This document shows, piece after piece, positions 1-64,000 of a stretch of DNA of 64,000 nt. Position numbers and translations under genes: made by a program. This stretch comes from Bacteroidota bacterium (GTDB lineage: Bacteria > Bacteroidota > Bacteroidia > JACCXN01), in assembly GCA_013696965.1 (NCBI GenBank), contig JACCXN010000055.1:1-64000 (forward strand), given 5' to 3'. Each line of letters opens with the position of its first letter. Within the stretch, counting starts at the first letter, position 1. The notes under the pieces are model-generated. The model saw only the letters and a program-made list of their open reading frames with translations, made no database searches and was not told the origin of the DNA.

Positions 1-127
1 AAAAATTCCAAGATCCCTTCTGGCAAAATCAAGTTTGCCAAGCTGTGGTTTTCATCTCTTTGCACGTAGAATATTTTTTGCAAAGAAATGATTTTTGTTC
101 ATTCCCCCCAACTTTTCCGCTTGATCC
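1..127 (-). mobile_element. Left end of an ISAon1-like insertion element, continuing off the window
   Basis: The reverse complement of 1-127 aligns without gaps to 45421-45547 with about seven mismatches. Homology begins exactly at GGATCAA (121-127 on this strand), so this is an element terminus. Read on the minus strand from a TTG near position 83, it encodes the start of a protein that in the other copy reads LANLILPEGILEFF, resembling the N-terminal transposase ORF of ISAon1-type elements (family recalled, not searched). Five of the seven differences between the copies are synonymous. The window edge cuts this copy, so whether it is a complete IS cannot be seen. Confidence 0.7.
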
Positions 128-131
128 AAAA

Positions 132-157
132 AATATCGCACACCAATATCGCACACC
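132..157. repeat. Two adjacent perfect copies of a 13-bp unit
   Basis: The unit AATATCGCACACC occurs at 132-144 and again at 145-157 with no spacer. It lies between the insertion-element terminus at 127 and the terminator of tRNA-Phe. A short tandem duplication next to an IS end could be a scar of insertion or slippage. Confidence 0.8.
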
Positions 158-195
158 ATAAAATAAAAAAGCCTCCTAAATTTCTCTAAGAGGCT
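158..195 (-). terminator. Rho-independent terminator of tRNA-Phe
   Basis: On the minus strand the arms AGCCTCTTA and TAGGAGGCT pair as a 9-bp stem with one G-T pair and an 8-nt loop, followed by a T-rich tract (A-rich at 158-170 on the plus strand). It begins about 12 nt past the tRNA 3' end. Confidence 0.85.
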
Positions 196-206
196 GGTTT
201 TGAGTG

Positions 207-279
207 TGGTGCCAGCTGGAATCGAACCAGCGACACAAGGATTTTCAGTCCTTTGCTCTACCGACTGAGCTATGGCACC
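207..279 (-). tRNA. tRNA-Phe (anticodon GAA)
   Basis: The minus strand folds as a standard 73-nt cloverleaf. The acceptor stem is GGTGCCA/TGGCACC, the D-arm contains AGCTCAGTCGGTAGAGC, the anticodon loop CTGAAAATC carries GAA, and the T-arm contains GGTTCGATTCC. The discriminator is A and the CCA end is not encoded. A terminator and then an insertion-element end follow downstream. Confidence 0.97.
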
Positions 280-469
280 CCTCCTGTTTTATTTAAACGG
301 GCTGCAAATGTAATTGGAATTTCTGAAAAGAAAAATTATTTTTCCCTCAAATCAACAAATAATTTTTCAAGTTGTCCGTTTGATTTTGGAATACATTCCT
401 GCTTCATTATTTAATTAATTAAAAATAAGCATACTACAAGAATTTAGAGGCAATTCTTTATTTGTTAAG

Positions 470-501
470 TTGATAATAATGAAATTGAATTTATAACTTT
501 G
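470..501 (+). promoter_or_regulatory. Promoter of the coaX operon
   Basis: TTG at 470-472 and TAACTTTG at 494-501 are separated by 21 nt, matching the Bacteroidota pattern TTG-N(19-21)-TAnnTTTG. The coaX start follows 24 nt later. Confidence 0.65.
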
Positions 502-525
502 CAAGGCTAATAATTATTAAAAGGG

Positions 526-1263
526 ATGAATTTAACCATTGATATTGGCAATACATTTGTAAAAGCAGCCTTATTCTCAATCAATAAAATTATTGATAGC
601 CAAACTAAGCCAATTGCCGAACTTGATTTTTTCATTAAGAAAATTGTGAAGGAATTTTCGGTTGAAAACATAATTTTATCTTCAGTAATTAATCATCCCC
701 AGGAACTGGATTCTTTTTTAGCATCAAAATATCATTTTATTCTTCTTGATCACACTACCAGACTGCCTTTTCTAAATGAATACCTTAGTCCGGAAACTTT
801 AGGAAAGGATAGAATTGGGGCAGTGGCAGGGGCCTGTGCTGAGTTTGCCAATCAAAATGTTTTGGTAATAGATGCAGGAACATGCATTAAATACGACTTT
901 ATTAATTCTAACAATGAATACCTTGGAGGAGCAATATCGCCAGGAATTAAAATGCGTTATGCAGCCTTGAATAATTATACTCAGAAACTCCCACTTCTTG
1001 AACCCTCATCAGGTTTTTTGGAACTAACAGGAAATTCAACAATTGCCTCCATACACTCAGGTGTGCAGCTTGGGGCTGTGGCAGAGGTAAATGAAATAAT
1101 TAATTTGTATACTGAGAAACATAAAAATTTAGCTGTAATTTTAACTGGAGGGGATATGCTATATTTAAAGCCTGTTATGTCAGGAAAAAATAACATCTTT
1201 GCAGATTCTTTTTTAATCCATAAAGGGTTGAATCATATTTTAAAGTATAATGTGGACATATAG
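526..1263 (+). CDS. coaX: Type III pantothenate kinase
   Basis: CoaX phosphorylates pantothenate, the first step of coenzyme A synthesis, in the cytoplasm. The 245 residues show the ASKHA-fold motifs of the type III family: DIGNT (6-10, phosphate binding), GKDR (93-96), DAGTC (116-120, where DxGTA is usual) and GGAISPG (134-140). Length is normal. It is the first gene of a plus-strand run continuing into envelope genes, with the outer-membrane protein starting 31 nt downstream. The ATG is preceded by AAAAGGG and a good promoter. Confidence 0.95.
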   Translation: MNLTIDIGNTFVKAALFSINKIIDSQTKPIAELDFFIKKIVKEFSVENIILSSVINHPQELDSFLASKYHFILLDHTTRLPFLNEYLSPETLGKDRIGAVAGACAEFANQNVLVIDAGTCIKYDFINSNNEYLGGAISPGIKMRYAALNNYTQKLPLLEPSSGFLELTGNSTIASIHSGVQLGAVAEVNEIINLYTEKHKNLAVILTGGDMLYLKPVMSGKNNIFADSFLIHKGLNHILKYNVDI

Positions 1264-1294
1264 CAGAAAATTTTTAATTTTATTTTTCAATCAG

Positions 1295-2548
1295 ATGAAA
1301 GTTCCTTTCTTATTTGTACTTGTTGTATTATCAATGTTTTGCATACAGCTTAATGCTCAAGTTAGCTCCTCTCCCTATTCCAGATATGGTTTGGGAGAAT
1401 TAAACAAGGGCACTTTTAGTCAGAATTTTTCTTTGGCAAATACGGCAATAGGTTTAAGAAATCCAGGGTTTATTAATATTGGAAATCCCGCCAGTTATTC
1501 AGCATTTGATCTAACTGTTTTTGAAGCAGGTTTAAGTGGTAATTATTCTGAATTTTCATCCCATACATCTTCATTTACAGCCTACAATGCTTCTTTTGCA
1601 TACCTGGGATTTGGCTTGCCAATAATGCCCTGGTGGGGCATGAGTTTTGGACTGCTTCCTTTTTCTTCTACAGGTTACAATATTATTTCTGAGCGAGAAA
1701 TAGAAAATATTGGTGCTATCACTGAGAGATACCAGGGATCAGGTGGAATTAATAAAGTGTATTGGGGCAATGGGTTTAATTACAGAAAGTTTTCTGCTGG
1801 TTTTAATGCATCCTATTTCTTTGGAACATTAACAAAAGAAAGAAGGATTATTTTCGATCCCAATTCCATTCCTTTCAATACAAAGGCAATTAATGAAACA
1901 ACAGTGAGTGATGTTAATTTTGATTTTGGCTTGCAGTACAGGGATAGTTTATCTGAGAACTGGATAATAAATCTTGGAGCAGTTTATGGATTAAGATCAG
2001 CTCTGAATGCAAACCGTCAGGAATTTGTTGCTACTTATAAATCAACTCCAATGGGAGAGCAAATAAGTGATACTGTTACTTTTGAAACCAACAAGGGTGA
2101 AATCGTTTTGCCACAAAATTTTGGAGCTGGATTTTCATTGGAATCAAAAACTTGGCTAATTGCAGGCGATTGGAAATATACCCAATGGTCGGATTTTAGA
2201 AATTTTGGTAGTTTTGATTCTTTGGTAAACAATTCTGAATTTAGTATTGCTGCACAGTTTACCCCAGATAAAAATGCAGTTGCATCCTATTTAAAAATTA
2301 TTCAATACAGAGCAGGTGCAAGATACCAAACAGGATATTTTCAATTGAATAATCAGCAAATTACCGAATATGGCATAACATTTGGAGCAGGCCTTCCGTT
2401 AAGAAGAGCTAGAACAACAATTAACATTGGATTTGAAATAGGTCAAAGGGGAACTAAAAGTGAAGGTTTAATTCGCCAGCAGTTCATTAATTTTAATTTC
2501 GGAATGGCCATTAATGACCGATGGTTTATAAAAAGAAAATACGATTAA
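1295..2548 (+). CDS. Outer-membrane beta-barrel protein, function unknown
   Basis: A 417-residue protein with a signal peptide of about 20 residues ending in LNA|Q. The mature part starts with SSPYSRYGLGE and consists of alternating hydrophobic/polar strands rich in aromatic residues and glycine, as in FadL-like or other Bacteroidota outer-membrane barrels. I chose the ATG at 1295 because it opens directly on the signal peptide; the frame is open further upstream from a GTG at 1250 that overlaps coaX and would place 15 extra residues before it. Position between coaX and the TPR/lptC genes suggests an envelope-assembly role, but no substrate can be assigned. Confidence 0.75.
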   Translation: MKVPFLFVLVVLSMFCIQLNAQVSSSPYSRYGLGELNKGTFSQNFSLANTAIGLRNPGFINIGNPASYSAFDLTVFEAGLSGNYSEFSSHTSSFTAYNASFAYLGFGLPIMPWWGMSFGLLPFSSTGYNIISEREIENIGAITERYQGSGGINKVYWGNGFNYRKFSAGFNASYFFGTLTKERRIIFDPNSIPFNTKAINETTVSDVNFDFGLQYRDSLSENWIINLGAVYGLRSALNANRQEFVATYKSTPMGEQISDTVTFETNKGEIVLPQNFGAGFSLESKTWLIAGDWKYTQWSDFRNFGSFDSLVNNSEFSIAAQFTPDKNAVASYLKIIQYRAGARYQTGYFQLNNQQITEYGITFGAGLPLRRARTTINIGFEIGQRGTKSEGLIRQQFINFNFGMAINDRWFIKRKYD

Positions 2549-2568
2549 GTAAAAAAAAATAATTTGAG

Positions 2569-3882
2569 ATGAAAAAAAGTATCCTAAAGTTAACTCCTGC
2601 ATTTTTTGCTTTTGTTTTATTTTTTACAAATAACACCTCTGCTCAAACCAGTAAATATGGCCTTGACAGTGCAAATTGCGTTCAAAATATTTCACTTTAC
2701 AGGGAATTTTACAAACAAAGAAATTACAAAGAGGCTACTCCTTATTGGAGATGGGTTTTTTTAAATTGTCCTGCATCCACTGAATATATGTATGCTGACG
2801 GACTAACCATTGTTAAAGTGATGATGCAGGGTGAAAAAGATAAGGCCAAGCTCTCAGCATTAATGGATACACTAATGATGGTTTATGACCAACGTATCAA
2901 ATATTTCGGTAAGGAAGGTTATGTTCTTGGAAGAAAGGCTGTGGACATGTCCAAAATGATGCCTGATAAAATTGATGAAACCTATAAAATTTTAACAAAA
3001 GTATACGATCTTGAAAAAAGCAAAATGGAAGCAGCTCCTGCTGATGCTTACTTTCAAATTGCGTTGGAATTATATAAAAATCAAAAGATTTCAAAAGACG
3101 AAACGCTGGAAGTTTATGAGAAGTTAAGTGATATTTTGAGTGATAATCTTTTGGCCAATCCTACTGATGAATCATACAATCAATTACAGGAAAATATCGA
3201 ATTGAGATTCTCTGAAATTGCTGATTGTCCTTCATTAATTAACCTATATGGTCCAAAATTTAAAGCCAATCCAAATGACATTGATCTTTTGAAAAAGATT
3301 ACTAAAATGCTCGATAAAAAAGATTGTGCAGCGGATAAATTATATCTTGATGCAGTTGTAAATCTTGACAAGCTTGAACCTTCTGCCAATTCAAAATCTA
3401 AAATTGCAAAAATGTATTTGGCAAAGGGAAGTTTTAGCGAAGCAGTTAAATTTTACAATCAGGCCCTTGAATTAGAAAGTGATAACAATCAAAAGGCGCA
3501 GTATTATTATGAACTTGCAATTGTAAATATTAAAATGGGACAAAATAGTTCTGCCAGGGCAAATGCTCAAAAAGCTCTTGCCTTAAGGCCAAATTGGGGA
3601 AGACCATATATGATAATGGGTGATGCATATGTTTCAAGTGCGAAAGATTGTGGGGAAACTGAGTTTTTTCAAAGCGCTGTGTATTGGATAGGGGTTGATA
3701 AATACAACCAGGCTAAATCCATTGATGCCTCAGTTACAAATGATGCCAACGCCCGTATTGCAACCTATTCTAAATATTTCCCCTTGAAAAATGATATTTT
3801 CTTTAATAATTTAAAGGAGGGCGATTCCTACACCATAGGTTGCTGGATAAATGAATCCACAAAAATAAGAGCAAGAGATTGA
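2569..3882 (+). CDS. Secreted TPR-repeat protein
   Basis: A 437-residue protein with an N-terminal signal peptide (residues 1-25, ending SAQ). It is mostly alpha-helical. The clearest tetratricopeptide repeats lie around residues 280-350 (AKMYLAKGSFSEAVKFYNQA, then YYELAIVNIKMGQNSSARAN). It probably acts as a periplasmic or outer-membrane-associated scaffold. It starts 20 nt after the outer-membrane protein and its stop overlaps the lptC start, so the three are probably cotranscribed. No catalytic motif is visible. Confidence 0.75.
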   Translation: MKKSILKLTPAFFAFVLFFTNNTSAQTSKYGLDSANCVQNISLYREFYKQRNYKEATPYWRWVFLNCPASTEYMYADGLTIVKVMMQGEKDKAKLSALMDTLMMVYDQRIKYFGKEGYVLGRKAVDMSKMMPDKIDETYKILTKVYDLEKSKMEAAPADAYFQIALELYKNQKISKDETLEVYEKLSDILSDNLLANPTDESYNQLQENIELRFSEIADCPSLINLYGPKFKANPNDIDLLKKITKMLDKKDCAADKLYLDAVVNLDKLEPSANSKSKIAKMYLAKGSFSEAVKFYNQALELESDNNQKAQYYYELAIVNIKMGQNSSARANAQKALALRPNWGRPYMIMGDAYVSSAKDCGETEFFQSAVYWIGVDKYNQAKSIDASVTNDANARIATYSKYFPLKNDIFFNNLKEGDSYTIGCWINESTKIRARD

Positions 3883-4463
3883 TCTTGTTTGGGAAGATAA
3901 TTAAAAATTTTTTTTTCATCCCGGTGATTGTTTTCATCGGGATGCTTTTTAGTTGTGAAAACAATAAAGAATTGGTAAAGGACCTCGCAGGCGAAAAAAA
4001 GGTTTTGCCAGTTGAGTCAGCATCTGATATTGAAATCATTTATAGCGATGGGGGAGTGGTTCGCATGAAATTAAATGCACCCGTGCTGGAACGCTATTTA
4101 GGAAATGAGCCTTATATTGAATTTTCACAAGGCGTTCAGGTTCTTTTTTATGATTCCCTTAAACAACCCGAATCTAAACTTACCTCAAAGTATGCCATTA
4201 ACCATGAATTTAAAAAAATTATGGAAGCTAAAAGAGACGTGGTGGTAATTAATGAAAAAGGGGAAGTTTTAAACACTGAACACTTAATTTGGGATCAGCA
4301 AAAGGAGACAATCCACACCAATGAATTTGTTAAAATAACTACAGCAGATGAAATTATAATGGGTGAAGGAATGGAGGCTGATCAACACTTTACCCGCTAT
4401 AAAATTAAAAATATAACAGGAACCATTAATATAAAAAACGATGAAGATAATACGAATCCTTGA
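3879..4463 (+). CDS. lptC: LPS export protein LptC (lipoprotein-like)
   Basis: A 194-residue protein with a hydrophobic N-terminus and a lipobox-like GMLFSC, followed by a beta-jellyroll pattern (KYAINHEFKKIMEAKRDVVV, then a GEVLNTEHLIWD-type strand pair) typical of LptC/OstA-fold proteins. LptC passes lipopolysaccharide from the LptBFG transporter to the periplasmic bridge. The only usable starts are TTG: 3879 overlaps the preceding stop (TTGA) and 3885 is an alternative. The first 25 codons contain a terminator-like hairpin (3917-3950). The 3' end overlaps the next small gene by 23 nt. Confidence 0.8.
   Translation: MILFGKIIKNFFFIPVIVFIGMLFSCENNKELVKDLAGEKKVLPVESASDIEIIYSDGGVVRMKLNAPVLERYLGNEPYIEFSQGVQVLFYDSLKQPESKLTSKYAINHEFKKIMEAKRDVVVINEKGEVLNTEHLIWDQQKETIHTNEFVKITTADEIIMGEGMEADQHFTRYKIKNITGTINIKNDEDNTNP
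3917..3950 (+). promoter_or_regulatory. Terminator-like hairpin inside the lptC signal-peptide codons
   Basis: CATCCCGGTG (3917-3926) and CATCGGGATG (3935-3944) form a 10-bp stem with one G-T pair and an 8-nt loop, followed by C and five T (3946-3950). It lies 35 nt after the stop of the TPR gene, where a terminator would be expected, yet within lptC coding sequence. Confidence 0.6.
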
Positions 4464-4641
4464 GTTAGCATGGTTGATAATTGCAATTGCCGGAGCGGTT
4501 TTGGGAATTTATAAATTTGCAAACGAAGGATTGAGCGAGGCTATTTATTTTTTTATCTTTACTTTTGTTGCTGCTGTTTTTTATTATATCAGGAGAAAAC
4601 AAAGAATAAGAATGGAACAAGAGAATCGTCCCCTTGAATAA
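4441..4641 (+). CDS. Small two-TM membrane protein, unknown
   Basis: A 66-residue protein with two hydrophobic segments (about 6-24 and 34-50) and a charged C-terminal tail RRKQRIRMEQENRPLE. The ATG lies inside the end of lptC (23-nt overlap), so translational coupling is likely. I recognise it only as a small membrane protein; the position between lptC and the CNNM-type transporter suggests an inner-membrane accessory role. Confidence 0.7.
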   Translation: MKIIRILELAWLIIAIAGAVLGIYKFANEGLSEAIYFFIFTFVAAVFYYIRRKQRIRMEQENRPLE

Positions 4642-4665
4642 GATGCGTTTAAACTTTATTTGGCT

Positions 4666-5931
4666 ATGGATAGTTGGTTAATTATTGCCATTTCCTTAGC
4701 TTTTTCAGCTTTTTTTTCTGGTATTGAAATTGCCTTCATTTCTGCCAATAAACTTCGCATTGAACTCGAAAGCAAGCAGGATGTAATTACTTCTAAAATA
4801 ATATCTACTTTTTTTCTTTCCAATCCTTCTCGCTTTATTGGCACTATGCTGGTTGGAAATAACATTGCTCTGGTTATTTATGGTATTACAATGGCCAAAA
4901 TACTCGAGCCCCTTATTTCCCGATATTTAAGCTCTGAGCTTTCCCTTCTCATTTCTCAAACCATTATTTCCACTCTTGTAATCCTTATCACGGCTGAATT
5001 TCTTCCTAAAGCATTATTTCGTATTAACCCCAATAAAATTCTAGGTTTCTTTGCTATTATAGTTTTGATGTTGCATTTTATTCTCTATCCTATCGTTTTT
5101 TTTACTGTAGGAATTTCTGAATTCCTTTTAAAGAATGTTTTTAGGGTTAAACTTGTTCAGGGCAGAATGGTCTTTAATCGCATTGACCTTGACAATTACA
5201 TAAAAGGAATTTCCACTCAGGAGGATGAGAAGGAGGAAAGGGATCATGAAATTCAGATCTTCCAAAATGCCCTGGATTTTTCAAGCCGTAAAGTAAGGGA
5301 TAGCATGATTCCACGCACAGAAATCGAAGCACTTGATGTGGAGTGCCACATGGATGAATTAAAGCAAAAATTTATTGAAACCGGCTTGTCTAAAATACTT
5401 ATTTATCGGGAAACTATTGATGAGATTATTGGATATGTTCATTCCTATGAAATGTTTAGAAAACCAACAACTATAAAATCTGTTTTATTGCCAGTTTTAA
5501 TAGTTCCTGAAACCATGCCTGCGCAGGTTGCATTAAGTTTATTTATACAACAAAGAAAAAGCATAGCCGTTGTAGTTGATGAGTTTGGAGGTACAGCAGG
5601 AATGCTAACTATTGAAGATATTATGGAGGAGATTTTTGGTGAAATTGAGGATGAACATGATACGGAAGAACTCGAGGATATAAAGATTTCAGATACTGAA
5701 TATTCTTTTGCCGCACGTTTAGAAATAGATTACCTGAACGATGAATATAAATTGGATCTCCCGGTTTCGGATGAGTATGAAACACTAGCAGGTTTAATTA
5801 TTACTCATTACGGAGGTATTCCTGAACAGGATGCTGAAATAAGAGTAGGAGATTTGTTGTTTATTATTAAACAAGTCAGTGAAACCCGTATTGAAAAGGT
5901 TAAACTGCATATTTTAGATCATATAAAGTAA
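4666..5931 (+). CDS. CNNM/CorC-type transporter (DUF21-CBS-CorC_HlyC)
   Basis: A 421-residue protein of the hemolysin/CNNM family: an N-terminal DUF21 membrane domain (about 1-190, with FSGIEIAFISANKLRIE), a CBS pair (about 205-335, including SRKVRDSMIPRTEIEAL and VVVDEFGGTAGMLTIEDIMEEIFGEI) and a C-terminal CorC_HlyC domain (about 345-421). Relatives move or sense Mg2+ and other divalent cations. I chose ATG 4666, which begins MDSWLIIA; a TTG two codons earlier is less likely. It could be called gldE by similarity, but no gliding genes are nearby. Confidence 0.85.
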   Translation: MDSWLIIAISLAFSAFFSGIEIAFISANKLRIELESKQDVITSKIISTFFLSNPSRFIGTMLVGNNIALVIYGITMAKILEPLISRYLSSELSLLISQTIISTLVILITAEFLPKALFRINPNKILGFFAIIVLMLHFILYPIVFFTVGISEFLLKNVFRVKLVQGRMVFNRIDLDNYIKGISTQEDEKEERDHEIQIFQNALDFSSRKVRDSMIPRTEIEALDVECHMDELKQKFIETGLSKILIYRETIDEIIGYVHSYEMFRKPTTIKSVLLPVLIVPETMPAQVALSLFIQQRKSIAVVVDEFGGTAGMLTIEDIMEEIFGEIEDEHDTEELEDIKISDTEYSFAARLEIDYLNDEYKLDLPVSDEYETLAGLIITHYGGIPEQDAEIRVGDLLFIIKQVSETRIEKVKLHILDHIK

Positions 5932-6107
5932 TTATTTAATGAATTAATTCCCTATAACTGATAATCATGTATTTAATTTGCAGATTGTTTCAAAAACAAG
6001 CAAAACAAGATTTGACTTTGAGCAAATTGTTATGATAAATCAACAAAATAATTGCATAATATCTTTTAAAGTTCAGCGTATTAGTTTTATATATCATTTT
6101 ACAGTTG

Positions 6108-6115
6108 TATATTCG
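6108..6115 (+). promoter_or_regulatory. Promoter -7 box of the PpiD-like gene
   Basis: TATATTCG at 6108-6115 is one substitution from TAnnTTTG. It lies 23 nt before the ATG, and the roughly 200-bp gap after the transporter gene supports a separate promoter. Confidence 0.45.
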
Positions 6116-6138
6116 CAACCCAATTAAAAAAAATAAAG

Positions 6139-8235
6139 ATGTCAGTTTTAAGTACAATAAGAGAAAAATCAACATTACTCCTAATAATTATTGGAGGAGC
6201 CCTGGTGGCATTTATCCTAGGTGACGTTCTGAGTTCAGGAGAACGTTTGTTTTCGAGTAACAGTAACAATATCGGTGAAATTGCCGGTCAAACTATTTCT
6301 GCCCAGGAGTTTGAGCAAAGACTTCAAAAAATGGAGGAAAACTACAGGCTGAATACAGGTAGTTCCTCAATTGATGAATCAACCAGGGAATCTCTAAGGC
6401 AACAAGCCTGGAATCAAGCCCTGAATGAAATAATAATGGAGGAGGAATACAGAGGAGTAGGTATTAAAGTTACCTCGCAGGAGTTGTATGAGCTGGTTGC
6501 AGGATCTGATCCTCATCCTACCGTTCAAAGAGCCTTTTCTGATCCTAGCTCCGGAACATTTGACAAGAACAGAGTTTTGAGTTTTTTGAAAACAATGGAT
6601 GAAGATCCCTCTGGCGCTACAAAAATCAGGTGGATTGAATTTGAAAGAGGAATAAAGCAGGAAAGAATGAATGAGAAGTACAATGATCTTATTAAAAAAG
6701 GATTGTATATACCAACCAAACTTGCTCATCATGAATACTTGGCTAAGCAGAAAAATGCCAGTTTGCAATATGTTGTAAAAAGATATTCTGAAATAACAGA
6801 TTCTGAAATTACTTTTAATGAGGATGATTTAAAAAAATACCACAAGGAACATCAAAAGGAATTTGATCAGGAAAAATCAAGAAAAATTGAATTTGTGGTT
6901 TTTGATGTTGTTCCTTCTAAAGAAGATTTGGCTAAAGCTGAAAAAGCAATTATGGAGTTAAAAGATGACTTTGCAGCCAGCATAGATGATTCATCATTTA
7001 TTAAAATGTACTCAGATGGAGGGCTTCAAATTGAAGTTTTAGGTGAAAATCAATTGCCTGCTGAATTAGTTGAACTTTTTCATGCTGAAAAAGGCTCGAT
7101 TAAAGGTCCCTACAAAGAGGAGCAATCCTTTAAAATTGCTAAAGTAGTGGATCAGGTTTTTGTACCGGATTCTGTTCGTGCACGTCACATTTTAATTCCT
7201 GTTCAAGAAGGTAATACTGAAGCAGCGCTTGCAAAGGCAGATTCATTAAAAAAACTTATTAAAGGGGGTAAGAAATTTGCAGAAATGGCAGAAAAACATT
7301 CTGAGGATTTTGGATCAGCTGCAAAAGGTGGAGATTTAGAATGGTTTACCGAAGGTACGATGGTTAAGCCTTTTAACGATGCTGTTTTTTATGGCAAAAA
7401 AGGGGATATGCCCATTGTGGTTTCTCAATTTGGCGTTCACTTAATTGAAATTACCGGCAGATCGACAGAAAACAAAAGAGTGAAATTTGCTTTCATTGAA
7501 AAAAATATTGAAGCAGGACCAAATACCTTCCAGGATTATTATATTGCTGCGAGTGAATTTGCAAACAAAAACAAATCATTGGAAGCATTTGATAAAGCAG
7601 TTTCCGAAAAAGGTCTTAACAAAAGAATAGCAGATAACATAAAGCCAGGTGACAGAATGATTGCAGGTGTGGAGCAATCAAGAGAATTGGTTAGATGGGC
7701 TTTTAAAGAAAAACAAGGAAGCATTTCCAAACCTTTTGAATTTGAAGATAAATTTATTGTAGCTTCTTTAGTTGAAGTTAGGGAAGAAGGAGTGGCCAGC
7801 CTTGATCAGGTAAAAGAACAAGTGGAAAAAGCAGTTATTAAGGAAAAGAAAGCTGAAAAGTTAATGCAGGAATTAAATACTGCTTTAGCATCTTCAAATT
7901 CAATTGAGGAAGTAGCAACTAAAGTAAATGCTAAATCAGAATCTGCCGATAATATTAATTTTTCCTCCTTTTCAATTCCTGGAATTGGTCGTGAACCTAA
8001 GATAGTTGGTACAGCCTTTGGAATTCAAAAGGATGTTATTTCATCACCTGTTAAGGGTGAAACAGGAGTTTTTGTTATCAAAGTAACAGCAATTAACTCT
8101 CCAGCAGAAATTACAGACTATTCAGAACATAAAAACAAACTTTCTTCAAACCTTACAAACAGAGTTGGTTATGAAGCTTTTGAAGCATTGAAGGAGAATG
8201 CAAAAGTTACCGACAACAGATATAAATTCTACTAA
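6139..8235 (+). CDS. ppiD: PpiD-like periplasmic peptidyl-prolyl isomerase
   Basis: A 698-residue membrane-anchored folding factor. One N-terminal transmembrane helix (about 12-31, LLIIIGGALVAFILGDVL) is followed by a SurA-type helical chaperone region (about 40-210) and a parvulin PPIC domain (about 345-440: RARHILIPVQ, then GGDLEWFTEGTMV and QFGVHLIEITG). A second degenerate parvulin-like half follows. The family helps outer-membrane and secreted proteins fold near the Sec translocon, which fits the upstream barrel and LptC genes. It ends in a strong terminator. Confidence 0.9.
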   Translation: MSVLSTIREKSTLLLIIIGGALVAFILGDVLSSGERLFSSNSNNIGEIAGQTISAQEFEQRLQKMEENYRLNTGSSSIDESTRESLRQQAWNQALNEIIMEEEYRGVGIKVTSQELYELVAGSDPHPTVQRAFSDPSSGTFDKNRVLSFLKTMDEDPSGATKIRWIEFERGIKQERMNEKYNDLIKKGLYIPTKLAHHEYLAKQKNASLQYVVKRYSEITDSEITFNEDDLKKYHKEHQKEFDQEKSRKIEFVVFDVVPSKEDLAKAEKAIMELKDDFAASIDDSSFIKMYSDGGLQIEVLGENQLPAELVELFHAEKGSIKGPYKEEQSFKIAKVVDQVFVPDSVRARHILIPVQEGNTEAALAKADSLKKLIKGGKKFAEMAEKHSEDFGSAAKGGDLEWFTEGTMVKPFNDAVFYGKKGDMPIVVSQFGVHLIEITGRSTENKRVKFAFIEKNIEAGPNTFQDYYIAASEFANKNKSLEAFDKAVSEKGLNKRIADNIKPGDRMIAGVEQSRELVRWAFKEKQGSISKPFEFEDKFIVASLVEVREEGVASLDQVKEQVEKAVIKEKKAEKLMQELNTALASSNSIEEVATKVNAKSESADNINFSSFSIPGIGREPKIVGTAFGIQKDVISSPVKGETGVFVIKVTAINSPAEITDYSEHKNKLSSNLTNRVGYEAFEALKENAKVTDNRYKFY

Positions 8236-8261
8236 GAAAATTCAATTCTTTAATTCATTTC

Positions 8262-8294
8262 ATAAAAAAAGCACCTTCTGGGTGCTTTTTTTAT
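8262..8294 (+). terminator. Terminator of the PpiD-like gene
   Basis: AAAAAAAGCACC, a 5-nt loop and GGTGCTTTTTTT form a hairpin with a T-tract just after the stop at 8235. Confidence 0.9.
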
Positions 8295-8576
8295 GAATAG
8301 CCTTGTGCATTTTCGCCCAGCCCAATGCGCCTAAAGGCTCTAAGCCTACACATTGATATATATTATATCCAAATGAAATAGCCATGCGCTCAGCTCTTGC
8401 CTAAACAACACTGAATATTGCTTTCCCGATAAATCGGGATGGCAATTAAAACACACATTATATCCGTATGAAAGCCATGCACCAAGCGCTCCTGAACAAA
8501 TAGGAATAAGATAAACTGCCAAAAATTCAAAATAAAAATAAAATCCCAGATCCCAAGGGGGAACAACAGTAATAGA
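8295..8576. other. Gene-free stretch with an imperfect direct repeat and a palindrome
   Basis: No convincing ORF. Two related copies of about 25 nt lie 95 nt apart: 8362-8387 (ATTATATCC-aa-ATGAAA-ta-GCCATGC) and 8457-8480 (ATTATATCC-gt-ATGAAA-GCCATGC). Both are followed by GCGCTC-like sequence. Between them TCCCGATAAATCGGGA (8424-8439) is a perfect 7-bp inverted repeat. It separates the convergent PpiD and rodA ends. Confidence 0.6.
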
Positions 8577-9839
8577 CTAATTTAAAATATTCAGTCTGCT
8601 GGAATCCAGTTTCAGAAAAATGAAAAGCAGAATGGTAAAGGACCAAAGTGAAGAACCACCGTAGCTAAAAAAAGGAAGAGGAATTCCAATTACGGGAGCA
8701 AGGCCTATTGTCATACCAATATTAATTACCATGTGGAAAAATATAATTGAGGCTACTCCATAACCATAAATTCGACTGAATGGGGAACGTTGCCTCTCGG
8801 CAATAACAAGCAGCCGCATAAGCAGGATGATAAATAAACCAATTACAAGGGTACTGCCTAGAAAGCCCCATTCCTCACCAATGGTACAAAAAATAAAATC
8901 GGTACTTTGTTCAGGAACAAAATTGTATTTGGTTTGCGTACCCTGTAAAAAGCCCTTTCCCGTTAATCCGCCTGATCCTATGGCTATTTTAGATTGGTTT
9001 ACATTATAACCTGCCCCTTTTAAATCCATCTCCTTTCCCAATAATACATTAATCCTGTTTTTTTGATGCGGTTGAAGTTTTGTTTCAAAAAGATAATCCA
9101 CGGAGTACACTACAATTGAGGATAAAAGAAAAAACAAGATTATAGGAATAATTTTGCTTGCTTTTTTCTTTACAAGCAATATCATCACTAAAGAAATCCC
9201 AGCGAGAATAGAAACAAGAATAATTTTATCAAAAAGTAAGGCTAAAATAAACAAGCTTATCGAAAGTAGTCCCAAAAGAAGGTAATTTCCTGATAAGCCT
9301 TCGCGGTATAAAACAAAAACAAATGCTCCAAAAACAAGTGCGCTTCCCGTTTCATTTTGTCCGATAATTATTAATGGTGGTACTGCAATAATTAATCCTG
9401 CAATAAGCTTTGTTTTAATATCTTCCATCTTAATATTGATGTTGCTTAAGAATTTGGACAGAGCAAGGCAAGTGGCAAATTTTGCGAATTCAGCAGGTTG
9501 AACACGAAAATCTCCAATTGCAAACCACGATCTTGAGCCATTTATTTCTACGCCCAAAAAGATTACACTTATTAAAATTAATAAGATTACCCCGTATATG
9601 GGATAGGCAAATGTGGTATAAAATTCAGCATCAATAATTAGAATTACACTAAATAGTAATATTGAAGTTACAATCCATATTAATTGCCTTCCATAATTTT
9701 GACTAAGGTCAAATATACTTTGGTGTTCATCATTATAAACTGCAGCATAGATATTTATCCATCCCAATAAAACCAACAACAGGTATAGCAAAACCGTAAC
9801 CCAGTCAATTTGTGAAGCTATGCTTTTCTGATTTCTCAT
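8577..9839 (-). CDS. rodA: Rod-shape determining protein RodA (SEDS glycosyltransferase)
   Basis: A 420-residue polytopic SEDS protein that polymerises lipid II into glycan during lateral wall growth. Visible family features are the multiple TM segments, GSRSWFAIGDFRVQPAEFAKF in the central region, and near the C-terminus GEEWGFLGS and GIPLPFFSYGGSSLW. It is the last gene of the mre operon; its ATG overlaps the mrdA stop by 4 nt (ATGA), so the transpeptidase and polymerase are translationally coupled. Confidence 0.95.
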   Translation of the reverse strand: MRNQKSIASQIDWVTVLLYLLLVLLGWINIYAAVYNDEHQSIFDLSQNYGRQLIWIVTSILLFSVILIIDAEFYTTFAYPIYGVILLILISVIFLGVEINGSRSWFAIGDFRVQPAEFAKFATCLALSKFLSNINIKMEDIKTKLIAGLIIAVPPLIIIGQNETGSALVFGAFVFVLYREGLSGNYLLLGLLSISLFILALLFDKIILVSILAGISLVMILLVKKKASKIIPIILFFLLSSIVVYSVDYLFETKLQPHQKNRINVLLGKEMDLKGAGYNVNQSKIAIGSGGLTGKGFLQGTQTKYNFVPEQSTDFIFCTIGEEWGFLGSTLVIGLFIILLMRLLVIAERQRSPFSRIYGYGVASIIFFHMVINIGMTIGLAPVIGIPLPFFSYGGSSLWSFTILLFIFLKLDSSRLNILN

Positions 9840-11635
9840 TTCAGGGATATTAAATTGCCTTCAAACATTCTTTTTTCTATTGCAGGCCGGGTTATTTCCC
9901 CGTTAATGTATTTTTCAATCATTAAACTGGCAATAGGCACGGCCCATGTTGCTCCAAATCCGGCATTTTCAACATACACTGCTATAGCGATTTTGGGGTT
10001 GTCTTTAGGCGCAAATGCAATATATATGGAGTGGTCTTTCCCATGGGGGTTTTCTGCAGTTCCTGTTTTTCCGCAAAATGGAATACCCGGAATCTTTCCA
10101 CCTCTTCCAGTTCCGGCCTCAACCACCTGATACATACCCTCTATAACCAGGTCGAAATATTTTGGTTCTACTGTAGTATGATTTTTTGTGTTGAAATGAG
10201 TATTTGCTTCTCCGTTAATTGCCTTTACAATATGGGGGCTATAATAAAAACCACGATTTGCTAAAATGGCAACATAGTTGGCCATTTGTAAAGGTGTTAC
10301 TCCCATTTCACCCTGCCCTATTCCCAAGGAATATACAGATGATGCCTTCCATCTACCTTTTCCGTGATAACGATCATAATACTCAGCAGCAGGCACAAAT
10401 CCCTTTAACACATTTGCCAGGTCAGATTCAAGTTTTACACCAAAACCAAAACTGTTTATATGCTCTTTCCATACATTATAACCCTTTTCGGTTGTTGGGT
10501 ATTTATTAATTATTCGGGTGAAAACCTGGCAATAAAAAGGGTTACATGAATACTGAACCGATTGAATAATATTGGCAGGAGAGGGATGAGGATGACATTT
10601 TACGCTTTTGCTTCCTACAGTAAAACTACAGGAAATGCGCGAATTTTCGTTAAGAATTCCTTCCTGTTGTACGATTAAAGCATTTACTAATTTAAAGGTA
10701 GATCCAGGTGGGTAAGATGCCATCAAAGCACGATTAAACAAGGGTTTTAAAGTGTCTTGGGCCAACTTTTGGTAGTTGTAGGATCTATCACGACCAACAA
10801 GAAGATTGGGGTCGTAAGAAGGAGTAGTAATAAGGGCAAGAATTTCGCCAGTGGAAGGTTCAATTGCTACTATACTACCTGTTTTGTTTTGCATTAATTT
10901 ATCTCCATAAGCCTGCAATTGGGCATCAATGGTTGTGGTTAGGCTTTTTCCGGCAATAGCAGTTGAATCATAGGTGCCATTCCTGAAACTGCCTTTTTCC
11001 CTGTTATGCACATCCACCATAACCACCCGTAGGCCTTTTTTACCCCTTAAATCATCTTCGTAAGATTTTTCAAGACCACTAATACCAATATAATCCCCTG
11101 ATCGGTAATAATGATTTTCTTCCGTAACCTTGTTGTTCACCTCCCCAACATATCCCAATAAATGAGCTGCTATCTTTTCGGGATAATAACGTAGTGTCCT
11201 TTTTTGAACATAAAATCCCGGGAAACGATAAAGGCTCTCTTGCATGCGAGCATAGGATTGGGAAGAATATTGACTGGTAAATACTGTCGGTTTATAATAG
11301 GAATAAGCCTTGGCCTTGTTTATTTTATCGATAAATGATTCAATGCTAATACCAATAAGGCTACAAAATTCAAGCGTATCAATGTTTTTAACTTGACGGG
11401 GAATTATCATCAAATCATAGGCAGCCTCATTATATACCAATAATTTTCCATAACGGTCATATACCATCCCCCGGGTTGGATATTCTATCACATACCTTAA
11501 TACATTGTTATCTGCATCAAGTTTATATTTATCATCAATTACCTGAAGGTAAAACAAGCGCAATGAAAACACTATACCTATTATCATAAAAATGATATAG
11601 ATTACATATTTTCTATCTGCGTAATTAGTTTTCAT
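9836..11635 (-). CDS. mrdA: Penicillin-binding protein 2 (elongasome transpeptidase)
   Basis: A 599-residue class B PBP with one N-terminal TM helix (about 10-30), a pedestal region (about 50-230) and a transpeptidase domain (about 250-580). The active-site motifs are intact: S312-TFK (catalytic serine), SCN at 363-365 and KTG at 523-525 (CGKTGTAENP). It crosslinks peptidoglycan in the periplasm together with RodA, encoded immediately downstream with a 4-nt overlap. Confidence 0.96.
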   Translation of the reverse strand: MKTNYADRKYVIYIIFMIIGIVFSLRLFYLQVIDDKYKLDADNNVLRYVIEYPTRGMVYDRYGKLLVYNEAAYDLMIIPRQVKNIDTLEFCSLIGISIESFIDKINKAKAYSYYKPTVFTSQYSSQSYARMQESLYRFPGFYVQKRTLRYYPEKIAAHLLGYVGEVNNKVTEENHYYRSGDYIGISGLEKSYEDDLRGKKGLRVVMVDVHNREKGSFRNGTYDSTAIAGKSLTTTIDAQLQAYGDKLMQNKTGSIVAIEPSTGEILALITTPSYDPNLLVGRDRSYNYQKLAQDTLKPLFNRALMASYPPGSTFKLVNALIVQQEGILNENSRISCSFTVGSKSVKCHPHPSPANIIQSVQYSCNPFYCQVFTRIINKYPTTEKGYNVWKEHINSFGFGVKLESDLANVLKGFVPAAEYYDRYHGKGRWKASSVYSLGIGQGEMGVTPLQMANYVAILANRGFYYSPHIVKAINGEANTHFNTKNHTTVEPKYFDLVIEGMYQVVEAGTGRGGKIPGIPFCGKTGTAENPHGKDHSIYIAFAPKDNPKIAIAVYVENAGFGATWAVPIASLMIEKYINGEITRPAIEKRMFEGNLISLK

Positions 11636-11803
11636 TTAATAAATATAATTACACGTTTTAAAACGTGGTTTTTTTTAAATAATTCTAATGGCTTCTCTTT
11701 CTAAAAATTGTTGATTTTTTCCCTTAATAGTTTACCAATCCTTTACGCTGTAGCTTTATTCTTTCCTGTTCAAAAACTTCTTGATTAATCAATTGAAAAT
11801 CAA

Positions 11804-12319
11804 TCAGGTTGTTTTTGATTTAGTAAAAAGAAGTTGTACAATTACTACAAGAATTAAGGTAAAAGCACTGCTTAAAATAATCCTTGAAAAAATAGAGAAC
11901 AACTCTCCAAAGCGGAATATTTCAATGAAAAAATAAACAAGGTGATGCAATAGGATCAGGATTCCTGAATAGGCTACAAACCAATTATGGCCCATGTCGT
12001 TTATAGTAGGTTCTGAAGTGAATTCATACCCTCCCCTGGGTTTAATAATATCAAGCACAAATGGCCTGCAATATGCCATAAAAGTTGCAGCGGCTGCATG
12101 CATTCCGGAAGAATTTGAAAAAACATCAACGCTTAATCCTAACAAAAATGAGAATACAAGTAGCATCCATTTGGGAATATCCAAAGGAAGCATTAGTATG
12201 AACAAAACATAAAGATAAGGATTCACATACCCACTTAACTGAATGTTGTTAAGAACAAGTATTTGAACCAACACCAGAATAAAGAAACGGGAAATGTTTT
12301 TTAAAAGATTAATTGTCAT
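11804..12319 (-). CDS. mreD: Rod-shape determining protein MreD
   Basis: A 171-residue hydrophobic protein with about five TM helices. The segment LPLDIPKWMLLVFSFLLGLSVD followed by SNSSGMHAAAATFMAYCRP matches the MreD family. It overlaps the end of mreC by 11 nt. It is an inner-membrane linker of the elongation complex, and its place between mreC and mrdA makes the call firm. Confidence 0.9.
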   Translation of the reverse strand: MTINLLKNISRFFILVLVQILVLNNIQLSGYVNPYLYVLFILMLPLDIPKWMLLVFSFLLGLSVDVFSNSSGMHAAAATFMAYCRPFVLDIIKPRGGYEFTSEPTINDMGHNWFVAYSGILILLHHLVYFFIEIFRFGELFSIFSRIILSSAFTLILVVIVQLLFTKSKTT

Positions 12320-13142
12320 TTTGTGTTTTTTCTTCCAGTTTGTATTGCTCTTGCTTCATTAAATTATCAACCACATAAACATAAGATAATCTTGCAAAGT
12401 CTGTAAAAAGATTAAGCTTTATAATGTAAAAATTATTTCCTTCTTTTAAATAAATATCCTCGATTATTCCTATACTAACATTGTCAGGAAATATAGCTGA
12501 TGCCCCGCTGGTTACTACAGTGTCTCCTATAATTAAAACGGCATGTTTTGGAACATCATACATAGTAACAACTCTTGAATCTCCTCCCTCCCAAACTACA
12601 GAGCCCAAATAGCCCGATTTTTTGATTTTGCTGCTAATTGTAGCACTTTTGTGGAGTAATGATAATACTGTGCAAAAATTATCCGAAACATCTTTTACAA
12701 TTCCTACAATTCCATCAGGCGCAATTACTCCCATCAAAGGCTTTATGCCATGATTGCTGCCCTTGTCAAGAGTGATGTAATTGTTTCTGCGATTCACTGA
12801 ATTGTTTATAACCTTCGCCTCCTGGTAAGTGTATTTTTGTTTGTAAGATGAATCCTCCACCCTTGTTACAAAGCTTATATTTTCAATAAAGGAAGAAGTG
12901 GATTGGGATAAAAGTCTGGCATTTTCTTGGGCCAGGAGCTGATTTGATTTCTTTAGGTTTATATATCCGGTTACATCATCAAAAAGATGATAAACATTAG
13001 CGGATATATAATTAGAAGAATTGAAAAAACCTGTATTGTGAAATTTGCTATTTGCTACAATTAAATAAAATGCTGAAACCTCCAAAAAAAGAAACAAGAA
13101 GAAATTGTTATTCTTCCAAAGAAAGCTTATTAAACTACGCAT
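12309..13142 (-). CDS. mreC: Rod-shape determining protein MreC
   Basis: A 277-residue bitopic protein: a short cytoplasmic N-terminus, one TM helix (about 12-30), a short coiled coil (about 60-90) and the periplasmic MreC beta domains (GSNHGIKPLMGVIAPDGIVG, then GDTVVTSGASAIFPDNVSIG). MreC organises the PBP2/RodA machinery. It sits 128 nt after mreB and overlaps mreD. Confidence 0.93.
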   Translation of the reverse strand: MRSLISFLWKNNNFFLFLFLEVSAFYLIVANSKFHNTGFFNSSNYISANVYHLFDDVTGYINLKKSNQLLAQENARLLSQSTSSFIENISFVTRVEDSSYKQKYTYQEAKVINNSVNRRNNYITLDKGSNHGIKPLMGVIAPDGIVGIVKDVSDNFCTVLSLLHKSATISSKIKKSGYLGSVVWEGGDSRVVTMYDVPKHAVLIIGDTVVTSGASAIFPDNVSIGIIEDIYLKEGNNFYIIKLNLFTDFARLSYVYVVDNLMKQEQYKLEEKTQNDN

Positions 13143-13270
13143 TTTCTAAATTGTGCTTCAAAACCGAATAATACCCTGTGTATAAAGAGATACAACGAAC
13201 TAATGAATAAATTGTTTCACTAAATAGTTTGGATTTCTTAAACTGTTTAGGCAAATGGATTAAAATAGAA

Positions 13271-14293
13271 TTACCTGATAAGAAAAGGAAATTTTTCTAT
13301 GTTTTTTAGCGCAATTCCTGTCCCTCTTGCAACCGCACGTAAAGGATCCTCAGCTACATGAACAGGTAATTTTGTTTTAAGTGCTATTCGTTTATTTAAC
13401 CCCCGTAACAGGGATCCGCCTCCTGCCATGTAAATACCCGTACGGTAAATATCAGCCGATAATTCGGGTGGAGTCATTTCCAATGCACTTAAAATTGCTT
13501 CTTCAATTTTAGCAATTGATTTGTCAAGTGCATGTGCTATTTCTGAATATGAAACATAAATTTCCTTTGGAATTCCAGTCATTAAATCTCGCCCATGAAC
13601 TGCATAATCAGGGGGAGGATTGTCAATATCCGGCATGGCAGCTCCAACTTCTATTTTTATCCTTTCCGCAGAGCGTTCACCAATTAAAATATTGTGTTGC
13701 CTTCTCATGTAATCTTCAATATCGCTGGTGAATTCATCTCCGGCTACCCTTATGGATTTATCGCAAACTATACCACCCAATGCAATTACAGCGATTTCAG
13801 ATGTTCCTCCACCAATATCAATAATCATATTTCCCATTGGTTCTTCTACATCGATGCCAATGCCAATGGCTGCTGCCATGGGTTCATGAATAAGGTAAAC
13901 TTCTTTTCCCCCGGCATGTTCAGCAGAGTCACGCACAGCCCTTTTTTCAACCTCTGTAATACCTGATGGAATACAAATCACCATTTTTAAGGAAGGTGTA
14001 AATAATTTTCTTCCAGGATTTATCATTTTTATCATCTCTCTTATCATGTGTTCTGCAGCGTGAAAATCTGCAATTACACCGTCTTTAAGTGGTCGGATGG
14101 TTTTAATGTTTTCATGGGTTTTTCCATGCATTTGCATGGCTTTTTTACCAACGGCAATAACCTTGCCCGTTGTACGATCAATTGCCACAATGGATGGCTC
14201 ATCAACTACCACTTTATCATTAAAAATAATTAAAGTGTTGGCAGTTCCCAGGTCAATTGCAATTTCCTGTGTAAATAAATCAAAAAATCCCAT
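13271..14293 (-). CDS. mreB: Cell-shape actin homologue MreB
   Basis: A 340-residue bacterial actin that positions the elongasome on the inner membrane. Actin-fold nucleotide motifs are visible: IDLGTANTLI near the N-terminus, MIIDIGGGTSEIAVIALGG in the middle and YMAGGGSLLRGL near the C-terminus. The gap to the purH stop is about 20 nt, so shape and purine genes probably share a transcript. Confidence 0.97.
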   Translation of the reverse strand: MGFFDLFTQEIAIDLGTANTLIIFNDKVVVDEPSIVAIDRTTGKVIAVGKKAMQMHGKTHENIKTIRPLKDGVIADFHAAEHMIREMIKMINPGRKLFTPSLKMVICIPSGITEVEKRAVRDSAEHAGGKEVYLIHEPMAAAIGIGIDVEEPMGNMIIDIGGGTSEIAVIALGGIVCDKSIRVAGDEFTSDIEDYMRRQHNILIGERSAERIKIEVGAAMPDIDNPPPDYAVHGRDLMTGIPKEIYVSYSEIAHALDKSIAKIEEAILSALEMTPPELSADIYRTGIYMAGGGSLLRGLNKRIALKTKLPVHVAEDPLRAVARGTGIALKNIEKFPFLIR

Positions 14294-14314
14294 CAGTTAG
14301 CTGAATTTTGGTAA

Positions 14315-15832
14315 TTAATGTTTAAAATGTCTTACTCCTGTCAAAACCATAGAAATGCCATTGTTATTGCAATATGCTATGGATTCATTGTCTTTTATTG
14401 AACCTCCAGGCTGAATTACAGCTGAAATTCCTTCATTTCCTGCTATTTCAACACAGTCTGCAAAAGGAAAAAATGCATCTGAAGCCATAACAGACCCTTT
14501 CAAATCAAAGCCAAATGCCTTGGCTTTGATTATAGCTTGTTTTAAAGCATCCACCCTTGAGGTTTGGCCTGTTCCGCTTCCCAACAACTGCTTGTTCTTA
14601 ACCAATACAATTGTATTTGATTTGGTGTGTTTTGCAAGTATATTTGCAAACAGCAAATCCTCTGTTTCTTTTTCTGTTGGTGCTGTTTTTGTTACCATTT
14701 GAAGCATTTTCAAGCTTTCGGTTTTAATATCCCTGTCTTGTTCAAGCACCCCGTTTAACACCGTGCGAAATTGTTTTAATGGAAGTGCACTATTTTTCTG
14801 TCTGAGTATTATCCTGTTTTTCTTTTGTTTGAGCATTTCCAATGCCTGTTCTTGGTATGAAGGAGCAATAACTACTTCACAAAACAATTCATTTATTTCT
14901 ATTGCTGTTTGTAAATCTATTTCTCTATTGCAAATTAATACTCCTCCAAAGGCTGAAACAGGATCCCCAGCAAGGGCAGCTCTCCATGCTTCAATTAGTT
15001 TTTCAGAAGATGCTATTCCACATGCGTTGTTGTGCTTTAAAATTGCAAAGGTAGCCTGATCCTTAAATTCTGATATAAGATTTACAGCAGCATCTACATC
15101 CAAAAGATTGTTATAGGACAATTCCTTGCCATGGTACTTTTCAAAAACAGCTTCGAGTTCACCAAAAAAAACACCTTTTTGATGCGGATTTTCTCCATAT
15201 CGTAATGTTTGAAATTTAGTAATGCTTTGTTTGAAAACAGTCTCCTTATCCTGGTTAAAGTATTTAAAAATAGCAGTATCATAACCGCTTGAAACATTAA
15301 ATGCCTTGGTGGCCATTTTTTTTCGGTCTTCAATGTCCGAAAAACCCTGTTTTATATTCAACAATTCCAGAAGTTCTGGATACTCGTTTTTGGAAGAAAC
15401 AATTATTACATCATTGAAGTTTTTTGCTGCAGCACGTATTAGGGAAATCCCACCAATGTCTATTTTTTCAATAATGCTTTTTTCATCAGCCCCAGAAGCA
15501 ACTGTATCTTCAAAAGGGTAAAGATCAACAATAACAAGATCTATTTCAGGTATTTCATATTCTTCAAGCTGTGCTGCATCACTTTGTATTTCTCTGCGGC
15601 TAAGTATTCCTCCAAATATTTTTGGATGTAGCGTTTTCACCCTTCCCCCTAAAATACTTGGATATGAAGTAAGGTTTTCAACCGGTATAACATCTATGCC
15701 AAAGGATTCTATGTATTCTTGAGTGCCACCTGTGGAGTATAGTGTTACACCTAACTCGTCTAATTTTTTCAGGACAGGCTCTAAGTTGTCTTTGTAATAT
15801 ACTGATATTAAGGCATTTTTAATTTTTTTCAA
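14315..15832 (-). CDS. purH: Bifunctional AICAR transformylase / IMP cyclohydrolase
   Basis: A 505-residue enzyme catalysing the last two steps of de novo IMP synthesis in the cytoplasm. The N-terminal MGS-like IMP cyclohydrolase domain (about 1-140) includes STGGTQEYIESFG and GGRVKTLHPKIFGGIL. The AICAR transformylase domain follows, with LRYGENPHQKG, LKHNNACGIA and VIQPGGSIKDNESI. Length is typical. It heads the minus-strand operon leading into mreBCD-mrdA-rodA. Confidence 0.96.
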   Translation of the reverse strand: MKKIKNALISVYYKDNLEPVLKKLDELGVTLYSTGGTQEYIESFGIDVIPVENLTSYPSILGGRVKTLHPKIFGGILSRREIQSDAAQLEEYEIPEIDLVIVDLYPFEDTVASGADEKSIIEKIDIGGISLIRAAAKNFNDVIIVSSKNEYPELLELLNIKQGFSDIEDRKKMATKAFNVSSGYDTAIFKYFNQDKETVFKQSITKFQTLRYGENPHQKGVFFGELEAVFEKYHGKELSYNNLLDVDAAVNLISEFKDQATFAILKHNNACGIASSEKLIEAWRAALAGDPVSAFGGVLICNREIDLQTAIEINELFCEVVIAPSYQEQALEMLKQKKNRIILRQKNSALPLKQFRTVLNGVLEQDRDIKTESLKMLQMVTKTAPTEKETEDLLFANILAKHTKSNTIVLVKNKQLLGSGTGQTSRVDALKQAIIKAKAFGFDLKGSVMASDAFFPFADCVEIAGNEGISAVIQPGGSIKDNESIAYCNNNGISMVLTGVRHFKH

Positions 15833-15873
15833 TTGTTCGATTTTTTTTCGTATATTTTATATGCAAGTTTAAG

Positions 15874-15881
15874 CAAAAATA
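15874..15881 (-). promoter_or_regulatory. Promoter -7 box of purH-mre operon
   Basis: The minus strand reads TATTTTTGC here, a match to TAnnTTTG about 41 nt before the purH ATG. No convincing -33 TTG is present. Confidence 0.5.
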
Positions 15882-16008
15882 GCGTCAACTGACAATCAGC
15901 CTACCCTTTATTTTTCATTATTTATGAATAAATTGTTGTTTTTCTTAAAAACACCGTTTTTTGCTTATAATTATGACGAACGGTACCGGTTTTTTGCAAA
16001 CATTAAAT

Positions 16009-16016
16009 TATTTTTG
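16009..16016 (+). promoter_or_regulatory. Promoter -7 box unusually close to the permease start
   Basis: TATTTTTG at 16009-16016 fits the Bacteroidota -7 consensus but ends 5 nt before the ATG at 16022. Transcription from it would give an almost leaderless mRNA. Confidence 0.4.
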
Positions 16017-16021
16017 TTTCT

Positions 16022-17266
16022 ATGCTGTATTTGAAGCTTCTGTCTGAGAGTATATTATTTGCCATTCATGCACTGGTAGCAAATAAATTGAGAACTTTCC
16101 TTTCTCTATTGGGTATTACCATTGGTATATTCGCAATTATTTCCGTTTTTACAATGGTAGATTCTCTGGAAAAAAAAATTCGTGACAGCGTTTCTTCCTT
16201 AGGCGATAATGTAATATTTGTTCAAAAATGGCCCTGGACTTTTGGTGCGGATTATCCTTGGTGGAAATATTGGCAAAGACCTGTTCCATCAGTTAAAGAA
16301 ATGCAAGAAATTCAAAGAAGGGGAACTATAATACAAGCAGCAACTTTTTTGGCTTCTGTAAATAAAACAATTTCTTTTGAAAACAACAGCATTGAAAATG
16401 TGGAAGTACTTGCTGTTTCCCAGGATTACAATAAGGTAAAGTCCTTTGAATTACAAAACGGGCGTTATTTTTCTGAAAATGAATCTGCAAGTGGAAAAAA
16501 TATTGCTATTATTGGAAACACTGTTGCAGAAAATCTTTTTTTAAATACCAATCCAATTGGTAAATCCATAAAAATTGCTGGAAATAAATGCATGGTTGTT
16601 GGTGTTTTTAGTAAAGAAGGGGAGAGTATGTTCGGTAATTCCATGGATAATCAAGTAATTGTTCCTGTTACTTTCGGAAGGAGTTTTATTGATGTAAAAG
16701 ATGAAAGTACAAATCCTTTTATTATGGTAAAAGCCATCAATGAAGTGAGTAATGACCAGCTTAAGGACGAATTAACCGGCATAATGCGTTCGTTAAGAAA
16801 ATTGAAACCTAAGGTAGAGGATGATTTTGCATTAAATGAAACTAGCCTTATTTCAAATGGTTTTGATCAATTGTTTACTATGGTTAATTTTGCCGGAGGA
16901 ATTATTGGTTTTTTTTCAATTATAGTAGGTGGTTTTGGGATTGCAAATATTATGTTTGTATCTGTAAAGGAAAGAACAAATATAATTGGCATTCAAAAAT
17001 CTCTTGGTGCTAAAAATTCATTTATTCTTTTTCAATTTTTAGCCGAAGCAGTAATCCTCTGTTTAATCGGAGGAATTGCCGGACTAGCTATTATTTTTAG
17101 CGGCACAATCTTTTTTAATTTGCTTTTGGATATGGAAATAGCACTTACAATTAAAAACATAATAATTGGTTTGGGAATATCTGCCTCAATAGGTTTGATT
17201 TCTGGAATAATACCTGCCTATTTTGCATCACGCATGGATCCTGTTGAAGCAATTAGGAGTAATTGA
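16022..17266 (+). CDS. MacB/FtsX-type ABC transporter permease
   Basis: A 414-residue inner-membrane protein. TM1 (about 22-45) is in ANKLRTFLSLLGITIGIFAI, a large extracytoplasmic MacB_PCD domain follows (about 50-270), and three C-terminal FtsX helices end in PAYFASRMDPVEAIRSN. This architecture exports peptides, lipids or drugs when paired with a MacB-type ATPase. No ATPase gene is adjacent, so the partner must be elsewhere. The ATG at 16022 starts the usual family N-terminus. A hairpin terminator follows. Confidence 0.88.
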   Translation: MLYLKLLSESILFAIHALVANKLRTFLSLLGITIGIFAIISVFTMVDSLEKKIRDSVSSLGDNVIFVQKWPWTFGADYPWWKYWQRPVPSVKEMQEIQRRGTIIQAATFLASVNKTISFENNSIENVEVLAVSQDYNKVKSFELQNGRYFSENESASGKNIAIIGNTVAENLFLNTNPIGKSIKIAGNKCMVVGVFSKEGESMFGNSMDNQVIVPVTFGRSFIDVKDESTNPFIMVKAINEVSNDQLKDELTGIMRSLRKLKPKVEDDFALNETSLISNGFDQLFTMVNFAGGIIGFFSIIVGGFGIANIMFVSVKERTNIIGIQKSLGAKNSFILFQFLAEAVILCLIGGIAGLAIIFSGTIFFNLLLDMEIALTIKNIIIGLGISASIGLISGIIPAYFASRMDPVEAIRSN

Positions 17267-17278
17267 TTTTATTAAAAA

Positions 17279-17320
17279 CATTCAGGCTTTTCTGTAAAAA
17301 ATGCCTGATTGTTTTTTTTT
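17279..17320 (+). terminator. Terminator of the ABC permease gene
   Basis: TCAGGC and GCCTGA pair across a 15-nt loop, followed by a run of nine T at about 17312-17320. Confidence 0.7.
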
Positions 17321-17322
17321 AG

Positions 17323-17496
17323 TTAATGGGCCCTTTTTTGAAATTCAGTAACTTTTCCTTTTTCAAGCTTTTTATCTGGGTCCTCTCCCTTTACTTTCAT
17401 TGTATCTTGTTTTCTTTTTGAAGGATTATGTTGTGGCCTTTCCTCCTTTTCCTCACCTTTCATAGGTTTAGCAGTTTGCTTTTTATTGTTTGCCAT
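17323..17496 (-). CDS. 57-residue highly charged protein, unknown
   Basis: An ATG-to-TAA frame on the minus strand encodes 57 residues starting MANNKKQTAKPMKGEEKEER and ending VTEFQKRAH. About half of the residues are charged, with lysine commonest; there is no TM helix or signal peptide. Composition resembles small disordered basic proteins common in Bacteroidota. It lies alone between the permease terminator and mfd. GATTTTTGC near 17540 on the minus strand is a possible -7 box. No function can be assigned. Confidence 0.6.
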   Translation of the reverse strand: MANNKKQTAKPMKGEEKEERPQHNPSKRKQDTMKVKGEDPDKKLEKGKVTEFQKRAH

Positions 17497-17618
17497 AATT
17501 TTTATATTTTATTTAATTAGTATAAAACGCAAGCAAAAATCAGGCAGAATATTTATTTATCCGAATAGCTTTTTTTAGAATAAATCAATTCTGAAAATAC
17601 AGATGAGAAAAGGTTGAT

Positions 17619-20600
17619 TTAAACTACTTGTTGGGTTTGAACTACAAGTAAGGAAAGAGTTTTAATTGCCTCCTGCACATTGCTTACATTTTCAAATGCC
17701 AGTGATAGTTTATCTATACTCTGTTTCATGCGGCAAGTCCTTGGGTTTTCTTGTACAAATTGCAATACTTTTGTAAAGGCGGGGGACTGGTAATAGGGAG
17801 AATCCTGCTTGGTAATAAAATAACCAATTAGCTTATTGTTTTTTAATACAAGTTTCTCAAATCCTATATCCATTGCAATCCATCTTAAACGAAGAACATG
17901 CATTAATTCCAAGGTCGATTCAGGAACAGTTCCAAAGCGATCAATCAGATTGTATTCAAATTTTTTAAGATCTTCCTCCTTTTCAATGTTATCAAGCTCC
18001 TTATAAAGACTTAAGCGTTCAGTAATATTAGTTACATATTCATCCGGGATTAGAATTTCTAAATCCGTGTCAACCTGACAATCATTGATGTATCTTTTCT
18101 TTTTTGACTTTCCAAATTCATCTGAACGTGTTTCTTCAAAAAGTTCTTTAAACTCTTGTTCTTTGAGTTCTTGTATAGCCTCATCAAGAATTTTTTTGTA
18201 CATTTCAAAGCCAATTTCATTGATAAAACCGCTTTGTTCTCCTCCTAATAAATTTCCGGCACCCCGAATATCTAAATCACGCATGGCTATATTAAATCCA
18301 CTGCCCAGTTCTGAAAACTGTTCGATAGCAGTAAGCCTTTTTCTAGCCTCCGGAGTCAATAAAGATAATGGTGGGCAAAGCAGGTGGCAGAATGCTTTTT
18401 TATTAGAGCGCCCAACCCTACCCCTCATTTGATGAAGGTCGCTTAGCCCAAACATATGTGCCTGGTTTATAATAATTGTATTGGCGTTGGTAATATCAAG
18501 TCCTGCCTCAATAATTGTTGTTGAAACCAATACATCCACCTCGCCCTCAATAAAAGAAAGCATTCTTTCTTCAAGCTCCTTTCCCTCCATTTGTCCGTGA
18601 GCGAATAAAACCCTGGCATCCGGAACCAGCCGCTGTATCATTCCCGCTACTTCAGGTAAATTTTCTATCCTATTGTGTACAAAAAACACTTGGCCGTCAC
18701 GAGAAATTTCAAAGCTTATTGCATCTCTAATTGTTTCTTCATTAAAAGTATGTAATTCAGTTTGAACCGGATAGCGATTAGGCGGGGGGGTATTAATCAC
18801 AGATAAATCCCTTGCTCCCATTAATGAAAATTGAAGCGTGCGAGGTATAGGAGTTGCTGTTAAGGTAAGGGTATCAACAGTTTCTCTCATAGTTTTTAAC
18901 TTGTCTTTAACTGCAACTCCAAATTTTTGTTCCTCATCTATTATTAGTAAACCCAAATCTTTGAATTTTACATCCTTACCTGCAATTCTATGGGTTCCAA
19001 TTAAAATATCAATCTCTCCTTTTTCAAGTTTTTGCAATGTTTCCTTTTGTTGTTTTGCTGTCCTGAATCTATTTATATATTCAATGTTGCAAGGAAAGTC
19101 TTTTAACCTTTCACGAAAAGTTTTATAATGCTGAAGTGCAAGTATGGTAGTTGGTACTAAAATAGCTACTTGCTTTGAGTCAGTTACAGCCTTAAATGCC
19201 GCCCGAATAGCTATTTCTGTTTTTCCAAAACCCACATCACCACATATTAACCTGTCCATAGGAATAGTTGATTCCATATCTCTTTTTACGTCCATAGTGG
19301 ATTTAATCTGATCTGGAGTGTCTTCGTAAATGAAAGACGCTTCCAATTCGTTTTGAAGGTAGGTGTCGGGTGTAAAAGCAAATCCCTTTTTTGTCCTTCT
19401 TTTAGCATACAATTTAATGAGATCGAAAGCAATTTCCTTTACCTTTTTCTTTGTCTTTTGCTTTAAAGTTGCCCATGCACCCGAACCCAATTTGTTTAAT
19501 TTTGGTTCAGTTCCCTCTTTCCCGGAATATTTGGCTATCCGATGAAGAGAATGTATACTTACATATAAAATGTCATTGTCCTTATAAACAAGTCTTATTG
19601 CTTCCTGCATTTTGCCATTCACCTCAAGTTTTTCCAGCCCGGCAAATCGACCAACTCCATGATCTATATGAGTAACAAAATCTCCCTGATTAAGACCATA
19701 AATCTCTTTAAGAGTAATTGCTTCATTTTTTTTATAGGTACTGCTTTTTAATCGGAAACGATGGTATCTTTCAAAAATCTGATGATCTGTATAACAGGCT
19801 AAACCTAAATCATTGTCAATAAAACCTTCCTGGACAGATAATAATATTGGGGTAAAATTAAAATCATTTTCTACTTTTTTGCTAGCTTTTAAATCCTCAA
19901 AAATTGTATAAATTCTTTCTGTCTGCTTTGCTGTATCTGCAAAAATTATATTTTTATAGTTCTTTTTACTATTGCTGTGTAGGTTTTCTATAAGCAATTC
20001 AAAATTCTTGTTGAAAACTGGCTGGGGCTTACAATTGTATTGGATTTTAAGAGCTTCCGGGAAATAAAACCGTGTTCCAAATTCAATTGTTGTACATTTT
20101 AAACATTCACTGGCAAAACTTTCTGCAGAAGTAAATAACTCAGAGGGGGGTAAGTGTTTTAAGGGAGAATTAAGTCCGGTGAAAGCCTGCTCTGAAAGTT
20201 CATATTGTTTCTGGAGTAAATCTTTGGATAGGTGATAATCTTTAAGCCACAAAATCGTGTTTTTGTCCTGGCCCAAGCCCTCTGAAAGATATTCCAGAAA
20301 AGTTGTCCGGCTCTCCTGGAGAAGCTTTTCCTGAACATTGGGAATTATAACAATGCGTTCATGGTTTTTAATGGAAAGTTGGTCCACTGTATCAAAGGAA
20401 CGAATCGTTTCTACTTCATTTCCAAAAAATTCAATACGGTAGGGGTTATCATTGGAAAAGGAAAAAACATCCACTATGCCACCTCTTATCGAAAATTGGC
20501 CTGGTTCTAGCACATAATCAACCCGTTCAAAATGGTATTCCGTAAAAAGTTCATTTAAAAATTCAAGGGATAGTTGGCTTGCCCTGCTTATTTCAAAGGT

Positions 20601-21023
20601 ATTACTCTCAAGATGTTTTTTGGTGACAACTTTTTCAGTAAGTGCCTCTGGATAGGTTACAATTATAAATCTTTTTTTTGCCTTATTTATCCTGTTAAGT
20701 ACTTCAGCCCTTAATAAAATATTTGCATTGTCTGTACTTTCAACCTGGTAGGCTTTTCGGTACGATGAAGGAAAAAATACTACCGTTTGTTCTCCTAAAA
20801 TATTTTCAAGATCATTTAAACAGTAAGCAGCTTCCTCCTTACTGTTTAATAAAACAAGATGATTTTTTTCTGATTTTTTAAAAACACTTGAAATTGCAAA
20901 GGCTGATACAGAACCAGTAATACCGGTTAAATGAAGATGATTTCTGCCCGTTTTAATTCCCTCTGCTATGCTTTGAGTTCGTGTGTCGTTGTAATAAATT
21001 CCTATTAATTCCTCTATTCCCAT
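17619..21023 (-). CDS. mfd: Transcription-repair coupling factor
   Basis: A 1134-residue Mfd that displaces stalled RNA polymerase and recruits UvrA for repair. Domains in order: a UvrB-like N-terminal module (about 1-330), a CarD-like polymerase-interaction domain (about 440-520, GDFVTHIDHGVGRFAGL), an SF2 translocase with Walker A GDVGFGKTE and DEEQ box, motif MRGRVGRSNKKAFCHLL, and the TRCF C-terminal domain after IRGAGNLLGGEQSGFI. Length is typical. It has its own promoter and is not coupled to its neighbours. Confidence 0.97.
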   Translation of the reverse strand: MGIEELIGIYYNDTRTQSIAEGIKTGRNHLHLTGITGSVSAFAISSVFKKSEKNHLVLLNSKEEAAYCLNDLENILGEQTVVFFPSSYRKAYQVESTDNANILLRAEVLNRINKAKKRFIIVTYPEALTEKVVTKKHLESNTFEISRASQLSLEFLNELFTEYHFERVDYVLEPGQFSIRGGIVDVFSFSNDNPYRIEFFGNEVETIRSFDTVDQLSIKNHERIVIIPNVQEKLLQESRTTFLEYLSEGLGQDKNTILWLKDYHLSKDLLQKQYELSEQAFTGLNSPLKHLPPSELFTSAESFASECLKCTTIEFGTRFYFPEALKIQYNCKPQPVFNKNFELLIENLHSNSKKNYKNIIFADTAKQTERIYTIFEDLKASKKVENDFNFTPILLSVQEGFIDNDLGLACYTDHQIFERYHRFRLKSSTYKKNEAITLKEIYGLNQGDFVTHIDHGVGRFAGLEKLEVNGKMQEAIRLVYKDNDILYVSIHSLHRIAKYSGKEGTEPKLNKLGSGAWATLKQKTKKKVKEIAFDLIKLYAKRRTKKGFAFTPDTYLQNELEASFIYEDTPDQIKSTMDVKRDMESTIPMDRLICGDVGFGKTEIAIRAAFKAVTDSKQVAILVPTTILALQHYKTFRERLKDFPCNIEYINRFRTAKQQKETLQKLEKGEIDILIGTHRIAGKDVKFKDLGLLIIDEEQKFGVAVKDKLKTMRETVDTLTLTATPIPRTLQFSLMGARDLSVINTPPPNRYPVQTELHTFNEETIRDAISFEISRDGQVFFVHNRIENLPEVAGMIQRLVPDARVLFAHGQMEGKELEERMLSFIEGEVDVLVSTTIIEAGLDITNANTIIINQAHMFGLSDLHQMRGRVGRSNKKAFCHLLCPPLSLLTPEARKRLTAIEQFSELGSGFNIAMRDLDIRGAGNLLGGEQSGFINEIGFEMYKKILDEAIQELKEQEFKELFEETRSDEFGKSKKKRYINDCQVDTDLEILIPDEYVTNITERLSLYKELDNIEKEEDLKKFEYNLIDRFGTVPESTLELMHVLRLRWIAMDIGFEKLVLKNNKLIGYFITKQDSPYYQSPAFTKVLQFVQENPRTCRMKQSIDKLSLAFENVSNVQEAIKTLSLLVVQTQQVV

Positions 21024-21045
21024 TATCTTAATTGCTCATTCTTTG

Positions 21046-21053
21046 CAAATCTA
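21046..21053 (-). promoter_or_regulatory. Promoter -7 box of mfd
   Basis: The minus strand reads TAGATTTGC, matching TAnnTTTG, 23 nt before the mfd ATG. Confidence 0.55.
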
Positions 21054-21275
21054 TATATAATAACGAAAGTAAATTTTTTTATGGTGTGGAAAGGGTATAA
21101 GTTTTAAAAGAATGTTTTTTGATTTAGATATAAAAGCAACCTTTTATTCAAAGAATGGGTGTTTATTCAATGTTGGTTTTTGCTTATTAAAGTTTAGGAA
21201 AATTACAATTGGAAAAACATTCAGAATTAATTGCCCATAGAAAAAATCAAGCATTTATTTAAAGTTAAATTAGCT

Positions 21276-22361
21276 TTAAATGTTTTCTTGTTTTTTCATT
21301 CCTCTAATATAAATAGATGATCTAGCCTCTTCTTTGGCCTTTATATGAGAATGGATTTGCATAAATTCCTCTGCTTTTTCAACCATTTCGGTTGACCCAA
21401 TAAAATAGGGTATACGTTGATGAATTTCAACGGGTTGAATATCAAGGACACGGTTAAAACCATCCGTTGCTTTGCCTCCTGCTTGCTCTGCAATAAAAGC
21501 AAGAGGATTGCATTCGTAAAGTAACCTTAGTTTCCCATTAGGTGCGCTTGCTGTGGAAGGATAAATAAAGATCCCTCCTTTTATCATATTTCTATGAAAA
21601 TCAGCAACAAGCGAACCAATATACCTTAGCGAATAGGGGCGTTTAGTAGCAATGTCTTCTTGCTGGCAATATTTTATATATGCTTTTACACCATCAGGAA
21701 AATGAACAAAATTCCCTTGATTTATTGAATAAGTATTCCCACCCGTTGGAATTTTCATATCTGGATGAGATAAACAAAATTCTCCAATGGATGGATCAAG
21801 GGTAAATCCATTAACTCCGTTTCCTGTAGTATATACAAGCATTGTAGAGGATCCGTAAATTATATAACCCGCTGCCACATGATTGGTGCCTTTTTGCAAA
21901 AAGTCATTAGGCACTCCCGGGCATCCATTCTCCGAAGTTCTTCTATATATGCTGAAAATTGTTCCAATAGAAACATTTACATCGATGTTCGATGAACCAT
22001 CAAGGGGATCTATCGCTACAACATATTTGGCATTTTTTGATACATCTCCATCAATTGGAACAATGTCTTCCTGTTCCTCGGATGCTACTGCACAACATTC
22101 ACCTCCTGCACGCAAGGCAGCCATGAATTGTTCATCAGCAAAAACATCAAGTTTTTTTACATGCTCTCCCTGAACATTTGTTAAACCAGCTTCTCCTAAA
22201 ATGTCTACCAAGCCTGCTTTATTTACCTCCCGGTTTACAATTTTAGCCGCAATGCCAATATCTCTCAGTAATCTGGATAATTCACCTTTTGAATTTGGAT
22301 ACTCATTCTGGCGTTCTATAATAAACTGCCCCAGCGTTACCATGCGAATTTTATTGCTCAT
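21276..22361 (-). CDS. fbp: Fructose-1,6-bisphosphatase, class I
   Basis: A 361-residue gluconeogenic phosphatase converting fructose 1,6-bisphosphate to fructose 6-phosphate. The class I metal/phosphate signature [20 protein letters not shown] is present, with the active-site segment [21 protein letters not shown] near the C-terminus. It is slightly longer than the E. coli enzyme because of a C-terminal tail ([20 protein letters not shown]). It is monocistronic, with about 250 bp to mfd and a promoter-like box upstream. Confidence 0.96.
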
Positions 22362-22397
22362 TGAATCTTGTTTTAGCTACAATAGTTAAATATTATA

Positions 22398-22405
22398 CAA
22401 ATATA
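22398..22405 (-). promoter_or_regulatory. Promoter -7 box of fbp
   Basis: The minus strand reads TATATTTG, a consensus -7 box, about 36 nt before the fbp ATG. Confidence 0.55.
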
Positions 22406-22544
22406 AGGGAAGATAAACTATTTTTACTGTTTATTTTAATTTTTTTTGCTCTATTAGTAGTATGTATAAGCCTTTTACTAGAATAGGATATTGCTTTTTA
22501 TGTTTAAAAAACTTTCAAACCTTAATAAATAAACTTTCCGTTCA

Positions 22545-23606
22545 ATGCTATCTCCCAGCGAAAATAAAAGATACAACAGACATTTGATTCTTCCTGTAAT
22601 TGGATTAAAGGGTCAGTTGAAACTTAAAGAGGCTAAAATCCTCATGGTTGGAGCTGGCGGTCTTGGTTGTCCAGTGCTTCAATATTTAACGGCTGCAGGA
22701 GTAGGTAATATTGGAATTGTTGATAATGATATTGTAGATGAATCCAATTTACAAAGACAAATATTATTTACTCCAGGCGATATAGGAAAATCAAAAGCAG
22801 TTGCCGCTAAAGACATTTTGATTAATCAAAACCCACACATAAATATTTATGCTTTTAATGAATTCATCAATGTTGATAACGCCATTTCACTAATTTCCCA
22901 ATTTGATATTATTATTGATGGCACTGATAATTTCAATTCCAGGTATTTAATTAACGATGCTTGTATAATTGCTGATAAACCATTGGTTTTTGGATCTATT
23001 CACCAATTTGAAGGACAAATGAGCGTGTTCAATTATAAAAATGGGCCAACATACCGGTGTTTGTACCCTGAAGTTCCACAACTGGGAAATGATTGTTCTC
23101 AAGCAGGTGTAATTGGAGTACTTCCTGGAATTATTGGAACTTTAATGGCGAATGAAGCCATTAAAATGATTGTAGAAATTGGTGAAATTCAATCTGGAAA
23201 ATTGTTTGTTATCAATGCCCTTGATTTGCAGATTCAGGTACTTGAATTTACCAGAAGTTCTCTTGCCAAAGTTACTCAGTTGGGTAACTATAATCATACA
23301 TGTGAAACAGCCCAAGTTAAAGAAATTACTGTTGCACAATTAAAAGTAAAAATAACCTCAGGAGAAGATTTTCAGCTTTTGGATTTGAGGGAAATATATG
23401 AACAGCAGAATAGATTACCAAAAAGCGAATCCCTTTCTTTTGGAGAAATTATGCAGGAATATAAAAAAATCAAAACACATGTTCCTGTTATACTATTTTG
23501 CAAGCAAGGGAACAGAAGTAAAATTGCCATAATGAATTTGCAAGAAAAATTTGGCTTTGATAATCTTCATAACCTGGAAGGTGGCGCAGATGCCTGGAAA
23601 GAATAA
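22545..23606 (+). CDS. MoeB/ThiF-type adenylyltransferase with C-terminal rhodanese domain
   Basis: A 353-residue E1-like enzyme. The N-terminal ThiF domain has GAGGLG (36-41), an arginine pair at NLQRQILF, DGTDNFNSRYL and the conserved cysteine region CSQAGVIGVLPGIIG. A C-terminal rhodanese domain (about 262-353) has its catalytic cysteine at 319 (FCKQGNRS). Relatives activate a small ubiquitin-like sulfur carrier (MoaD or ThiS) by adenylation and supply sulfur. The two Zn-binding CxxC pairs of E. coli MoeB are each reduced to one cysteine. No thi or moa genes are adjacent, so the carrier is unknown. Confidence 0.88.
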   Translation: MLSPSENKRYNRHLILPVIGLKGQLKLKEAKILMVGAGGLGCPVLQYLTAAGVGNIGIVDNDIVDESNLQRQILFTPGDIGKSKAVAAKDILINQNPHINIYAFNEFINVDNAISLISQFDIIIDGTDNFNSRYLINDACIIADKPLVFGSIHQFEGQMSVFNYKNGPTYRCLYPEVPQLGNDCSQAGVIGVLPGIIGTLMANEAIKMIVEIGEIQSGKLFVINALDLQIQVLEFTRSSLAKVTQLGNYNHTCETAQVKEITVAQLKVKITSGEDFQLLDLREIYEQQNRLPKSESLSFGEIMQEYKKIKTHVPVILFCKQGNRSKIAIMNLQEKFGFDNLHNLEGGADAWKE

Positions 23607-23740
23607 TTTCAGATAATCCATTTGCAAGCGTAAACCTCGTTTTTTAATTCTGCAAACCTTTATTGTTGACTTTGCAAATGCAATCTTTTTTGCGGTTTAC
23701 TCTTATTTTTTTTTGTAAAATTTATAGACTAATTATTTAC

Positions 23741-24511
23741 TTACGAATATCCTTCAATTACATTGCTTTTTTTAACAACATCAGCAATGGGTTTAAGTGC
23801 AGAAATATTGTTCTCAAAGGCAGTTCCTATTACAATTATGTCAGCCCCTGCAAGGCATGCTTCATAAGCCTGTTCTGGTGTTTTTATACCACCTCCAACT
23901 ATCAAAGGAACAGTAATGAATTCTTTGGTTTTTAAAATCATTGCAGAACTTATGGGTTTAAGTGCACCACTACCTGTTTCAAGGTAAATAAGTTTCATGC
24001 CCAATTGTTCCCCGGCAAGTGCGGTACATGCTGCAATTTCAGGTTTGTCATACGGAACCGGAGTAGTGTTGCTTATATAGGTAACGGTAGTTGTTTTTCC
24101 ACTGTCAACCAAAATATATCCGGTAGGTAAAATTTCAAGCCCACTTGCCTTTAAAATTGGTGCAGCAGCTACATGTTGCCCAATTAATAATTCAGGATTT
24201 CTACCTGAAATCAAGGATAAAAGGAGAATTCCATCTGCATTTTTATTAACCTGTACCGGACTTCCTGGAAATAAAATTACAGGAAGTCTGGAATGTGCTT
24301 TAATGGCTACTAATTTTTCTTCGAAATCAGAATTTACCATCAAACTTCCTCCTACAAATATTAAATCGGCTCCATTTTCTGCAATTGTTTTTACAAGGAG
24401 CGGAATTGATAAAAGATCCTGCTTATCCGGATCGATCAAAACAGCAAGTAATTTTTTGCCTTTTTTCTTGTTTTCAAGAATTAAACTATAGATGTTTTTG
24501 TTGGATAGCAT
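23741..24511 (-). CDS. Geranylgeranylglyceryl / heptaprenylglyceryl phosphate synthase
   Basis: A 256-residue TIM-barrel prenyltransferase of the PcrB/GGGPS family that joins a polyprenyl diphosphate to sn-glycerol 1-phosphate, the reaction of archaeal ether-lipid synthesis. Family motifs seen: LLAVLIDPDKQ, FVGGSLM, LFPGSP, KLIYLETGSGA and LIVGGGIKTPEQA. I chose the ATG at 24511, one nucleotide after the stop of the upstream phosphopantetheinyl transferase; the 22 extra in-frame codons upstream read as that gene in another frame. The two genes are evidently translationally coupled. Confidence 0.9.
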   Translation of the reverse strand: MLSNKNIYSLILENKKKGKKLLAVLIDPDKQDLLSIPLLVKTIAENGADLIFVGGSLMVNSDFEEKLVAIKAHSRLPVILFPGSPVQVNKNADGILLLSLISGRNPELLIGQHVAAAPILKASGLEILPTGYILVDSGKTTTVTYISNTTPVPYDKPEIAACTALAGEQLGMKLIYLETGSGALKPISSAMILKTKEFITVPLIVGGGIKTPEQAYEACLAGADIIVIGTAFENNISALKPIADVVKKSNVIEGYS

Positions 24512-24512
24512 G

Positions 24513-25166
24513 CTAAATGTTTTGTAAATTAATCTCTTCCAATACATAAACCAAAATATGGCCCTGTATTTTTTCATAATTTAAAAGGTAATTTTTTTTA
24601 ACATTTCCTTTTATTATTCTTCCTTCAATTGTTCCAGATTTCTTAAATTTAAATGGGGGTATAAATAAATTCTCTTTAAATGTAAGTTCTTTTTCACCAT
24701 ATACCTTATATAATGATTCTTTTGCTCCCCAATAAACGAGTAGTTTTTCGAAATCCCCAGAATTTTGAATGTCTGATAATTCAATTAGGCTTAAAAATTT
24801 ATTTTTTATTCTTTCTACTTTAGGATTTGCTTTTTCAATATCAACTCCGGTTTCCTCCTTTTCATTAATAATTAAAGACACAAAACTTTCAGTATGGGAT
24901 ATTGATATTTTTAATGTCGAGTCTTTTAAATAGGGTTTTCCTGTTTTTGAATACAGAATTTGAAATCCTTTGCCTAACATTTTTTTAAGTAATACTCGTA
25001 CTGAAAGCCATTGTATTTTTTTTGTTTCAAGATTTATCTGCTCTAGCTGTTGCAATTCAATAGAGGATAGGTTGATTTCCGAAATTAAATCTGCTCTGGT
25101 TTCTGTAATTTCCCATAACCCAATATTTAGGCAGGAATTAATATTGTTAATTGAATATAAACTCAT
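24513..25166 (-). CDS. 4'-phosphopantetheinyl transferase (Sfp/AcpT-like)
   Basis: A 217-residue enzyme that transfers phosphopantetheine from CoA onto a carrier-protein serine. Motifs: SKTGKPYL, ISISHT (87-92), GVDIE (107-111, Mg2+ binding) and WGAKESLYK (146-154). Length matches the Sfp-type single-chain double domain. It is followed with a 1-nt gap by the GGGP synthase gene. The two families have no obvious metabolic link, so the coupling may be only operonic. Confidence 0.9.
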   Translation of the reverse strand: MSLYSINNINSCLNIGLWEITETRADLISEINLSSIELQQLEQINLETKKIQWLSVRVLLKKMLGKGFQILYSKTGKPYLKDSTLKISISHTESFVSLIINEKEETGVDIEKANPKVERIKNKFLSLIELSDIQNSGDFEKLLVYWGAKESLYKVYGEKELTFKENLFIPPFKFKKSGTIEGRIIKGNVKKNYLLNYEKIQGHILVYVLEEINLQNI

Positions 25167-25236
25167 TGCCTAAAAGTTTTCCATAAACAATGAAATGGAT
25201 ATCTTGTGAAAAACAAGCATAAATTATAGCGATTAG

Positions 25237-25267
25237 TTGTTAAAAAGTTAAATTCTTGGTAAATTTG
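25237..25267 (+). promoter_or_regulatory. Promoter of ahcY
   Basis: TTG at 25237-25239, a 20-nt spacer and TAAATTTG at 25260-25267 give a full Bacteroidota promoter, 34 nt before the ATG. Confidence 0.7.
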
Positions 25268-25301
25268 CCCCTTTCATCAATTAAAAACAAATTTATTTCT
25301 A

Positions 25302-26624
25302 ATGGAAAATGTATCAACAAACAATCAAGTGTTAAAATATAAGGTAAAAGATATGTCCCTTGCTGATTGGGGCAGACGCGAAATCAGACTTGCCGAGGCA
25401 GAAATGCCAGGCTTAATGGCAATAAGGGAAGAGTTTGGAGCAAAAAAACCATTGAAAGGTGCACGAATTGCTGGTTGCCTTCATATGACTATCCAAACAG
25501 CAGTGTTGATTGAAACATTAGTTGAACTTGGTGCAGAAGTTACCTGGTCATCATGTAATATTTTTTCAACCCAGGATCATGCTGCCGCTGCTATAGCTGC
25601 TGCCGGAATTCAGGTTTATGCTTGGAAAGGGTTAAACGAAAAGGATTTTGACTGGTGTATAGAGCAGACTCTGTTTTTTGGTGAAGATAAAAAACCATTG
25701 AACATGATTCTTGATGATGGTGGTGATCTTACCAATATGGTTTTTGATAGATATCCTGAATTAGTAAAAGATATCAAAGGTCTTTCAGAAGAAACTACAA
25801 CTGGAGTGCACAGACTTTATGAAAGAATGAAAAATGGCACTTTGCCAATTCCTGCCATTAATGTTAACGATTCCGTTACAAAATCTAAATTCGACAATAA
25901 ATATGGTTGTAGAGAATCTCTTGTAGATTCTATTCGTAGAGCCACTGATGTTATGATGGCTGGTAAAGTAGCAGTTGTTGCTGGTTTTGGCGATGTTGGA
26001 AAAGGTTCTGCTGAATCTTTAAGTGGAGCCGGAGCAAGGGTTATTGTTACTGAAATTGATCCAATTTGTGCTCTTCAAGCTGCAATGGAAGGGTATGAAG
26101 TAAAGAAATTTGCTGATGCAGTTAAAGAAGCTGATATTGTGGTTACTGCTACGGGAAATTTTAATATTGTAACAGAAAAAAGTTTCCGTTCAATGAAAGA
26201 TAAAGCTATCGTTTGTAATATTGGTCACTTTGACAATGAAATAGACATGGCTTGGTTGAATAAAAACTTTGGACATACCAAAGAAGAAATCAAACCACAA
26301 GTTGATAAATATACTATTGATGGTAATGATGTTATTGTTCTTGCAGAAGGCAGACTTGTGAATTTAGGATGCGCCACAGGTCATCCTTCATTTGTAATGT
26401 CTAACTCTTTCTCTAACCAAACCCTGGCCCAATTGGAACTTTGGACAAATCCTGGCCAGTATGAAAACAAAGTATATACTTTGCCTAAGCAACTGGATGA
26501 AAAAGTGGCCAGATTACACTTAGCTAAAATTGGTGTTGAGCTCGATGAACTTTCTTCTGAACAAGCAAAATATATTGGAGTAGATATTAAAGGGCCATTT
26601 AAACCGGATTACTACAGATATTAA
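25302..26624 (+). CDS. ahcY: S-adenosylhomocysteine hydrolase
   Basis: A 440-residue cytoplasmic enzyme splitting S-adenosylhomocysteine into adenosine and homocysteine, which keeps methylation reactions running. Motifs: [20 protein letters not shown] near the N-terminus, DDGGDLTNM, the Rossmann NAD+ site [30 protein letters not shown], and the canonical C-terminus ending KPDYYRY. It is monocistronic, with a clear promoter and terminator. I saw no room for an SAH riboswitch in the short leader. Confidence 0.98.
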
Positions 26625-26649
26625 TAGTTGCTTTTATTAGTAAAGATTC

Positions 26650-26695
26650 AAAAAAGGAAGGGGCTGCAAGTTATTTGCAGCCCCTTCCTTTTTTA
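26650..26695 (+). terminator. Strong terminator of ahcY
   Basis: A stem of about 20 bp (AAAAAAGGAAGGGGCTGCAA with its complement) around a 5-nt loop, ending in TTTTTT. Confidence 0.95.
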
Positions 26696-26969
26696 TAAGA
26701 AATTAATTACTGCTGTCGAGTAAAAGTTTTTTAGATTCCTCGCTATGCTCAGATTGTAGGCATTTCAAGAGTTTTAGTTTGCTAAAACATATGTTTCTCA
26801 CTTTCAATGTAAATCCGAACGAATGCAGTGTAGTGAGGAATCTTTTCTTTTTTACCGGACATTGATTTCATCCCAACAATGTAAGAAGTAATTGAAGGTT
26901 TTATTTGCAATTCTTCCAAACAAAAATAAATGCGATTAATTAGGAAAAATCAAGGTAGTGTTTTTACTA
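26696..26969. repeat. Intergenic stretch holding an inverted repeat of the GAGGAATCT type
   Basis: No ORF. AGATTCCTCGCTA at 26733-26745 recurs inverted, with one mismatch, as TAGTGAGGAATCT at 26830-26842. The arm and its continuation (TATGCTCAGATTG) resemble the dispersed palindromic element built on GAGCGnAGCGAGGAATCT that I recall from many Bacteroidota chromosomes. It lies between the ahcY terminator and the convergent lipoprotein gene. Confidence 0.55.
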
Positions 26970-27404
26970 TTAATTAGATATAATAAGTTTTACCCCGTCA
27001 TAAGTGGTTTGGTATTGTTTTAAAGGGTATTGAGCTGGGCCTTGTTGAACTGAACCGTCAATAAGAAAAAATTGGGAAGAACAACTCCTGTCAACAGCAG
27101 AAAAACTATTTGCAGAATCAAGCATTACCACTGCCAATGGATTTTCAGAGTCATAAGTACAATGTCGATCATAGGCCATAAATTCATCTTGCGATTTCCT
27201 ATAAACTATAATTCCTCTTGATCCACCATTTAATTGTGTTGAGCCGCTTATTGCATTTAAATTAAAAAATTCAGGATCAGATACGTGCAGTGTAATGTTT
27301 ACTGGCACATAGGGCACTGGATGCTCTTCTCTTCTACAGGAACTCAAAACACAAATGCAAATCATGAAAATGGGCACAAAAACTCTGTATGTATTAGTTA
27401 TCAT
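26970..27404 (-). CDS. Lipoprotein with a degenerate Rieske-like fold
   Basis: A 144-residue predicted lipoprotein: signal peptide with lipobox LSSC (Cys 23). The rest has the layout of a Rieske domain, IIVYRKSQDEFMAYDRHCTY at about 65-84 and CSSQFFLIDGSVQQGPAQYP at 108-127, followed by PLKQY. Canonical Rieske centres need CxH and CxxH. Here only Cys 82 and Cys 108 stand at those places and the histidines are absent, so a [2Fe-2S] cluster is unlikely; a disulfide is possible. Role unknown. It is monocistronic. Confidence 0.6.
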   Translation of the reverse strand: MITNTYRVFVPIFMICICVLSSCRREEHPVPYVPVNITLHVSDPEFFNLNAISGSTQLNGGSRGIIVYRKSQDEFMAYDRHCTYDSENPLAVVMLDSANSFSAVDRSCSSQFFLIDGSVQQGPAQYPLKQYQTTYDGVKLIISN

Positions 27405-27456
27405 TCGTTTTTTTGTATTAATTTAGCGTGAATTAATTTATTTCAAATCTAATCAA

Positions 27457-27762
27457 ATGAAGCGGTTTTTCAAATTCTTGTTCATGGTTGTGTTTATTTT
27501 CTTTACCACTGCTTGTTTTTCTTTTACACAAGGTCAATCAAAGCAGCCTTCAACAAAAAAGAAACACAGTGAGGCTGCAAAGGAAAAGAGAAGAAAAGAA
27601 AAAGAAGTAATTAAATATGAAAACGAATCAAGAAAAAAACACCTTGATATACAAACTAGACAAACCCGAAAAAGAATGAAAAGGAATATGAAAAACACAA
27701 CAGTAGCCAAAAACAACAAGAAAGAAATTTTTATAAAAAGATGGTTTTCCAGAAAGAATTAG
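27457..27762 (+). CDS. Small secreted very basic protein, unknown
   Basis: A 101-residue protein with a signal peptide (about 1-26, TTACFSFTQG at the end, where Cys 20 might also serve as a lipid anchor). The mature part is almost entirely Lys/Arg/Glu with a segment KKHLDIQTRQTRKRMKRNMK. I recognise the general type as a common Bacteroidota hypothetical, but not a function. It is divergent from the Rieske-like lipoprotein gene, with 52 nt between the two starts. Confidence 0.65.
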   Translation: MKRFFKFLFMVVFIFFTTACFSFTQGQSKQPSTKKKHSEAAKEKRRKEKEVIKYENESRKKHLDIQTRQTRKRMKRNMKNTTVAKNNKKEIFIKRWFSRKN

Positions 27763-27857
27763 AGCTTGAATTGGCTGGTTATACTGGGTTTTTAGCACTT
27801 TTAGCAAAAAAAAACGCATTTTAAATAAAAAAACATTTTTAGTATGATTTTTTATTT

Positions 27858-27865
27858 TAAATTTG
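27858..27865 (+). promoter_or_regulatory. Promoter -7 box with a very short leader
   Basis: TAAATTTG at 27858-27865 is a consensus -7 box, 10 nt before the ATG at 27876. Confidence 0.5.
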
Positions 27866-27875
27866 TTGCACTACT

Positions 27876-28265
27876 ATGGAAAACATTGACGTAAAAACGA
27901 TAATTTATTTTGTAATTGCCATTGTTTGGTTTTTATACAGTACTTTTCGAAAGTCGCAGAATAAGGCCAAAAAACAAAGCGAGGCACTTCCTCCATTAAA
28001 AAACCAAGAAATTAGAGAGATTGTAAAAGAGGATTCATTTTCTGAAAGAAAATATCTTGAGGAAATTCAAAACGCTGAGATAATTAGTATAAGGAAACCA
28101 AAAATAAAAAAGAAAGTTGCTTCTGCAAAAACAAACCAAGACGATTATTTTTCTGATGCAAACAATCGGATCGAAGACGGTGATAAATCATCGGATGTAC
28201 TTGCAGGCCTTGATCCTAGGGACATGGTTATCTATTCTGAAATATTAAAAAGGCCCATTTACTGA
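27876..28265 (+). CDS. Single-TM protein with conserved-looking C-terminus, unknown
   Basis: A 129-residue protein with an N-terminal TM helix (about 8-24, IIYFVIAIVWFLYSTF), a charged and probably disordered middle, and a C-terminus DPRDMVIYSEILKRPIY of a kind I recall ending small membrane proteins in Bacteroidota (I..SEIL.RP.Y). The tail is probably cytoplasmic. It stands 157 bp upstream of the TonB receptor gene on the same strand. Function unknown. Confidence 0.65.
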   Translation: MENIDVKTIIYFVIAIVWFLYSTFRKSQNKAKKQSEALPPLKNQEIREIVKEDSFSERKYLEEIQNAEIISIRKPKIKKKVASAKTNQDDYFSDANNRIEDGDKSSDVLAGLDPRDMVIYSEILKRPIY

Positions 28266-28422
28266 TATAACTAATGATTTAATAAATTTAAATTGTAAAA
28301 AATTTGGAATTGAGTTTTATGATTTTATATCTTTACAGGCTTTATGTCAACTGATTTGTATTATATCCATTGTGTTTATTCTTTTTTCAACTATATTAAA
28401 TTAAGTAAATAATTTATTCTAT

Positions 28423-31400
28423 ATGCTAAAACAAATACAACTGTTGTTTTTAATTACTCTTGCTTCGGTTACCATTGCAAAAGCACAGGTAGGCCAAGGT
28501 GGTTTAAAAGGTAAAGTTTTGGACAAGGTAAATAATGAGCCTGTTCCTTTTGCAAATGTTGTTGTGGAATTAAACGGCAATCAAATTGCAGGTGTTACTA
28601 CTGATATTGATGGTAATTTTTTCATTAAACCGCTTTCTCCCGGAAAGTATGATGTTAAAGCATCTTTTGTAGGTTATGAGAAAATTCAAATATCCGGAGT
28701 AGTAGTTTCTTCTGATCAAATTGCTTTCTTAAATATTAAAATGTCTCAGGGTATTGAACTTGCTACTTTTGAAAAAGTGGAGTATGAAGTTCCTTTGATA
28801 TCTAAAGATAAAACTTCTTCTGGAGGTACTGTTACCCGGGAGGAAATTGCCAAAATGCCGGGGCGTTCCGCGGAAATGGCCGCTCTTACTGTAGGTGGTA
28901 TTTATTCTGCTGACGGTGAAAGAGGTAGTGTAAGAGGAGCAAGAGAGGATGCAACGGATACTTATATTGATGGTGTTAAAGTTAGAGGTGCAGTTACAGT
29001 TCCTAACCAGGCTATTGAACAAGTTACTGTTATTATGGGAGGAGTACCTGCTCAATATGGTGATGCTACCGGAGGTATTATTAGTATTACAACCAGGGGC
29101 GCATCTTCCACTTATTTTGGAGGGGTGGAGCTTATTTCTTCTCAATTAACAGATGCATATGGTTATAATCTTATGGGTTATACCCTTTCCGGACCTTTAT
29201 TAATGAAAAATGATCCTCAGGATTCTACCAAGAAAAAACCTTTAGTTGGATTTTTCTTTTCTGGTGAATTGAAATCTGAAAAGGACCCTCGTCCTTCAGC
29301 CATTGGTTCTTGGAAAGTGAATGAAGATAAAATGCAATCACTCAGAGACAATCCTTCCAAACCTGTTGGGACCGGTTTCTTTCCTACCGGTGAGTTTGTA
29401 AGGACAAGTGATATGGAGCAAATTAAAGCAAGACAAAATGTTTCTACTAAAGGAGCTGTGGTTGCAGGCAAAATTGATATTAATACCAGTACAAACACCC
29501 ATCTTACACTGGGTGGTACAATGGACTATGGAACAAAGAGAACGGGTGTTTCTAATGATATTAATAGGAATGTTTTTGAAAATACTTTGTTTAACTCTGA
29601 CCATAATCCATTAATAACAGAAAATGTGTGGAGGGTTTATACAAATTTCACACATCGTTTTACTGGCGATGCCATGCAGGAAGAATCTGCTTCAGTAATT
29701 AAAAATGCATACTATTCTTTGCAGTTGGATTATTCCAAAAACAACAGAAGAATTGAGGACCCGATTCACAAAGACAAAATTTTCAACTATGGTCATATTG
29801 GAAAATTCAATTCTACATTTGTGAATTACTATACTCCTTTTCCTGTTTTTGAAGACTCTACTGGATTAACTGCATACGTGCATGAGAATTTTCAACAAAC
29901 TGCTTATGAATTTGAACCTGGCACCAGCAATCCTATTCTTGCTAATTATACACAGAATTACTATGATTTATATGAGGACCCTGCAGGGCATTATGAAAAT
30001 CCTCAACAAGTAATTGAAGGAGGAGGTTTGTTAAATGGACGTTATCCAATGAATAAATCTCGTGGTCATGTTTATGATATTTGGAACGCACCTGGAATGC
30101 CTTACAATGGATATTCAATTATGGACAATTCTCAGTTCAGAGTAAGAGCTACCGGATCTGCAGATATTAAAAACCACGCTATTCTTGTAGGTTTTGAATA
30201 CGAACAGCGCTCAGATAGATTTTTTAATGTTACAAACCCTTATCAATTGTGGCAAAGAGCCAGAGATCTTGCAAACCTGCACATACAACAACGTGATGTT
30301 GCTAACCCAGAAGTGGTTTACACGGAGGGGAATCCAATTCCAACCATCACTTATAAAAGGTTTAATAATTCTCCAGGAGAGTATGACAATTTTAATGGTG
30401 ACGAAACCCAGTCCTTTTTTGATTATAATTTAAGAGGAAAATTAAACCTGGATCAGGATGGCCTTGATTTTCTTGATGTGGATTCTTACGATCCAAGCCT
30501 TTATACGCTTGATATGTTTAGTGCAAATGAATTGTTGAATGAGGGTTATAATTTTGTTAGCTATGCCGGATATAACCACAAAGGAGAAAGACTTAAAGGG
30601 AAGCCAAGTTTTGATGGTTTCTTTAACGATAGAGATGAATTTGGAAATTTAAAACGTGAAATAGGTGCTTTTCAGCCAATTTACATTGCAGGGTATATTC
30701 AGGATAAATTTGCTTTTGAAGATCTTATTTTTAATGTTGGTCTTCGTGTTGACAGGTTTGATGCCAATCAGTTTGTTTTGAAAGATCCTTATTCTTTATT
30801 TGAAACAAGGAAAGCTGCTGAACTTCCTGCTGATTTACGCCCTTCCAATATTGGCGATAACTTCGTTGTTTATACCTCAGATGATGCGACTGCAGATATT
30901 TCTGAGCCAAATTCAATTTTAGGTTACAGAGATGGCGATAAATGGTATAACGCTAAAGGAATTGAATTGAATGACCCTAGTGTGCTTCTAACTTCTAAGG
31001 GCGTTACGGCTCCATGGTTGCTTAATCCTGATAAGAGAAATGCAAGTACTGATCTTACCAGTTCTGCATTTACAGATTATACTCCACAGGTAATAGTTAT
31101 GCCGCGTATCGCTTTTTCATTCCCTATTTCTGATGAAGCATTGTTTTTCGCACATTATGATGTACTTGCAAAAAGACCAGGAAGTGGCTTAAGATTAGAT
31201 CCTACGGATTATCTTTTTCTTCAAAGTGGTCCGAATTCAACTTTAAACAATCCAAATTTGAAACCTGAGAAAACAATTACCTATGAATTGGGTTTTCAAC
31301 AAAAGTTAACTTATAGCTCTTCTTTGAAGTTTTCTGCCTTCTACAATGAAATGAGAGACATGGTTCAGGTGATAAACGTGAATTATGCTTATCCAAGAAC

Positions 31401-32154
31401 CTATAGAACTTATGGTAATATGGATTTTGGAACAGTAAAAGGGATGACAATTGTTTATGATTTAAGAAGGACCGGAAATATTTCACTTAGAGCATCTTAT
31501 ACTTTGCAATTTGCTGATGGTACAGGCTCTAGTGCAACTACCGGTTTAAATATGATCAATGCTGGCCAGCCCAATTTAAGAACAGCATTTCCTTTGGAAT
31601 TTGACCAGCGCCACAATTTTACCGCAAGTCTTGATTTTAGATTTGGAAAAGGAAAAAATTACAATGGCCCGGTTTGGTTTGATAAGCAGGTTTTCTCAAA
31701 TACCGGTCTAAATGTTCTGGGAATGGCAGGCTCAGGTACTCCTTATTCCCAGCAGTCTAACATTAGCCCGGAAGCATTAGTGAATGGCGGTAGAAGTGTA
31801 ATGAAAGGAAGCATGAATGGATCAAGAAATCCAGGACAAATGCGCCTTAGTTTAAGATTAGACAAAGACATTGATTTGCAGTGGGGTAAAGAGGAAGAGA
31901 AAAAGAAAAAAGCTGCTTTAAATGTTTACCTATGGGTTCAAAATGTGTTAAATACCAAGAATGTTATTAATGTTTACAGAGCTACAGGGAATCCTGACGA
32001 TGATGGTTTTTTGAATGCTGCCGAATATCAGCAAGGCATCCAGCAGCAAAACGATGAAGCTGCTTACAGAGAATTATATGCTCTTAAAGTTAACAATCCA
32101 CGTAATTACAGTATGCCAAGAACAATAAGGTTAGGAGTAATCCTGAGCTTTTAA
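28423..32154 (+). CDS. TonB-dependent receptor with carboxypeptidase-like regulatory domain
   Basis: A 1243-residue outer-membrane protein. It has a signal peptide (1-21, ending AKA|Q), a CarboxypepD_reg-like domain (about 25-110: GKVLDKVNNEPVPFANVVVE, TDIDGNFFIKPLSPGKYDV), a plug domain (about 130-235: VRGAREDATDTYIDGVKVRG, GVPAQYGDATGGIISITT) and a long beta barrel. It takes up or exports an unknown large substrate with TonB energy. No SusD gene is adjacent; a 1331-residue exported protein and a PorV-like protein follow, which is unlike a classic SusCD locus. Confidence 0.9.
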   Translation: MLKQIQLLFLITLASVTIAKAQVGQGGLKGKVLDKVNNEPVPFANVVVELNGNQIAGVTTDIDGNFFIKPLSPGKYDVKASFVGYEKIQISGVVVSSDQIAFLNIKMSQGIELATFEKVEYEVPLISKDKTSSGGTVTREEIAKMPGRSAEMAALTVGGIYSADGERGSVRGAREDATDTYIDGVKVRGAVTVPNQAIEQVTVIMGGVPAQYGDATGGIISITTRGASSTYFGGVELISSQLTDAYGYNLMGYTLSGPLLMKNDPQDSTKKKPLVGFFFSGELKSEKDPRPSAIGSWKVNEDKMQSLRDNPSKPVGTGFFPTGEFVRTSDMEQIKARQNVSTKGAVVAGKIDINTSTNTHLTLGGTMDYGTKRTGVSNDINRNVFENTLFNSDHNPLITENVWRVYTNFTHRFTGDAMQEESASVIKNAYYSLQLDYSKNNRRIEDPIHKDKIFNYGHIGKFNSTFVNYYTPFPVFEDSTGLTAYVHENFQQTAYEFEPGTSNPILANYTQNYYDLYEDPAGHYENPQQVIEGGGLLNGRYPMNKSRGHVYDIWNAPGMPYNGYSIMDNSQFRVRATGSADIKNHAILVGFEYEQRSDRFFNVTNPYQLWQRARDLANLHIQQRDVANPEVVYTEGNPIPTITYKRFNNSPGEYDNFNGDETQSFFDYNLRGKLNLDQDGLDFLDVDSYDPSLYTLDMFSANELLNEGYNFVSYAGYNHKGERLKGKPSFDGFFNDRDEFGNLKREIGAFQPIYIAGYIQDKFAFEDLIFNVGLRVDRFDANQFVLKDPYSLFETRKAAELPADLRPSNIGDNFVVYTSDDATADISEPNSILGYRDGDKWYNAKGIELNDPSVLLTSKGVTAPWLLNPDKRNASTDLTSSAFTDYTPQVIVMPRIAFSFPISDEALFFAHYDVLAKRPGSGLRLDPTDYLFLQSGPNSTLNNPNLKPEKTITYELGFQQKLTYSSSLKFSAFYNEMRDMVQVINVNYAYPRTYRTYGNMDFGTVKGMTIVYDLRRTGNISLRASYTLQFADGTGSSATTGLNMINAGQPNLRTAFPLEFDQRHNFTASLDFRFGKGKNYNGPVWFDKQVFSNTGLNVLGMAGSGTPYSQQSNISPEALVNGGRSVMKGSMNGSRNPGQMRLSLRLDKDIDLQWGKEEEKKKKAALNVYLWVQNVLNTKNVINVYRATGNPDDDGFLNAAEYQQGIQQQNDEAAYRELYALKVNNPRNYSMPRTIRLGVILSF

Positions 32155-32177
32155 TAAATTTTTATAAAAAAATCTAT

Positions 32178-35100
32178 ATGAAAAAATTAAGCTTTTTATT
32201 CTTAAATATTTCTGTTTGCCTTGTTTTTGTTGCAAATACTACTTTCGCAAAAAATAGTACTAATAGTTCCAATGGAGGGCAAAACAATCCTGGTTCAAAC
32301 CAAAACACCCCTTCCTTGGCCGCTGGTTGCGCAGTTGCTAGTGCTTCCCGTGATCTTGATTTAAACAATGTTAGAGCTTTAATTCACACTGGTGGAGATA
32401 TGTGGTGGGATCTTGTTGGAAGTCCCAGATATGAAATTCCTAAAGGTTCAGGAAATCATTCTATGTTTTCAGGAGCACTCTGGATGGGTGGTGTGGATGT
32501 TAATGGACAATTAAAATTAGCTGCTCAAAGATTTCGTAATAAAGGAAATGATTATTGGCCTGGTCCTTTAAACAAAATAACCGTAGATATTGATGCTCCT
32601 ACTTGCTATGAATACGATAAGTTTTTTGTTACAACAAGAGCGGAGGTTGAGGAATTCAATGCCTGGTTTTTGGCTACTCAGGATAATCCTGCACAAGCTG
32701 CTTTAGATTTTCCCGGATACCTTATTCCTAAATCTATTTTGGATTGGCCTGCCCATGGTAATCCTGGCAATAATGAAGGATATTACCTTGCACCTTATTT
32801 TAAGAGAGATGGATCAACTGGGGCATACAACCCTTATGACGGTGACTATCCTGGATACGAGTTGGTTTCCGGAGGTGAATGTGGAACAACAAGAGATGTG
32901 AAACTTTACGGTGATAAAAACCTATGGTGGGTATTTAACGATAAAGGAAATGTACATACTGAAACAGGTGGTTCACCAATTGGTATGGAAGTGAGAGCGC
33001 AAGCCTTTGCCTTTTCTACAAACGATGAAATTAACAATATGACATTTTACAATTATGAACTTATTAACCGTTCAACCTTTTCACTTGAAAATACCTATTT
33101 TGGTGTATGGGCTGATGCAGATTTAGGTTTTTACGATGATGATTTTGTTGGTTGCGATGTTCAAAGAGGATTAGGTTATGCTTACAATGGCGCGGAAACT
33201 GATGGTACTGGTGCACCAGGACATTATAAAGGTACTCCTCCTGCTATAGGTATTGACTTTTTTGAAGGGCCTTATCAAGACAATGATGGGATAGATAACC
33301 CTTTGGTTTATGATTACAATCTTGCTAAAGCAGGTAATGGTATTCCCTATTCTGGTCTTGGTATTGGCTATGGTGATGGGATTATAGACAATGAACGTTT
33401 TGGGATGTCACGTTTCCTGTATCACAATAAAGGAGGTCAAGGTGCTAACGCTATTCAGGAACCAGAAACAGCTCCAGATTATTATAATTTCCTAAGAGGT
33501 ATATGGAAAGACAATACTAAAATGGTATATGGAGGAAACGGTCACGTTTCTGGTGGAGGAGTTGGTGAATGCAATTATATGTTTCCAGGAACTACTGATC
33601 CAATTGGATGGGGTACAAATGGAGCGCCACAACTAAACTGGACAGAAGAAACTGCTCTCAATGTTGCTGCTGATAGACGTTTTGCTCAATCAGCAGGACC
33701 CTTTGTTCTTAAACCGGGAGCTGTAAATAATATTACTGTTGGTGTGGTATGGGCTCAGGCACTTTCAGGTGGTCCTTTTGCATCTGTGGAAAAGTTAAAA
33801 ATTGTAGATGATAAAGCACAATCTTTATTTGATAATTGCTTTAGAATTCTTAATGGACCCGATGCTCCTGAATTAACTATTAAAGAATTAGATAAAGAGC
33901 TTATACTTTATTTAAGTAACCCAAGAGGGAATAATGTGAATGAATCGTATATTGAAAAAGACTATACAATTCCTTCCATAAATATTGAAACAGGACAAGC
34001 TTTTGACCAATTTTATAGATTCCAGGGATATCTTATTTACCAGGTAAAGGATGGAACTGTAACGGCAGATGAAATTGGGAATCCGGATAGAGCAAGATTA
34101 ACTGCACAGGTTGATATTAAAGATGGCGTTTCAAGGTTAATTAATTTTAAATTTGATGAAAATATTCTTGCAAATGTACCTGAAGATGTTATAATCAATG
34201 GTACGGATAAAGGAATTTACCATTCATTTAGAATTCTCGAAGATAAATTTGCTTTAAATGCTAAAAAACTTGTTAATCATAAGCCTTATTACTTTTTAGC
34301 AATTGCTTATGCTTACAATAATTTCAAACAGTATAATCCTCTTCAGCCGTCAGGATTAGATGGACAAACTAAAACCTATAAATTAAGCCGTAAGACTGCT
34401 AGTGGGAGTATTAAAGCTTTTAAAGCTGTTCCGCATAATTCATCACCCAGAGAAACTGGTATTTTAGTTAACAGTTCATATGGCGATCAGCCAATAATTA
34501 CTAGGATTGAAGGTCAAGGTAATGGAGGATTAAACATTGAATTTTCTGCTGAGAGCGAAGCCCAAATATTCTCTGCAGGTAAAATTGAATTTCCTGTTTA
34601 CAAAAAAGGATTTGGGCCTGTTGATATTAAAGTTGTAGATCCGTTAAATGTTCCTGATGCAACTTTTGAGATTAAATTAAATGTCCCGGGAACTTCTTCT
34701 ATTGACACTGCCAGCTGGATACTTACTAACACTTCAGCTTTTGAAGTGGATGGACAAAGCTATGCCGCTGGAGAATTTGTTGTAAATTCTGGAACCTCAA
34801 TTAAAGTAGCTTATGAGCAATTAATTCCGGCCATTGGCCTTTCTATTCGTATCGAACAGGCCGAAAATCCTGGAATTCCTACTTCACTTACCAATGGTTA
34901 CATTGGGGCTTCCATGGAATTTAATGATGAACAAAACAGATGGCTTACAGGTGTTTCTGATGCTGAGCAGTTCAGTCAAACCAATTGGATTCGTTCTGGT
35001 ACTTTTGATGATACAACAATGTTTAATTATCCATACAATAAAATATATTTTGATTATGGTGGAAAAGACGATAAAGAAATATATGAAAAAGTATTGAATG

Positions 35101-36173
35101 GAACTTGGGCTCCTTATGGTTTAACTTCTGTTTATGAACATGGTCCGGCTATACCTGTAACTGGGGGTAATACAGATTTAAGCAAGGTGAAAAGTGTTGA
35201 TGTTGTTATTACTGATGACAAAACCAAATGGACCAGATGTCCTGTTCTTGAAAATCAATTCAATCCGCTTTTATCCCTTGGTGGTGCTGTTAAAAATGGA
35301 TTAAGAAAATCACCTTCTGTTAATAAGGATGGAATTGCTGATGGAAGTGGCAATGGAATGGGATGGTTTCCAGGTTATGCTGTTTGTGTTGAAACTGGTG
35401 AACGTTTAAATATGGCTTTTAGTGAGGATACCTGGCTAGGTGATGCCAATGGTAGGGATATGTTATGGAACCCAACATCAGTTGTGTATACAAATACTGG
35501 CCAAATAAGAGGTGGAGGAAAGCATTTTATATATGTGTTTAATAAACGCGGAAATCTACCAAATCAAATGCCTGCTTACGATGAAGGAGAAAAATTGAAG
35601 GAATTTATTACTGCAGGTGGAACTGCTTTGCGTGAAGTATGGAACAATTGTATGTGGGTAGGTTATCCTTTGCTTGTAAAAGATAAGAAACTTTTAGGAA
35701 CAGAAGTTAAAATTAAACTTAGAGTTTCAAGAAAGTATGAGAAATATGAAACAAGCAGTGTTGCAAATGACAAAAATCCACTTTACTCTTTCGATCTTAA
35801 GGATCTTGCCACTGAAAAGGGAAGTTCAATCGCACTGGATTCTGCACTTTCACTTGTGAATGTTGTTCCGAATCCTTATTATGCATATTCAGGTTATGAA
35901 ACCAACCAATTGGACAACAGAATTAAGATTATTAACTTGCCTGTAGAAGCTTCTGTTACAATTTATACTGTAAATGGCACTTTAATTCGCAAATTTGCAA
36001 AAGCTGATAAGACAACCTCACTTGAATGGGATTTGAAAAACCATGCTGGCATACCTATTTCAGGTGGTGTTTATTTAATACATGTAAGTTCGAAAGACGA
36101 AACGGGTGTTTTAAGAGAAAGGGTATTAAAGTGGTTTGGAATTATGCGACCGGTTGATCTTGATTCATTTTAA
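32178..36173 (+). CDS. 1331-residue exported protein with a FlgD/T9SS-like C-terminal domain
   Basis: Signal peptide (about 1-24, ending TFA|K), then an Asn/Ser/Gly/Gln-rich linker (25-47). The large middle region has no domain I recognise but is rich in acidic loops and aromatic strands (ALWMGGVDVNGQLKLAAQRF, FGVWADADLGFYDDDFVGCD). The last 100 residues start at NVVPNPYYAY (about 1229) and contain SVTIYTVNGTLIRKF and GVYLIHVSS, a FlgD-like fold resembling type A T9SS sorting domains, followed by an atypical tail KWFGIMRPVDLDSF. It begins 23 nt after the TonB receptor gene. Probably a large surface or secreted protein; function unknown. Confidence 0.75.
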   Translation: MKKLSFLFLNISVCLVFVANTTFAKNSTNSSNGGQNNPGSNQNTPSLAAGCAVASASRDLDLNNVRALIHTGGDMWWDLVGSPRYEIPKGSGNHSMFSGALWMGGVDVNGQLKLAAQRFRNKGNDYWPGPLNKITVDIDAPTCYEYDKFFVTTRAEVEEFNAWFLATQDNPAQAALDFPGYLIPKSILDWPAHGNPGNNEGYYLAPYFKRDGSTGAYNPYDGDYPGYELVSGGECGTTRDVKLYGDKNLWWVFNDKGNVHTETGGSPIGMEVRAQAFAFSTNDEINNMTFYNYELINRSTFSLENTYFGVWADADLGFYDDDFVGCDVQRGLGYAYNGAETDGTGAPGHYKGTPPAIGIDFFEGPYQDNDGIDNPLVYDYNLAKAGNGIPYSGLGIGYGDGIIDNERFGMSRFLYHNKGGQGANAIQEPETAPDYYNFLRGIWKDNTKMVYGGNGHVSGGGVGECNYMFPGTTDPIGWGTNGAPQLNWTEETALNVAADRRFAQSAGPFVLKPGAVNNITVGVVWAQALSGGPFASVEKLKIVDDKAQSLFDNCFRILNGPDAPELTIKELDKELILYLSNPRGNNVNESYIEKDYTIPSINIETGQAFDQFYRFQGYLIYQVKDGTVTADEIGNPDRARLTAQVDIKDGVSRLINFKFDENILANVPEDVIINGTDKGIYHSFRILEDKFALNAKKLVNHKPYYFLAIAYAYNNFKQYNPLQPSGLDGQTKTYKLSRKTASGSIKAFKAVPHNSSPRETGILVNSSYGDQPIITRIEGQGNGGLNIEFSAESEAQIFSAGKIEFPVYKKGFGPVDIKVVDPLNVPDATFEIKLNVPGTSSIDTASWILTNTSAFEVDGQSYAAGEFVVNSGTSIKVAYEQLIPAIGLSIRIEQAENPGIPTSLTNGYIGASMEFNDEQNRWLTGVSDAEQFSQTNWIRSGTFDDTTMFNYPYNKIYFDYGGKDDKEIYEKVLNGTWAPYGLTSVYEHGPAIPVTGGNTDLSKVKSVDVVITDDKTKWTRCPVLENQFNPLLSLGGAVKNGLRKSPSVNKDGIADGSGNGMGWFPGYAVCVETGERLNMAFSEDTWLGDANGRDMLWNPTSVVYTNTGQIRGGGKHFIYVFNKRGNLPNQMPAYDEGEKLKEFITAGGTALREVWNNCMWVGYPLLVKDKKLLGTEVKIKLRVSRKYEKYETSSVANDKNPLYSFDLKDLATEKGSSIALDSALSLVNVVPNPYYAYSGYETNQLDNRIKIINLPVEASVTIYTVNGTLIRKFAKADKTTSLEWDLKNHAGIPISGGVYLIHVSSKDETGVLRERVLKWFGIMRPVDLDSF

Positions 36174-36209
36174 TAAAATTTATACATACGATACATATAA
36201 TTAATACTT

Positions 36210-37271
36210 ATGAATAGATATTTAAAATTCGCCTTTGCAGTAGTTGGTTCAGCAATTTTATGCTCAAATGGTATTGCGGGTAATAAGGATAGAGCAGGAC
36301 AAGCCGGTGGATCTGCACTATTAATAAACCCTTGGGCCAGGAGTACTGGATGGGGAGGCGCAAACACTGCCAGTGTATCTGGTATTGAAGCCATGAGCCT
36401 TAATGTTGCAGGAATTGCTTTTACAAAAAAAACAGAAATTGTTTTTGCACATACTAACTGGCTTAACATTTCAGGCTCAATTGATGACAACATTAACATT
36501 AACGCATTCGGTTTATCTCAGCGTGTTGGTGAAACCGGGGTAATTGGCCTTAGTGTATTATCCATGAATTTTGGAGATGTAATGGTTACCACTGTTGATT
36601 TGCCTGAAGGTGGATTGGGTAATTTTTCTCCTTCTTACTCTGTAATTGGTCTTTCCTACGCGAAGGAGTTTTCGAACAGTATATATGGAGGATTAACGCT
36701 TAAAATGGTTTCTGAGAAAATAGCAAATGCCGGTGCTACTGGAGTTGCTATTGATGCCGGTGTAAGATATGTTACAGGTGAAAATGATAAAATAAAATTT
36801 GGAATTGCACTAAGAAATGTTGGCCCACCAATGAAATTCAAAGGAGATGGTCTTTCTATTAGAGGTGTTATTCCTACTACAGGTGCTAGTCTTACCGTTG
36901 AACAAAGAACTTCTCCATATGAGTTACCCTCAATGATTAATATTGGTGCTTCTTATGATTTCAAGCTTCTAGAAGATCACAGATTAACTCTTGCAGGAAA
37001 TTTTGCCTCCAATTCGTTTACCAGAGATCAAATTTTGTTAGGACTTGAATATGGTTTCAAAAATTATTTCATGCTTAGAGGTGGATATGCTTACGAAGAA
37101 GGAATTACTAGTGTTAGTGACAGAGTAACAGCCTTTACTGGTCCTTCTGCAGGTGCTACTTTTGAACTTCCTTTAAATGATAAGGGAACCACCTTTGGTT
37201 TCGATTACTCTTACCGTGCTACAAATCCTTTTAACGGTGTTCATAGTTTAGGGGTGAGAATTAATTTATAG
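36210..37271 (+). CDS. PorV/PorQ-family outer-membrane protein
   Basis: A 353-residue barrel with a signal peptide (about 1-23), then AGQAGGSALLINPWARSTG and GWGGANTASVSGIEAMSLNVAG, the N-terminal signature of PorV/PorQ (DUF3308-type) proteins, and a FadL-like barrel to the C-terminal LGVRINL. PorV shuttles T9SS cargo to the sortase PorU at the cell surface; relatives next to a cargo gene may be dedicated exporters. It lies 36 nt after the 1331-residue protein gene, completing a three-gene unit closed by a terminator. Confidence 0.85.
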   Translation: MNRYLKFAFAVVGSAILCSNGIAGNKDRAGQAGGSALLINPWARSTGWGGANTASVSGIEAMSLNVAGIAFTKKTEIVFAHTNWLNISGSIDDNININAFGLSQRVGETGVIGLSVLSMNFGDVMVTTVDLPEGGLGNFSPSYSVIGLSYAKEFSNSIYGGLTLKMVSEKIANAGATGVAIDAGVRYVTGENDKIKFGIALRNVGPPMKFKGDGLSIRGVIPTTGASLTVEQRTSPYELPSMINIGASYDFKLLEDHRLTLAGNFASNSFTRDQILLGLEYGFKNYFMLRGGYAYEEGITSVSDRVTAFTGPSAGATFELPLNDKGTTFGFDYSYRATNPFNGVHSLGVRINL

Positions 37272-37296
37272 TGGTATATAAATAATTTTTTTTTAT

Positions 37297-37304
37297 TAAA
37301 TTTG
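37297..37304 (+). promoter_or_regulatory. -7 box located upstream of a terminator hairpin, before greA
   Basis: TAAATTTG at 37297-37304 fits the consensus, but the hairpin at 37322-37350 lies between it and greA (37390). Transcripts from it would be terminated early or read through conditionally. Confidence 0.4.
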
Positions 37305-37321
37305 TTATAGTATTTATAAAG

Positions 37322-37350
37322 AGTCCCGACTTTGTCGGGATTCTTTTATT
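37322..37350 (+). terminator. Terminator after the PorV-like gene
   Basis: AGTCCCGAC, TTT loop and GTCGGGATT form a tight stem followed by CTTTTATTTTTT. Confidence 0.85.
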
Positions 37351-37389
37351 TTTTATTATACTTAAACAATGATTTTTATTTAAACAGTT

Positions 37390-37863
37390 ATGGGCAAACC
37401 AACATATTTTACTCAGGAAGGTCTGGAGAAGTTGAAGGATGAATTACATCAATTAACAACTTTTGAGCGCCCTTCCATTTCCAAACAAATTGCAGAAGCA
37501 AGAGACAAGGGTGATCTTTCAGAAAATGCGGAATATGATGCAGCCAAGGAAGCCCAGGGTTTACTTGAATTGAAAATATCAAAATTGCAGGATGTTTTAA
37601 GTACTGCCCGTATTATTGATGAATCTAAACTGGATAATTCCAAAGTACTTATTCTTTCTAAAGTTAAAATAAAGAATACAAAAAATGGAGCAACAATGAT
37701 TTATACACTTGTTCCTGAAAATGAAGCCGATCTTAAAACGGGTAAAATCTCAATAAATTCACCCATAGCAACTGGCTTGTTGGGCAAAAAAATTGGTGAG
37801 AGTGTTGCTATTGCCGTCCCATCTGGAGAAATGGAATTTGAAATAATTGAAATTGGCAGATAA
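37390..37863 (+). CDS. greA: Transcription elongation factor GreA
   Basis: A 157-residue factor that reaches through the RNA polymerase secondary channel to restart backtracked complexes. The N-terminal coiled coil carries GDLSENAEYDAAKEAQG (about 37-53), with the acidic tip residues needed for cleavage, and the C-terminal FKBP-like domain ends EMEFEIIEIG. Normal length. The HIT gene starts directly after the stop (37864), so the two are coupled. Confidence 0.96.
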   Translation: MGKPTYFTQEGLEKLKDELHQLTTFERPSISKQIAEARDKGDLSENAEYDAAKEAQGLLELKISKLQDVLSTARIIDESKLDNSKVLILSKVKIKNTKNGATMIYTLVPENEADLKTGKISINSPIATGLLGKKIGESVAIAVPSGEMEFEIIEIGR

Positions 37864-38271
37864 ATGGCATCTGTATTCACTAAAATCATAAATGGCGAAA
37901 TTCCTTCTCACAAGATTGCTGAGACAGATGATTTTTTCGCATTTTTAGATATTAGCCCACTTGCACTTGGCCATACGCTCGTAATTCCCAAAAAAGAAGT
38001 TGATTATATATTGAATCTTGAAGACGAATTATATTCACATTTATGGGCTTTTGCTAAAACTATTGCCATTGCTCTTGAAAAATCAGTTGATTGCAAAAGA
38101 ATTGGAATAGCTGTTATTGGCCTGGAGGTGGCTCATACTCATATTCACCTTATTCCAATTAATAAGGTTGATGATATTAATTTTTCCAGGCCTAAAATGA
38201 AATTATCGGATGAACAATATGCCCTAATCGCAAAGGATATTCGTAATAACCTTGCTTTTCCTTTTAATTGA
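37864..38271 (+). CDS. HIT-family nucleotide hydrolase/transferase
   Basis: A 135-residue histidine-triad protein with catalytic HTHIH at 91-95 and the family start [19 protein letters not shown] proteins hydrolyse aminoacyl- or other nucleoside monophosphate linkages. It follows greA with no gap, a pairing I recall from other Bacteroidota. Its 3' end overlaps the convergent ruvC end by 8 nt. Confidence 0.93.
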
Positions 38272-38818
38272 TTTTTCGTTTAGGGTTTGCAACAATGAAA
38301 GATTCCCAACCTGAATAAACTTTTTTTTCACCAGCTGAATTCTTTTGAAAATAATGGCATACCGCTGCGGCAAGCCCATCCGTAGCATCAAGGGAATTTG
38401 GTATGTTTTGAAATACCAATAAGCTTTGCAGCATGGCCGATACTTGTTCCTTTGAAGCATTACCATTTCCGGTAATGGATTGTTTTATTTTTTTTGGTGC
38501 ATATTCAGTAATTGGGATATTTCTATGCAATGCAGCTGCAATTGCAACACCTTGGGCACGGCCCAACTTTAACATAGATTGAACGTTTTTTCCGAAAAAT
38601 GGTGCCTCAATTGCCATATCATCCGGTTTGTAAAGTTCGATTAGCTGAACCGTTGATTCAAAAATGTTTTTTAGTTTTATATGATGGTCATCAATTTTGC
38701 TCATATTTATTGTACCCAGAGATAGTAATTCCATCTTTTTTTGTTTGATGTGAATTACTCCATAACCCATAATGTTTGTACCAGGATCAATTCCCAGAAT
38801 TATTCTGTCTGAATTCAA
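38264..38818 (-). CDS. ruvC: Holliday junction resolvase RuvC
   Basis: A 184-residue endonuclease that cuts Holliday junctions moved by RuvAB. The four acidic metal ligands are present: D11 (IDPGT), E71 (AIEAPF), D144 and D147 ([10 protein letters not shown]). Length is typical for the phylum. It is convergent with the HIT gene, overlapping by 8 nt, with no terminator between them. Confidence 0.95.
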
Positions 38819-38876
38819 TTTTATTAAAATTAAAGATTAAATCATTTTAAGTATATTGCCAGCAATTACAATAGCA

Positions 38877-39836
38877 ATGAAGACAAATTTAGCTAAATAT
38901 GATGCATTTTTAATTCTTTTTGTCAAATCTCTGGTTATTTGTCTTTCCTTTTGGTTTATTTACCATAGAATTTTTATTTCACAGGATTTTGCACAATTTG
39001 AATCTGCATTTAAGAATGCCTTTCTTGCACCAACTTTTTTTCCATTATTAAGTGTTGTTTGTATTCTCTTTTTAATTAATTGGGGAACCGAAGCCTACAA
39101 ATGGAAAATGATTATCAAAAAGCTTCAGATAATTTCTTTTCCGCAATCTTTCAAGGCTGTTTTTTCTGGAATCACTGTTGGTCTATTCACCCCAAATCGA
39201 GTTGGTGAGTATGGAGGTAGAATTATTTATTTAAATAGAAGTAATAGAACCAATGCTGTTGTAATTGCCATAGCCGGAAATCTGAGCCAACTTTTAACTA
39301 CGCTTGTTTTTGGTATATTAGGAGTGATTTTTTATTACCTTTATTTTAGTCAGTTAAATATCGGATTCATTTCCCTTGTTCTGTTGTTGATTATTCCAAT
39401 TTGTTTCTTTTTGTTTTTTAATATTAGAAAAATTCCTGTTCTTTTTGGTTCAAAAATTGAAAAATATCTAAGGGCTTTTGCTTTTTTTAGTAATCTTGAA
39501 TTAATCAAATTGGTATTTTTAAGTACTTTAAGATATTTAATGTTTTTTCTCCAATTTTATATTTTGTTATTGATATTTAAAATTGAAATTCAAATTTTAG
39601 ATGCACTTGTTTTATTGCCTGTGATATTTCTTGTTATAAGTGTAATTCCCACTTTTGCACTTGTTGAATGGGGAGTTAGAGGATCTGCTGCTTTATTTTT
39701 TGTTGGTGCGGTTTCATCTAATAGCGCTGGAATACTTGCTGCTGCAACTATGTTGTGGCTAATCAACATTGCCTTTCCAGCCTTACTGGGTGTAATGTTT
39801 ATTGCAAACCATAAGCTTTCAATAAATGAATACTGA
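38877..39836 (+). CDS. Flippase-like membrane protein (LPG synthase TM-region family)
   Basis: A 319-residue polytopic protein with about eight TM helices of the UPF0104/lysylphosphatidylglycerol-synthase membrane-region family. Markers are EAYKWKMIIKKL, GLFTPNRVGEYGGRIIYL and SVIPTFALVEWGVRGSAALFF. I chose ATG 38877; an upstream TTG at 38856 sits in a possible promoter box (TATATTGC). It overlaps the glycosyltransferase gene by 11 nt, so the two may make and flip the same glycolipid or modified lipid (inference). Confidence 0.82.
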   Translation: MKTNLAKYDAFLILFVKSLVICLSFWFIYHRIFISQDFAQFESAFKNAFLAPTFFPLLSVVCILFLINWGTEAYKWKMIIKKLQIISFPQSFKAVFSGITVGLFTPNRVGEYGGRIIYLNRSNRTNAVVIAIAGNLSQLLTTLVFGILGVIFYYLYFSQLNIGFISLVLLLIIPICFFLFFNIRKIPVLFGSKIEKYLRAFAFFSNLELIKLVFLSTLRYLMFFLQFYILLLIFKIEIQILDALVLLPVIFLVISVIPTFALVEWGVRGSAALFFVGAVSSNSAGILAAATMLWLINIAFPALLGVMFIANHKLSINEY

Positions 39837-40974
39837 TATTTTACTGTGGGTTGTTGTTTTTATTAGCTCAATTTATATTCTTGTAGTTTCCTCTGCATCC
39901 TATCTTTGGGTTAAACACAAACCTATTGAAAAAATAAACTCATTTGTTTCTCCTGTTCCTATTTCTGTAATAGTTGCTGCCAGAAATGAAGAAGATAGTA
40001 TACTCAGTTGTCTTTCGTCTATTTTAAATCAGAACTATCCTCTTGATTTATTTGAAATTATTGTTGTAAATGATAATTCCACGGATTCAACAAGTAGAAT
40101 AATTGAAAAGTGCATGAGTGAGAATTCTGAAAATCTAAAACTCATTCACCTGCCATGCGATGCCAGAACAAAATCGTATAAAAAACTGGCAATTCAAACA
40201 GCTATAAAGCAGGCTAAAGGAGAGTTAATTGTTACAACTGATGCCGATTGTGTAATGGGACCTGAATGGTTAAACTCAATTGCATGTTTTTACAAGCAAC
40301 ATGGCCATAAAATGATTGTAGGGCCAGTATTTATTGGCCCTGTGGATTCACTTTCCGGAAAATTACAAAATCTTGAATTTTCAGCACTCATTGGAATGGG
40401 AGGAGCATTTTTATTGGCAGGCATGCCTTTAATGTGTAATGGCGCAAACTTAATTTACGAGAAAAAATCCTTTAATGAAATCCAGGGATTTAAATCAATT
40501 GATAACAAGGCATCGGGAGATGATATGTTGCTTATGCTAAAGTTTAAGAAATATTTTGGTTCAAAAGAAATTGGTTTTATAAAGAATTATGATGCTGTTG
40601 TTTATACAAAACCCATTGAAAAATTAAAAATATTTTTTCAACAGAGAAAGCGATGGGCGTCTAAATCAAGAGATTATCATGACGTTGCAGTTGTTTTCCT
40701 TGCAGGCATTGTATTCTCTGCATCTTTTTCTTTATGCTTTTGCTTAATAATGTCATTTATTTCCAATAAATTCGCACTCTTATTTGTTTTCTTGTTTGGA
40801 GTAAAGTGTTTGATAGATTTGATATTTTTATTTTGTTTATCCTCATTTTTTAAAAACAGAAAGTGGCTTTGGTTAGCAATTCCAGGACAATTGTTAAATA
40901 TTATTTACGTTCCGGTTATTGCAATAGCTTCTCAATTTGGAAGTTACAACTGGAAAGGAAGAAAATTAAGTTAA
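39826..40974 (+). CDS. Membrane glycosyltransferase, family 2
   Basis: A 382-residue GT-A enzyme with an N-terminal TM helix, a catalytic domain (PISVIVAARNEEDSILSCL, VVNDNSTDSTS, TTDADC, GDDMLLM, QQRKRWASKSRDY) and C-terminal TM helices. The QxxRW-type motif suggests a processive or lipid-directed enzyme. It overlaps the flippase-like gene and is followed after 18 nt by an ABC permease gene. Substrate unknown. Confidence 0.88.
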   Translation: MNTDILLWVVVFISSIYILVVSSASYLWVKHKPIEKINSFVSPVPISVIVAARNEEDSILSCLSSILNQNYPLDLFEIIVVNDNSTDSTSRIIEKCMSENSENLKLIHLPCDARTKSYKKLAIQTAIKQAKGELIVTTDADCVMGPEWLNSIACFYKQHGHKMIVGPVFIGPVDSLSGKLQNLEFSALIGMGGAFLLAGMPLMCNGANLIYEKKSFNEIQGFKSIDNKASGDDMLLMLKFKKYFGSKEIGFIKNYDAVVYTKPIEKLKIFFQQRKRWASKSRDYHDVAVVFLAGIVFSASFSLCFCLIMSFISNKFALLFVFLFGVKCLIDLIFLFCLSSFFKNRKWLWLAIPGQLLNIIYVPVIAIASQFGSYNWKGRKLS

Positions 40975-40992
40975 TTGTACTTTTTATAGTTT

Positions 40993-42261
40993 ATGTTTTT
41001 TAAAAAAGATACCTCAGATTTTTATTCCCGCTCACTTTCATATTATACCTGGAAACGATTAAAGAGAAGTAAATTGGCTCTTTTTGGATTAGTGGTAATT
41101 GGAATTTCTGTTATTATTGCCTTGCTCGGATCTGTCATCAGGCCTGATTCAAGCCCTATGGCTAATGAAATGCTCTTGCAACTTACTGCAAAAGAACCAG
41201 GCTTTACCGCTCAAATATTAAAAATTAGAAAAAACAAAGAGATTCCTTCGGTTAACATTCTGGATAAAATGTTTTTTGGTGGAAAAGAAAACGATCACAA
41301 TGAAGTTCCAATTAATCGTTATTGGTTTGAATCAGAATACATAGTTGTAGAACAGTATACCGGGCTAAAAGGACATGAAGGCTTACAAACAAAATTCCAT
41401 ATTGCAGATGTACTTTATCCATTGGATTATAATGTGAAGTATGAAGATTATGCAGATAATGGATTTTTAGAATTTCATGTTTTGGGGAATAAAAAAATTA
41501 GTAAACCACTACAGGATTTAAGAGATGAGATTGAAAAGAAAAATATAGTGTCAAATACTTACATTTTAGGAACCGACCGCTTTGGAAGAGATATGTTAAG
41601 TCGTTTAATGTCCGGTACTATTGTGTCTCTTTCAGTTGGATTTATTTCCGTTTTCATTTCCCTTGTAATAGGTATAAGTTTAGGTGCAATAGGTGGATTT
41701 TTTAAAGGAAGAATTGATGATTTTATTGTTTGGCTAATTAATGTTGTTTGGTCTATTCCAACACTTTTGTTGGTTATCGCAATTACATTGGCTTTGGGAA
41801 AAGGATTCTGGCAAGTATTTATTGCAGTGGGTCTAACCATGTGGGTTGAAGTGGCGCGTGTGGTAAGAGGGCAAATACTGAGTCTTAGGGAAAAAGAATT
41901 TATTGAGGCTGGCAGGGCTTTAGGCTTTTCTGATTCCAGATTGATCTTTCGTCATGTTTTGCCAAACATAATGGGTCCTGTAATTGTAATTTCTGCTGCT
42001 AATTTCGCATCCGCAATATTAATTGAAGCAGGATTGAGCTTTTTGGGTATTGGGGCACAGCCGCCAATGGCCTCATGGGGAACTATGATAAAAGATCATT
42101 ATGGATATATAATTACTGGAAATGCCTTTCTAGCCCTTATGCCAGGGTTTGCCATTATGTTAATGGTTCTTGCCTTTATGCTTGTCGGAAATGGCCTTAG
42201 AGATGCTCTTGATAGCAGATCGGCAGATGATTATGATAAAACATCAGGCCCGGTAGTTTAA
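40993..42261 (+). CDS. OppC/DppC-type ABC transporter permease with enlarged periplasmic insert
   Basis: A 422-residue permease with the OppC N-terminus (WKRLKRSKLALFGLVVIGI), LGTDRFGRDMLSRLMSGT before TM2, and the EAA loop EAGRALGFSDSRLIFRHVLPN, all typical of peptide/nickel importers. Between TM1 and TM2 there is an insertion of about 130 residues, longer than in E. coli OppC. No OppB, ATPase or binding-protein genes are adjacent. The end overlaps the convergent atoE gene by 4 nt. Confidence 0.88.
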   Translation: MFFKKDTSDFYSRSLSYYTWKRLKRSKLALFGLVVIGISVIIALLGSVIRPDSSPMANEMLLQLTAKEPGFTAQILKIRKNKEIPSVNILDKMFFGGKENDHNEVPINRYWFESEYIVVEQYTGLKGHEGLQTKFHIADVLYPLDYNVKYEDYADNGFLEFHVLGNKKISKPLQDLRDEIEKKNIVSNTYILGTDRFGRDMLSRLMSGTIVSLSVGFISVFISLVIGISLGAIGGFFKGRIDDFIVWLINVVWSIPTLLLVIAITLALGKGFWQVFIAVGLTMWVEVARVVRGQILSLREKEFIEAGRALGFSDSRLIFRHVLPNIMGPVIVISAANFASAILIEAGLSFLGIGAQPPMASWGTMIKDHYGYIITGNAFLALMPGFAIMLMVLAFMLVGNGLRDALDSRSADDYDKTSGPVV

Positions 42262-43616
42262 AACAATAATAAACCTGTTATAAAAATTATTGCTCCCACC
42301 ACCATCAATATAAGTGTATAAGGCAAAATTTCTTTTCCTTTTAGCCCTGTAATACCTAATAAAGGCAAAGCCCAGAATGGCTGAACCATATTTGTCAATT
42401 GATCACCATAGGCCAAGGCCATTATTGCTTTGGCTGGCAAAACGTTTAACTTTAAAGCAGCCTCTGCTATAATTGGGCCTTGAACAGCCCACTGACCTCC
42501 TCCGCTGGGCACAAATATATTTACAATGCCTGCACTTAGTAAAGTCAGAACCGGAAATGATTCTGTTGTTGAAATCGAAATAAAGAAATCAGACATTAAA
42601 ATTGTTAAGCCTGAATATTTCATTATACCCATAATACCAAAATAAAGCGGAAATTGTATTAAAATTCCAGATGCTCCGGATATTGCACTATCAACAGCAA
42701 GTAAAAACGATTTGAAATTTTGGTGAAAAACAATAGCCAAACCGAGTAAACTCATGTTAATGAAATTCGGTGTAATTACTGACAGGGAAACAGTTTCAGG
42801 GGGAATAAAAATCAGGTATAATATATAAGTTAGTATAAGGCCTCCAGTAACCAGAGATACTAATTGTGAGTTATCTATTTTTTCTGCCCCGGAAATGGTG
42901 TGTTTTAAAAGTTCTGTTTGTGGTTTTAATTCGATCTCAGGCTTTGAGTCTTTTGCATATTTACCAAGTAAATACATAAGCAATGGCAAAAAAATCAATA
43001 AAGCCAGGGAAACACTAATATTCATTGTTGAAAAAATTGTTTGCGATTGAGAAATCAATCCAAGTTTAGCTTCTAAAAAATGGCCAGGTTCTGCTACTTT
43101 AATGGGAGCAGAACCGGATAAACCTCCGTGCCATACCATTAATCCGGAATATCCTGCGGCCCCAATTAATCCATAATTTATTTTATAACCATTGATTAGG
43201 GCTTTTTCTGCAATTTTTCTTGCAAATATAGCTCCGAACACAAGGCCTAGTCCCCAATTAAAAAAACTAACAATTAAAGAAAAAAAACAAACTATTAATG
43301 CAGTCTTTGCTGTGTTTGAACAAGTTTTAACCAACAGGTTGATTAATTTATCCACTGGTTTAGAAAGTGCGAGAACATGACCAAGAACCAGTATTAGCAT
43401 CATCTGCATTGCAAAAACCATCAAAGCAGAATCCCAAACTCCTGCATACCAATAATCAGCTAACTGGACTAGATAAGGCCTGGAATTATCCGCTAAAGGA
43501 TCATCAGTAAGGATGCCAGCAAGACTAAAGGTGATGAATGTTAATAAAAGGGCAATTGCAAATGGCGATGGTAAAATTTTATGAAATGCCCTGGCAAACC
43601 TGTCTGAAAAATTCAT
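42258..43616 (-). CDS. atoE: Short-chain fatty acid transporter, AtoE family
   Basis: A 452-residue membrane protein with about 12 TM helices. The family markers are MNFSDRFARAFHKILPSPFA at the start, NWGLGLVFGAIFARKIAEKA, HGGLSGSAPIKVAEPGH and VNIFVPSGGGQWAVQGPI. AtoE imports acetoacetate and short-chain fatty acids in E. coli. There is no ato operon around it, so the substrate is inferred from the family only. Confidence 0.88.
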   Translation of the reverse strand: MNFSDRFARAFHKILPSPFAIALLLTFITFSLAGILTDDPLADNSRPYLVQLADYWYAGVWDSALMVFAMQMMLILVLGHVLALSKPVDKLINLLVKTCSNTAKTALIVCFFSLIVSFFNWGLGLVFGAIFARKIAEKALINGYKINYGLIGAAGYSGLMVWHGGLSGSAPIKVAEPGHFLEAKLGLISQSQTIFSTMNISVSLALLIFLPLLMYLLGKYAKDSKPEIELKPQTELLKHTISGAEKIDNSQLVSLVTGGLILTYILYLIFIPPETVSLSVITPNFINMSLLGLAIVFHQNFKSFLLAVDSAISGASGILIQFPLYFGIMGIMKYSGLTILMSDFFISISTTESFPVLTLLSAGIVNIFVPSGGGQWAVQGPIIAEAALKLNVLPAKAIMALAYGDQLTNMVQPFWALPLLGITGLKGKEILPYTLILMVVGAIIFITGLLLF

Positions 43617-43691
43617 TGTTTAAAAAAGAATGTTTTGTTTTTCAATAAATTATTAGAGCTAATTATTTTAGCTAATGCTTGGGTTAAATGT

Positions 43692-43724
43692 AAAAAAAAA
43701 GCTGCCAATTCAGGCAGCTTTTTT
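43692..43724 (-). terminator. Terminator of the DUF3127 gene (works both ways)
   Basis: AAAAAAGCTGCC, a 6-nt loop and GGCAGCTTTTTT form a perfect 12-bp stem with a T-tract on either strand. It lies 20 nt after the DUF3127 stop. Confidence 0.9.
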
Positions 43725-43743
43725 CAACTATTTCAATGTTTAA

Positions 43744-44094
43744 TTAAAACGGCAAATCATCATCAGCAGGTGGCAATGTTCCATTTAAAGATTCACCGGA
43801 ACCAGATGAAGCGGCAGCTGCTTGTGCTGAAGAAGCATCCACAGCATCTATTTTCCATGCTTGAAGATTTACAAAATATTTTCCGTTAAATTCATTTCCC
43901 CTTAAGTTAAAAGCAACCTTAACTTCACTTCCAGGAGTTACCCTGTCTAAAAGACTGCATTTATCCTTTATTACTTCCAGTTTAATATCCTGTGGATATT
44001 GTTCATTTGTTGTTACTACAAATTCTCTTTTTGTAAACCCGCTATCAAAAGTTTGCACATCACTTACTAATTTCACTTTTCCTGTTAATTCCAT
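43744..44094 (-). CDS. DUF3127 protein with SSB-like acidic C-terminal tip
   Basis: A 116-residue protein. The first 80 residues (MELTGKVKLVSDVQTF, KREFVVTTNEQYPQDIKLE, RGNEFNGKYFVNLQAWKID) have the beta-rich OB-like pattern of the DUF3127 family. A low-complexity Ala/Ser linker (86-100) follows, then the end DDDLPF (111-116), which closely matches the DDDIPF tip by which SSB recruits repair and replication proteins. It may bind single-stranded nucleic acid or SSB partners (inference). Confidence 0.85.
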   Translation of the reverse strand: MELTGKVKLVSDVQTFDSGFTKREFVVTTNEQYPQDIKLEVIKDKCSLLDRVTPGSEVKVAFNLRGNEFNGKYFVNLQAWKIDAVDASSAQAAAASSGSGESLNGTLPPADDDLPF

Positions 44095-44170
44095 AATACA
44101 TTAATTTTTATAATTGAACTTTTAAAATGTAAAAATACTATTTTTTTAAAACATAAAAAACAGCTGTTAA

Positions 44171-45064
44171 TTATCCGTTAAAGGCTAAAAGTGTTTTCCA
44201 TGCATCCATTACCTGGCCCTTATCCAGCAGTGTTTTTGCCATTTTATGCAATTGCTGTTCTAATTGCTCAGGATTGTCCTTTAGCTTTATGAAGAACTCA
44301 CTTAATTCCATTAATTTAAATTCGTTTACTTCTGTTTCATCAGGCAGTTTTTCTACGTTGCCTAATTTTCCAAGGTCATTTCCTGTTAAAATACTGCTGC
44401 TGGAAATATTCTTTGGTATTTTATCGTATCCTATTCCTATGGTAGCTAAAGGCTTTTCTACCTCGAACAATGCATCTCCGCTTGCCCGGCAGTACCAGTT
44501 TGCACCCATTCTTGCAACAAGATCTATCTTAAAAGGATCAATCATTTGATTTTCATTTAACACTTCTTCACTTATGTGCATTTTAATAATTTCACAAATT
44601 ATTAGGTTTCCTGCACCTGCAGAATCTCCCAGTTCAATAATATCAATAACTGTGCATTCCATTTGCACTGGTGATTCCTTTACCCTGAAAGGCTTTACTA
44701 AATCAGATTTAAGGGGAGTAAAGCCTGATTTTTCAAACTCATTTACTCCTTTTGCATATTCCGTGCTGGAAAGCGACATTTGTTGGACCATGTCATAACT
44801 TACCATGTTTATAACCACTTCCATGGTTTCTTTTATATTTTCAAATGTGTGTTTGGTGGTATTGTCACGCCCTCTTCTTGCAGGCGAGAAAACAGCTATT
44901 GGGGGATTAGCGCTAAATACATTGAAAAAACTAAATGGACTTAAATTCGGATTCCCATCCGTGTCCATTGTGCTTGCAAAGGCAATAGGCCTGGGTGCAA
45001 CTGCACTTAACAAATAACTGTGCAGAATGGATGTTTTAGTATTCTTGGGGTCAATGGTGAGCAT
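44171..45064 (-). CDS. Flavin reductase-like FMN-binding protein
   Basis: A 297-residue flavoprotein of the flavin-reductase/FMN-binding split-barrel family: YLLSAVAPRPIAFASTMDTD, NLSPFSFFNVFSANPPIAVF and KHTFENIKETMEVVINMVSY are typical of the N-terminal 170 residues. A helical C-terminal extension (about 220-297) follows. Physiological partner unknown. TAATTTTG on the minus strand at 45089-45096, 24 nt upstream of the start, is a likely -7 box. Confidence 0.88.
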   Translation of the reverse strand: MLTIDPKNTKTSILHSYLLSAVAPRPIAFASTMDTDGNPNLSPFSFFNVFSANPPIAVFSPARRGRDNTTKHTFENIKETMEVVINMVSYDMVQQMSLSSTEYAKGVNEFEKSGFTPLKSDLVKPFRVKESPVQMECTVIDIIELGDSAGAGNLIICEIIKMHISEEVLNENQMIDPFKIDLVARMGANWYCRASGDALFEVEKPLATIGIGYDKIPKNISSSSILTGNDLGKLGNVEKLPDETEVNEFKLMELSEFFIKLKDNPEQLEQQLHKMAKTLLDKGQVMDAWKTLLAFNG

Positions 45065-45193
45065 TTTTTATTTAAATTAAATGAACTTCAAAATTAACAA
45101 TTAACAGGGCAAATGATCAATATTATGGGGTGTATAATTTATTGAAAGGAAAAATAGTTTAATATAATACGCAAGAAAGTGTAAAATATAATT

Positions 45194-45220
45194 TTTGAAA
45201 TAAAAAAAATTGTATCTTTG
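45194..45220 (+). promoter_or_regulatory. Promoter of tRNA-Leu
   Basis: TATCTTTG at 45213-45220 followed by CAG is an exemplary Bacteroidota -7 box. TTTG at 45194-45197 is a possible -33 box at a short 15-nt spacing. The tRNA begins 20 nt downstream. Confidence 0.65.
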
Positions 45221-45240
45221 CAGTCCTTAAAAATAAGAAT

Positions 45241-45322
45241 GCGGATGTGGCGTAATTGGCAGCCGCGCCAGACTTAGGATCTGGTGCCGTGAGGCGTGGG
45301 GGTTCGAGTCCCTTCATCCGCA
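45241..45322 (+). tRNA. tRNA-Leu (anticodon TAG)
   Basis: An 82-nt class II tRNA: acceptor stem GCGGATG/CATCCGC, anticodon loop containing ACTTAGGA with TAG, a long variable arm (TGCCGTGAGGCGTG) and T-arm GGGTTCGAGTCCC. The discriminator is A and CCA is not encoded. A terminator and then a copy of the insertion element follow. Confidence 0.96.
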
Positions 45323-45330
45323 CTGAAAAA

Positions 45331-45365
45331 AAACCGTAAATAGTTAATTACTATTTGCGGTTTTT
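45331..45365 (+). terminator. Terminator of tRNA-Leu
   Basis: AAACCGTAAATAG and CTATTTGCGGTTT form a 13-bp stem with one G-T pair and a 7-nt loop, followed by T-rich sequence. Confidence 0.85.
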
Positions 45366-45420
45366 ATTTATTTCTTATTTCCATTAATAATCTATAGAAA
45401 CAGCCAATCAGAATGCCTTG

Positions 45421-45694
45421 GGATCAAGCGGAAAAGTTGGGGGGAATGAACAAAAATCATTTCTTTGCAAAAAACATTCTACGTGCAAAGAGACGAAAAT
45501 CACTGCCTGGCAAACTTGATCTTGCCAGAAGGAATCTTGGAATTTTTTAAGATTGCCAAAATAGATCCTTTAGAAAAATCTTATCATATTTATTTGGAAG
45601 AAAAGAATACTATTCCTGAAGAATATTCCCATCATAAACTAACCTTGCTTGCTTTTTCAGCATGGTTTAAAATTGCTTCCTAATTGTTTGATCC
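45421..45694 (+). mobile_element. Internally deleted ISAon1-like element (274 bp)
   Basis: The left terminus and first 127 bp match the inverted copy at window positions 1-127. The right boundary is TTGATCC (45688-45694), the exact inverse of the left GGATCAA, so the segment is bounded by 7-bp inverted termini. It encodes a frame (TTG 45465 to TAA 45683, 72 residues) with LANLILPEGILEFF and HIYLEEKNTIPEEYSHHKL, resembling the N-terminal part of an ISAon1-type transposase. After HHKL the family similarity stops. It appears to be a deletion derivative joining the two IS ends. Confidence 0.65.
45465..45683 (+). pseudogene. Truncated ISAon1-type transposase N-terminal ORF
   Basis: A 72-residue frame whose first 57 residues resemble the N-terminal ORF of ISAon1-type transposases (LILPEGILEFF, HIYLEEKN, IPEEY). 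The last 15 residues (LTLLAFSAWFKIAS) look like read-through into the fused right end. Compared with the 26 codons visible in the other copy, five of seven nucleotide differences are synonymous; the two amino-acid changes are T/I and C/S. The start is TTG. Confidence 0.55.
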
Positions 45695-45707
45695 CGATTT
45701 TTGGCAT

Positions 45708-45746
45708 AAAAAAAGAAGCTGCAAATGAAATACAGCCTCTTTTTTT
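45708..45746 (-). terminator. Terminator of the DEAD-box helicase gene
   Basis: On the minus strand AAAAAAAGAGGCTG pairs with CAGCTTCTTTTTTT across an 11-nt loop, with one G-T pair, and ends in a T-tract. Confidence 0.85.
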
Positions 45747-45757
45747 AGGAATTCGTA

Positions 45758-46963
45758 TTAATTTCTTCTTCTCTGAAAAGTTCTGCTGTGAGTCCTTTTA
45801 ACTTCGCCCACTACACCAACTGGCGCCTTGGAAAAAGTAAAATGTTCAGGTACAGCAACAGGAATGTTTGATTTAAGTAACTTGTTTATCCCTTTTAAAC
45901 TGTCTTTTTCATCAGTTGCACAAAAGGATAAAGCTACACCTTCTTCTCCAGCCCTGCCTGTTCTGCCTATACGATGAACATATGTTTCAGGAACTTCAGG
46001 TAGTTCGTAATTAATTACGTGAGTTAATTTATCTACATCTATTCCCCTTGAAGCAATATCTGTTGCAATTAGAATTTTTATAGTCCTGTTTTTAAAGCCG
46101 GTTAATGCTTTTTGCCTTGCATTTTGTGATTTGTTTCCATGAATTGCCTCAGCACTAATTCCATTTCTATTTAAATCCTTAACCACTTTATCAGCTCCTC
46201 GCTTAGTTCTTGTAAATACCAAGGCGTGTTCAATTACCTCTGATTTCAAAAGATGTTGTAACAAAGCATTTTTATCTCCTTTCTCAACATAATAAACCGA
46301 TTGTTTAACCTTTTCGGCAGTAGATGAAACAGGAGCAACCTGCACAGAAACAGGGTTGTTCAGTAAACTGTCAGCCAATCCTTTTATTTCGGGTGGAACT
46401 GTTGCGGAGAAAAATATAGTATGTCTCTTTACTGGTATTTTCGTAATTATTTTCTTTATATCCTTAACAAAACCCATATCGAGCATTCTGTCTACTTCAT
46501 CAAGTACGAAAAATTGAAGCGAATTAAGTCTTACAAAGCCCTGATTCATAAGATCAAGAAGTCTTCCTGGAGTTGCAATAACAATATCTACCCCTCTTTG
46601 CAGAGCGTTTGTTTGTTTGCCCTGTGAAACTCCACCAAAAATAACAGTGTGTTTTATGTTTAGGCCTTTGCCATAATCCCTGAAACTCTCATCTATTTGA
46701 ATAGCCAGTTCCCTGGTTGGAGCAAGAATTAAAGCTTTAATTCCTGGTCTTCTTTCTTTTAATTGTTGCTGATGAAGTAATTGTAAAATTGGAACAGCAA
46801 ATGCAGCGGTTTTTCCAGTACCTGTCTGTGCACAGCCAAAAACATCCTGTCCTTTTAGAATATGTGGTATCGCTTTTTCCTGAATAGGTGATGGCTGTGT
46901 GTATCCCTTTGATTTTAAGGCCTGGGAAATAGGCTCAATAATATTTAGATTTTCAAATGTCAT
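45758..46963 (-). CDS. rhlE: DEAD-box RNA helicase, RhlE-like
   Basis: A 401-residue ATP-dependent RNA helicase that remodels RNA or ribosome precursors. Motifs: Q-motif PSPIQEKAIP, Walker A AQTGTGKT (45-52), PTRELA, TPGRLLD, motif II at 155-158, SAT (186-188), ATDIASRGIDV and HRIGRTGRAG. Motif II reads DEVD instead of DEAD. The C-terminal tail is short and basic (RTHSRTFQRRRN). It has its own terminator and a probable promoter about 106 nt upstream of the ATG, giving a long leader. Confidence 0.92.
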   Translation of the reverse strand: MTFENLNIIEPISQALKSKGYTQPSPIQEKAIPHILKGQDVFGCAQTGTGKTAAFAVPILQLLHQQQLKERRPGIKALILAPTRELAIQIDESFRDYGKGLNIKHTVIFGGVSQGKQTNALQRGVDIVIATPGRLLDLMNQGFVRLNSLQFFVLDEVDRMLDMGFVKDIKKIITKIPVKRHTIFFSATVPPEIKGLADSLLNNPVSVQVAPVSSTAEKVKQSVYYVEKGDKNALLQHLLKSEVIEHALVFTRTKRGADKVVKDLNRNGISAEAIHGNKSQNARQKALTGFKNRTIKILIATDIASRGIDVDKLTHVINYELPEVPETYVHRIGRTGRAGEEGVALSFCATDEKDSLKGINKLLKSNIPVAVPEHFTFSKAPVGVVGEVKRTHSRTFQRRRN

Positions 46964-47068
46964 AAAGTTGTTTTAATAAATAATTGTAAATGTAATGACC
47001 GGAAAAAACTAAATAGTTCTGAGAAGAGTTCCTGGTCTTTTTAGAGGGTAGGTTGAGTTTCTAAGGTG

Positions 47069-47076
47069 CAAATATA
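47069..47076 (-). promoter_or_regulatory. Promoter -7 box of the DEAD-box helicase gene
   Basis: The minus strand reads TATATTTGCACC, a strong -7 box. It implies an untranslated leader of about 100 nt, which can form a stem between GACCAGGA and TCCGGTC. No clear -33 box. Confidence 0.5.
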
Positions 47077-47539
47077 TGCTATTTAAACTTATTAACCTAA
47101 TTTAGAGGATTATAATATTCAAATCAACCAATGTATTGTCTTAAATTCATTCATCTTTTTAAGGTAAAACCTCAACCCCTTAACATAATATTTAAAACGG
47201 TGCTTATCCATAATAAGTATATTCAATAGCTGGGTTTGGAGTTAGAGTAAAATAAATTATAAATCTCGGTTTACCTTTATATAAAGAGTAAAAAACAAGT
47301 ATCATAAGGTCATCAAAGACAATAAATCCTTTTCATTAATTTTTTTCCAAAACCAAATTTTCAATGCCTTAAGTTTTATTAAAAGATACTCGGTTTATCA
47401 ACGCATTACAATGATTAATAGAAATAGAAATTTTAAATTACCGTTTAAATTAAACACAGGTAAATAATTTAGGTTTTAATATTCAATCTTTTTAGGATAT
47501 AATTTCACCTAAAACTTTTAAAAATCACTTATTTATTGA
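47077..47539. other. AT-rich intergenic region between divergent helicase and tig genes
   Basis: No ORF or RNA gene is supported. The only structure I see is weak: AATTTAGAGGATTATAATATTCAA (47099-47122) resembles AATTTAGGTTTTAATATTCAA (47466-47486), and TTTAGGT/ACCTAAA (about 47469 and 47507) is a short inverted pair. The base composition makes chance likely. Confidence 0.5.
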
Positions 47540-47547
47540 TATTTTTG
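47540..47547 (+). promoter_or_regulatory. Promoter -7 box of tig
   Basis: TATTTTTGCC at 47540-47549 fits the consensus -7 box, about 100 nt before the tig start. Confidence 0.5.
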
Positions 47548-47648
47548 CCTCACTGCTTTTCATTATTTGTGTAAAGTATTGGATTTTATACTAATATTCT
47601 TTAATTTCAATTAAATACAATAATTATTACCTATTTATGATATCTGAA

Positions 47649-48998
47649 ATGAACATTACGAAAGAACAAATTGATAATTTAAATGCTGTTGTAAGGATTA
47701 AACTTTCTCCTGAGGATTATGCCTCTAAAGTTGAAAAAACGCTTCGCGATCACAGTAAAAAAGTGAGTATGCCAGGATTCAGGCCAGGAAAGGTTCCTTT
47801 TGGAATGGTGAAAAAGATGTATGGAAAAACTGTAATGGCTGAGGAGATAAATAAAATTTTATCTGAATCTTTATATTCATACTTACAAGAGAATAAAATT
47901 GAAATTTTAGGAAACCCATTACCAAGAACGGATGAACATATAGACTGGGATAATCAAAAAGAGTTTGAGTTTTCTTATGATCTAGGTTTACTTCCTGAAT
48001 TTTCGGTAAACTTAGATAAAATGAAAAAATTTGATTTCCAAACCGTTAAAGTGGATGAGGATTTGATAAACAAACAAATAGAAGACATCAGAAAAAGATA
48101 CGGTAAAATGGGATCTCCAGAAATATCAAATCAAAATGATGTGTTGTTTGCGGAATTGGTTGAACTGGATGAAAACGGCAATGTTAAAGAAAATGGTATT
48201 GCAAAATCATCCACAATAGTACTTGATCGGATGAAAGATGAACAAACCAAAACTAAACTTACTGGTTTGAAACTAGAGGATACTATTAGTGTTGATCCAA
48301 AAAAGCTAAGCGAAAACAGCACTGATTTAGCTGCAATGCTAGGAGTTGACAAAACTATTGCCGAACAGTTAAATACAAATTTTCAACTTACGGTTAAAAA
48401 TATTTCCCGCATTGAGCCCTCTGAAATCAATCAGGAAATGTTTGATAAGGTTTATGGGCAGGGAACTGTAACTACAGAAGAAGAATTCAGAACAAAGGTG
48501 GCCCAGGATATTTCTGCTATGTTTCAGGGAGATGTAGACAACAAGCTTTTTAATGAAATTAGTAGTGCATTGATAGACAATACAGCAATATCGCTTCCAG
48601 ATGAATTCTTGAAAAGATGGATGCAAACGGTAAGTGAAAAACCTGTAACAATAGAACAAATTGAGGCAGAATACGATAAGTATGCCAAGGGCCTAAAATG
48701 GCAACTCATAGAAAACAAGTTGATTAAAGAGTATAAAATTGAAGTAAGCCATGAGGAAGTACTTGCCTTTACAAAGGAAATTATAAAAGATCAATTCGCA
48801 CGTTACGGGCGTATGAATATGTCTGATGAGGAATTGAGCGAGACTGCAAAGAGAATCATGGAAAATAAAGAAGAGATTAAAAGGATCTATGAGCGGATTT
48901 ACGATAAAAAAATGTTGGATCTTTTTAAGGAAACTATTCCCTTAAATGAAAAACCAGTTTCGATTGATGAATTTTATGAGTCGGCCAATAAGGCTTAA
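47649..48998 (+). CDS. tig: Trigger factor
   Basis: A 449-residue ribosome-associated chaperone. The N-terminal domain contains the ribosome-docking segment SMPGFRPGKVPFGMVKKMYG (about 46-65). A PPIase-like middle domain and a helical C-terminal domain follow (LNEKPVSIDEFYESANKA at the end). I prefer the ATG at 47649 because relatives begin MNIT...; ATG 47637, four codons upstream, is possible. It precedes clpP and clpX, the common tig-clpP-clpX order, linking nascent-chain folding to degradation. Confidence 0.94.
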   Translation: MNITKEQIDNLNAVVRIKLSPEDYASKVEKTLRDHSKKVSMPGFRPGKVPFGMVKKMYGKTVMAEEINKILSESLYSYLQENKIEILGNPLPRTDEHIDWDNQKEFEFSYDLGLLPEFSVNLDKMKKFDFQTVKVDEDLINKQIEDIRKRYGKMGSPEISNQNDVLFAELVELDENGNVKENGIAKSSTIVLDRMKDEQTKTKLTGLKLEDTISVDPKKLSENSTDLAAMLGVDKTIAEQLNTNFQLTVKNISRIEPSEINQEMFDKVYGQGTVTTEEEFRTKVAQDISAMFQGDVDNKLFNEISSALIDNTAISLPDEFLKRWMQTVSEKPVTIEQIEAEYDKYAKGLKWQLIENKLIKEYKIEVSHEEVLAFTKEIIKDQFARYGRMNMSDEELSETAKRIMENKEEIKRIYERIYDKKMLDLFKETIPLNEKPVSIDEFYESANKA

Positions 48999-49061
48999 TT
49001 GTTTGGTAATATTACTTTTTATATATAATTTTAAAAATTATCTAATTTAAATCTAAAAAAG

Positions 49062-49739
49062 ATGTTTGATCAGAACGAATTCAGAAAGTACGCAACTAAA
49101 CATCGCGGAATTAACAGCCTAACCTTTGATAGTTATACTGCTTCGGTAACACCATATATTATAGAAGAGCGCCAGCTTAATGTTGCCCAAATGGATGTTT
49201 TTTCCAGATTGATGATGGATAGGATCATTTTTTTGGGAACTGGTATCAATGACCAGGTTGCAAATATTATACAAGCTCAGCTTTTATTTCTTGAGTCAGC
49301 AGACGCTAAAAAAGACATCCAGATTTATCTTAATTCTCCAGGAGGAAGTGTTTATGCAGGTCTTGGGATTTATGACACCATGCAATATATTGCACCTGAT
49401 GTTGCCACTATTTGTACCGGTATGGCAGCTTCGATGGGCGCAGTCTTATTATGTGCTGGTGCTGCAGGCAAGCGTTCTGCATTAAGACATGCAAGGGTTA
49501 TGATCCACCAGCCTATGGGTGGAGCAGAGGGTCAAGCATCTGATATTGAAATCACTGCCAGGGAAATACAAAAACTAAAAAAGGAATTGTATGATATAAT
49601 TGCTGACCATTCAGGACAACCTTATGATAGGGTTTGGGGTGATAGTGACCGTGATTACTGGATGACAGCAACCGAGTCAAAAGAATACGGAATGATTGAT
49701 GAAGTATTGATTAGAACCAAAGCATCACCTAATAAATAA
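49062..49739 (+). CDS. clpP: ATP-dependent Clp protease proteolytic subunit
   Basis: A 225-residue serine protease that forms the ClpXP barrel. Catalytic residues: Ser 124 in GMAASMGAVLL, His 149 in MIHQPMGG, and an Asp in the DRDYWMTATESKEYGMIDEV region. The N-terminal extension (about 1-30) is longer than in E. coli and may be processed. It starts 63 nt after tig and is followed after 51 nt by clpX. Confidence 0.97.
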   Translation: MFDQNEFRKYATKHRGINSLTFDSYTASVTPYIIEERQLNVAQMDVFSRLMMDRIIFLGTGINDQVANIIQAQLLFLESADAKKDIQIYLNSPGGSVYAGLGIYDTMQYIAPDVATICTGMAASMGAVLLCAGAAGKRSALRHARVMIHQPMGGAEGQASDIEITAREIQKLKKELYDIIADHSGQPYDRVWGDSDRDYWMTATESKEYGMIDEVLIRTKASPNK

Positions 49740-49790
49740 AAACACCTTAATTGCCGTTGTTGTTTTAATGATTTTGAAATAACCAGGTTA

Positions 49791-51044
49791 ATGGAAACAA
49801 AAGAAATGACTAAGAATAATATAAGGTGCTCTTTTTGTGGAAGAGATAAACAGGATACCGCTGTTTTAATCGCAGGTATTACAGGTCATATTTGTGATCA
49901 TTGTGTTACACAAGCCCAAACAATAGTAAAAGAAGAGATAGCCGAGAAGTCCAATAAGGCCTTAAACAAATCACTAAAACTACTTAAGCCCAAAGAAATT
50001 AAGCAATTTATTGATGAATATGTAATAGGACAGGATGAGGCTAAAAAAGTTTTATCTGTTGCTGTTTACAATCATTACAAAAGGATTACCCAGAAGTTTC
50101 CCAAAAATGCAGATGAGGTTGAAATTGAAAAATCAAATATCATTATGGTTGGAGAAACTGGGACAGGTAAAACACTATTGGCAAAATCAATTGCTAAAAT
50201 GTTAAACGTGCCTTTTTGCATTGCCGATGCCACCGCTTTAACCGAAGCTGGTTATGTTGGAGAGGATGTTGAGAGTATTCTTGCCAGACTTTTTCAGGCT
50301 GCAGATTATGATATGGCTGCAACTGAGAGAGGTATTGTATTCATTGATGAAATTGATAAAATTGCTCGTAAGAGTGATAATCCTTCTATTACCAGAGATG
50401 TTTCAGGCGAGGGTGTTCAACAGGCTTTGCTCAAATTAATTGAAGGAGCTGTTGTAAACGTTCCACCACAAGGGGGCAGAAAGCATCCTGATCAAAAATA
50501 CCTTCAGGTAAATACGAAGAATATACTTTTTGTATGTGGTGGTGCTTTTGATGGAATTGACAAAATAATTTCAAAGCGATTAAATACAAATTCAATTGGA
50601 TATAGCTCAGGACAGGATACAGAAGTATTGGACAAGGAAAACATGCTTCAGTATATTACTCCCCAGGATTTGAAAAGTTTTGGATTAATCCCTGAATTAA
50701 TAGGTAGAATTCCAATGTTAACATACCTGAATCCACTTGATAAGGAAACATTAAGAAGAATTTTAACCGAACCCAAAAATGCGCTTGTTAAGCAATATAT
50801 AAGACTTTTTGAAATAGATGGAATAAAACTTACAATTGAAGAACCTGTTTATGATTTTATTGTGGATAAAGCAATTGAATATAAATTGGGCGCAAGGGGA
50901 CTAAGGACTATATGTGAGGCTGTGATGCTTGATGCTATGTTTGATTTACCTTCAGATAAAAACGTTAAGGATATTAAAATAACCATAGCCTATGCACAGG
51001 AAAAATTAAGCAAAGCAAGAATTAATAAACTTAAGGTTGCATAA
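49791..51044 (+). CDS. clpX: ATP-dependent Clp protease ATP-binding subunit ClpX
   Basis: A 417-residue AAA+ unfoldase. It has the N-terminal C4 zinc finger (Cys 13, 16, 35, 38), Walker A GETGTGKT, Walker B IVFIDEID, the [27 protein letters not shown] segment and the IGF-type ClpP-docking loop region (here [10 protein letters not shown], reading IGY rather than IGF). It feeds substrates to the ClpP encoded upstream and ends in a very strong terminator. Confidence 0.97.
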
Positions 51045-51049
51045 ATTTG

Positions 51050-51105
51050 ATTACAATAAAAAAAGAGGGTGGTTTATTAAAATCACCCTCTTTTTTTATT
51101 GTAAT
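51050..51105. terminator. Perfect 22-bp bidirectional terminator between clpX and folA
   Basis: The arms 51050-51071 and 51084-51105 are exact reverse complements with a 12-nt loop. A GAGGGTG core is flanked by A-runs and T-runs on both sides, so it can stop transcripts from either of the convergent genes. Confidence 0.95.
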
Positions 51106-51116
51106 TTTTTTGATGT

Positions 51117-51602
51117 TTATTTCCTTTCATAAATACAAAAGGAATATCCATATTTATTCTTTTCATCAGCTTCAAAGTCTTGCTTTTCCTTTAATTTCCA
51201 TTCCTGTGAATTTAATTCAGGAAAAAAAGCGTCTCCTTCAAATTCTTCGTTTATCCGGGTTAAATAAATTCTGTCTGCAATCGACATTGATTGACTGAAA
51301 ATTTCTTCTCCACCAATAATAAAAATTTCTTTTTCAACTGCAGCAGTTTTAATGGCCTCTTCAATAGAATGCACAACAATACAACCTTGGGAATTATAAT
51401 CTTTTTTCCTGGTAATTACAACGGAAGTCCTGTTTGGCAACGGCTTACCAAAAGACTCAAAAGTTTTCCTGCCCATTATAATATGATGACCTGTGGTAAG
51501 GTTTTTGAAAAACCTTAAATCAGCAGGTAAATACCATGGAAGCTTATTGTCCTTGCCAATTACGTTGTTTTTTGCAACTGCCACTAAAAAAGATTTTATC
51601 AT
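51117..51602 (-). CDS. folA: Dihydrofolate reductase
   Basis: A 161-residue enzyme reducing dihydrofolate to tetrahydrofolate. Motifs: AVAKNNVIGKDNKLPWYLPADLRFFK (with an Asp in the usual catalytic acid place), IIMGRKTFESFGKPLPNRTSVV, and FIIGGEEIF. It regenerates the cofactor consumed by the thymidylate synthase encoded upstream in the same operon. Confidence 0.96.
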   Translation of the reverse strand: MIKSFLVAVAKNNVIGKDNKLPWYLPADLRFFKNLTTGHHIIMGRKTFESFGKPLPNRTSVVITRKKDYNSQGCIVVHSIEEAIKTAAVEKEIFIIGGEEIFSQSMSIADRIYLTRINEEFEGDAFFPELNSQEWKLKEKQDFEADEKNKYGYSFCIYERK

Positions 51603-51649
51603 TATTTATAGATTCAAAAATGGATTAATAGCATTTGAAAATTCATCTT

Positions 51650-51745
51650 TTATTGACAAAAAGCAAATAAAGAAATTATAATCACTATAGCCCAACCCAC
51701 AAGGTTAATAATTTGAAATTTAGTTAATTTTTTCTTTGGTTTCAT
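51650..51745 (-). CDS. Possible 31-residue single-TM protein
   Basis: An ATG frame between thyA and folA encodes a basic N-terminus (MKPKKKLTKFQ), then one hydrophobic helix (IINLVGWAIVIIISLFAF) ending CQ. The positive-inside then TM layout looks designed rather than random, and it fills an otherwise empty 200-bp gap within the operon. An in-frame ATG at 51784 would make it 44 residues. No function can be given. Confidence 0.45.
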   Translation of the reverse strand: MKPKKKLTKFQIINLVGWAIVIIISLFAFCQ

Positions 51746-51806
51746 AATTGCCAATTTTGCTTGTGTTAATAGTATTAAGTGCATCAATATACAAACAAAA
51801 CATTGT

Positions 51807-52601
51807 TTATACAGCAACTTTTCCTTTAATTGCAGGATGAGGATCATATCCTTCCAGTGTAAAATCCTCGAATTTAAAATCAAAAATATTTTTCACCTGT
51901 GAATTTATTTTCATTACAGGTAATTTTTTTGATTCTCTTGATAATTGAAGGTTCACCTGTTCCATATGGTTTGAATAAATATGAGCATCACCAAAGGTAT
52001 GAACAAAATCTCCTGGTTCCAATCCACAAACCTGGGCAACCATTAATGTTAAAAGGGCATAGGAGGCAATGTTGAATGGTACGCCTAAGAATATATCTGC
52101 ACTGCGCTGGTAAAGCTGACATGACAATTTATTGTTGGCAACATAAAACTGAAAAAAAGCATGGCAAGGCGGTAAAGCCATTTTTTCTATTTCACCTACA
52201 TTCCACGCACTTACAATAAGTCTTCTGGAATCCGGATTTTTCTTAATTTGTTCAATCAATTGGGTTATTTGGTCAATATGTCTTCCATCCGTAGTTGGCC
52301 AGGATCGCCATTGATATCCGTATACTGGTCCAAGGTCCCCATTTTCATCAGCCCATTCATCCCAAATACTTACTCCGTTTTCATTTAAATATGCTGTATT
52401 CGTATCACCCTTTAAAAACCATAAAAGTTCATGTACTATCGATTTTAAATGTAATTTCTTTGTTGTAACCAAAGGGAATCCTTCCTGAAGGTTAAAGCGC
52501 ATTTGGTACCCAAAAACACTAGTAGTGCCTGTTCCCGTTCTATCTGTTTTTTTTGTACCGTGCTTAAGCACGTGATTCATCAAATCATGGTATTGCTTCA
52601 T
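51807..52601 (-). CDS. thyA: Thymidylate synthase (ThyA type)
   Basis: A 264-residue enzyme making dTMP from dUMP with methylene-tetrahydrofolate. Catalytic Cys 146 lies in [42 protein letters not shown] and the C-terminal [12 protein letters not shown] are present. Length equals the E. coli enzyme. It is co-oriented with folA, forming a dTMP cycle unit. Confidence 0.97.
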
Positions 52602-52712
52602 TTTTCACTGATGTTTTAAAGGAATTTTAGAATTGTAAAATTAGAAAAAAACAAGCAAGTGTTTTCAAGGGTTGAAAAGTTATGAAAAGTAGTTTTTTTT
52701 ATTTAAATCGAA

Positions 52713-54521
52713 TTAAATAAGCATTCCAATAATTACAGCTGTAAATAAGGATGCAAGTGTACCAGCAATAAGTGCTTTTATACCTAATTGAGAGAGCAGA
52801 GTTCTTTTATTTGGAGCAAGAACTCCTATTCCACCAATTTGAATACCAATGGAAGAGAAATTTGAAAATCCACAAAGGATATAAGTGGCAATAATTATTG
52901 ATTTTTCATCTGTAAATAATCCCGAGTTTTTAAGTTCTCCAAGTGTAACGTAGGCAACAAATTCATTTAGTATAGTCTTCTCACCCAATAGTTGCCCCAC
53001 AAGAGCACTATCGGCCCAGGATGTCCCCATTAACCACGCCAAAGGCTTAAGAACTATTCCAAGCATAAATTGCATGGTCAAACTATTGTATTGTCCATTA
53101 CTCCAGGCAAAAATTTTGCTATTTAAACCAGTGTAATCACCAATAATGTCCGAAAAAATATAATTGGTCATAGCTATAAATGCAATGAAAACAATAATCA
53201 TTGCAGCTACATTTACTGCTAGTTTTAAACCCTGTACTGTCCCATTAGCAATTGATTCCAAAGCATTGTCGCCTATTTTCTCTTTACTTACCTCCATTTT
53301 ACGTTTAATTTCTTCTGTTTCCGGAAGCAATATCTTTGCTGCCACAATTGCCGCTGGAGCAGAAAGGAGGGATGCAATAATAAGGTGTTTAGCGAAAAAT
53401 AATTGCTGTTGAGGATCATCCCCACCTAAAAAACCAACATAAGCCACCAATACTCCTCCTGCTATAGTTGCCATACCTCCGCTCATAAGGCAGAGTATTT
53501 CTGATTTAGTCATGCTATCTATGTACGGCTTTATCAGCAGTGGGGCTTCCGTTTGGCCTAAAAATATATTGCCAGCTGCCGCAAGACTTTCCGCACCAGA
53601 TAAGCCCATTAATTTATTCATCAACCAGGCAAAAGCATATACTATTTTCTGAATGATGCCTAAGTAGAATAGTAGACTAGTTAAAGCGGAAAAAAATATA
53701 ATAGTAGGCAATACCTGGAAAGCGAAAATAAATCCATAAGCACTAGTGTCACTTACCAAACCACCAAATACGAAAGTAGAACCAGCTCTGGTAAAATTCA
53801 ATATTTCTACAAAAACAGTACTTACACCTTCAAAAAAAGTTTGAATAAGTGGTATTTTTAAAACACAAACTGCTATTAATATTTGTAGCCCCAATCCCTT
53901 AGCAACTAAAATCCAATTGATTCCCCTGCGATTACTGCTGAATAGAAAAGCGATTAGAAGAAGGGTAAATAACCCTAATAATCCACGAAAAAAACCATTT
54001 AAGGTAAACCCGGATTTATAGATTTCAGTAGGGGTGAATTTAAAAAGGTATTTAATTTCAGGGTTAGATAATTGCAGTGCGTCATTAGAAAATTCAAAAT
54101 TAAACTGTTCAATTTTTTTTTCTGTTTTCAACTGACTGCTTTCCTGCCGCAATACTTGCTTTCCCTGTGAAAAGTATATTATAACAGGTTGATTTTCTAT
54201 AACTTCGTATACCACCGAATCAACTGTTGCAGAAAAAGGAGTTAGATCATAAATAAGTATTAAAGTGCTATCTGATATGTACCAGTCGCCAGAAGTAGTA
54301 TTTGAATCTATACTGAAATCAAATCTTTTTCTGTTGTTTTTTATAAAGAAACTCAAATGACTCTCTTTAGAAAATAGTGTTGCTGAGATATCCTTAGTAT
54401 ATTGGATTTGTTCCAAGTCCCACTTTCGCGACAATTGCTGTTCAACAGGGGGATTTGCAGCATGCCCTAATTGTGTGAATAACCCGAAAATTAAAAGGAG
54501 AACAAAAGGATAAAATTTCAT
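52713..54521 (-). CDS. NupC-type concentrative nucleoside transporter with extra N-terminal secreted domain
   Basis: A 602-residue protein. Residues 1-21 are a signal peptide (GLFTQLGHA). About 22-175 form a beta-rich extracytoplasmic domain (SRKWDLEQIQYTKD, SGDWYISDSTLILIYDLTP) with a lipocalin-like look. From about 178 the CNT membrane domain begins, with GNIFLGQTEAPLLIKPYI, GGMATIAGGVLVAYV and GFSNFSSIGIQIGG near the end. CNT proteins import nucleosides with Na+ or H+. The fused outer domain may present or sense substrate (inference). Confidence 0.88.
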   Translation of the reverse strand: MKFYPFVLLLIFGLFTQLGHAANPPVEQQLSRKWDLEQIQYTKDISATLFSKESHLSFFIKNNRKRFDFSIDSNTTSGDWYISDSTLILIYDLTPFSATVDSVVYEVIENQPVIIYFSQGKQVLRQESSQLKTEKKIEQFNFEFSNDALQLSNPEIKYLFKFTPTEIYKSGFTLNGFFRGLLGLFTLLLIAFLFSSNRRGINWILVAKGLGLQILIAVCVLKIPLIQTFFEGVSTVFVEILNFTRAGSTFVFGGLVSDTSAYGFIFAFQVLPTIIFFSALTSLLFYLGIIQKIVYAFAWLMNKLMGLSGAESLAAAGNIFLGQTEAPLLIKPYIDSMTKSEILCLMSGGMATIAGGVLVAYVGFLGGDDPQQQLFFAKHLIIASLLSAPAAIVAAKILLPETEEIKRKMEVSKEKIGDNALESIANGTVQGLKLAVNVAAMIIVFIAFIAMTNYIFSDIIGDYTGLNSKIFAWSNGQYNSLTMQFMLGIVLKPLAWLMGTSWADSALVGQLLGEKTILNEFVAYVTLGELKNSGLFTDEKSIIIATYILCGFSNFSSIGIQIGGIGVLAPNKRTLLSQLGIKALIAGTLASLFTAVIIGMLI

Positions 54522-54616
54522 TTAACTGCGTAGGATTTTTAAATGAAAAAATTAAAAACAATATTACTGATTTTCAGCAACATATATTTTTAGGGGTAAA
54601 TATAGTAAAGAAATTC

Positions 54617-55216
54617 TTAATTGGATTTTTTTCTGCTGGATATTTCATCCCTTATTTTTGAGGCTTTTTCATAATTTTCCTCATCAATTGCATTTTTGAG
54701 CATTTCTTTAAGCTCATTTTCGGAAGCAGCCCCAAGATTGCCTTTCTTTTTATCTTCTTTTGCTTCCTCCTCATGTGTGCCTTCAAAGGCTTCGGGTGAG
54801 GCGCCCTCTTCCAGGATAATGCCTGCAGAGGAAAGAATAAATTCATATGTAAAAACTGGGCATTTGAATCTAACAGCAAGTGCAATTGCGTCAGAAGTAC
54901 GCGTGTCAATTTCTACTTCTTTTTCTCCATTTGTACAAATAAGTTTAGCGAAGAAAATTCCTTCAACCAAGTTATAGATAATTACTTCATTGATGGTGAT
55001 ATTAAAATTGTCAGAAAGATTTTTAAACAAATCGTGAGTAAGGGGTCGGCTTGGGCTTATCTTTTCCAGTTCAATAGCAATGGCCTGGGCCTCAAAACCT
55101 CCTATAATGATGGGTAATCTTCTTTTGCCTCTGGCCTCACCTAATACAAGAGCATATGCTCCCGATTGCGTCTGACTATATGATAATCCAACAATTTCTA
55201 ATTTGATCTTTTTCAC
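54617..55216 (-). CDS. Bifunctional nuclease domain protein with UVR motif
   Basis: A 199-residue protein. The BFN (DUF151) domain (about 1-135) has ALVLGEARGKRRLPIIIGGF, RPLTHDLF and DTRTSDAIALAVRFKCPVF. A charged linker leads to a C-terminal UVR motif (about 165-197, ELKEMLKNAIDEENYEKASK), as seen in UvrB/UvrC and ClpC. BFN proteins have reported DNase and RNase activity. It is placed between etfA and the nucleoside transporter. Confidence 0.9.
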   Translation of the reverse strand: MKKIKLEIVGLSYSQTQSGAYALVLGEARGKRRLPIIIGGFEAQAIAIELEKISPSRPLTHDLFKNLSDNFNITINEVIIYNLVEGIFFAKLICTNGEKEVEIDTRTSDAIALAVRFKCPVFTYEFILSSAGIILEEGASPEAFEGTHEEEAKEDKKKGNLGAASENELKEMLKNAIDEENYEKASKIRDEISSRKKSN

Positions 55217-55272
55217 GTATTAATTTTTGTTTTGCTCAACAATCCGTTATTATAAAGATAATAAATCTTTAT

Positions 55273-56238
55273 TTAATTCGCACTAGCTTTTAATTTTTTA
55301 AAAGCCTCAATTAATTTGGGAACTATTTCAAAGGCATCGCCTACAATTCCATAATCAGCTGCTTTAAAGAAGGGTGCTTCAGGATCTTTGTTGATGACAA
55401 CGATTGTCTTGCTTCTGTTAACTCCAGCTAAATGTTGAATAGCTCCTGAAATACCTATTGCAATATAAAGATTGGGTGCAATAGCAACTCCTGTCTGTCC
55501 TACATGTTCATGATGTGGCCTCCACCCGATGTCAGCTACTGGCCTGGAGCAAGCAGTTGCAGCGTGAAGTTCTCTTGCAAGTTCCTCAATCATTCCCCAA
55601 TTTTCAGGACCCTTTAATCCTCTTCCTGCTGAAACAACTATTTCAGCCTCGCGCAAAGATATTTCATCAACTTTTTTCTTCACCTCTTTAACTGTAATTT
55701 TTGATTTTAATAAATCCTCACTTACTGAAAAATCAACCACTTGGGCTGATCCACTTATTTTTTCAACAGGGAAAGAATTAGGAAGAAGAGAAATTACTTT
55801 TTTATTTGAAGTTATTTCAATTTCAGCAAAAGCTTTTCCGGAAAAAACGGCTTTTTTAACAGTAAAACCAGCATCTGTTTTTGGTAATTCAATAGCTCCT
55901 GCTACAAATCCAGCATCTAGTCTTGCTGCCACTCTTGGTGCAATTGCTTTGCCAGCTATATCGTGAGAAAAAATAATGACAGAAGAATTTTCCTGTTCCG
56001 CTGCCTTTGTGATAATTCTGGTTAGAACCTGGTTCTCTAAAGTGTTCGTGTTTTTTGCATGTAAAACTTTCGATGCTCCATACTCTGAAATTTCATTTAT
56101 ATTGCTGCAGTCTCCTGTTACAACTACGGTTGCTGTTGTTCCTGTCTGGGAGGCGATTTTACTTCCATAACAAATGGCTTCAAATCCTGACTTAATTACT
56201 TTTCCATTGGAAGAATCTGCAAATATTAATACTGACAT
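55273..56238 (-). CDS. etfA: Electron transfer flavoprotein alpha subunit
   Basis: A 321-residue subunit carrying the FAD domain: VVSAGRGLKGPENWGMIEEL, AATACSRPVADIGWRPHHEHVGQTGV and NLYIAIGISGAIQHLAGV, then VINKDPEAPFFKAADYGIVGD. With EtfB it takes electrons from acyl-CoA dehydrogenases and passes them to the quinone pool. It follows etfB after 24 nt. Confidence 0.97.
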   Translation of the reverse strand: MSVLIFADSSNGKVIKSGFEAICYGSKIASQTGTTATVVVTGDCSNINEISEYGASKVLHAKNTNTLENQVLTRIITKAAEQENSSVIIFSHDIAGKAIAPRVAARLDAGFVAGAIELPKTDAGFTVKKAVFSGKAFAEIEITSNKKVISLLPNSFPVEKISGSAQVVDFSVSEDLLKSKITVKEVKKKVDEISLREAEIVVSAGRGLKGPENWGMIEELARELHAATACSRPVADIGWRPHHEHVGQTGVAIAPNLYIAIGISGAIQHLAGVNRSKTIVVINKDPEAPFFKAADYGIVGDAFEIVPKLIEAFKKLKASAN

Positions 56239-56262
56239 TTTTCTTGATTTTATAATTATAAA

Positions 56263-57003
56263 TTAAATGGCTTTTGCCTCATTGTGAAGTAGCTCGATTA
56301 ACTGTTCTGGCGTTTCAGCTGGAATCATTTTGCAACCTTTTTTCTCAACAGGCAAGCTGTACGATTTTATTGAAGTGTGTGTTGGTAAATCAACAGGTGC
56401 AACAACATTTAAAGGCTTAGTTCGAGCAGCCATAATTCCACGCATATTTGGTATTCTGGCCTCTGCCATGCCTTTTGAAGCACTAACTACAAATGGAGTA
56501 TTTACTTCAACTACTTCCGATCCACCAGGAATGTCTATTTCAAGGGTGGCTGTGTTAGCGTTAATATCTAATTTGGAAGCATGTGAAATAAAGGGTTGAT
56601 CAAGTAATTCGGCTAGCATTCCTCCAACTTGTGAACCATTATAATCAATTGTTTCCTTCCCTGTTAAAATTATATCGAAATCTTTGCCTTTAGCATAAGC
56701 TGCTAATTGTTTTGCCACATATAAAGCATCAAGAGGCTGAGCATCTATTCTCACTGCTTCATCTGCTCCAATTGCCAAGGCTTTCCTTATAATGGCATCA
56801 TCAACAGCGGTTCCAACGGTTATAATTGTAACACTTCCGCCAAGTGTTTCTTTAATTTCCAGGGCTCTCACAAGTGCAAACCATTCATCATAAGGGTTAA
56901 CAATAAATTGTACTCCACTTTCATTGAAAGTAGTATTGTTATTTGTGAAGCTGATTTTACTTGTGGTATCAGGAGCTTTGCTTATGCAAACTAATAATTT
57001 CAT
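56263..57003 (-). CDS. etfB: Electron transfer flavoprotein beta subunit
   Basis: A 246-residue partner of EtfA that binds AMP. Motifs: NPYDEWFALVRALEIKE, DYNGSQVGGMLAELLDQPFI and ASKGMAEARIPNMRGIMAAR. It heads the minus-strand operon etfB-etfA-nuclease-transporter-thyA-folA. A -7 box lies 36 nt upstream. Confidence 0.97.
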   Translation of the reverse strand: MKLLVCISKAPDTTSKISFTNNNTTFNESGVQFIVNPYDEWFALVRALEIKETLGGSVTIITVGTAVDDAIIRKALAIGADEAVRIDAQPLDALYVAKQLAAYAKGKDFDIILTGKETIDYNGSQVGGMLAELLDQPFISHASKLDINANTATLEIDIPGGSEVVEVNTPFVVSASKGMAEARIPNMRGIMAARTKPLNVVAPVDLPTHTSIKSYSLPVEKKGCKMIPAETPEQLIELLHNEAKAI

Positions 57004-57038
57004 GCTTAATAATGTTTTTGATTTTCTTTATAGGATTG

Positions 57039-57046
57039 CAAATTTA
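57039..57046 (-). promoter_or_regulatory. Promoter -7 box of the etfB operon
   Basis: The minus strand reads TAAATTTGC, matching TAnnTTTG, 36 nt before the etfB ATG. It is divergent to the pdhB promoter. Confidence 0.55.
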
Positions 57047-57193
57047 GTTAAAACTTACTAAACGATTAAATAATAAGTAATGATATTTAAAATAATATCA
57101 AAATTTGATAATAATATCAATAAAACAACTTAAACCTCAAGGGTAATTGCAATTTTTAAATATTAAAAAAAGCATATAGAATTAAAAAATAGT

Positions 57194-57201
57194 TATTTTT
57201 G
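57194..57201 (+). promoter_or_regulatory. Promoter -7 box of pdhB
   Basis: TATTTTTGCCC at 57194-57204 fits the -7 consensus. It overlaps a TTG at 57199 that would otherwise be an upstream start, and so decides for the ATG at 57223. Confidence 0.6.
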
Positions 57202-57222
57202 CCCGCATTTAAAGAAAGAAAT

Positions 57223-58206
57223 ATGAGAACAATTAAATTAAGAGATGCTTTGCGTGAAGCAATGGTTGAAGAGATGAGAAGGGATGATAAAGTGTTTTTG
57301 ATGGGCGAGGAAGTTGCTGAATACAACGGGGCATATAAAGTAAGTCAGGGAATGTTGGATGAATTCGGTCCAAAAAGAGTTATTGATACACCCATTGCAG
57401 AACTTGGTTTTGCAGGTATTGGCGTTGGAGCTGCAATGAATGGATTAAGGCCAATAATCGAATTTATGACCTTTAACTTTTCCCTGGTTGCAATTGACCA
57501 GGTTATTAATTCAGCCGCAAAAATTATGTCCATGTCAGGTGGGCAATTTCATGCACCCATGGTATTTAGGGGCCCAACAGGATCTGCAGGGCAATTGAGT
57601 TCACAGCACTCCCAGGCTTTTGAAAGCTGGTATGCAAACTGCCCAGGATTAAAAGTAATAGTTCCTTCCACCCCTTACGATGCCAAAGGTTTATTGAAAT
57701 CTGCAATCAGGGATAACGATCCGGTTATTTTTATGGAATCAGAACAAATGTATGGAGAGATGGGAGAGGTTCCTGATAGTGAATATTTAATTCCAATCGG
57801 ACTGGCAGATGTGAAAAGAAAAGGCAAGGATGTTACTTTAGTAACTTTTGGAAAAATCACCAAGGTTGCTTTAGCAGCGGCAGTTGAATTAGAAAAAGAA
57901 GGCATTTCTGCTGAAGTAATTGATTTAAGAACAGTAAGGCCAATTGATTATGCCACTGTTATTGAATCAATAAAAAAAACAAACAGGATGGTAATGGTTG
58001 AAGAAAGCTGGCCTCTTGGAAGTATTGCCTCTGAGGTTGCGTTTAAAGTTCAGCGTGAAGCTTTTGATTACCTGGATGCACCTGTGTTAAGGGTAACCGG
58101 AAAAGATGTTCCATTACCTTATGCTCCCACTTTAATCGAAGCCTATTTGCCTAATATAGAAAGAGTAGTGAAAGCAGTAAAAGCAGTAATGTATATAAAG
58201 TCATAA
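57223..58206 (+). CDS. pdhB: Pyruvate dehydrogenase E1 component, beta subunit
   Basis: A 327-residue thiamine-diphosphate enzyme subunit: MRTIKLRDALREAMVEEMRR at the start, GEEVAEYNGAYKVSQGM, DTPIAELGFAGIGVGAAMNG, HSQAFESWYANCPGLKVIVP and the C-terminal transketolase fold. With E1 alpha it decarboxylates pyruvate. No E1 alpha, E2 or E3 genes are in the window, so beta is encoded alone, as in several Bacteroidota. It could act with a branched-chain alpha subunit, but the sequence looks PDH-type. Confidence 0.92.
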   Translation: MRTIKLRDALREAMVEEMRRDDKVFLMGEEVAEYNGAYKVSQGMLDEFGPKRVIDTPIAELGFAGIGVGAAMNGLRPIIEFMTFNFSLVAIDQVINSAAKIMSMSGGQFHAPMVFRGPTGSAGQLSSQHSQAFESWYANCPGLKVIVPSTPYDAKGLLKSAIRDNDPVIFMESEQMYGEMGEVPDSEYLIPIGLADVKRKGKDVTLVTFGKITKVALAAAVELEKEGISAEVIDLRTVRPIDYATVIESIKKTNRMVMVEESWPLGSIASEVAFKVQREAFDYLDAPVLRVTGKDVPLPYAPTLIEAYLPNIERVVKAVKAVMYIKS

Positions 58207-58283
58207 AACATACTATTCTTACAATTCCTCTCTGAATACCTTAACCATATTGGTTTTTTATTGTATAATTTATACCAAGGTAT

Positions 58284-58315
58284 TTTGAGTTTAACTATTT
58301 TAATTGCTACTTTTG
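58284..58315 (+). promoter_or_regulatory. Promoter of the membrane pyrophosphatase gene
   Basis: TTTG at 58284-58287, a 20-nt spacer and TACTTTTG at 58308-58315 give a textbook Bacteroidota promoter, 49 nt before the ATG. Confidence 0.75.
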
Positions 58316-58364
58316 CCACCTTTAAAAAATAAGCTTAACCTAAAATACTAATTAATAAACAATC

Positions 58365-61061
58365 ATGGAAAATTTAATGTATGTAATCCCTGTATTTGGT
58401 TTACTTGCCCTTTTGTATACTGCCATAAAATCAGCATGGGTTACCAAGCAGGATGCGGGAAATGAAAAAATGAGCACAATTGCTACCTATATAGCCGATG
58501 GTGCTATGGCATTTTTGAAGGCCGAATATAAGGTGATGGTGTATTTTGTAATAATTGCGTCTGTTTTCCTAGCTTATTTAGGGTATGTAGGGGAACATTC
58601 TCATCCTTTAATTGTTGGTTCATTTATTATTGGTGCTTTCCTCTCTGCCCTTGCAGGTTATATCGGGATGAAAATTGCTACAAAAGCAAATGTAAGGACA
58701 GCTCAGGCTGCAAGAACAAGTCTTTCAAAAGCCTTGAATGTTTCTTTTACAGGAGGAGCAGTAATGGGTCTTGGTGTTGCCGGACTAGCTGTTTTAGGTC
58801 TTGGATCTTTATTTATTGTATTTTATTACATTTTTGTTCAATCCACAGGAGCCAATGTTAATGGCGATGAAATGCAAAAAGCCCTTGAGGTTTTAACCGG
58901 ATTTTCATTGGGTGCCGAAAGTATTGCATTATTTGCTCGTGTTGGTGGAGGTATTTATACAAAAGCAGCTGACGTAGGGGCAGATCTTGTTGGAAAAGTT
59001 GAAGCTGGAATTCCAGAGGATGATCCTAGAAACCCTGCTACTATTGCAGATAATGTAGGTGATAATGTTGGTGACGTTGCAGGTATGGGAGCGGATTTGT
59101 TCGGTTCTTATGTTGCTACAATACTTGCTACAATGGTTTTAGGAAGAGAAATTATTCTGACAGATAATTTTGGCGGAATTTCTCCAATTTTACTTCCTAT
59201 GGTAATTGCGGGAATGGGTATTGTGTTTTCTATGATAGGAACACTATTTGTAAAGGTTAAAGAAGGTGGTAATGTACAGCTTGCTCTAAATATGGGTAAT
59301 TGGTCATCCATTGTTTTAACGGTAATTGCCTCCTATTTTCTTATAAACTGGATGCTTCCTGATGGAGAAATGATCATGTCAAGGGAAGGTGCAATGCCTT
59401 TTACAAAAATGGGTGTTTTTTATGCTGTAACAATTGGTTTAATTGTAGGAACTATAATCAGTATGATAACTGAATATTATACTTCGATGAACAGAAAACC
59501 GGTAAATTCTATTATTCAGCAATCCTCAACAGGTGCTGCTACAAATATTATTTCAGGATTAAGTGTAGGAATGATGAGTACAGCATTGCCAATACTTGTT
59601 TTAGCTGCAGGTATTATTGGTTCATATATGGTTGCCGGGTTATATGGTGTTGCCATTGCTGCTGCCGGAATGATGGCAACTACAGCTATGCAACTTGCAA
59701 TTGATGCATTTGGTCCAATTGCCGATAATGCAGGGGGAATTGCTGAAATGAGTGAATTGCCAAAAGAAGTGAGAGAAAGAACAGATATTCTAGATGCAGT
59801 TGGAAATACTACAGCTGCAACCGGAAAAGGTTTTGCTATTGCCTCTGCCGCTTTAACGGCTTTAGCTCTTTTTGCTGCTTTTATGGCTATGGCAAAAATT
59901 AATTCTATTGATATTTCAAAGGCCCAAGTTTTGGCAGGTCTATTCGTTGGTGGTATGATTCCTTTTGTGTTTTCAGCTCTTGCAATAAGTGCTGTTGGAC
60001 GTGCTGCTATGGCTATGGTTCATGAAGTTAGAAGGCAATTTCGAGAAATTCCTGGAATTATGGAAGGTACAGGAAAACCTGAATATGAAAAATGTGTTGC
60101 AATTTCAACGGATGCGGCCATCAAAGAAATGATACTTCCTGGTGCTATTGCACTTCTTGTTCCAGTAATTGTTGGCTTCTCGTTCGGTCCGGAGGTACTA
60201 GGTGGTGTACTTGCAGGAACTACTGTTTCTGGTGTTCTTATGGCTATTTTCATGTGTAATGCTGGTGGTGCATGGGATAACGCTAAGAAATCATTTGAAA
60301 AAGGCGTTGAAATTAACGGAAAAATGGAATATAAAGGCTCTGATGCTCACAAGGCTTCAGTAACTGGCGATACTGTTGGTGATCCTTTCAAAGATACTTC
60401 TGGCCCATCAATGAACATTCTAATTAAGTTAATGTCAATTGTTTCTCTTGTAATTGCGCCTCATATTGCTATGATTGAAACTACTGAAATTGCTAAGCCT
60501 ATAGGTGAAATCGAAAATAGTAACAGTTCAGTTACAAATGGACTTTATACAGTAAATACAGCTGAATCGTCTTTAGCATGGATAGGAAAAAAAGTTTCTG
60601 GTGCTCATGATGGTTTGGTAACCATAATAAAGGGTGAGTTAAAAGTTGAAAATGGTATTGTTACGGGTGGTTCTTATTTAATAGATATGAATTCTATAAG
60701 CTGCCTTGATATTGAGGATATGGATGACAACGGAGATTTAGTAACACATTTGAAAAATGATGATTTTTTCTCTGTTGAAAAATATCCAAGTTCAAGTTTT
60801 ACTATTAATTCTGTTTCCTCAATTCAGGGTGATACTTATAATATTACTGGAATTTTAACTGTTAAGGGAATATCAAATGAAATAATTGTGCCTGCAGTTA
60901 TTACTGCAAATGAAAACAAAATAAGTGCTGTAGCAAATTTTTCAATTGACAGAACAAAATGGGATGTTAAATATAAGTCTAAGACTTTTTTTCCAGAACT
61001 TGCTGATAAATTTATTCATGATAATATTGAGTTTAAATTATTACTTGTAGCTAGGAAATAA
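58365..61061 (+). CDS. hppA: Ion-translocating membrane pyrophosphatase fused to a YceI-like domain
   Basis: An 898-residue fusion. Residues 1 to about 705 are a full membrane pyrophosphatase that couples PPi hydrolysis to H+ or Na+ export ([54 protein letters not shown]). [10 protein letters not shown] has Ala where K+-independent enzymes have Lys, so K+ dependence is expected. The TMH6 Glu of Na+ pumps is Gly here (ADLFGSY), while TMH5 has Glu (GAES). Residues about 725-898 form a YceI/lipocalin-like domain ([38 protein letters not shown]). No stop codon separates them. Confidence 0.93.
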
Positions 61062-61069
61062 TTAATTTT

Positions 61070-61120
61070 TTTACAAAAAAGGCCGTTACTGAAAAAAAGT
61101 AACGGCCGCTTTTTTGTAAA
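61070..61120 (+). terminator. Terminator of the pyrophosphatase gene
   Basis: A stem of about 21 bp (core GGCCGTTACT/AGTAACGGCC, outer TTTACAAAAAA/TTTTTTGTAAA, one small bulge) begins just after the stop. Confidence 0.93.
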
Positions 61121-61311
61121 ATAAATTCATTGTTGTCTATACAGGAATTGCCTCCAATTCCTGCCTTTGCCAAAAAAAGGTGATGTTTTATTGCCTTTAT
61201 GAATTTAGTATTAAATTCATAAAAAATCACTCGTGGTTTCGTTTTGACGAATGCTTTTATAACATTTCCCTTAGAATCATTTTGAAAATGAGAATGGGCT
61301 AGGTTGAATTA
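61121..61311. other. Gene-free stretch with two perfect hairpins
   Basis: No ORF. CAGGAATTG-cctc-CAATTCCTG (61142-61163) is a perfect 9-bp stem with a 4-nt loop. TTTATGAATTTA-gtat-TAAATTCATAAA (61196-61223) is a perfect 12-bp stem with a 4-nt loop. Neither has a T-tract. They lie between the terminators of the convergent pyrophosphatase and DUF349 genes. Confidence 0.6.
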
Positions 61312-61357
61312 ATATAAAATAAAAAGCCCTCAATCTGGTAGAACATTGAGGGCTTTT
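61312..61357 (-). terminator. Terminator of the DUF349 gene
   Basis: AAAAGCCCTCAAT pairs with ATTGAGGGCTTTT across a 10-nt loop, followed on the minus strand by TTTTATTTTAT. Confidence 0.9.
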
Positions 61358-61419
61358 GTTTAATGAATTATTGATTATCATTAATTTAATCAATAGAATT
61401 TTGAATAAATGAATCAGGC

Positions 61420-63405
61420 TTAAACTTTAGGCATCCTGTTTAATTCATCCTTTAATTTTTGGATTTCAGCTTTCCCATCATCTATTTTCTTTTGAAAATC
61501 CGCTAGTAATGTTGATGCATTTTTTGATTTGCCAAAGAAACTCAAGTTGTTTTCCATTTGCATTACATCTGTAAGTAAATGCTTGATTTTATCTGAAATA
61601 TTACTTCTTTCTTTTCGTATAGTAATTTTTCCTTCTTCTGAGCTCAATAGGTTTTCATACCTAAGATTAATAAATTCAGATTGGTTTGCACCGGTTTTTT
61701 CTTTAATTCTATTAATGGCATTGTCCAAGGCTTTGTTGAAATTTTTAATTACTATTTCATTATCTCTTGAAGTGCTTGCATCAATAGCATTAAAGTCATT
61801 CTGGATGCTTTTTATAACCTCCATGTTTGTTTCATTATCCTCTGAAATTTCAAGTGTGGAAAGGCTATTGATGATTTCTTTTCGTTTGTTAAGATTTTCA
61901 TTGAGTTGGGCATTTTCAGTGGCTTTTTCTTTGTTTTTGTTGTCAAAGAATGTGTCACATGCTTTACGGAACCTGTTCCAAACTTTATCAGATTGTCTTA
62001 CAGCCACAGGTCCTGATTTTTTCCATTCGTTCTGAAGCCTTTTTAATTCATTTGCTGTGGTGTCCCAATCTGTACTGTCTTTAAGAGCTTCAGCTTTTTC
62101 ACAAAGGTTTATTTTGATTTTTAAATTCTCCGTTTGCGTGTCCTTTATTTGGGAATAAAAAACATCCTTATCTTTAAAGAACTGGTTTCTCAAGGATTTA
62201 AATCTTTCCCAGGTTTTGCCATTGTCTGATTTAGGAACAAAACTGATCTTTTTCCATTGAAGCATTAATTCTTCAACTTTTTCACTTTCACTTTTCCATT
62301 CTTTATGATTGGAAGGTTTTGCTTCCAGAAGTTGTTCCATTTGTCCACATAGCAAGAGTTTTGCTTTTAGGTTTTCTTCCAGCTTGCCTTTTGTTTTTTC
62401 ATTTTGGATTTTTTGCTTTTCGAAAATTAATTCAGCAGCAGTTTTAAACCGCTCCCATAATACATCACTCTCATCCTTAGGAATAAAGCCAATTTCCTTC
62501 CATTCGTCCTGAAGGCTTTTTAATTCCTTTGTTGCCTTGTTTGCAATGCGTTCTTCTTTTAATGCTTCTGCCTTAATACATAAAGCTGTCTTTAGTTCTA
62601 TGTTCTTTGTGCGGTCTAAATCACGCAATTCTTTATTCAAACTTACCGTATTAAAAAACAATTCGTTTTGAAACCGGTAATTTTGCCAAAGGTGTTCCTC
62701 ATCAGCCAAAGGTACTTTTCCAGTTGCTCTCCATTTGGCTTGTAGTTCATGAAATTTTTCAAATGCTTTGCTTAAATTTTCTGAAGTTTTAGCAAGATGT
62801 TTAAGGTCCTCTATAATTTGTGTTTTAACCACAAGGTTTAAAATCAAAGCTTTTTCTTTCTGGATTTTAATTTCTTTTCTCTTTTTAAAAAACTTCTTAA
62901 TTAAGTCTTCAAAAGCTTCATCAAATTCAGAACGAATAGTTGAAAAGTCTTCAGCTACTCCTCCAGAGTTAATATATTCTTGAAGCTTTTGTTCATTTTC
63001 ATTTTGAACACGAGAACGGTAAATATCTTTTATAGAATTTATTACAGATAGATTTTCCTGGATTTTATCCTCTTTGATAATTCCTTGTAATCTTTCAAAA
63101 AGGTCATTTGTTGGCCAGGAGAAAAAGTCTTCTTCATTTTCCTCTAAACCGGGTTCTTCATTTGAAATTTCCTCTGATTCATTTATAGAAATTATACTTT
63201 CAGCAGGGTTTGGATTTTCAGTATTATTAGTGTTGTTTTCTGAAATTTCGGGTTGAGCAATGTTTAATTGTACATTGTTTTCAGAATTGTTTTCAGTTGC
63301 ATTTACCTGCTGGGTGTTTTCAGAAACTTCTTTATGCGTACTATTTAACTGTTCTGCGTTTTCAGAAACTTCTTCTTGTTCAAATTTTTTATTCTCGTTC
63401 ATCAT
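61420..63405 (-). CDS. DUF349-repeat protein with acidic repetitive N-terminus
   Basis: A 661-residue cytoplasmic protein. Residues 1-95 are Asn/Glu/Ser-rich and repetitive (EVSENAEQLN, EVSENTQQVN, NSENNVQLN, PEISENN). The rest consists of helical DUF349 repeats, each with a W-x-x-x-G/S-x-V/I core (ELQAKWRATGKVPLADEEHL, LQDEWKEIGFIPKDES, LMLQWKKISFVPKSDN, LQNEWKKSGPVAVRQSD) and a following LWxxF/VWxRF element, then a C-terminal coiled coil. Function of the family is not established. It has its own terminator. Confidence 0.85.
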   Translation of the reverse strand: MMNENKKFEQEEVSENAEQLNSTHKEVSENTQQVNATENNSENNVQLNIAQPEISENNTNNTENPNPAESIISINESEEISNEEPGLEENEEDFFSWPTNDLFERLQGIIKEDKIQENLSVINSIKDIYRSRVQNENEQKLQEYINSGGVAEDFSTIRSEFDEAFEDLIKKFFKKRKEIKIQKEKALILNLVVKTQIIEDLKHLAKTSENLSKAFEKFHELQAKWRATGKVPLADEEHLWQNYRFQNELFFNTVSLNKELRDLDRTKNIELKTALCIKAEALKEERIANKATKELKSLQDEWKEIGFIPKDESDVLWERFKTAAELIFEKQKIQNEKTKGKLEENLKAKLLLCGQMEQLLEAKPSNHKEWKSESEKVEELMLQWKKISFVPKSDNGKTWERFKSLRNQFFKDKDVFYSQIKDTQTENLKIKINLCEKAEALKDSTDWDTTANELKRLQNEWKKSGPVAVRQSDKVWNRFRKACDTFFDNKNKEKATENAQLNENLNKRKEIINSLSTLEISEDNETNMEVIKSIQNDFNAIDASTSRDNEIVIKNFNKALDNAINRIKEKTGANQSEFINLRYENLLSSEEGKITIRKERSNISDKIKHLLTDVMQMENNLSFFGKSKNASTLLADFQKKIDDGKAEIQKLKDELNRMPKV

Positions 63406-63526
63406 AATTTTAAAAAATAGATATAGACTTACATCTAATTTAGTAATAACGGCAATTATTAACTAAAAATATTGAGGTTAATTTTTATTTTGTATCAAAT
63501 ATTTATTTAATGGAATTCAGCAATTG

Positions 63527-64000
63527 CTAAAATAAACCATGAATTTCTCCATCAATCATATTGATTATTTTTCCCAGATCCTCGGCATTTTCCGAAAAAT
63601 TATTTGTGTCAACATCCACAATCAATAATTTGCCTTTATCATAAGTACTTATCCAAGCCTCGTATCGCTCATTGAGCCTTTTTAAATAATCAAGTCGAAT
63701 TGAATTTTCATATTCCCTTCCACGTTTCTGGATTTGATGGACAAGGGTAGGAACAGAAGCTCTTAAATAAATAAGTAAATCAGGAGCCTGGATGTATTTG
63801 TCGAGCAATGAGAAAAGTGAAAAATAATTTTCAAAATCACGGGTGGTCATTAGATTCATTGCATGGAGGTTTGGCGCAAAAATATAAGCATCCTCAAATA
63901 TAGTCCTGTCTTGGATTACATTTTTACCTTTTTCCCTGATCTCCCTAACCTGGTTAAAACGGCTATTAATAAAATAGATTTGCAGGTTAAATGACCATCT
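63527..64000 (-). CDS. Deoxynucleoside kinase, 5' end beyond the window
   Basis: The open frame runs to the window edge (158 codons seen including the stop) and is not interrupted. It reads from WSFNLQIYFINSRFNQV, through the substrate-binding DRTIFEDAYIFA, to YLRASVPTLVHQIQKRGREY and YEAWISTYDKGKLLIVDVD, the dNK/deoxyadenosine-deoxycytidine kinase family pattern. The N-terminal P-loop is outside the window. It salvages deoxynucleosides, in keeping with the nearby nucleoside transporter and thyA. An internal ATG at 63859 is not the true start. Confidence 0.9.
   Translation of the reverse strand, partial: RWSFNLQIYFINSRFNQVREIREKGKNVIQDRTIFEDAYIFAPNLHAMNLMTTRDFENYFSLFSLLDKYIQAPDLLIYLRASVPTLVHQIQKRGREYENSIRLDYLKRLNERYEAWISTYDKGKLLIVDVDTNNFSENAEDLGKIINMIDGEIHGLF

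Follow-up and report, generated by a model that had tools for sequence, protein, structure and literature searches.

In the current view of type IX secretion, all type A sorting domains use one shuttle, PorV, and private shuttles are a feature of type B (PMC12618676, PMC10202324). The published model has the sorting domain bind the loops of SprA-docked PorV, after which it is drawn out laterally (PMC10994853). Each type B substrate exits together with a cognate barrel of the SprF type, which is usually adjacent and doubles as its anchor (PMC12618676, PMC9143113). PorZ retains its sorting domain and remains on PorQ, and a 2023 review suggested that cognate PorV-like barrels may shield such sorting domains from cleavage (PMC10202324).

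Here we describe a three-gene unit in a 64,000-nucleotide stretch of a Bacteroidota genome (the window) which combines features of these systems. Our preferred reading, to which we assign a probability of roughly 0.6, is that it encodes a self-contained outer-membrane complex, in which a giant protein secreted by the type IX system and held by a dedicated PorV-like shuttle/anchor serves a TonB-dependent receptor (TBDR) as an external capture protein or lid.

Layout of the unit and its proteins

The unit lies on the + strand and consists of the TBDR (28423-32154, 1243 aa), the giant exported protein (32178-36173, 1331 aa) and an outer-membrane barrel of the PorV/PorQ family (36210-37271, 353 aa). 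The gaps between them are 23 nt (32155-32177) and 36 nt (36174-36209), so the open reading frames, lengths and spacings given in the original prediction were exact. It had also placed one terminator after the three genes, and this is an intrinsic hairpin at 37318-37346 (+ strand), with a 13-pair stem followed by a T-rich tract, which closes the unit before greA and is the longest of seven terminator-like sites in the region. A conserved promoter ahead of the TBDR was rejected: the Bacteroidota motif TTG/TAnnTTTG is absent from this position in the window and occurs in 4 of 36 regions upstream of the TBDR (shuffled mean 0.5). Three small genes with no Pfam match sit between the S-adenosylhomocysteine hydrolase (SAHH) gene and the unit, at 26970-27404 (- strand), 27457-27762 (+) and 27876-28265 (+); the first, which looks like a small lipoprotein, is found at the same place in 15/40 relative loci. 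Readings of the unit as a defence system or a plasmid-borne element were rejected, as PADLOC and a plasmid search each gave no match.

The TBDR has a signal peptide, a CarboxypepD_reg-like N-terminal extension, a plug and a barrel. PF13620, PF13715 (CarboxypepD_reg), PF07715 (Plug) and PF00593 (barrel) all match above their cut-offs, the last two identifying it as a TonB-dependent receptor, and a homologue occupies the same position wherever the unit is conserved. No SusD domain was found in the unit or neighbouring genes, so this is not a SusCD importer, and the description of a TonB receptor without SusD stands. Two possible hints to a ligand came back empty: Rfam gave no riboswitch match at the gathering threshold, and the neighbouring genes are housekeeping only, with no catabolic genes among them. 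Sub-threshold Rfam matches near 26650, in intergenic sequence, look like chance and were discarded.

The giant begins with a signal peptide (residues about 1-25, judged by eye) of the cleavable type with no lipobox, followed by a variable linker (residues 26-50) and two large conserved regions (residues about 51-600 and 600-1220). No Pfam or NCBIfam domain was found before residue ~1220, in agreement with the earlier statement that the middle of the protein matches no recognised domain. AlphaFold2 gave a pLDDT of 92 for residues 45-640 (32310-34097, + strand; 81 sequences) and of 90 for residues 600-1331 (78 sequences), and the best TM of the first segment to solved structures was 0.30. As fold assignments for the main regions, dextran dextrinase and GH116 glucosidases (TM 0.2-0.3) and the starch-binding Sas6 (TM 0.1) were too weak to accept. 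A sequence search for solved relatives of the giant returned the PorZ sorting domain (E 0.92) alone. There are also short relatives of about 500-600 aa with the N-terminal region only, sometimes in tandem (e.g., G447 C34:70115-77907 and G448 C15:18416-23410).

Sorting signal and barrel lineage

The original prediction gave the giant a FlgD/T9SS-like C-terminal domain with an extra tail beyond it, and both are borne out. FlgD_ig, Por_Secre_tail and PorZ-CTD profiles match the C-terminus below threshold, with the best score against PorZ (31.6 bits). TIGR04183, with a cut-off of 23, gave 21.6 bits in one search and 26 in another, which puts the domain at about the type A threshold and means that canonical PorV could still carry the giant. 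Structure prediction is what confirms a sorting domain: AlphaFold2 models the last ~100 residues as seven strands, and Foldseek aligns these with PorZ and also with the sorting domain of RemZ in its translocon-trapped state. This PorZ/RemZ-like domain covers residues about 1225-1321 (35850-36140, + strand). With a signal peptide and a seven-stranded C-terminal sorting domain that contains the conserved lysine, the giant looks like a type IX substrate.

The tail, IMRPVDLDSF (residues 1322-1331; 36141-36170, + strand), was measured relative to the GxY motif. Canonical type A domains of this genome end 21-23 residues after GxY (n=28), whereas giants end a median of 31 residues after it (n=118; 34 in the window's giant), so the tail passes the canonical stop by about nine residues. 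Of 117 class sequences, 113 have Lys at -14, 115 have Arg at -8, 115 have Asp at -5, 109 have Leu at -4 and 92 have Phe/Tyr at -1. In 20 sequences from other classes, Lys at -14 (20), Leu/Ile at -4 (19) and Phe/Tyr at -1 (19) persist and the middle differs. This genome contains a single instance of the back-translated pattern RPxDL[DN]x[FY]-stop, and among 60 relatives the pattern is almost confined to giant genes (a reversed control gave 2 matches). The tail is modelled with low confidence as about ten residues after the last strand, unstructured alone. A conserved, structureless peptide of fixed length is what one would expect of a docking peptide.

The barrel, predicted to be of PorV/PorQ type, is a member of that family (NF033709, 155 bits, cut-off 90), as are the barrels of all 36 units (36/36). 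It falls well outside the named groups within the family, scoring 63.6 bits against a cut-off of 250 for the PorV equivalog NF033710, 66.4 against 220 for the PorQ equivalog NF033711 and 42 against 325 for the PorV2 equivalog. In a tree of 82 barrels, made with a quick method and with three long branches outside the unit clade, the unit barrels from this class and from other classes form one clade (support 100), separate from PorV (99, plus one relative from this genome) and from PorQ (99). The unit barrels therefore form a third lineage, and since their clade spans classes, the split seems older than the classes sampled. We found no Pfam or NCBIfam family that names the giant or sets this barrel lineage apart. 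Elsewhere in the genome, a further PorV-family barrel sits beside an 869-aa protein with a sorting-domain-like end (G000:C91:42000-52000) and another beside a 1476-aa protein (G000:C9:140000-150000); these are possible additional substrate-shuttle pairs.

It is conceivable, if unlikely, that the giant behaves like any other type A substrate: PorV would carry it, PorU would cleave it, and it would then be linked to lipopolysaccharide or released. The adjacent barrel would in that case be a FadL-like channel or second transporter that shares the operon. The giant's sorting domain resembles type A and has the invariant lysine, and the genome, which has SprA and about 149 type A sorting domains, encodes canonical PorV (downstream of a gene for a 1280-aa sorting-domain protein) and canonical PorQ in addition to the unit's barrel. 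A C-terminal extension is no obstacle either, as the system tolerates these, and the domains of PorZ and PorU, which stay uncleaved, are longer by one and three residues, respectively (PMC11285876). What speaks for a dedicated shuttle instead is that the giant is linked to a separate PorV lineage across classes and that its tail is conserved in both sequence and length and nearly private to giants.

Conservation across the phylum and the link to SprA

Of 60 class relatives, most of them the only genome of their family in the set, 52 have a relative of the giant, at 39-53% identity over the full aligned length. We compared 40 class-relative loci of about 17 kb (39-61% identity) and found the TBDR, giant and barrel genes in the same order and on the same strand in 36. 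Two of the other four are solitary extra copies of the giant (L039 and L040); in L055 a contig end truncates the barrel, and in L066 the genes are broken. In other classes the triplet keeps its order and strand in 18 of 20 loci, one exception being cut by a contig end (L178) and the other having a different downstream gene (L168). This conservation of gene order is far beyond chance, and the substrate and barrel genes, which lie side by side and are retained jointly, have the arrangement of a cognate pair. The original prediction had named gene order across Bacteroidota as the thing to check and rare co-occurrence as grounds for abandoning the idea; the genes co-occur across the phylum.

A scan of named genomes gave 80 loci, 52 of which have all three genes; the others include contig-end cuts and true solitary copies. 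Among cultured bacteria, Brumimicrobium oceani and Crocinitomix catalasitica ATCC 23190 have the complete triplet in this order, and many Flavobacteriales and Bacteroidales assemblies are also carriers. In an even draw across the phylum, 93/395 genomes had a match to the giant at E <= 1e-30, some of these being to the N-terminal region only. One locus from another class (L172, 3-12024) contains two head-to-tail TBDR-giant pairs with one barrel between them.

Conserved neighbours raise the question of whether the three genes adjoin through old synteny alone, with no common function. The 40 class-relative spans share the flanks seen in the window (greA in 34, HIT in 33, ruvC in 19 and SAHH in 11), which points to vertical inheritance, and such conservation of the whole neighbourhood could by itself suffice to keep the genes together. 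However, the SAHH, greA, HIT and ruvC flanks were not found in the compared spans from other classes, where the triplet persists in order and strand, so the neighbourhood does not account for its linkage. Together with the short gaps and single terminator, this leaves synteny alone a very improbable explanation.

The pairing of receptor, giant and barrel is not absolute, because solitary second giants exist at loci with no receptor or barrel (L039/L085, L040, L088, L103, L286, L287, L288 and L289). Genomes with such a copy frequently also have the full unit, and nearly all the copies retain the sorting domain and tail. Orphan substrates of type B share a single shuttle; by analogy, solitary giants may use the shuttle of the unit.

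SprA is present in 57 of the 60 relatives. All giant carriers have it (52/52) and none of the three SprA-less relatives has a giant (0/3), a co-occurrence with a hypergeometric value of about 0.0016. A structurally recognisable sorting domain in a protein found only alongside SprA speaks against a giant that stays in the periplasm and has no need of type IX secretion, the other outcome that would have told against the original prediction. Four complete SprA-positive relatives have no giant (G016, G023, G036 and G059), so the unit can be lost and is dispensable; absence from such genomes may also be why it has been overlooked.

Dispensability bears on a further alternative, namely that the unit is a structural or envelope-biogenesis assembly and not an importer. 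The giant would then be an adhesin, canopy or scaffold on the barrel, with the receptor acting as an anchor or energy input. The unit's vertical, housekeeping-like inheritance in very different habitats and a neighbourhood free of catabolic genes or ligand hints would fit such a role, and there is a precedent in the BAM complex of Bacteroidota, which has a FadL-type barrel, BamG, holding the large surface protein BamH (PMC12611786, PMC12578637). We nevertheless consider it improbable, given that the plug and barrel of the TBDR are intact and well conserved and that several complete SprA-positive genomes do without the unit. An uptake complex in which the giant serves the receptor remains our preferred reading.

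Proposed mechanism and comparison with known systems

In the preferred reading, the giant would be exported by Sec, and its C-terminal sorting domain would be what the type IX translocon (SprA) recognises. There the giant would be collected by the neighbouring PorV-like barrel instead of the general shuttle PorV, with the barrel reading both the sorting domain and the tail beyond it. The barrel would then hold the uncleaved sorting domain and so anchor the giant on the surface, the role reported for PorQ towards PorZ and for SprF towards SprB. Positioned over or beside the TBDR encoded upstream, the giant would act as an external capture protein or lid, doing the job of SusD as a secreted and not a lipidated protein.

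Co-variation between the parts was assessed by correlating pairwise distances. Every pair of unit parts remains correlated once the GreA+HIT background is removed. Partial correlations are 0.76 between the TBDR and the N-terminal region of the giant, 0.66 between the TBDR and the barrel and 0.40-0.49 between regions of the giant (N-terminal vs middle, 0.49), values that come from 30 loci with a short background and are less noisy for the longer parts. The first value is suggestive of contact between the TBDR and the giant's N-terminal region, as far as sequence distances can indicate this.

The original prediction, of a system for surface display or uptake that comes with a PorV-like shuttle of its own, is partly supported and, with phylum-wide co-occurrence, the sorting domain and SprA behind it, is the best-supported reading. 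The parts differ in strength: shuttling and display have good indirect support, and the giant probably serves the TBDR as a lid or capture protein. We infer that the barrel is this giant's shuttle, that the giant is retained on the surface, that it contacts the receptor and that the two share a role in uptake. Where a TonB receptor lacks SusD and has some other extracellular protein tied to it, ligand capture or gating would be the most economical role for that protein. A bolder version, which we hold tentatively and at somewhat less than even odds, is that this is an uptake machine predating the split between classes: the type IX system would build the extracellular half of a TBDR, with the giant replacing SusD, and a private PorV lineage would read the tail-extended signal, making a second shuttle code among type A-like signals.

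If true, the one-shuttle rule would be broken by a type A-like substrate that occurs across the phylum, has an extended tail and uses a PorV lineage of its own. Such a substrate would serve as a natural experiment on the way shuttles read sorting signals and on what decides whether the domain is cleaved, and one operon would join protein secretion with TonB-dependent uptake. In open-access full texts, we found no descriptions of PorV with TonB receptors or of PorV-like proteins that resemble this unit.

Among described systems, PorZ-PorQ is like the unit in that a secreted protein with an uncleaved sorting domain sits on a PorV-family barrel, as proposed for the giant. However, the giant's passenger is unrelated to PorZ, the unit's barrel is outside the PorQ clade (with PorQ separate in the same genome), and the unit adds a tail and an adjacent TonB receptor. 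With the type B pairs SprB-SprF and PG1035-PorP it shares the order of substrate gene then barrel gene, the pairing of one substrate with one shuttle and solitary substrate copies that could share a shuttle (PMC12618676, PMC9143113), but its barrel is of the PorV/PorQ family and not PorP/SprF, its sorting domain is type A-like and it includes a TonB receptor. Type A substrates of PorV (RemA, gingipains) have the same seven-stranded sorting domain and invariant lysine near the end, whereas the giant's domain is divergent, has nine extra conserved terminal residues and is paired with a private barrel.

SusCD resembles the unit in joining a TBDR that has an N-terminal CarboxypepD_reg extension to a large extracellular protein, but here there is no SusD and the receptor's partner looks like a type IX substrate, whose signal peptide is of the cleavable type and lacks a lipobox. 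In BamG-BamH, compared through the published descriptions and not by sequence, a FadL/PorV-type barrel likewise holds a large extracellular protein, but BamH is a lipoprotein held via its N-terminal region and has no sorting domain (PMC12611786, PMC12578637). What is new in this unit is a proposed type IX substrate-shuttle pair in which the barrel belongs to a new lineage, the sorting signal has an extended tail and a TonB receptor is built in.
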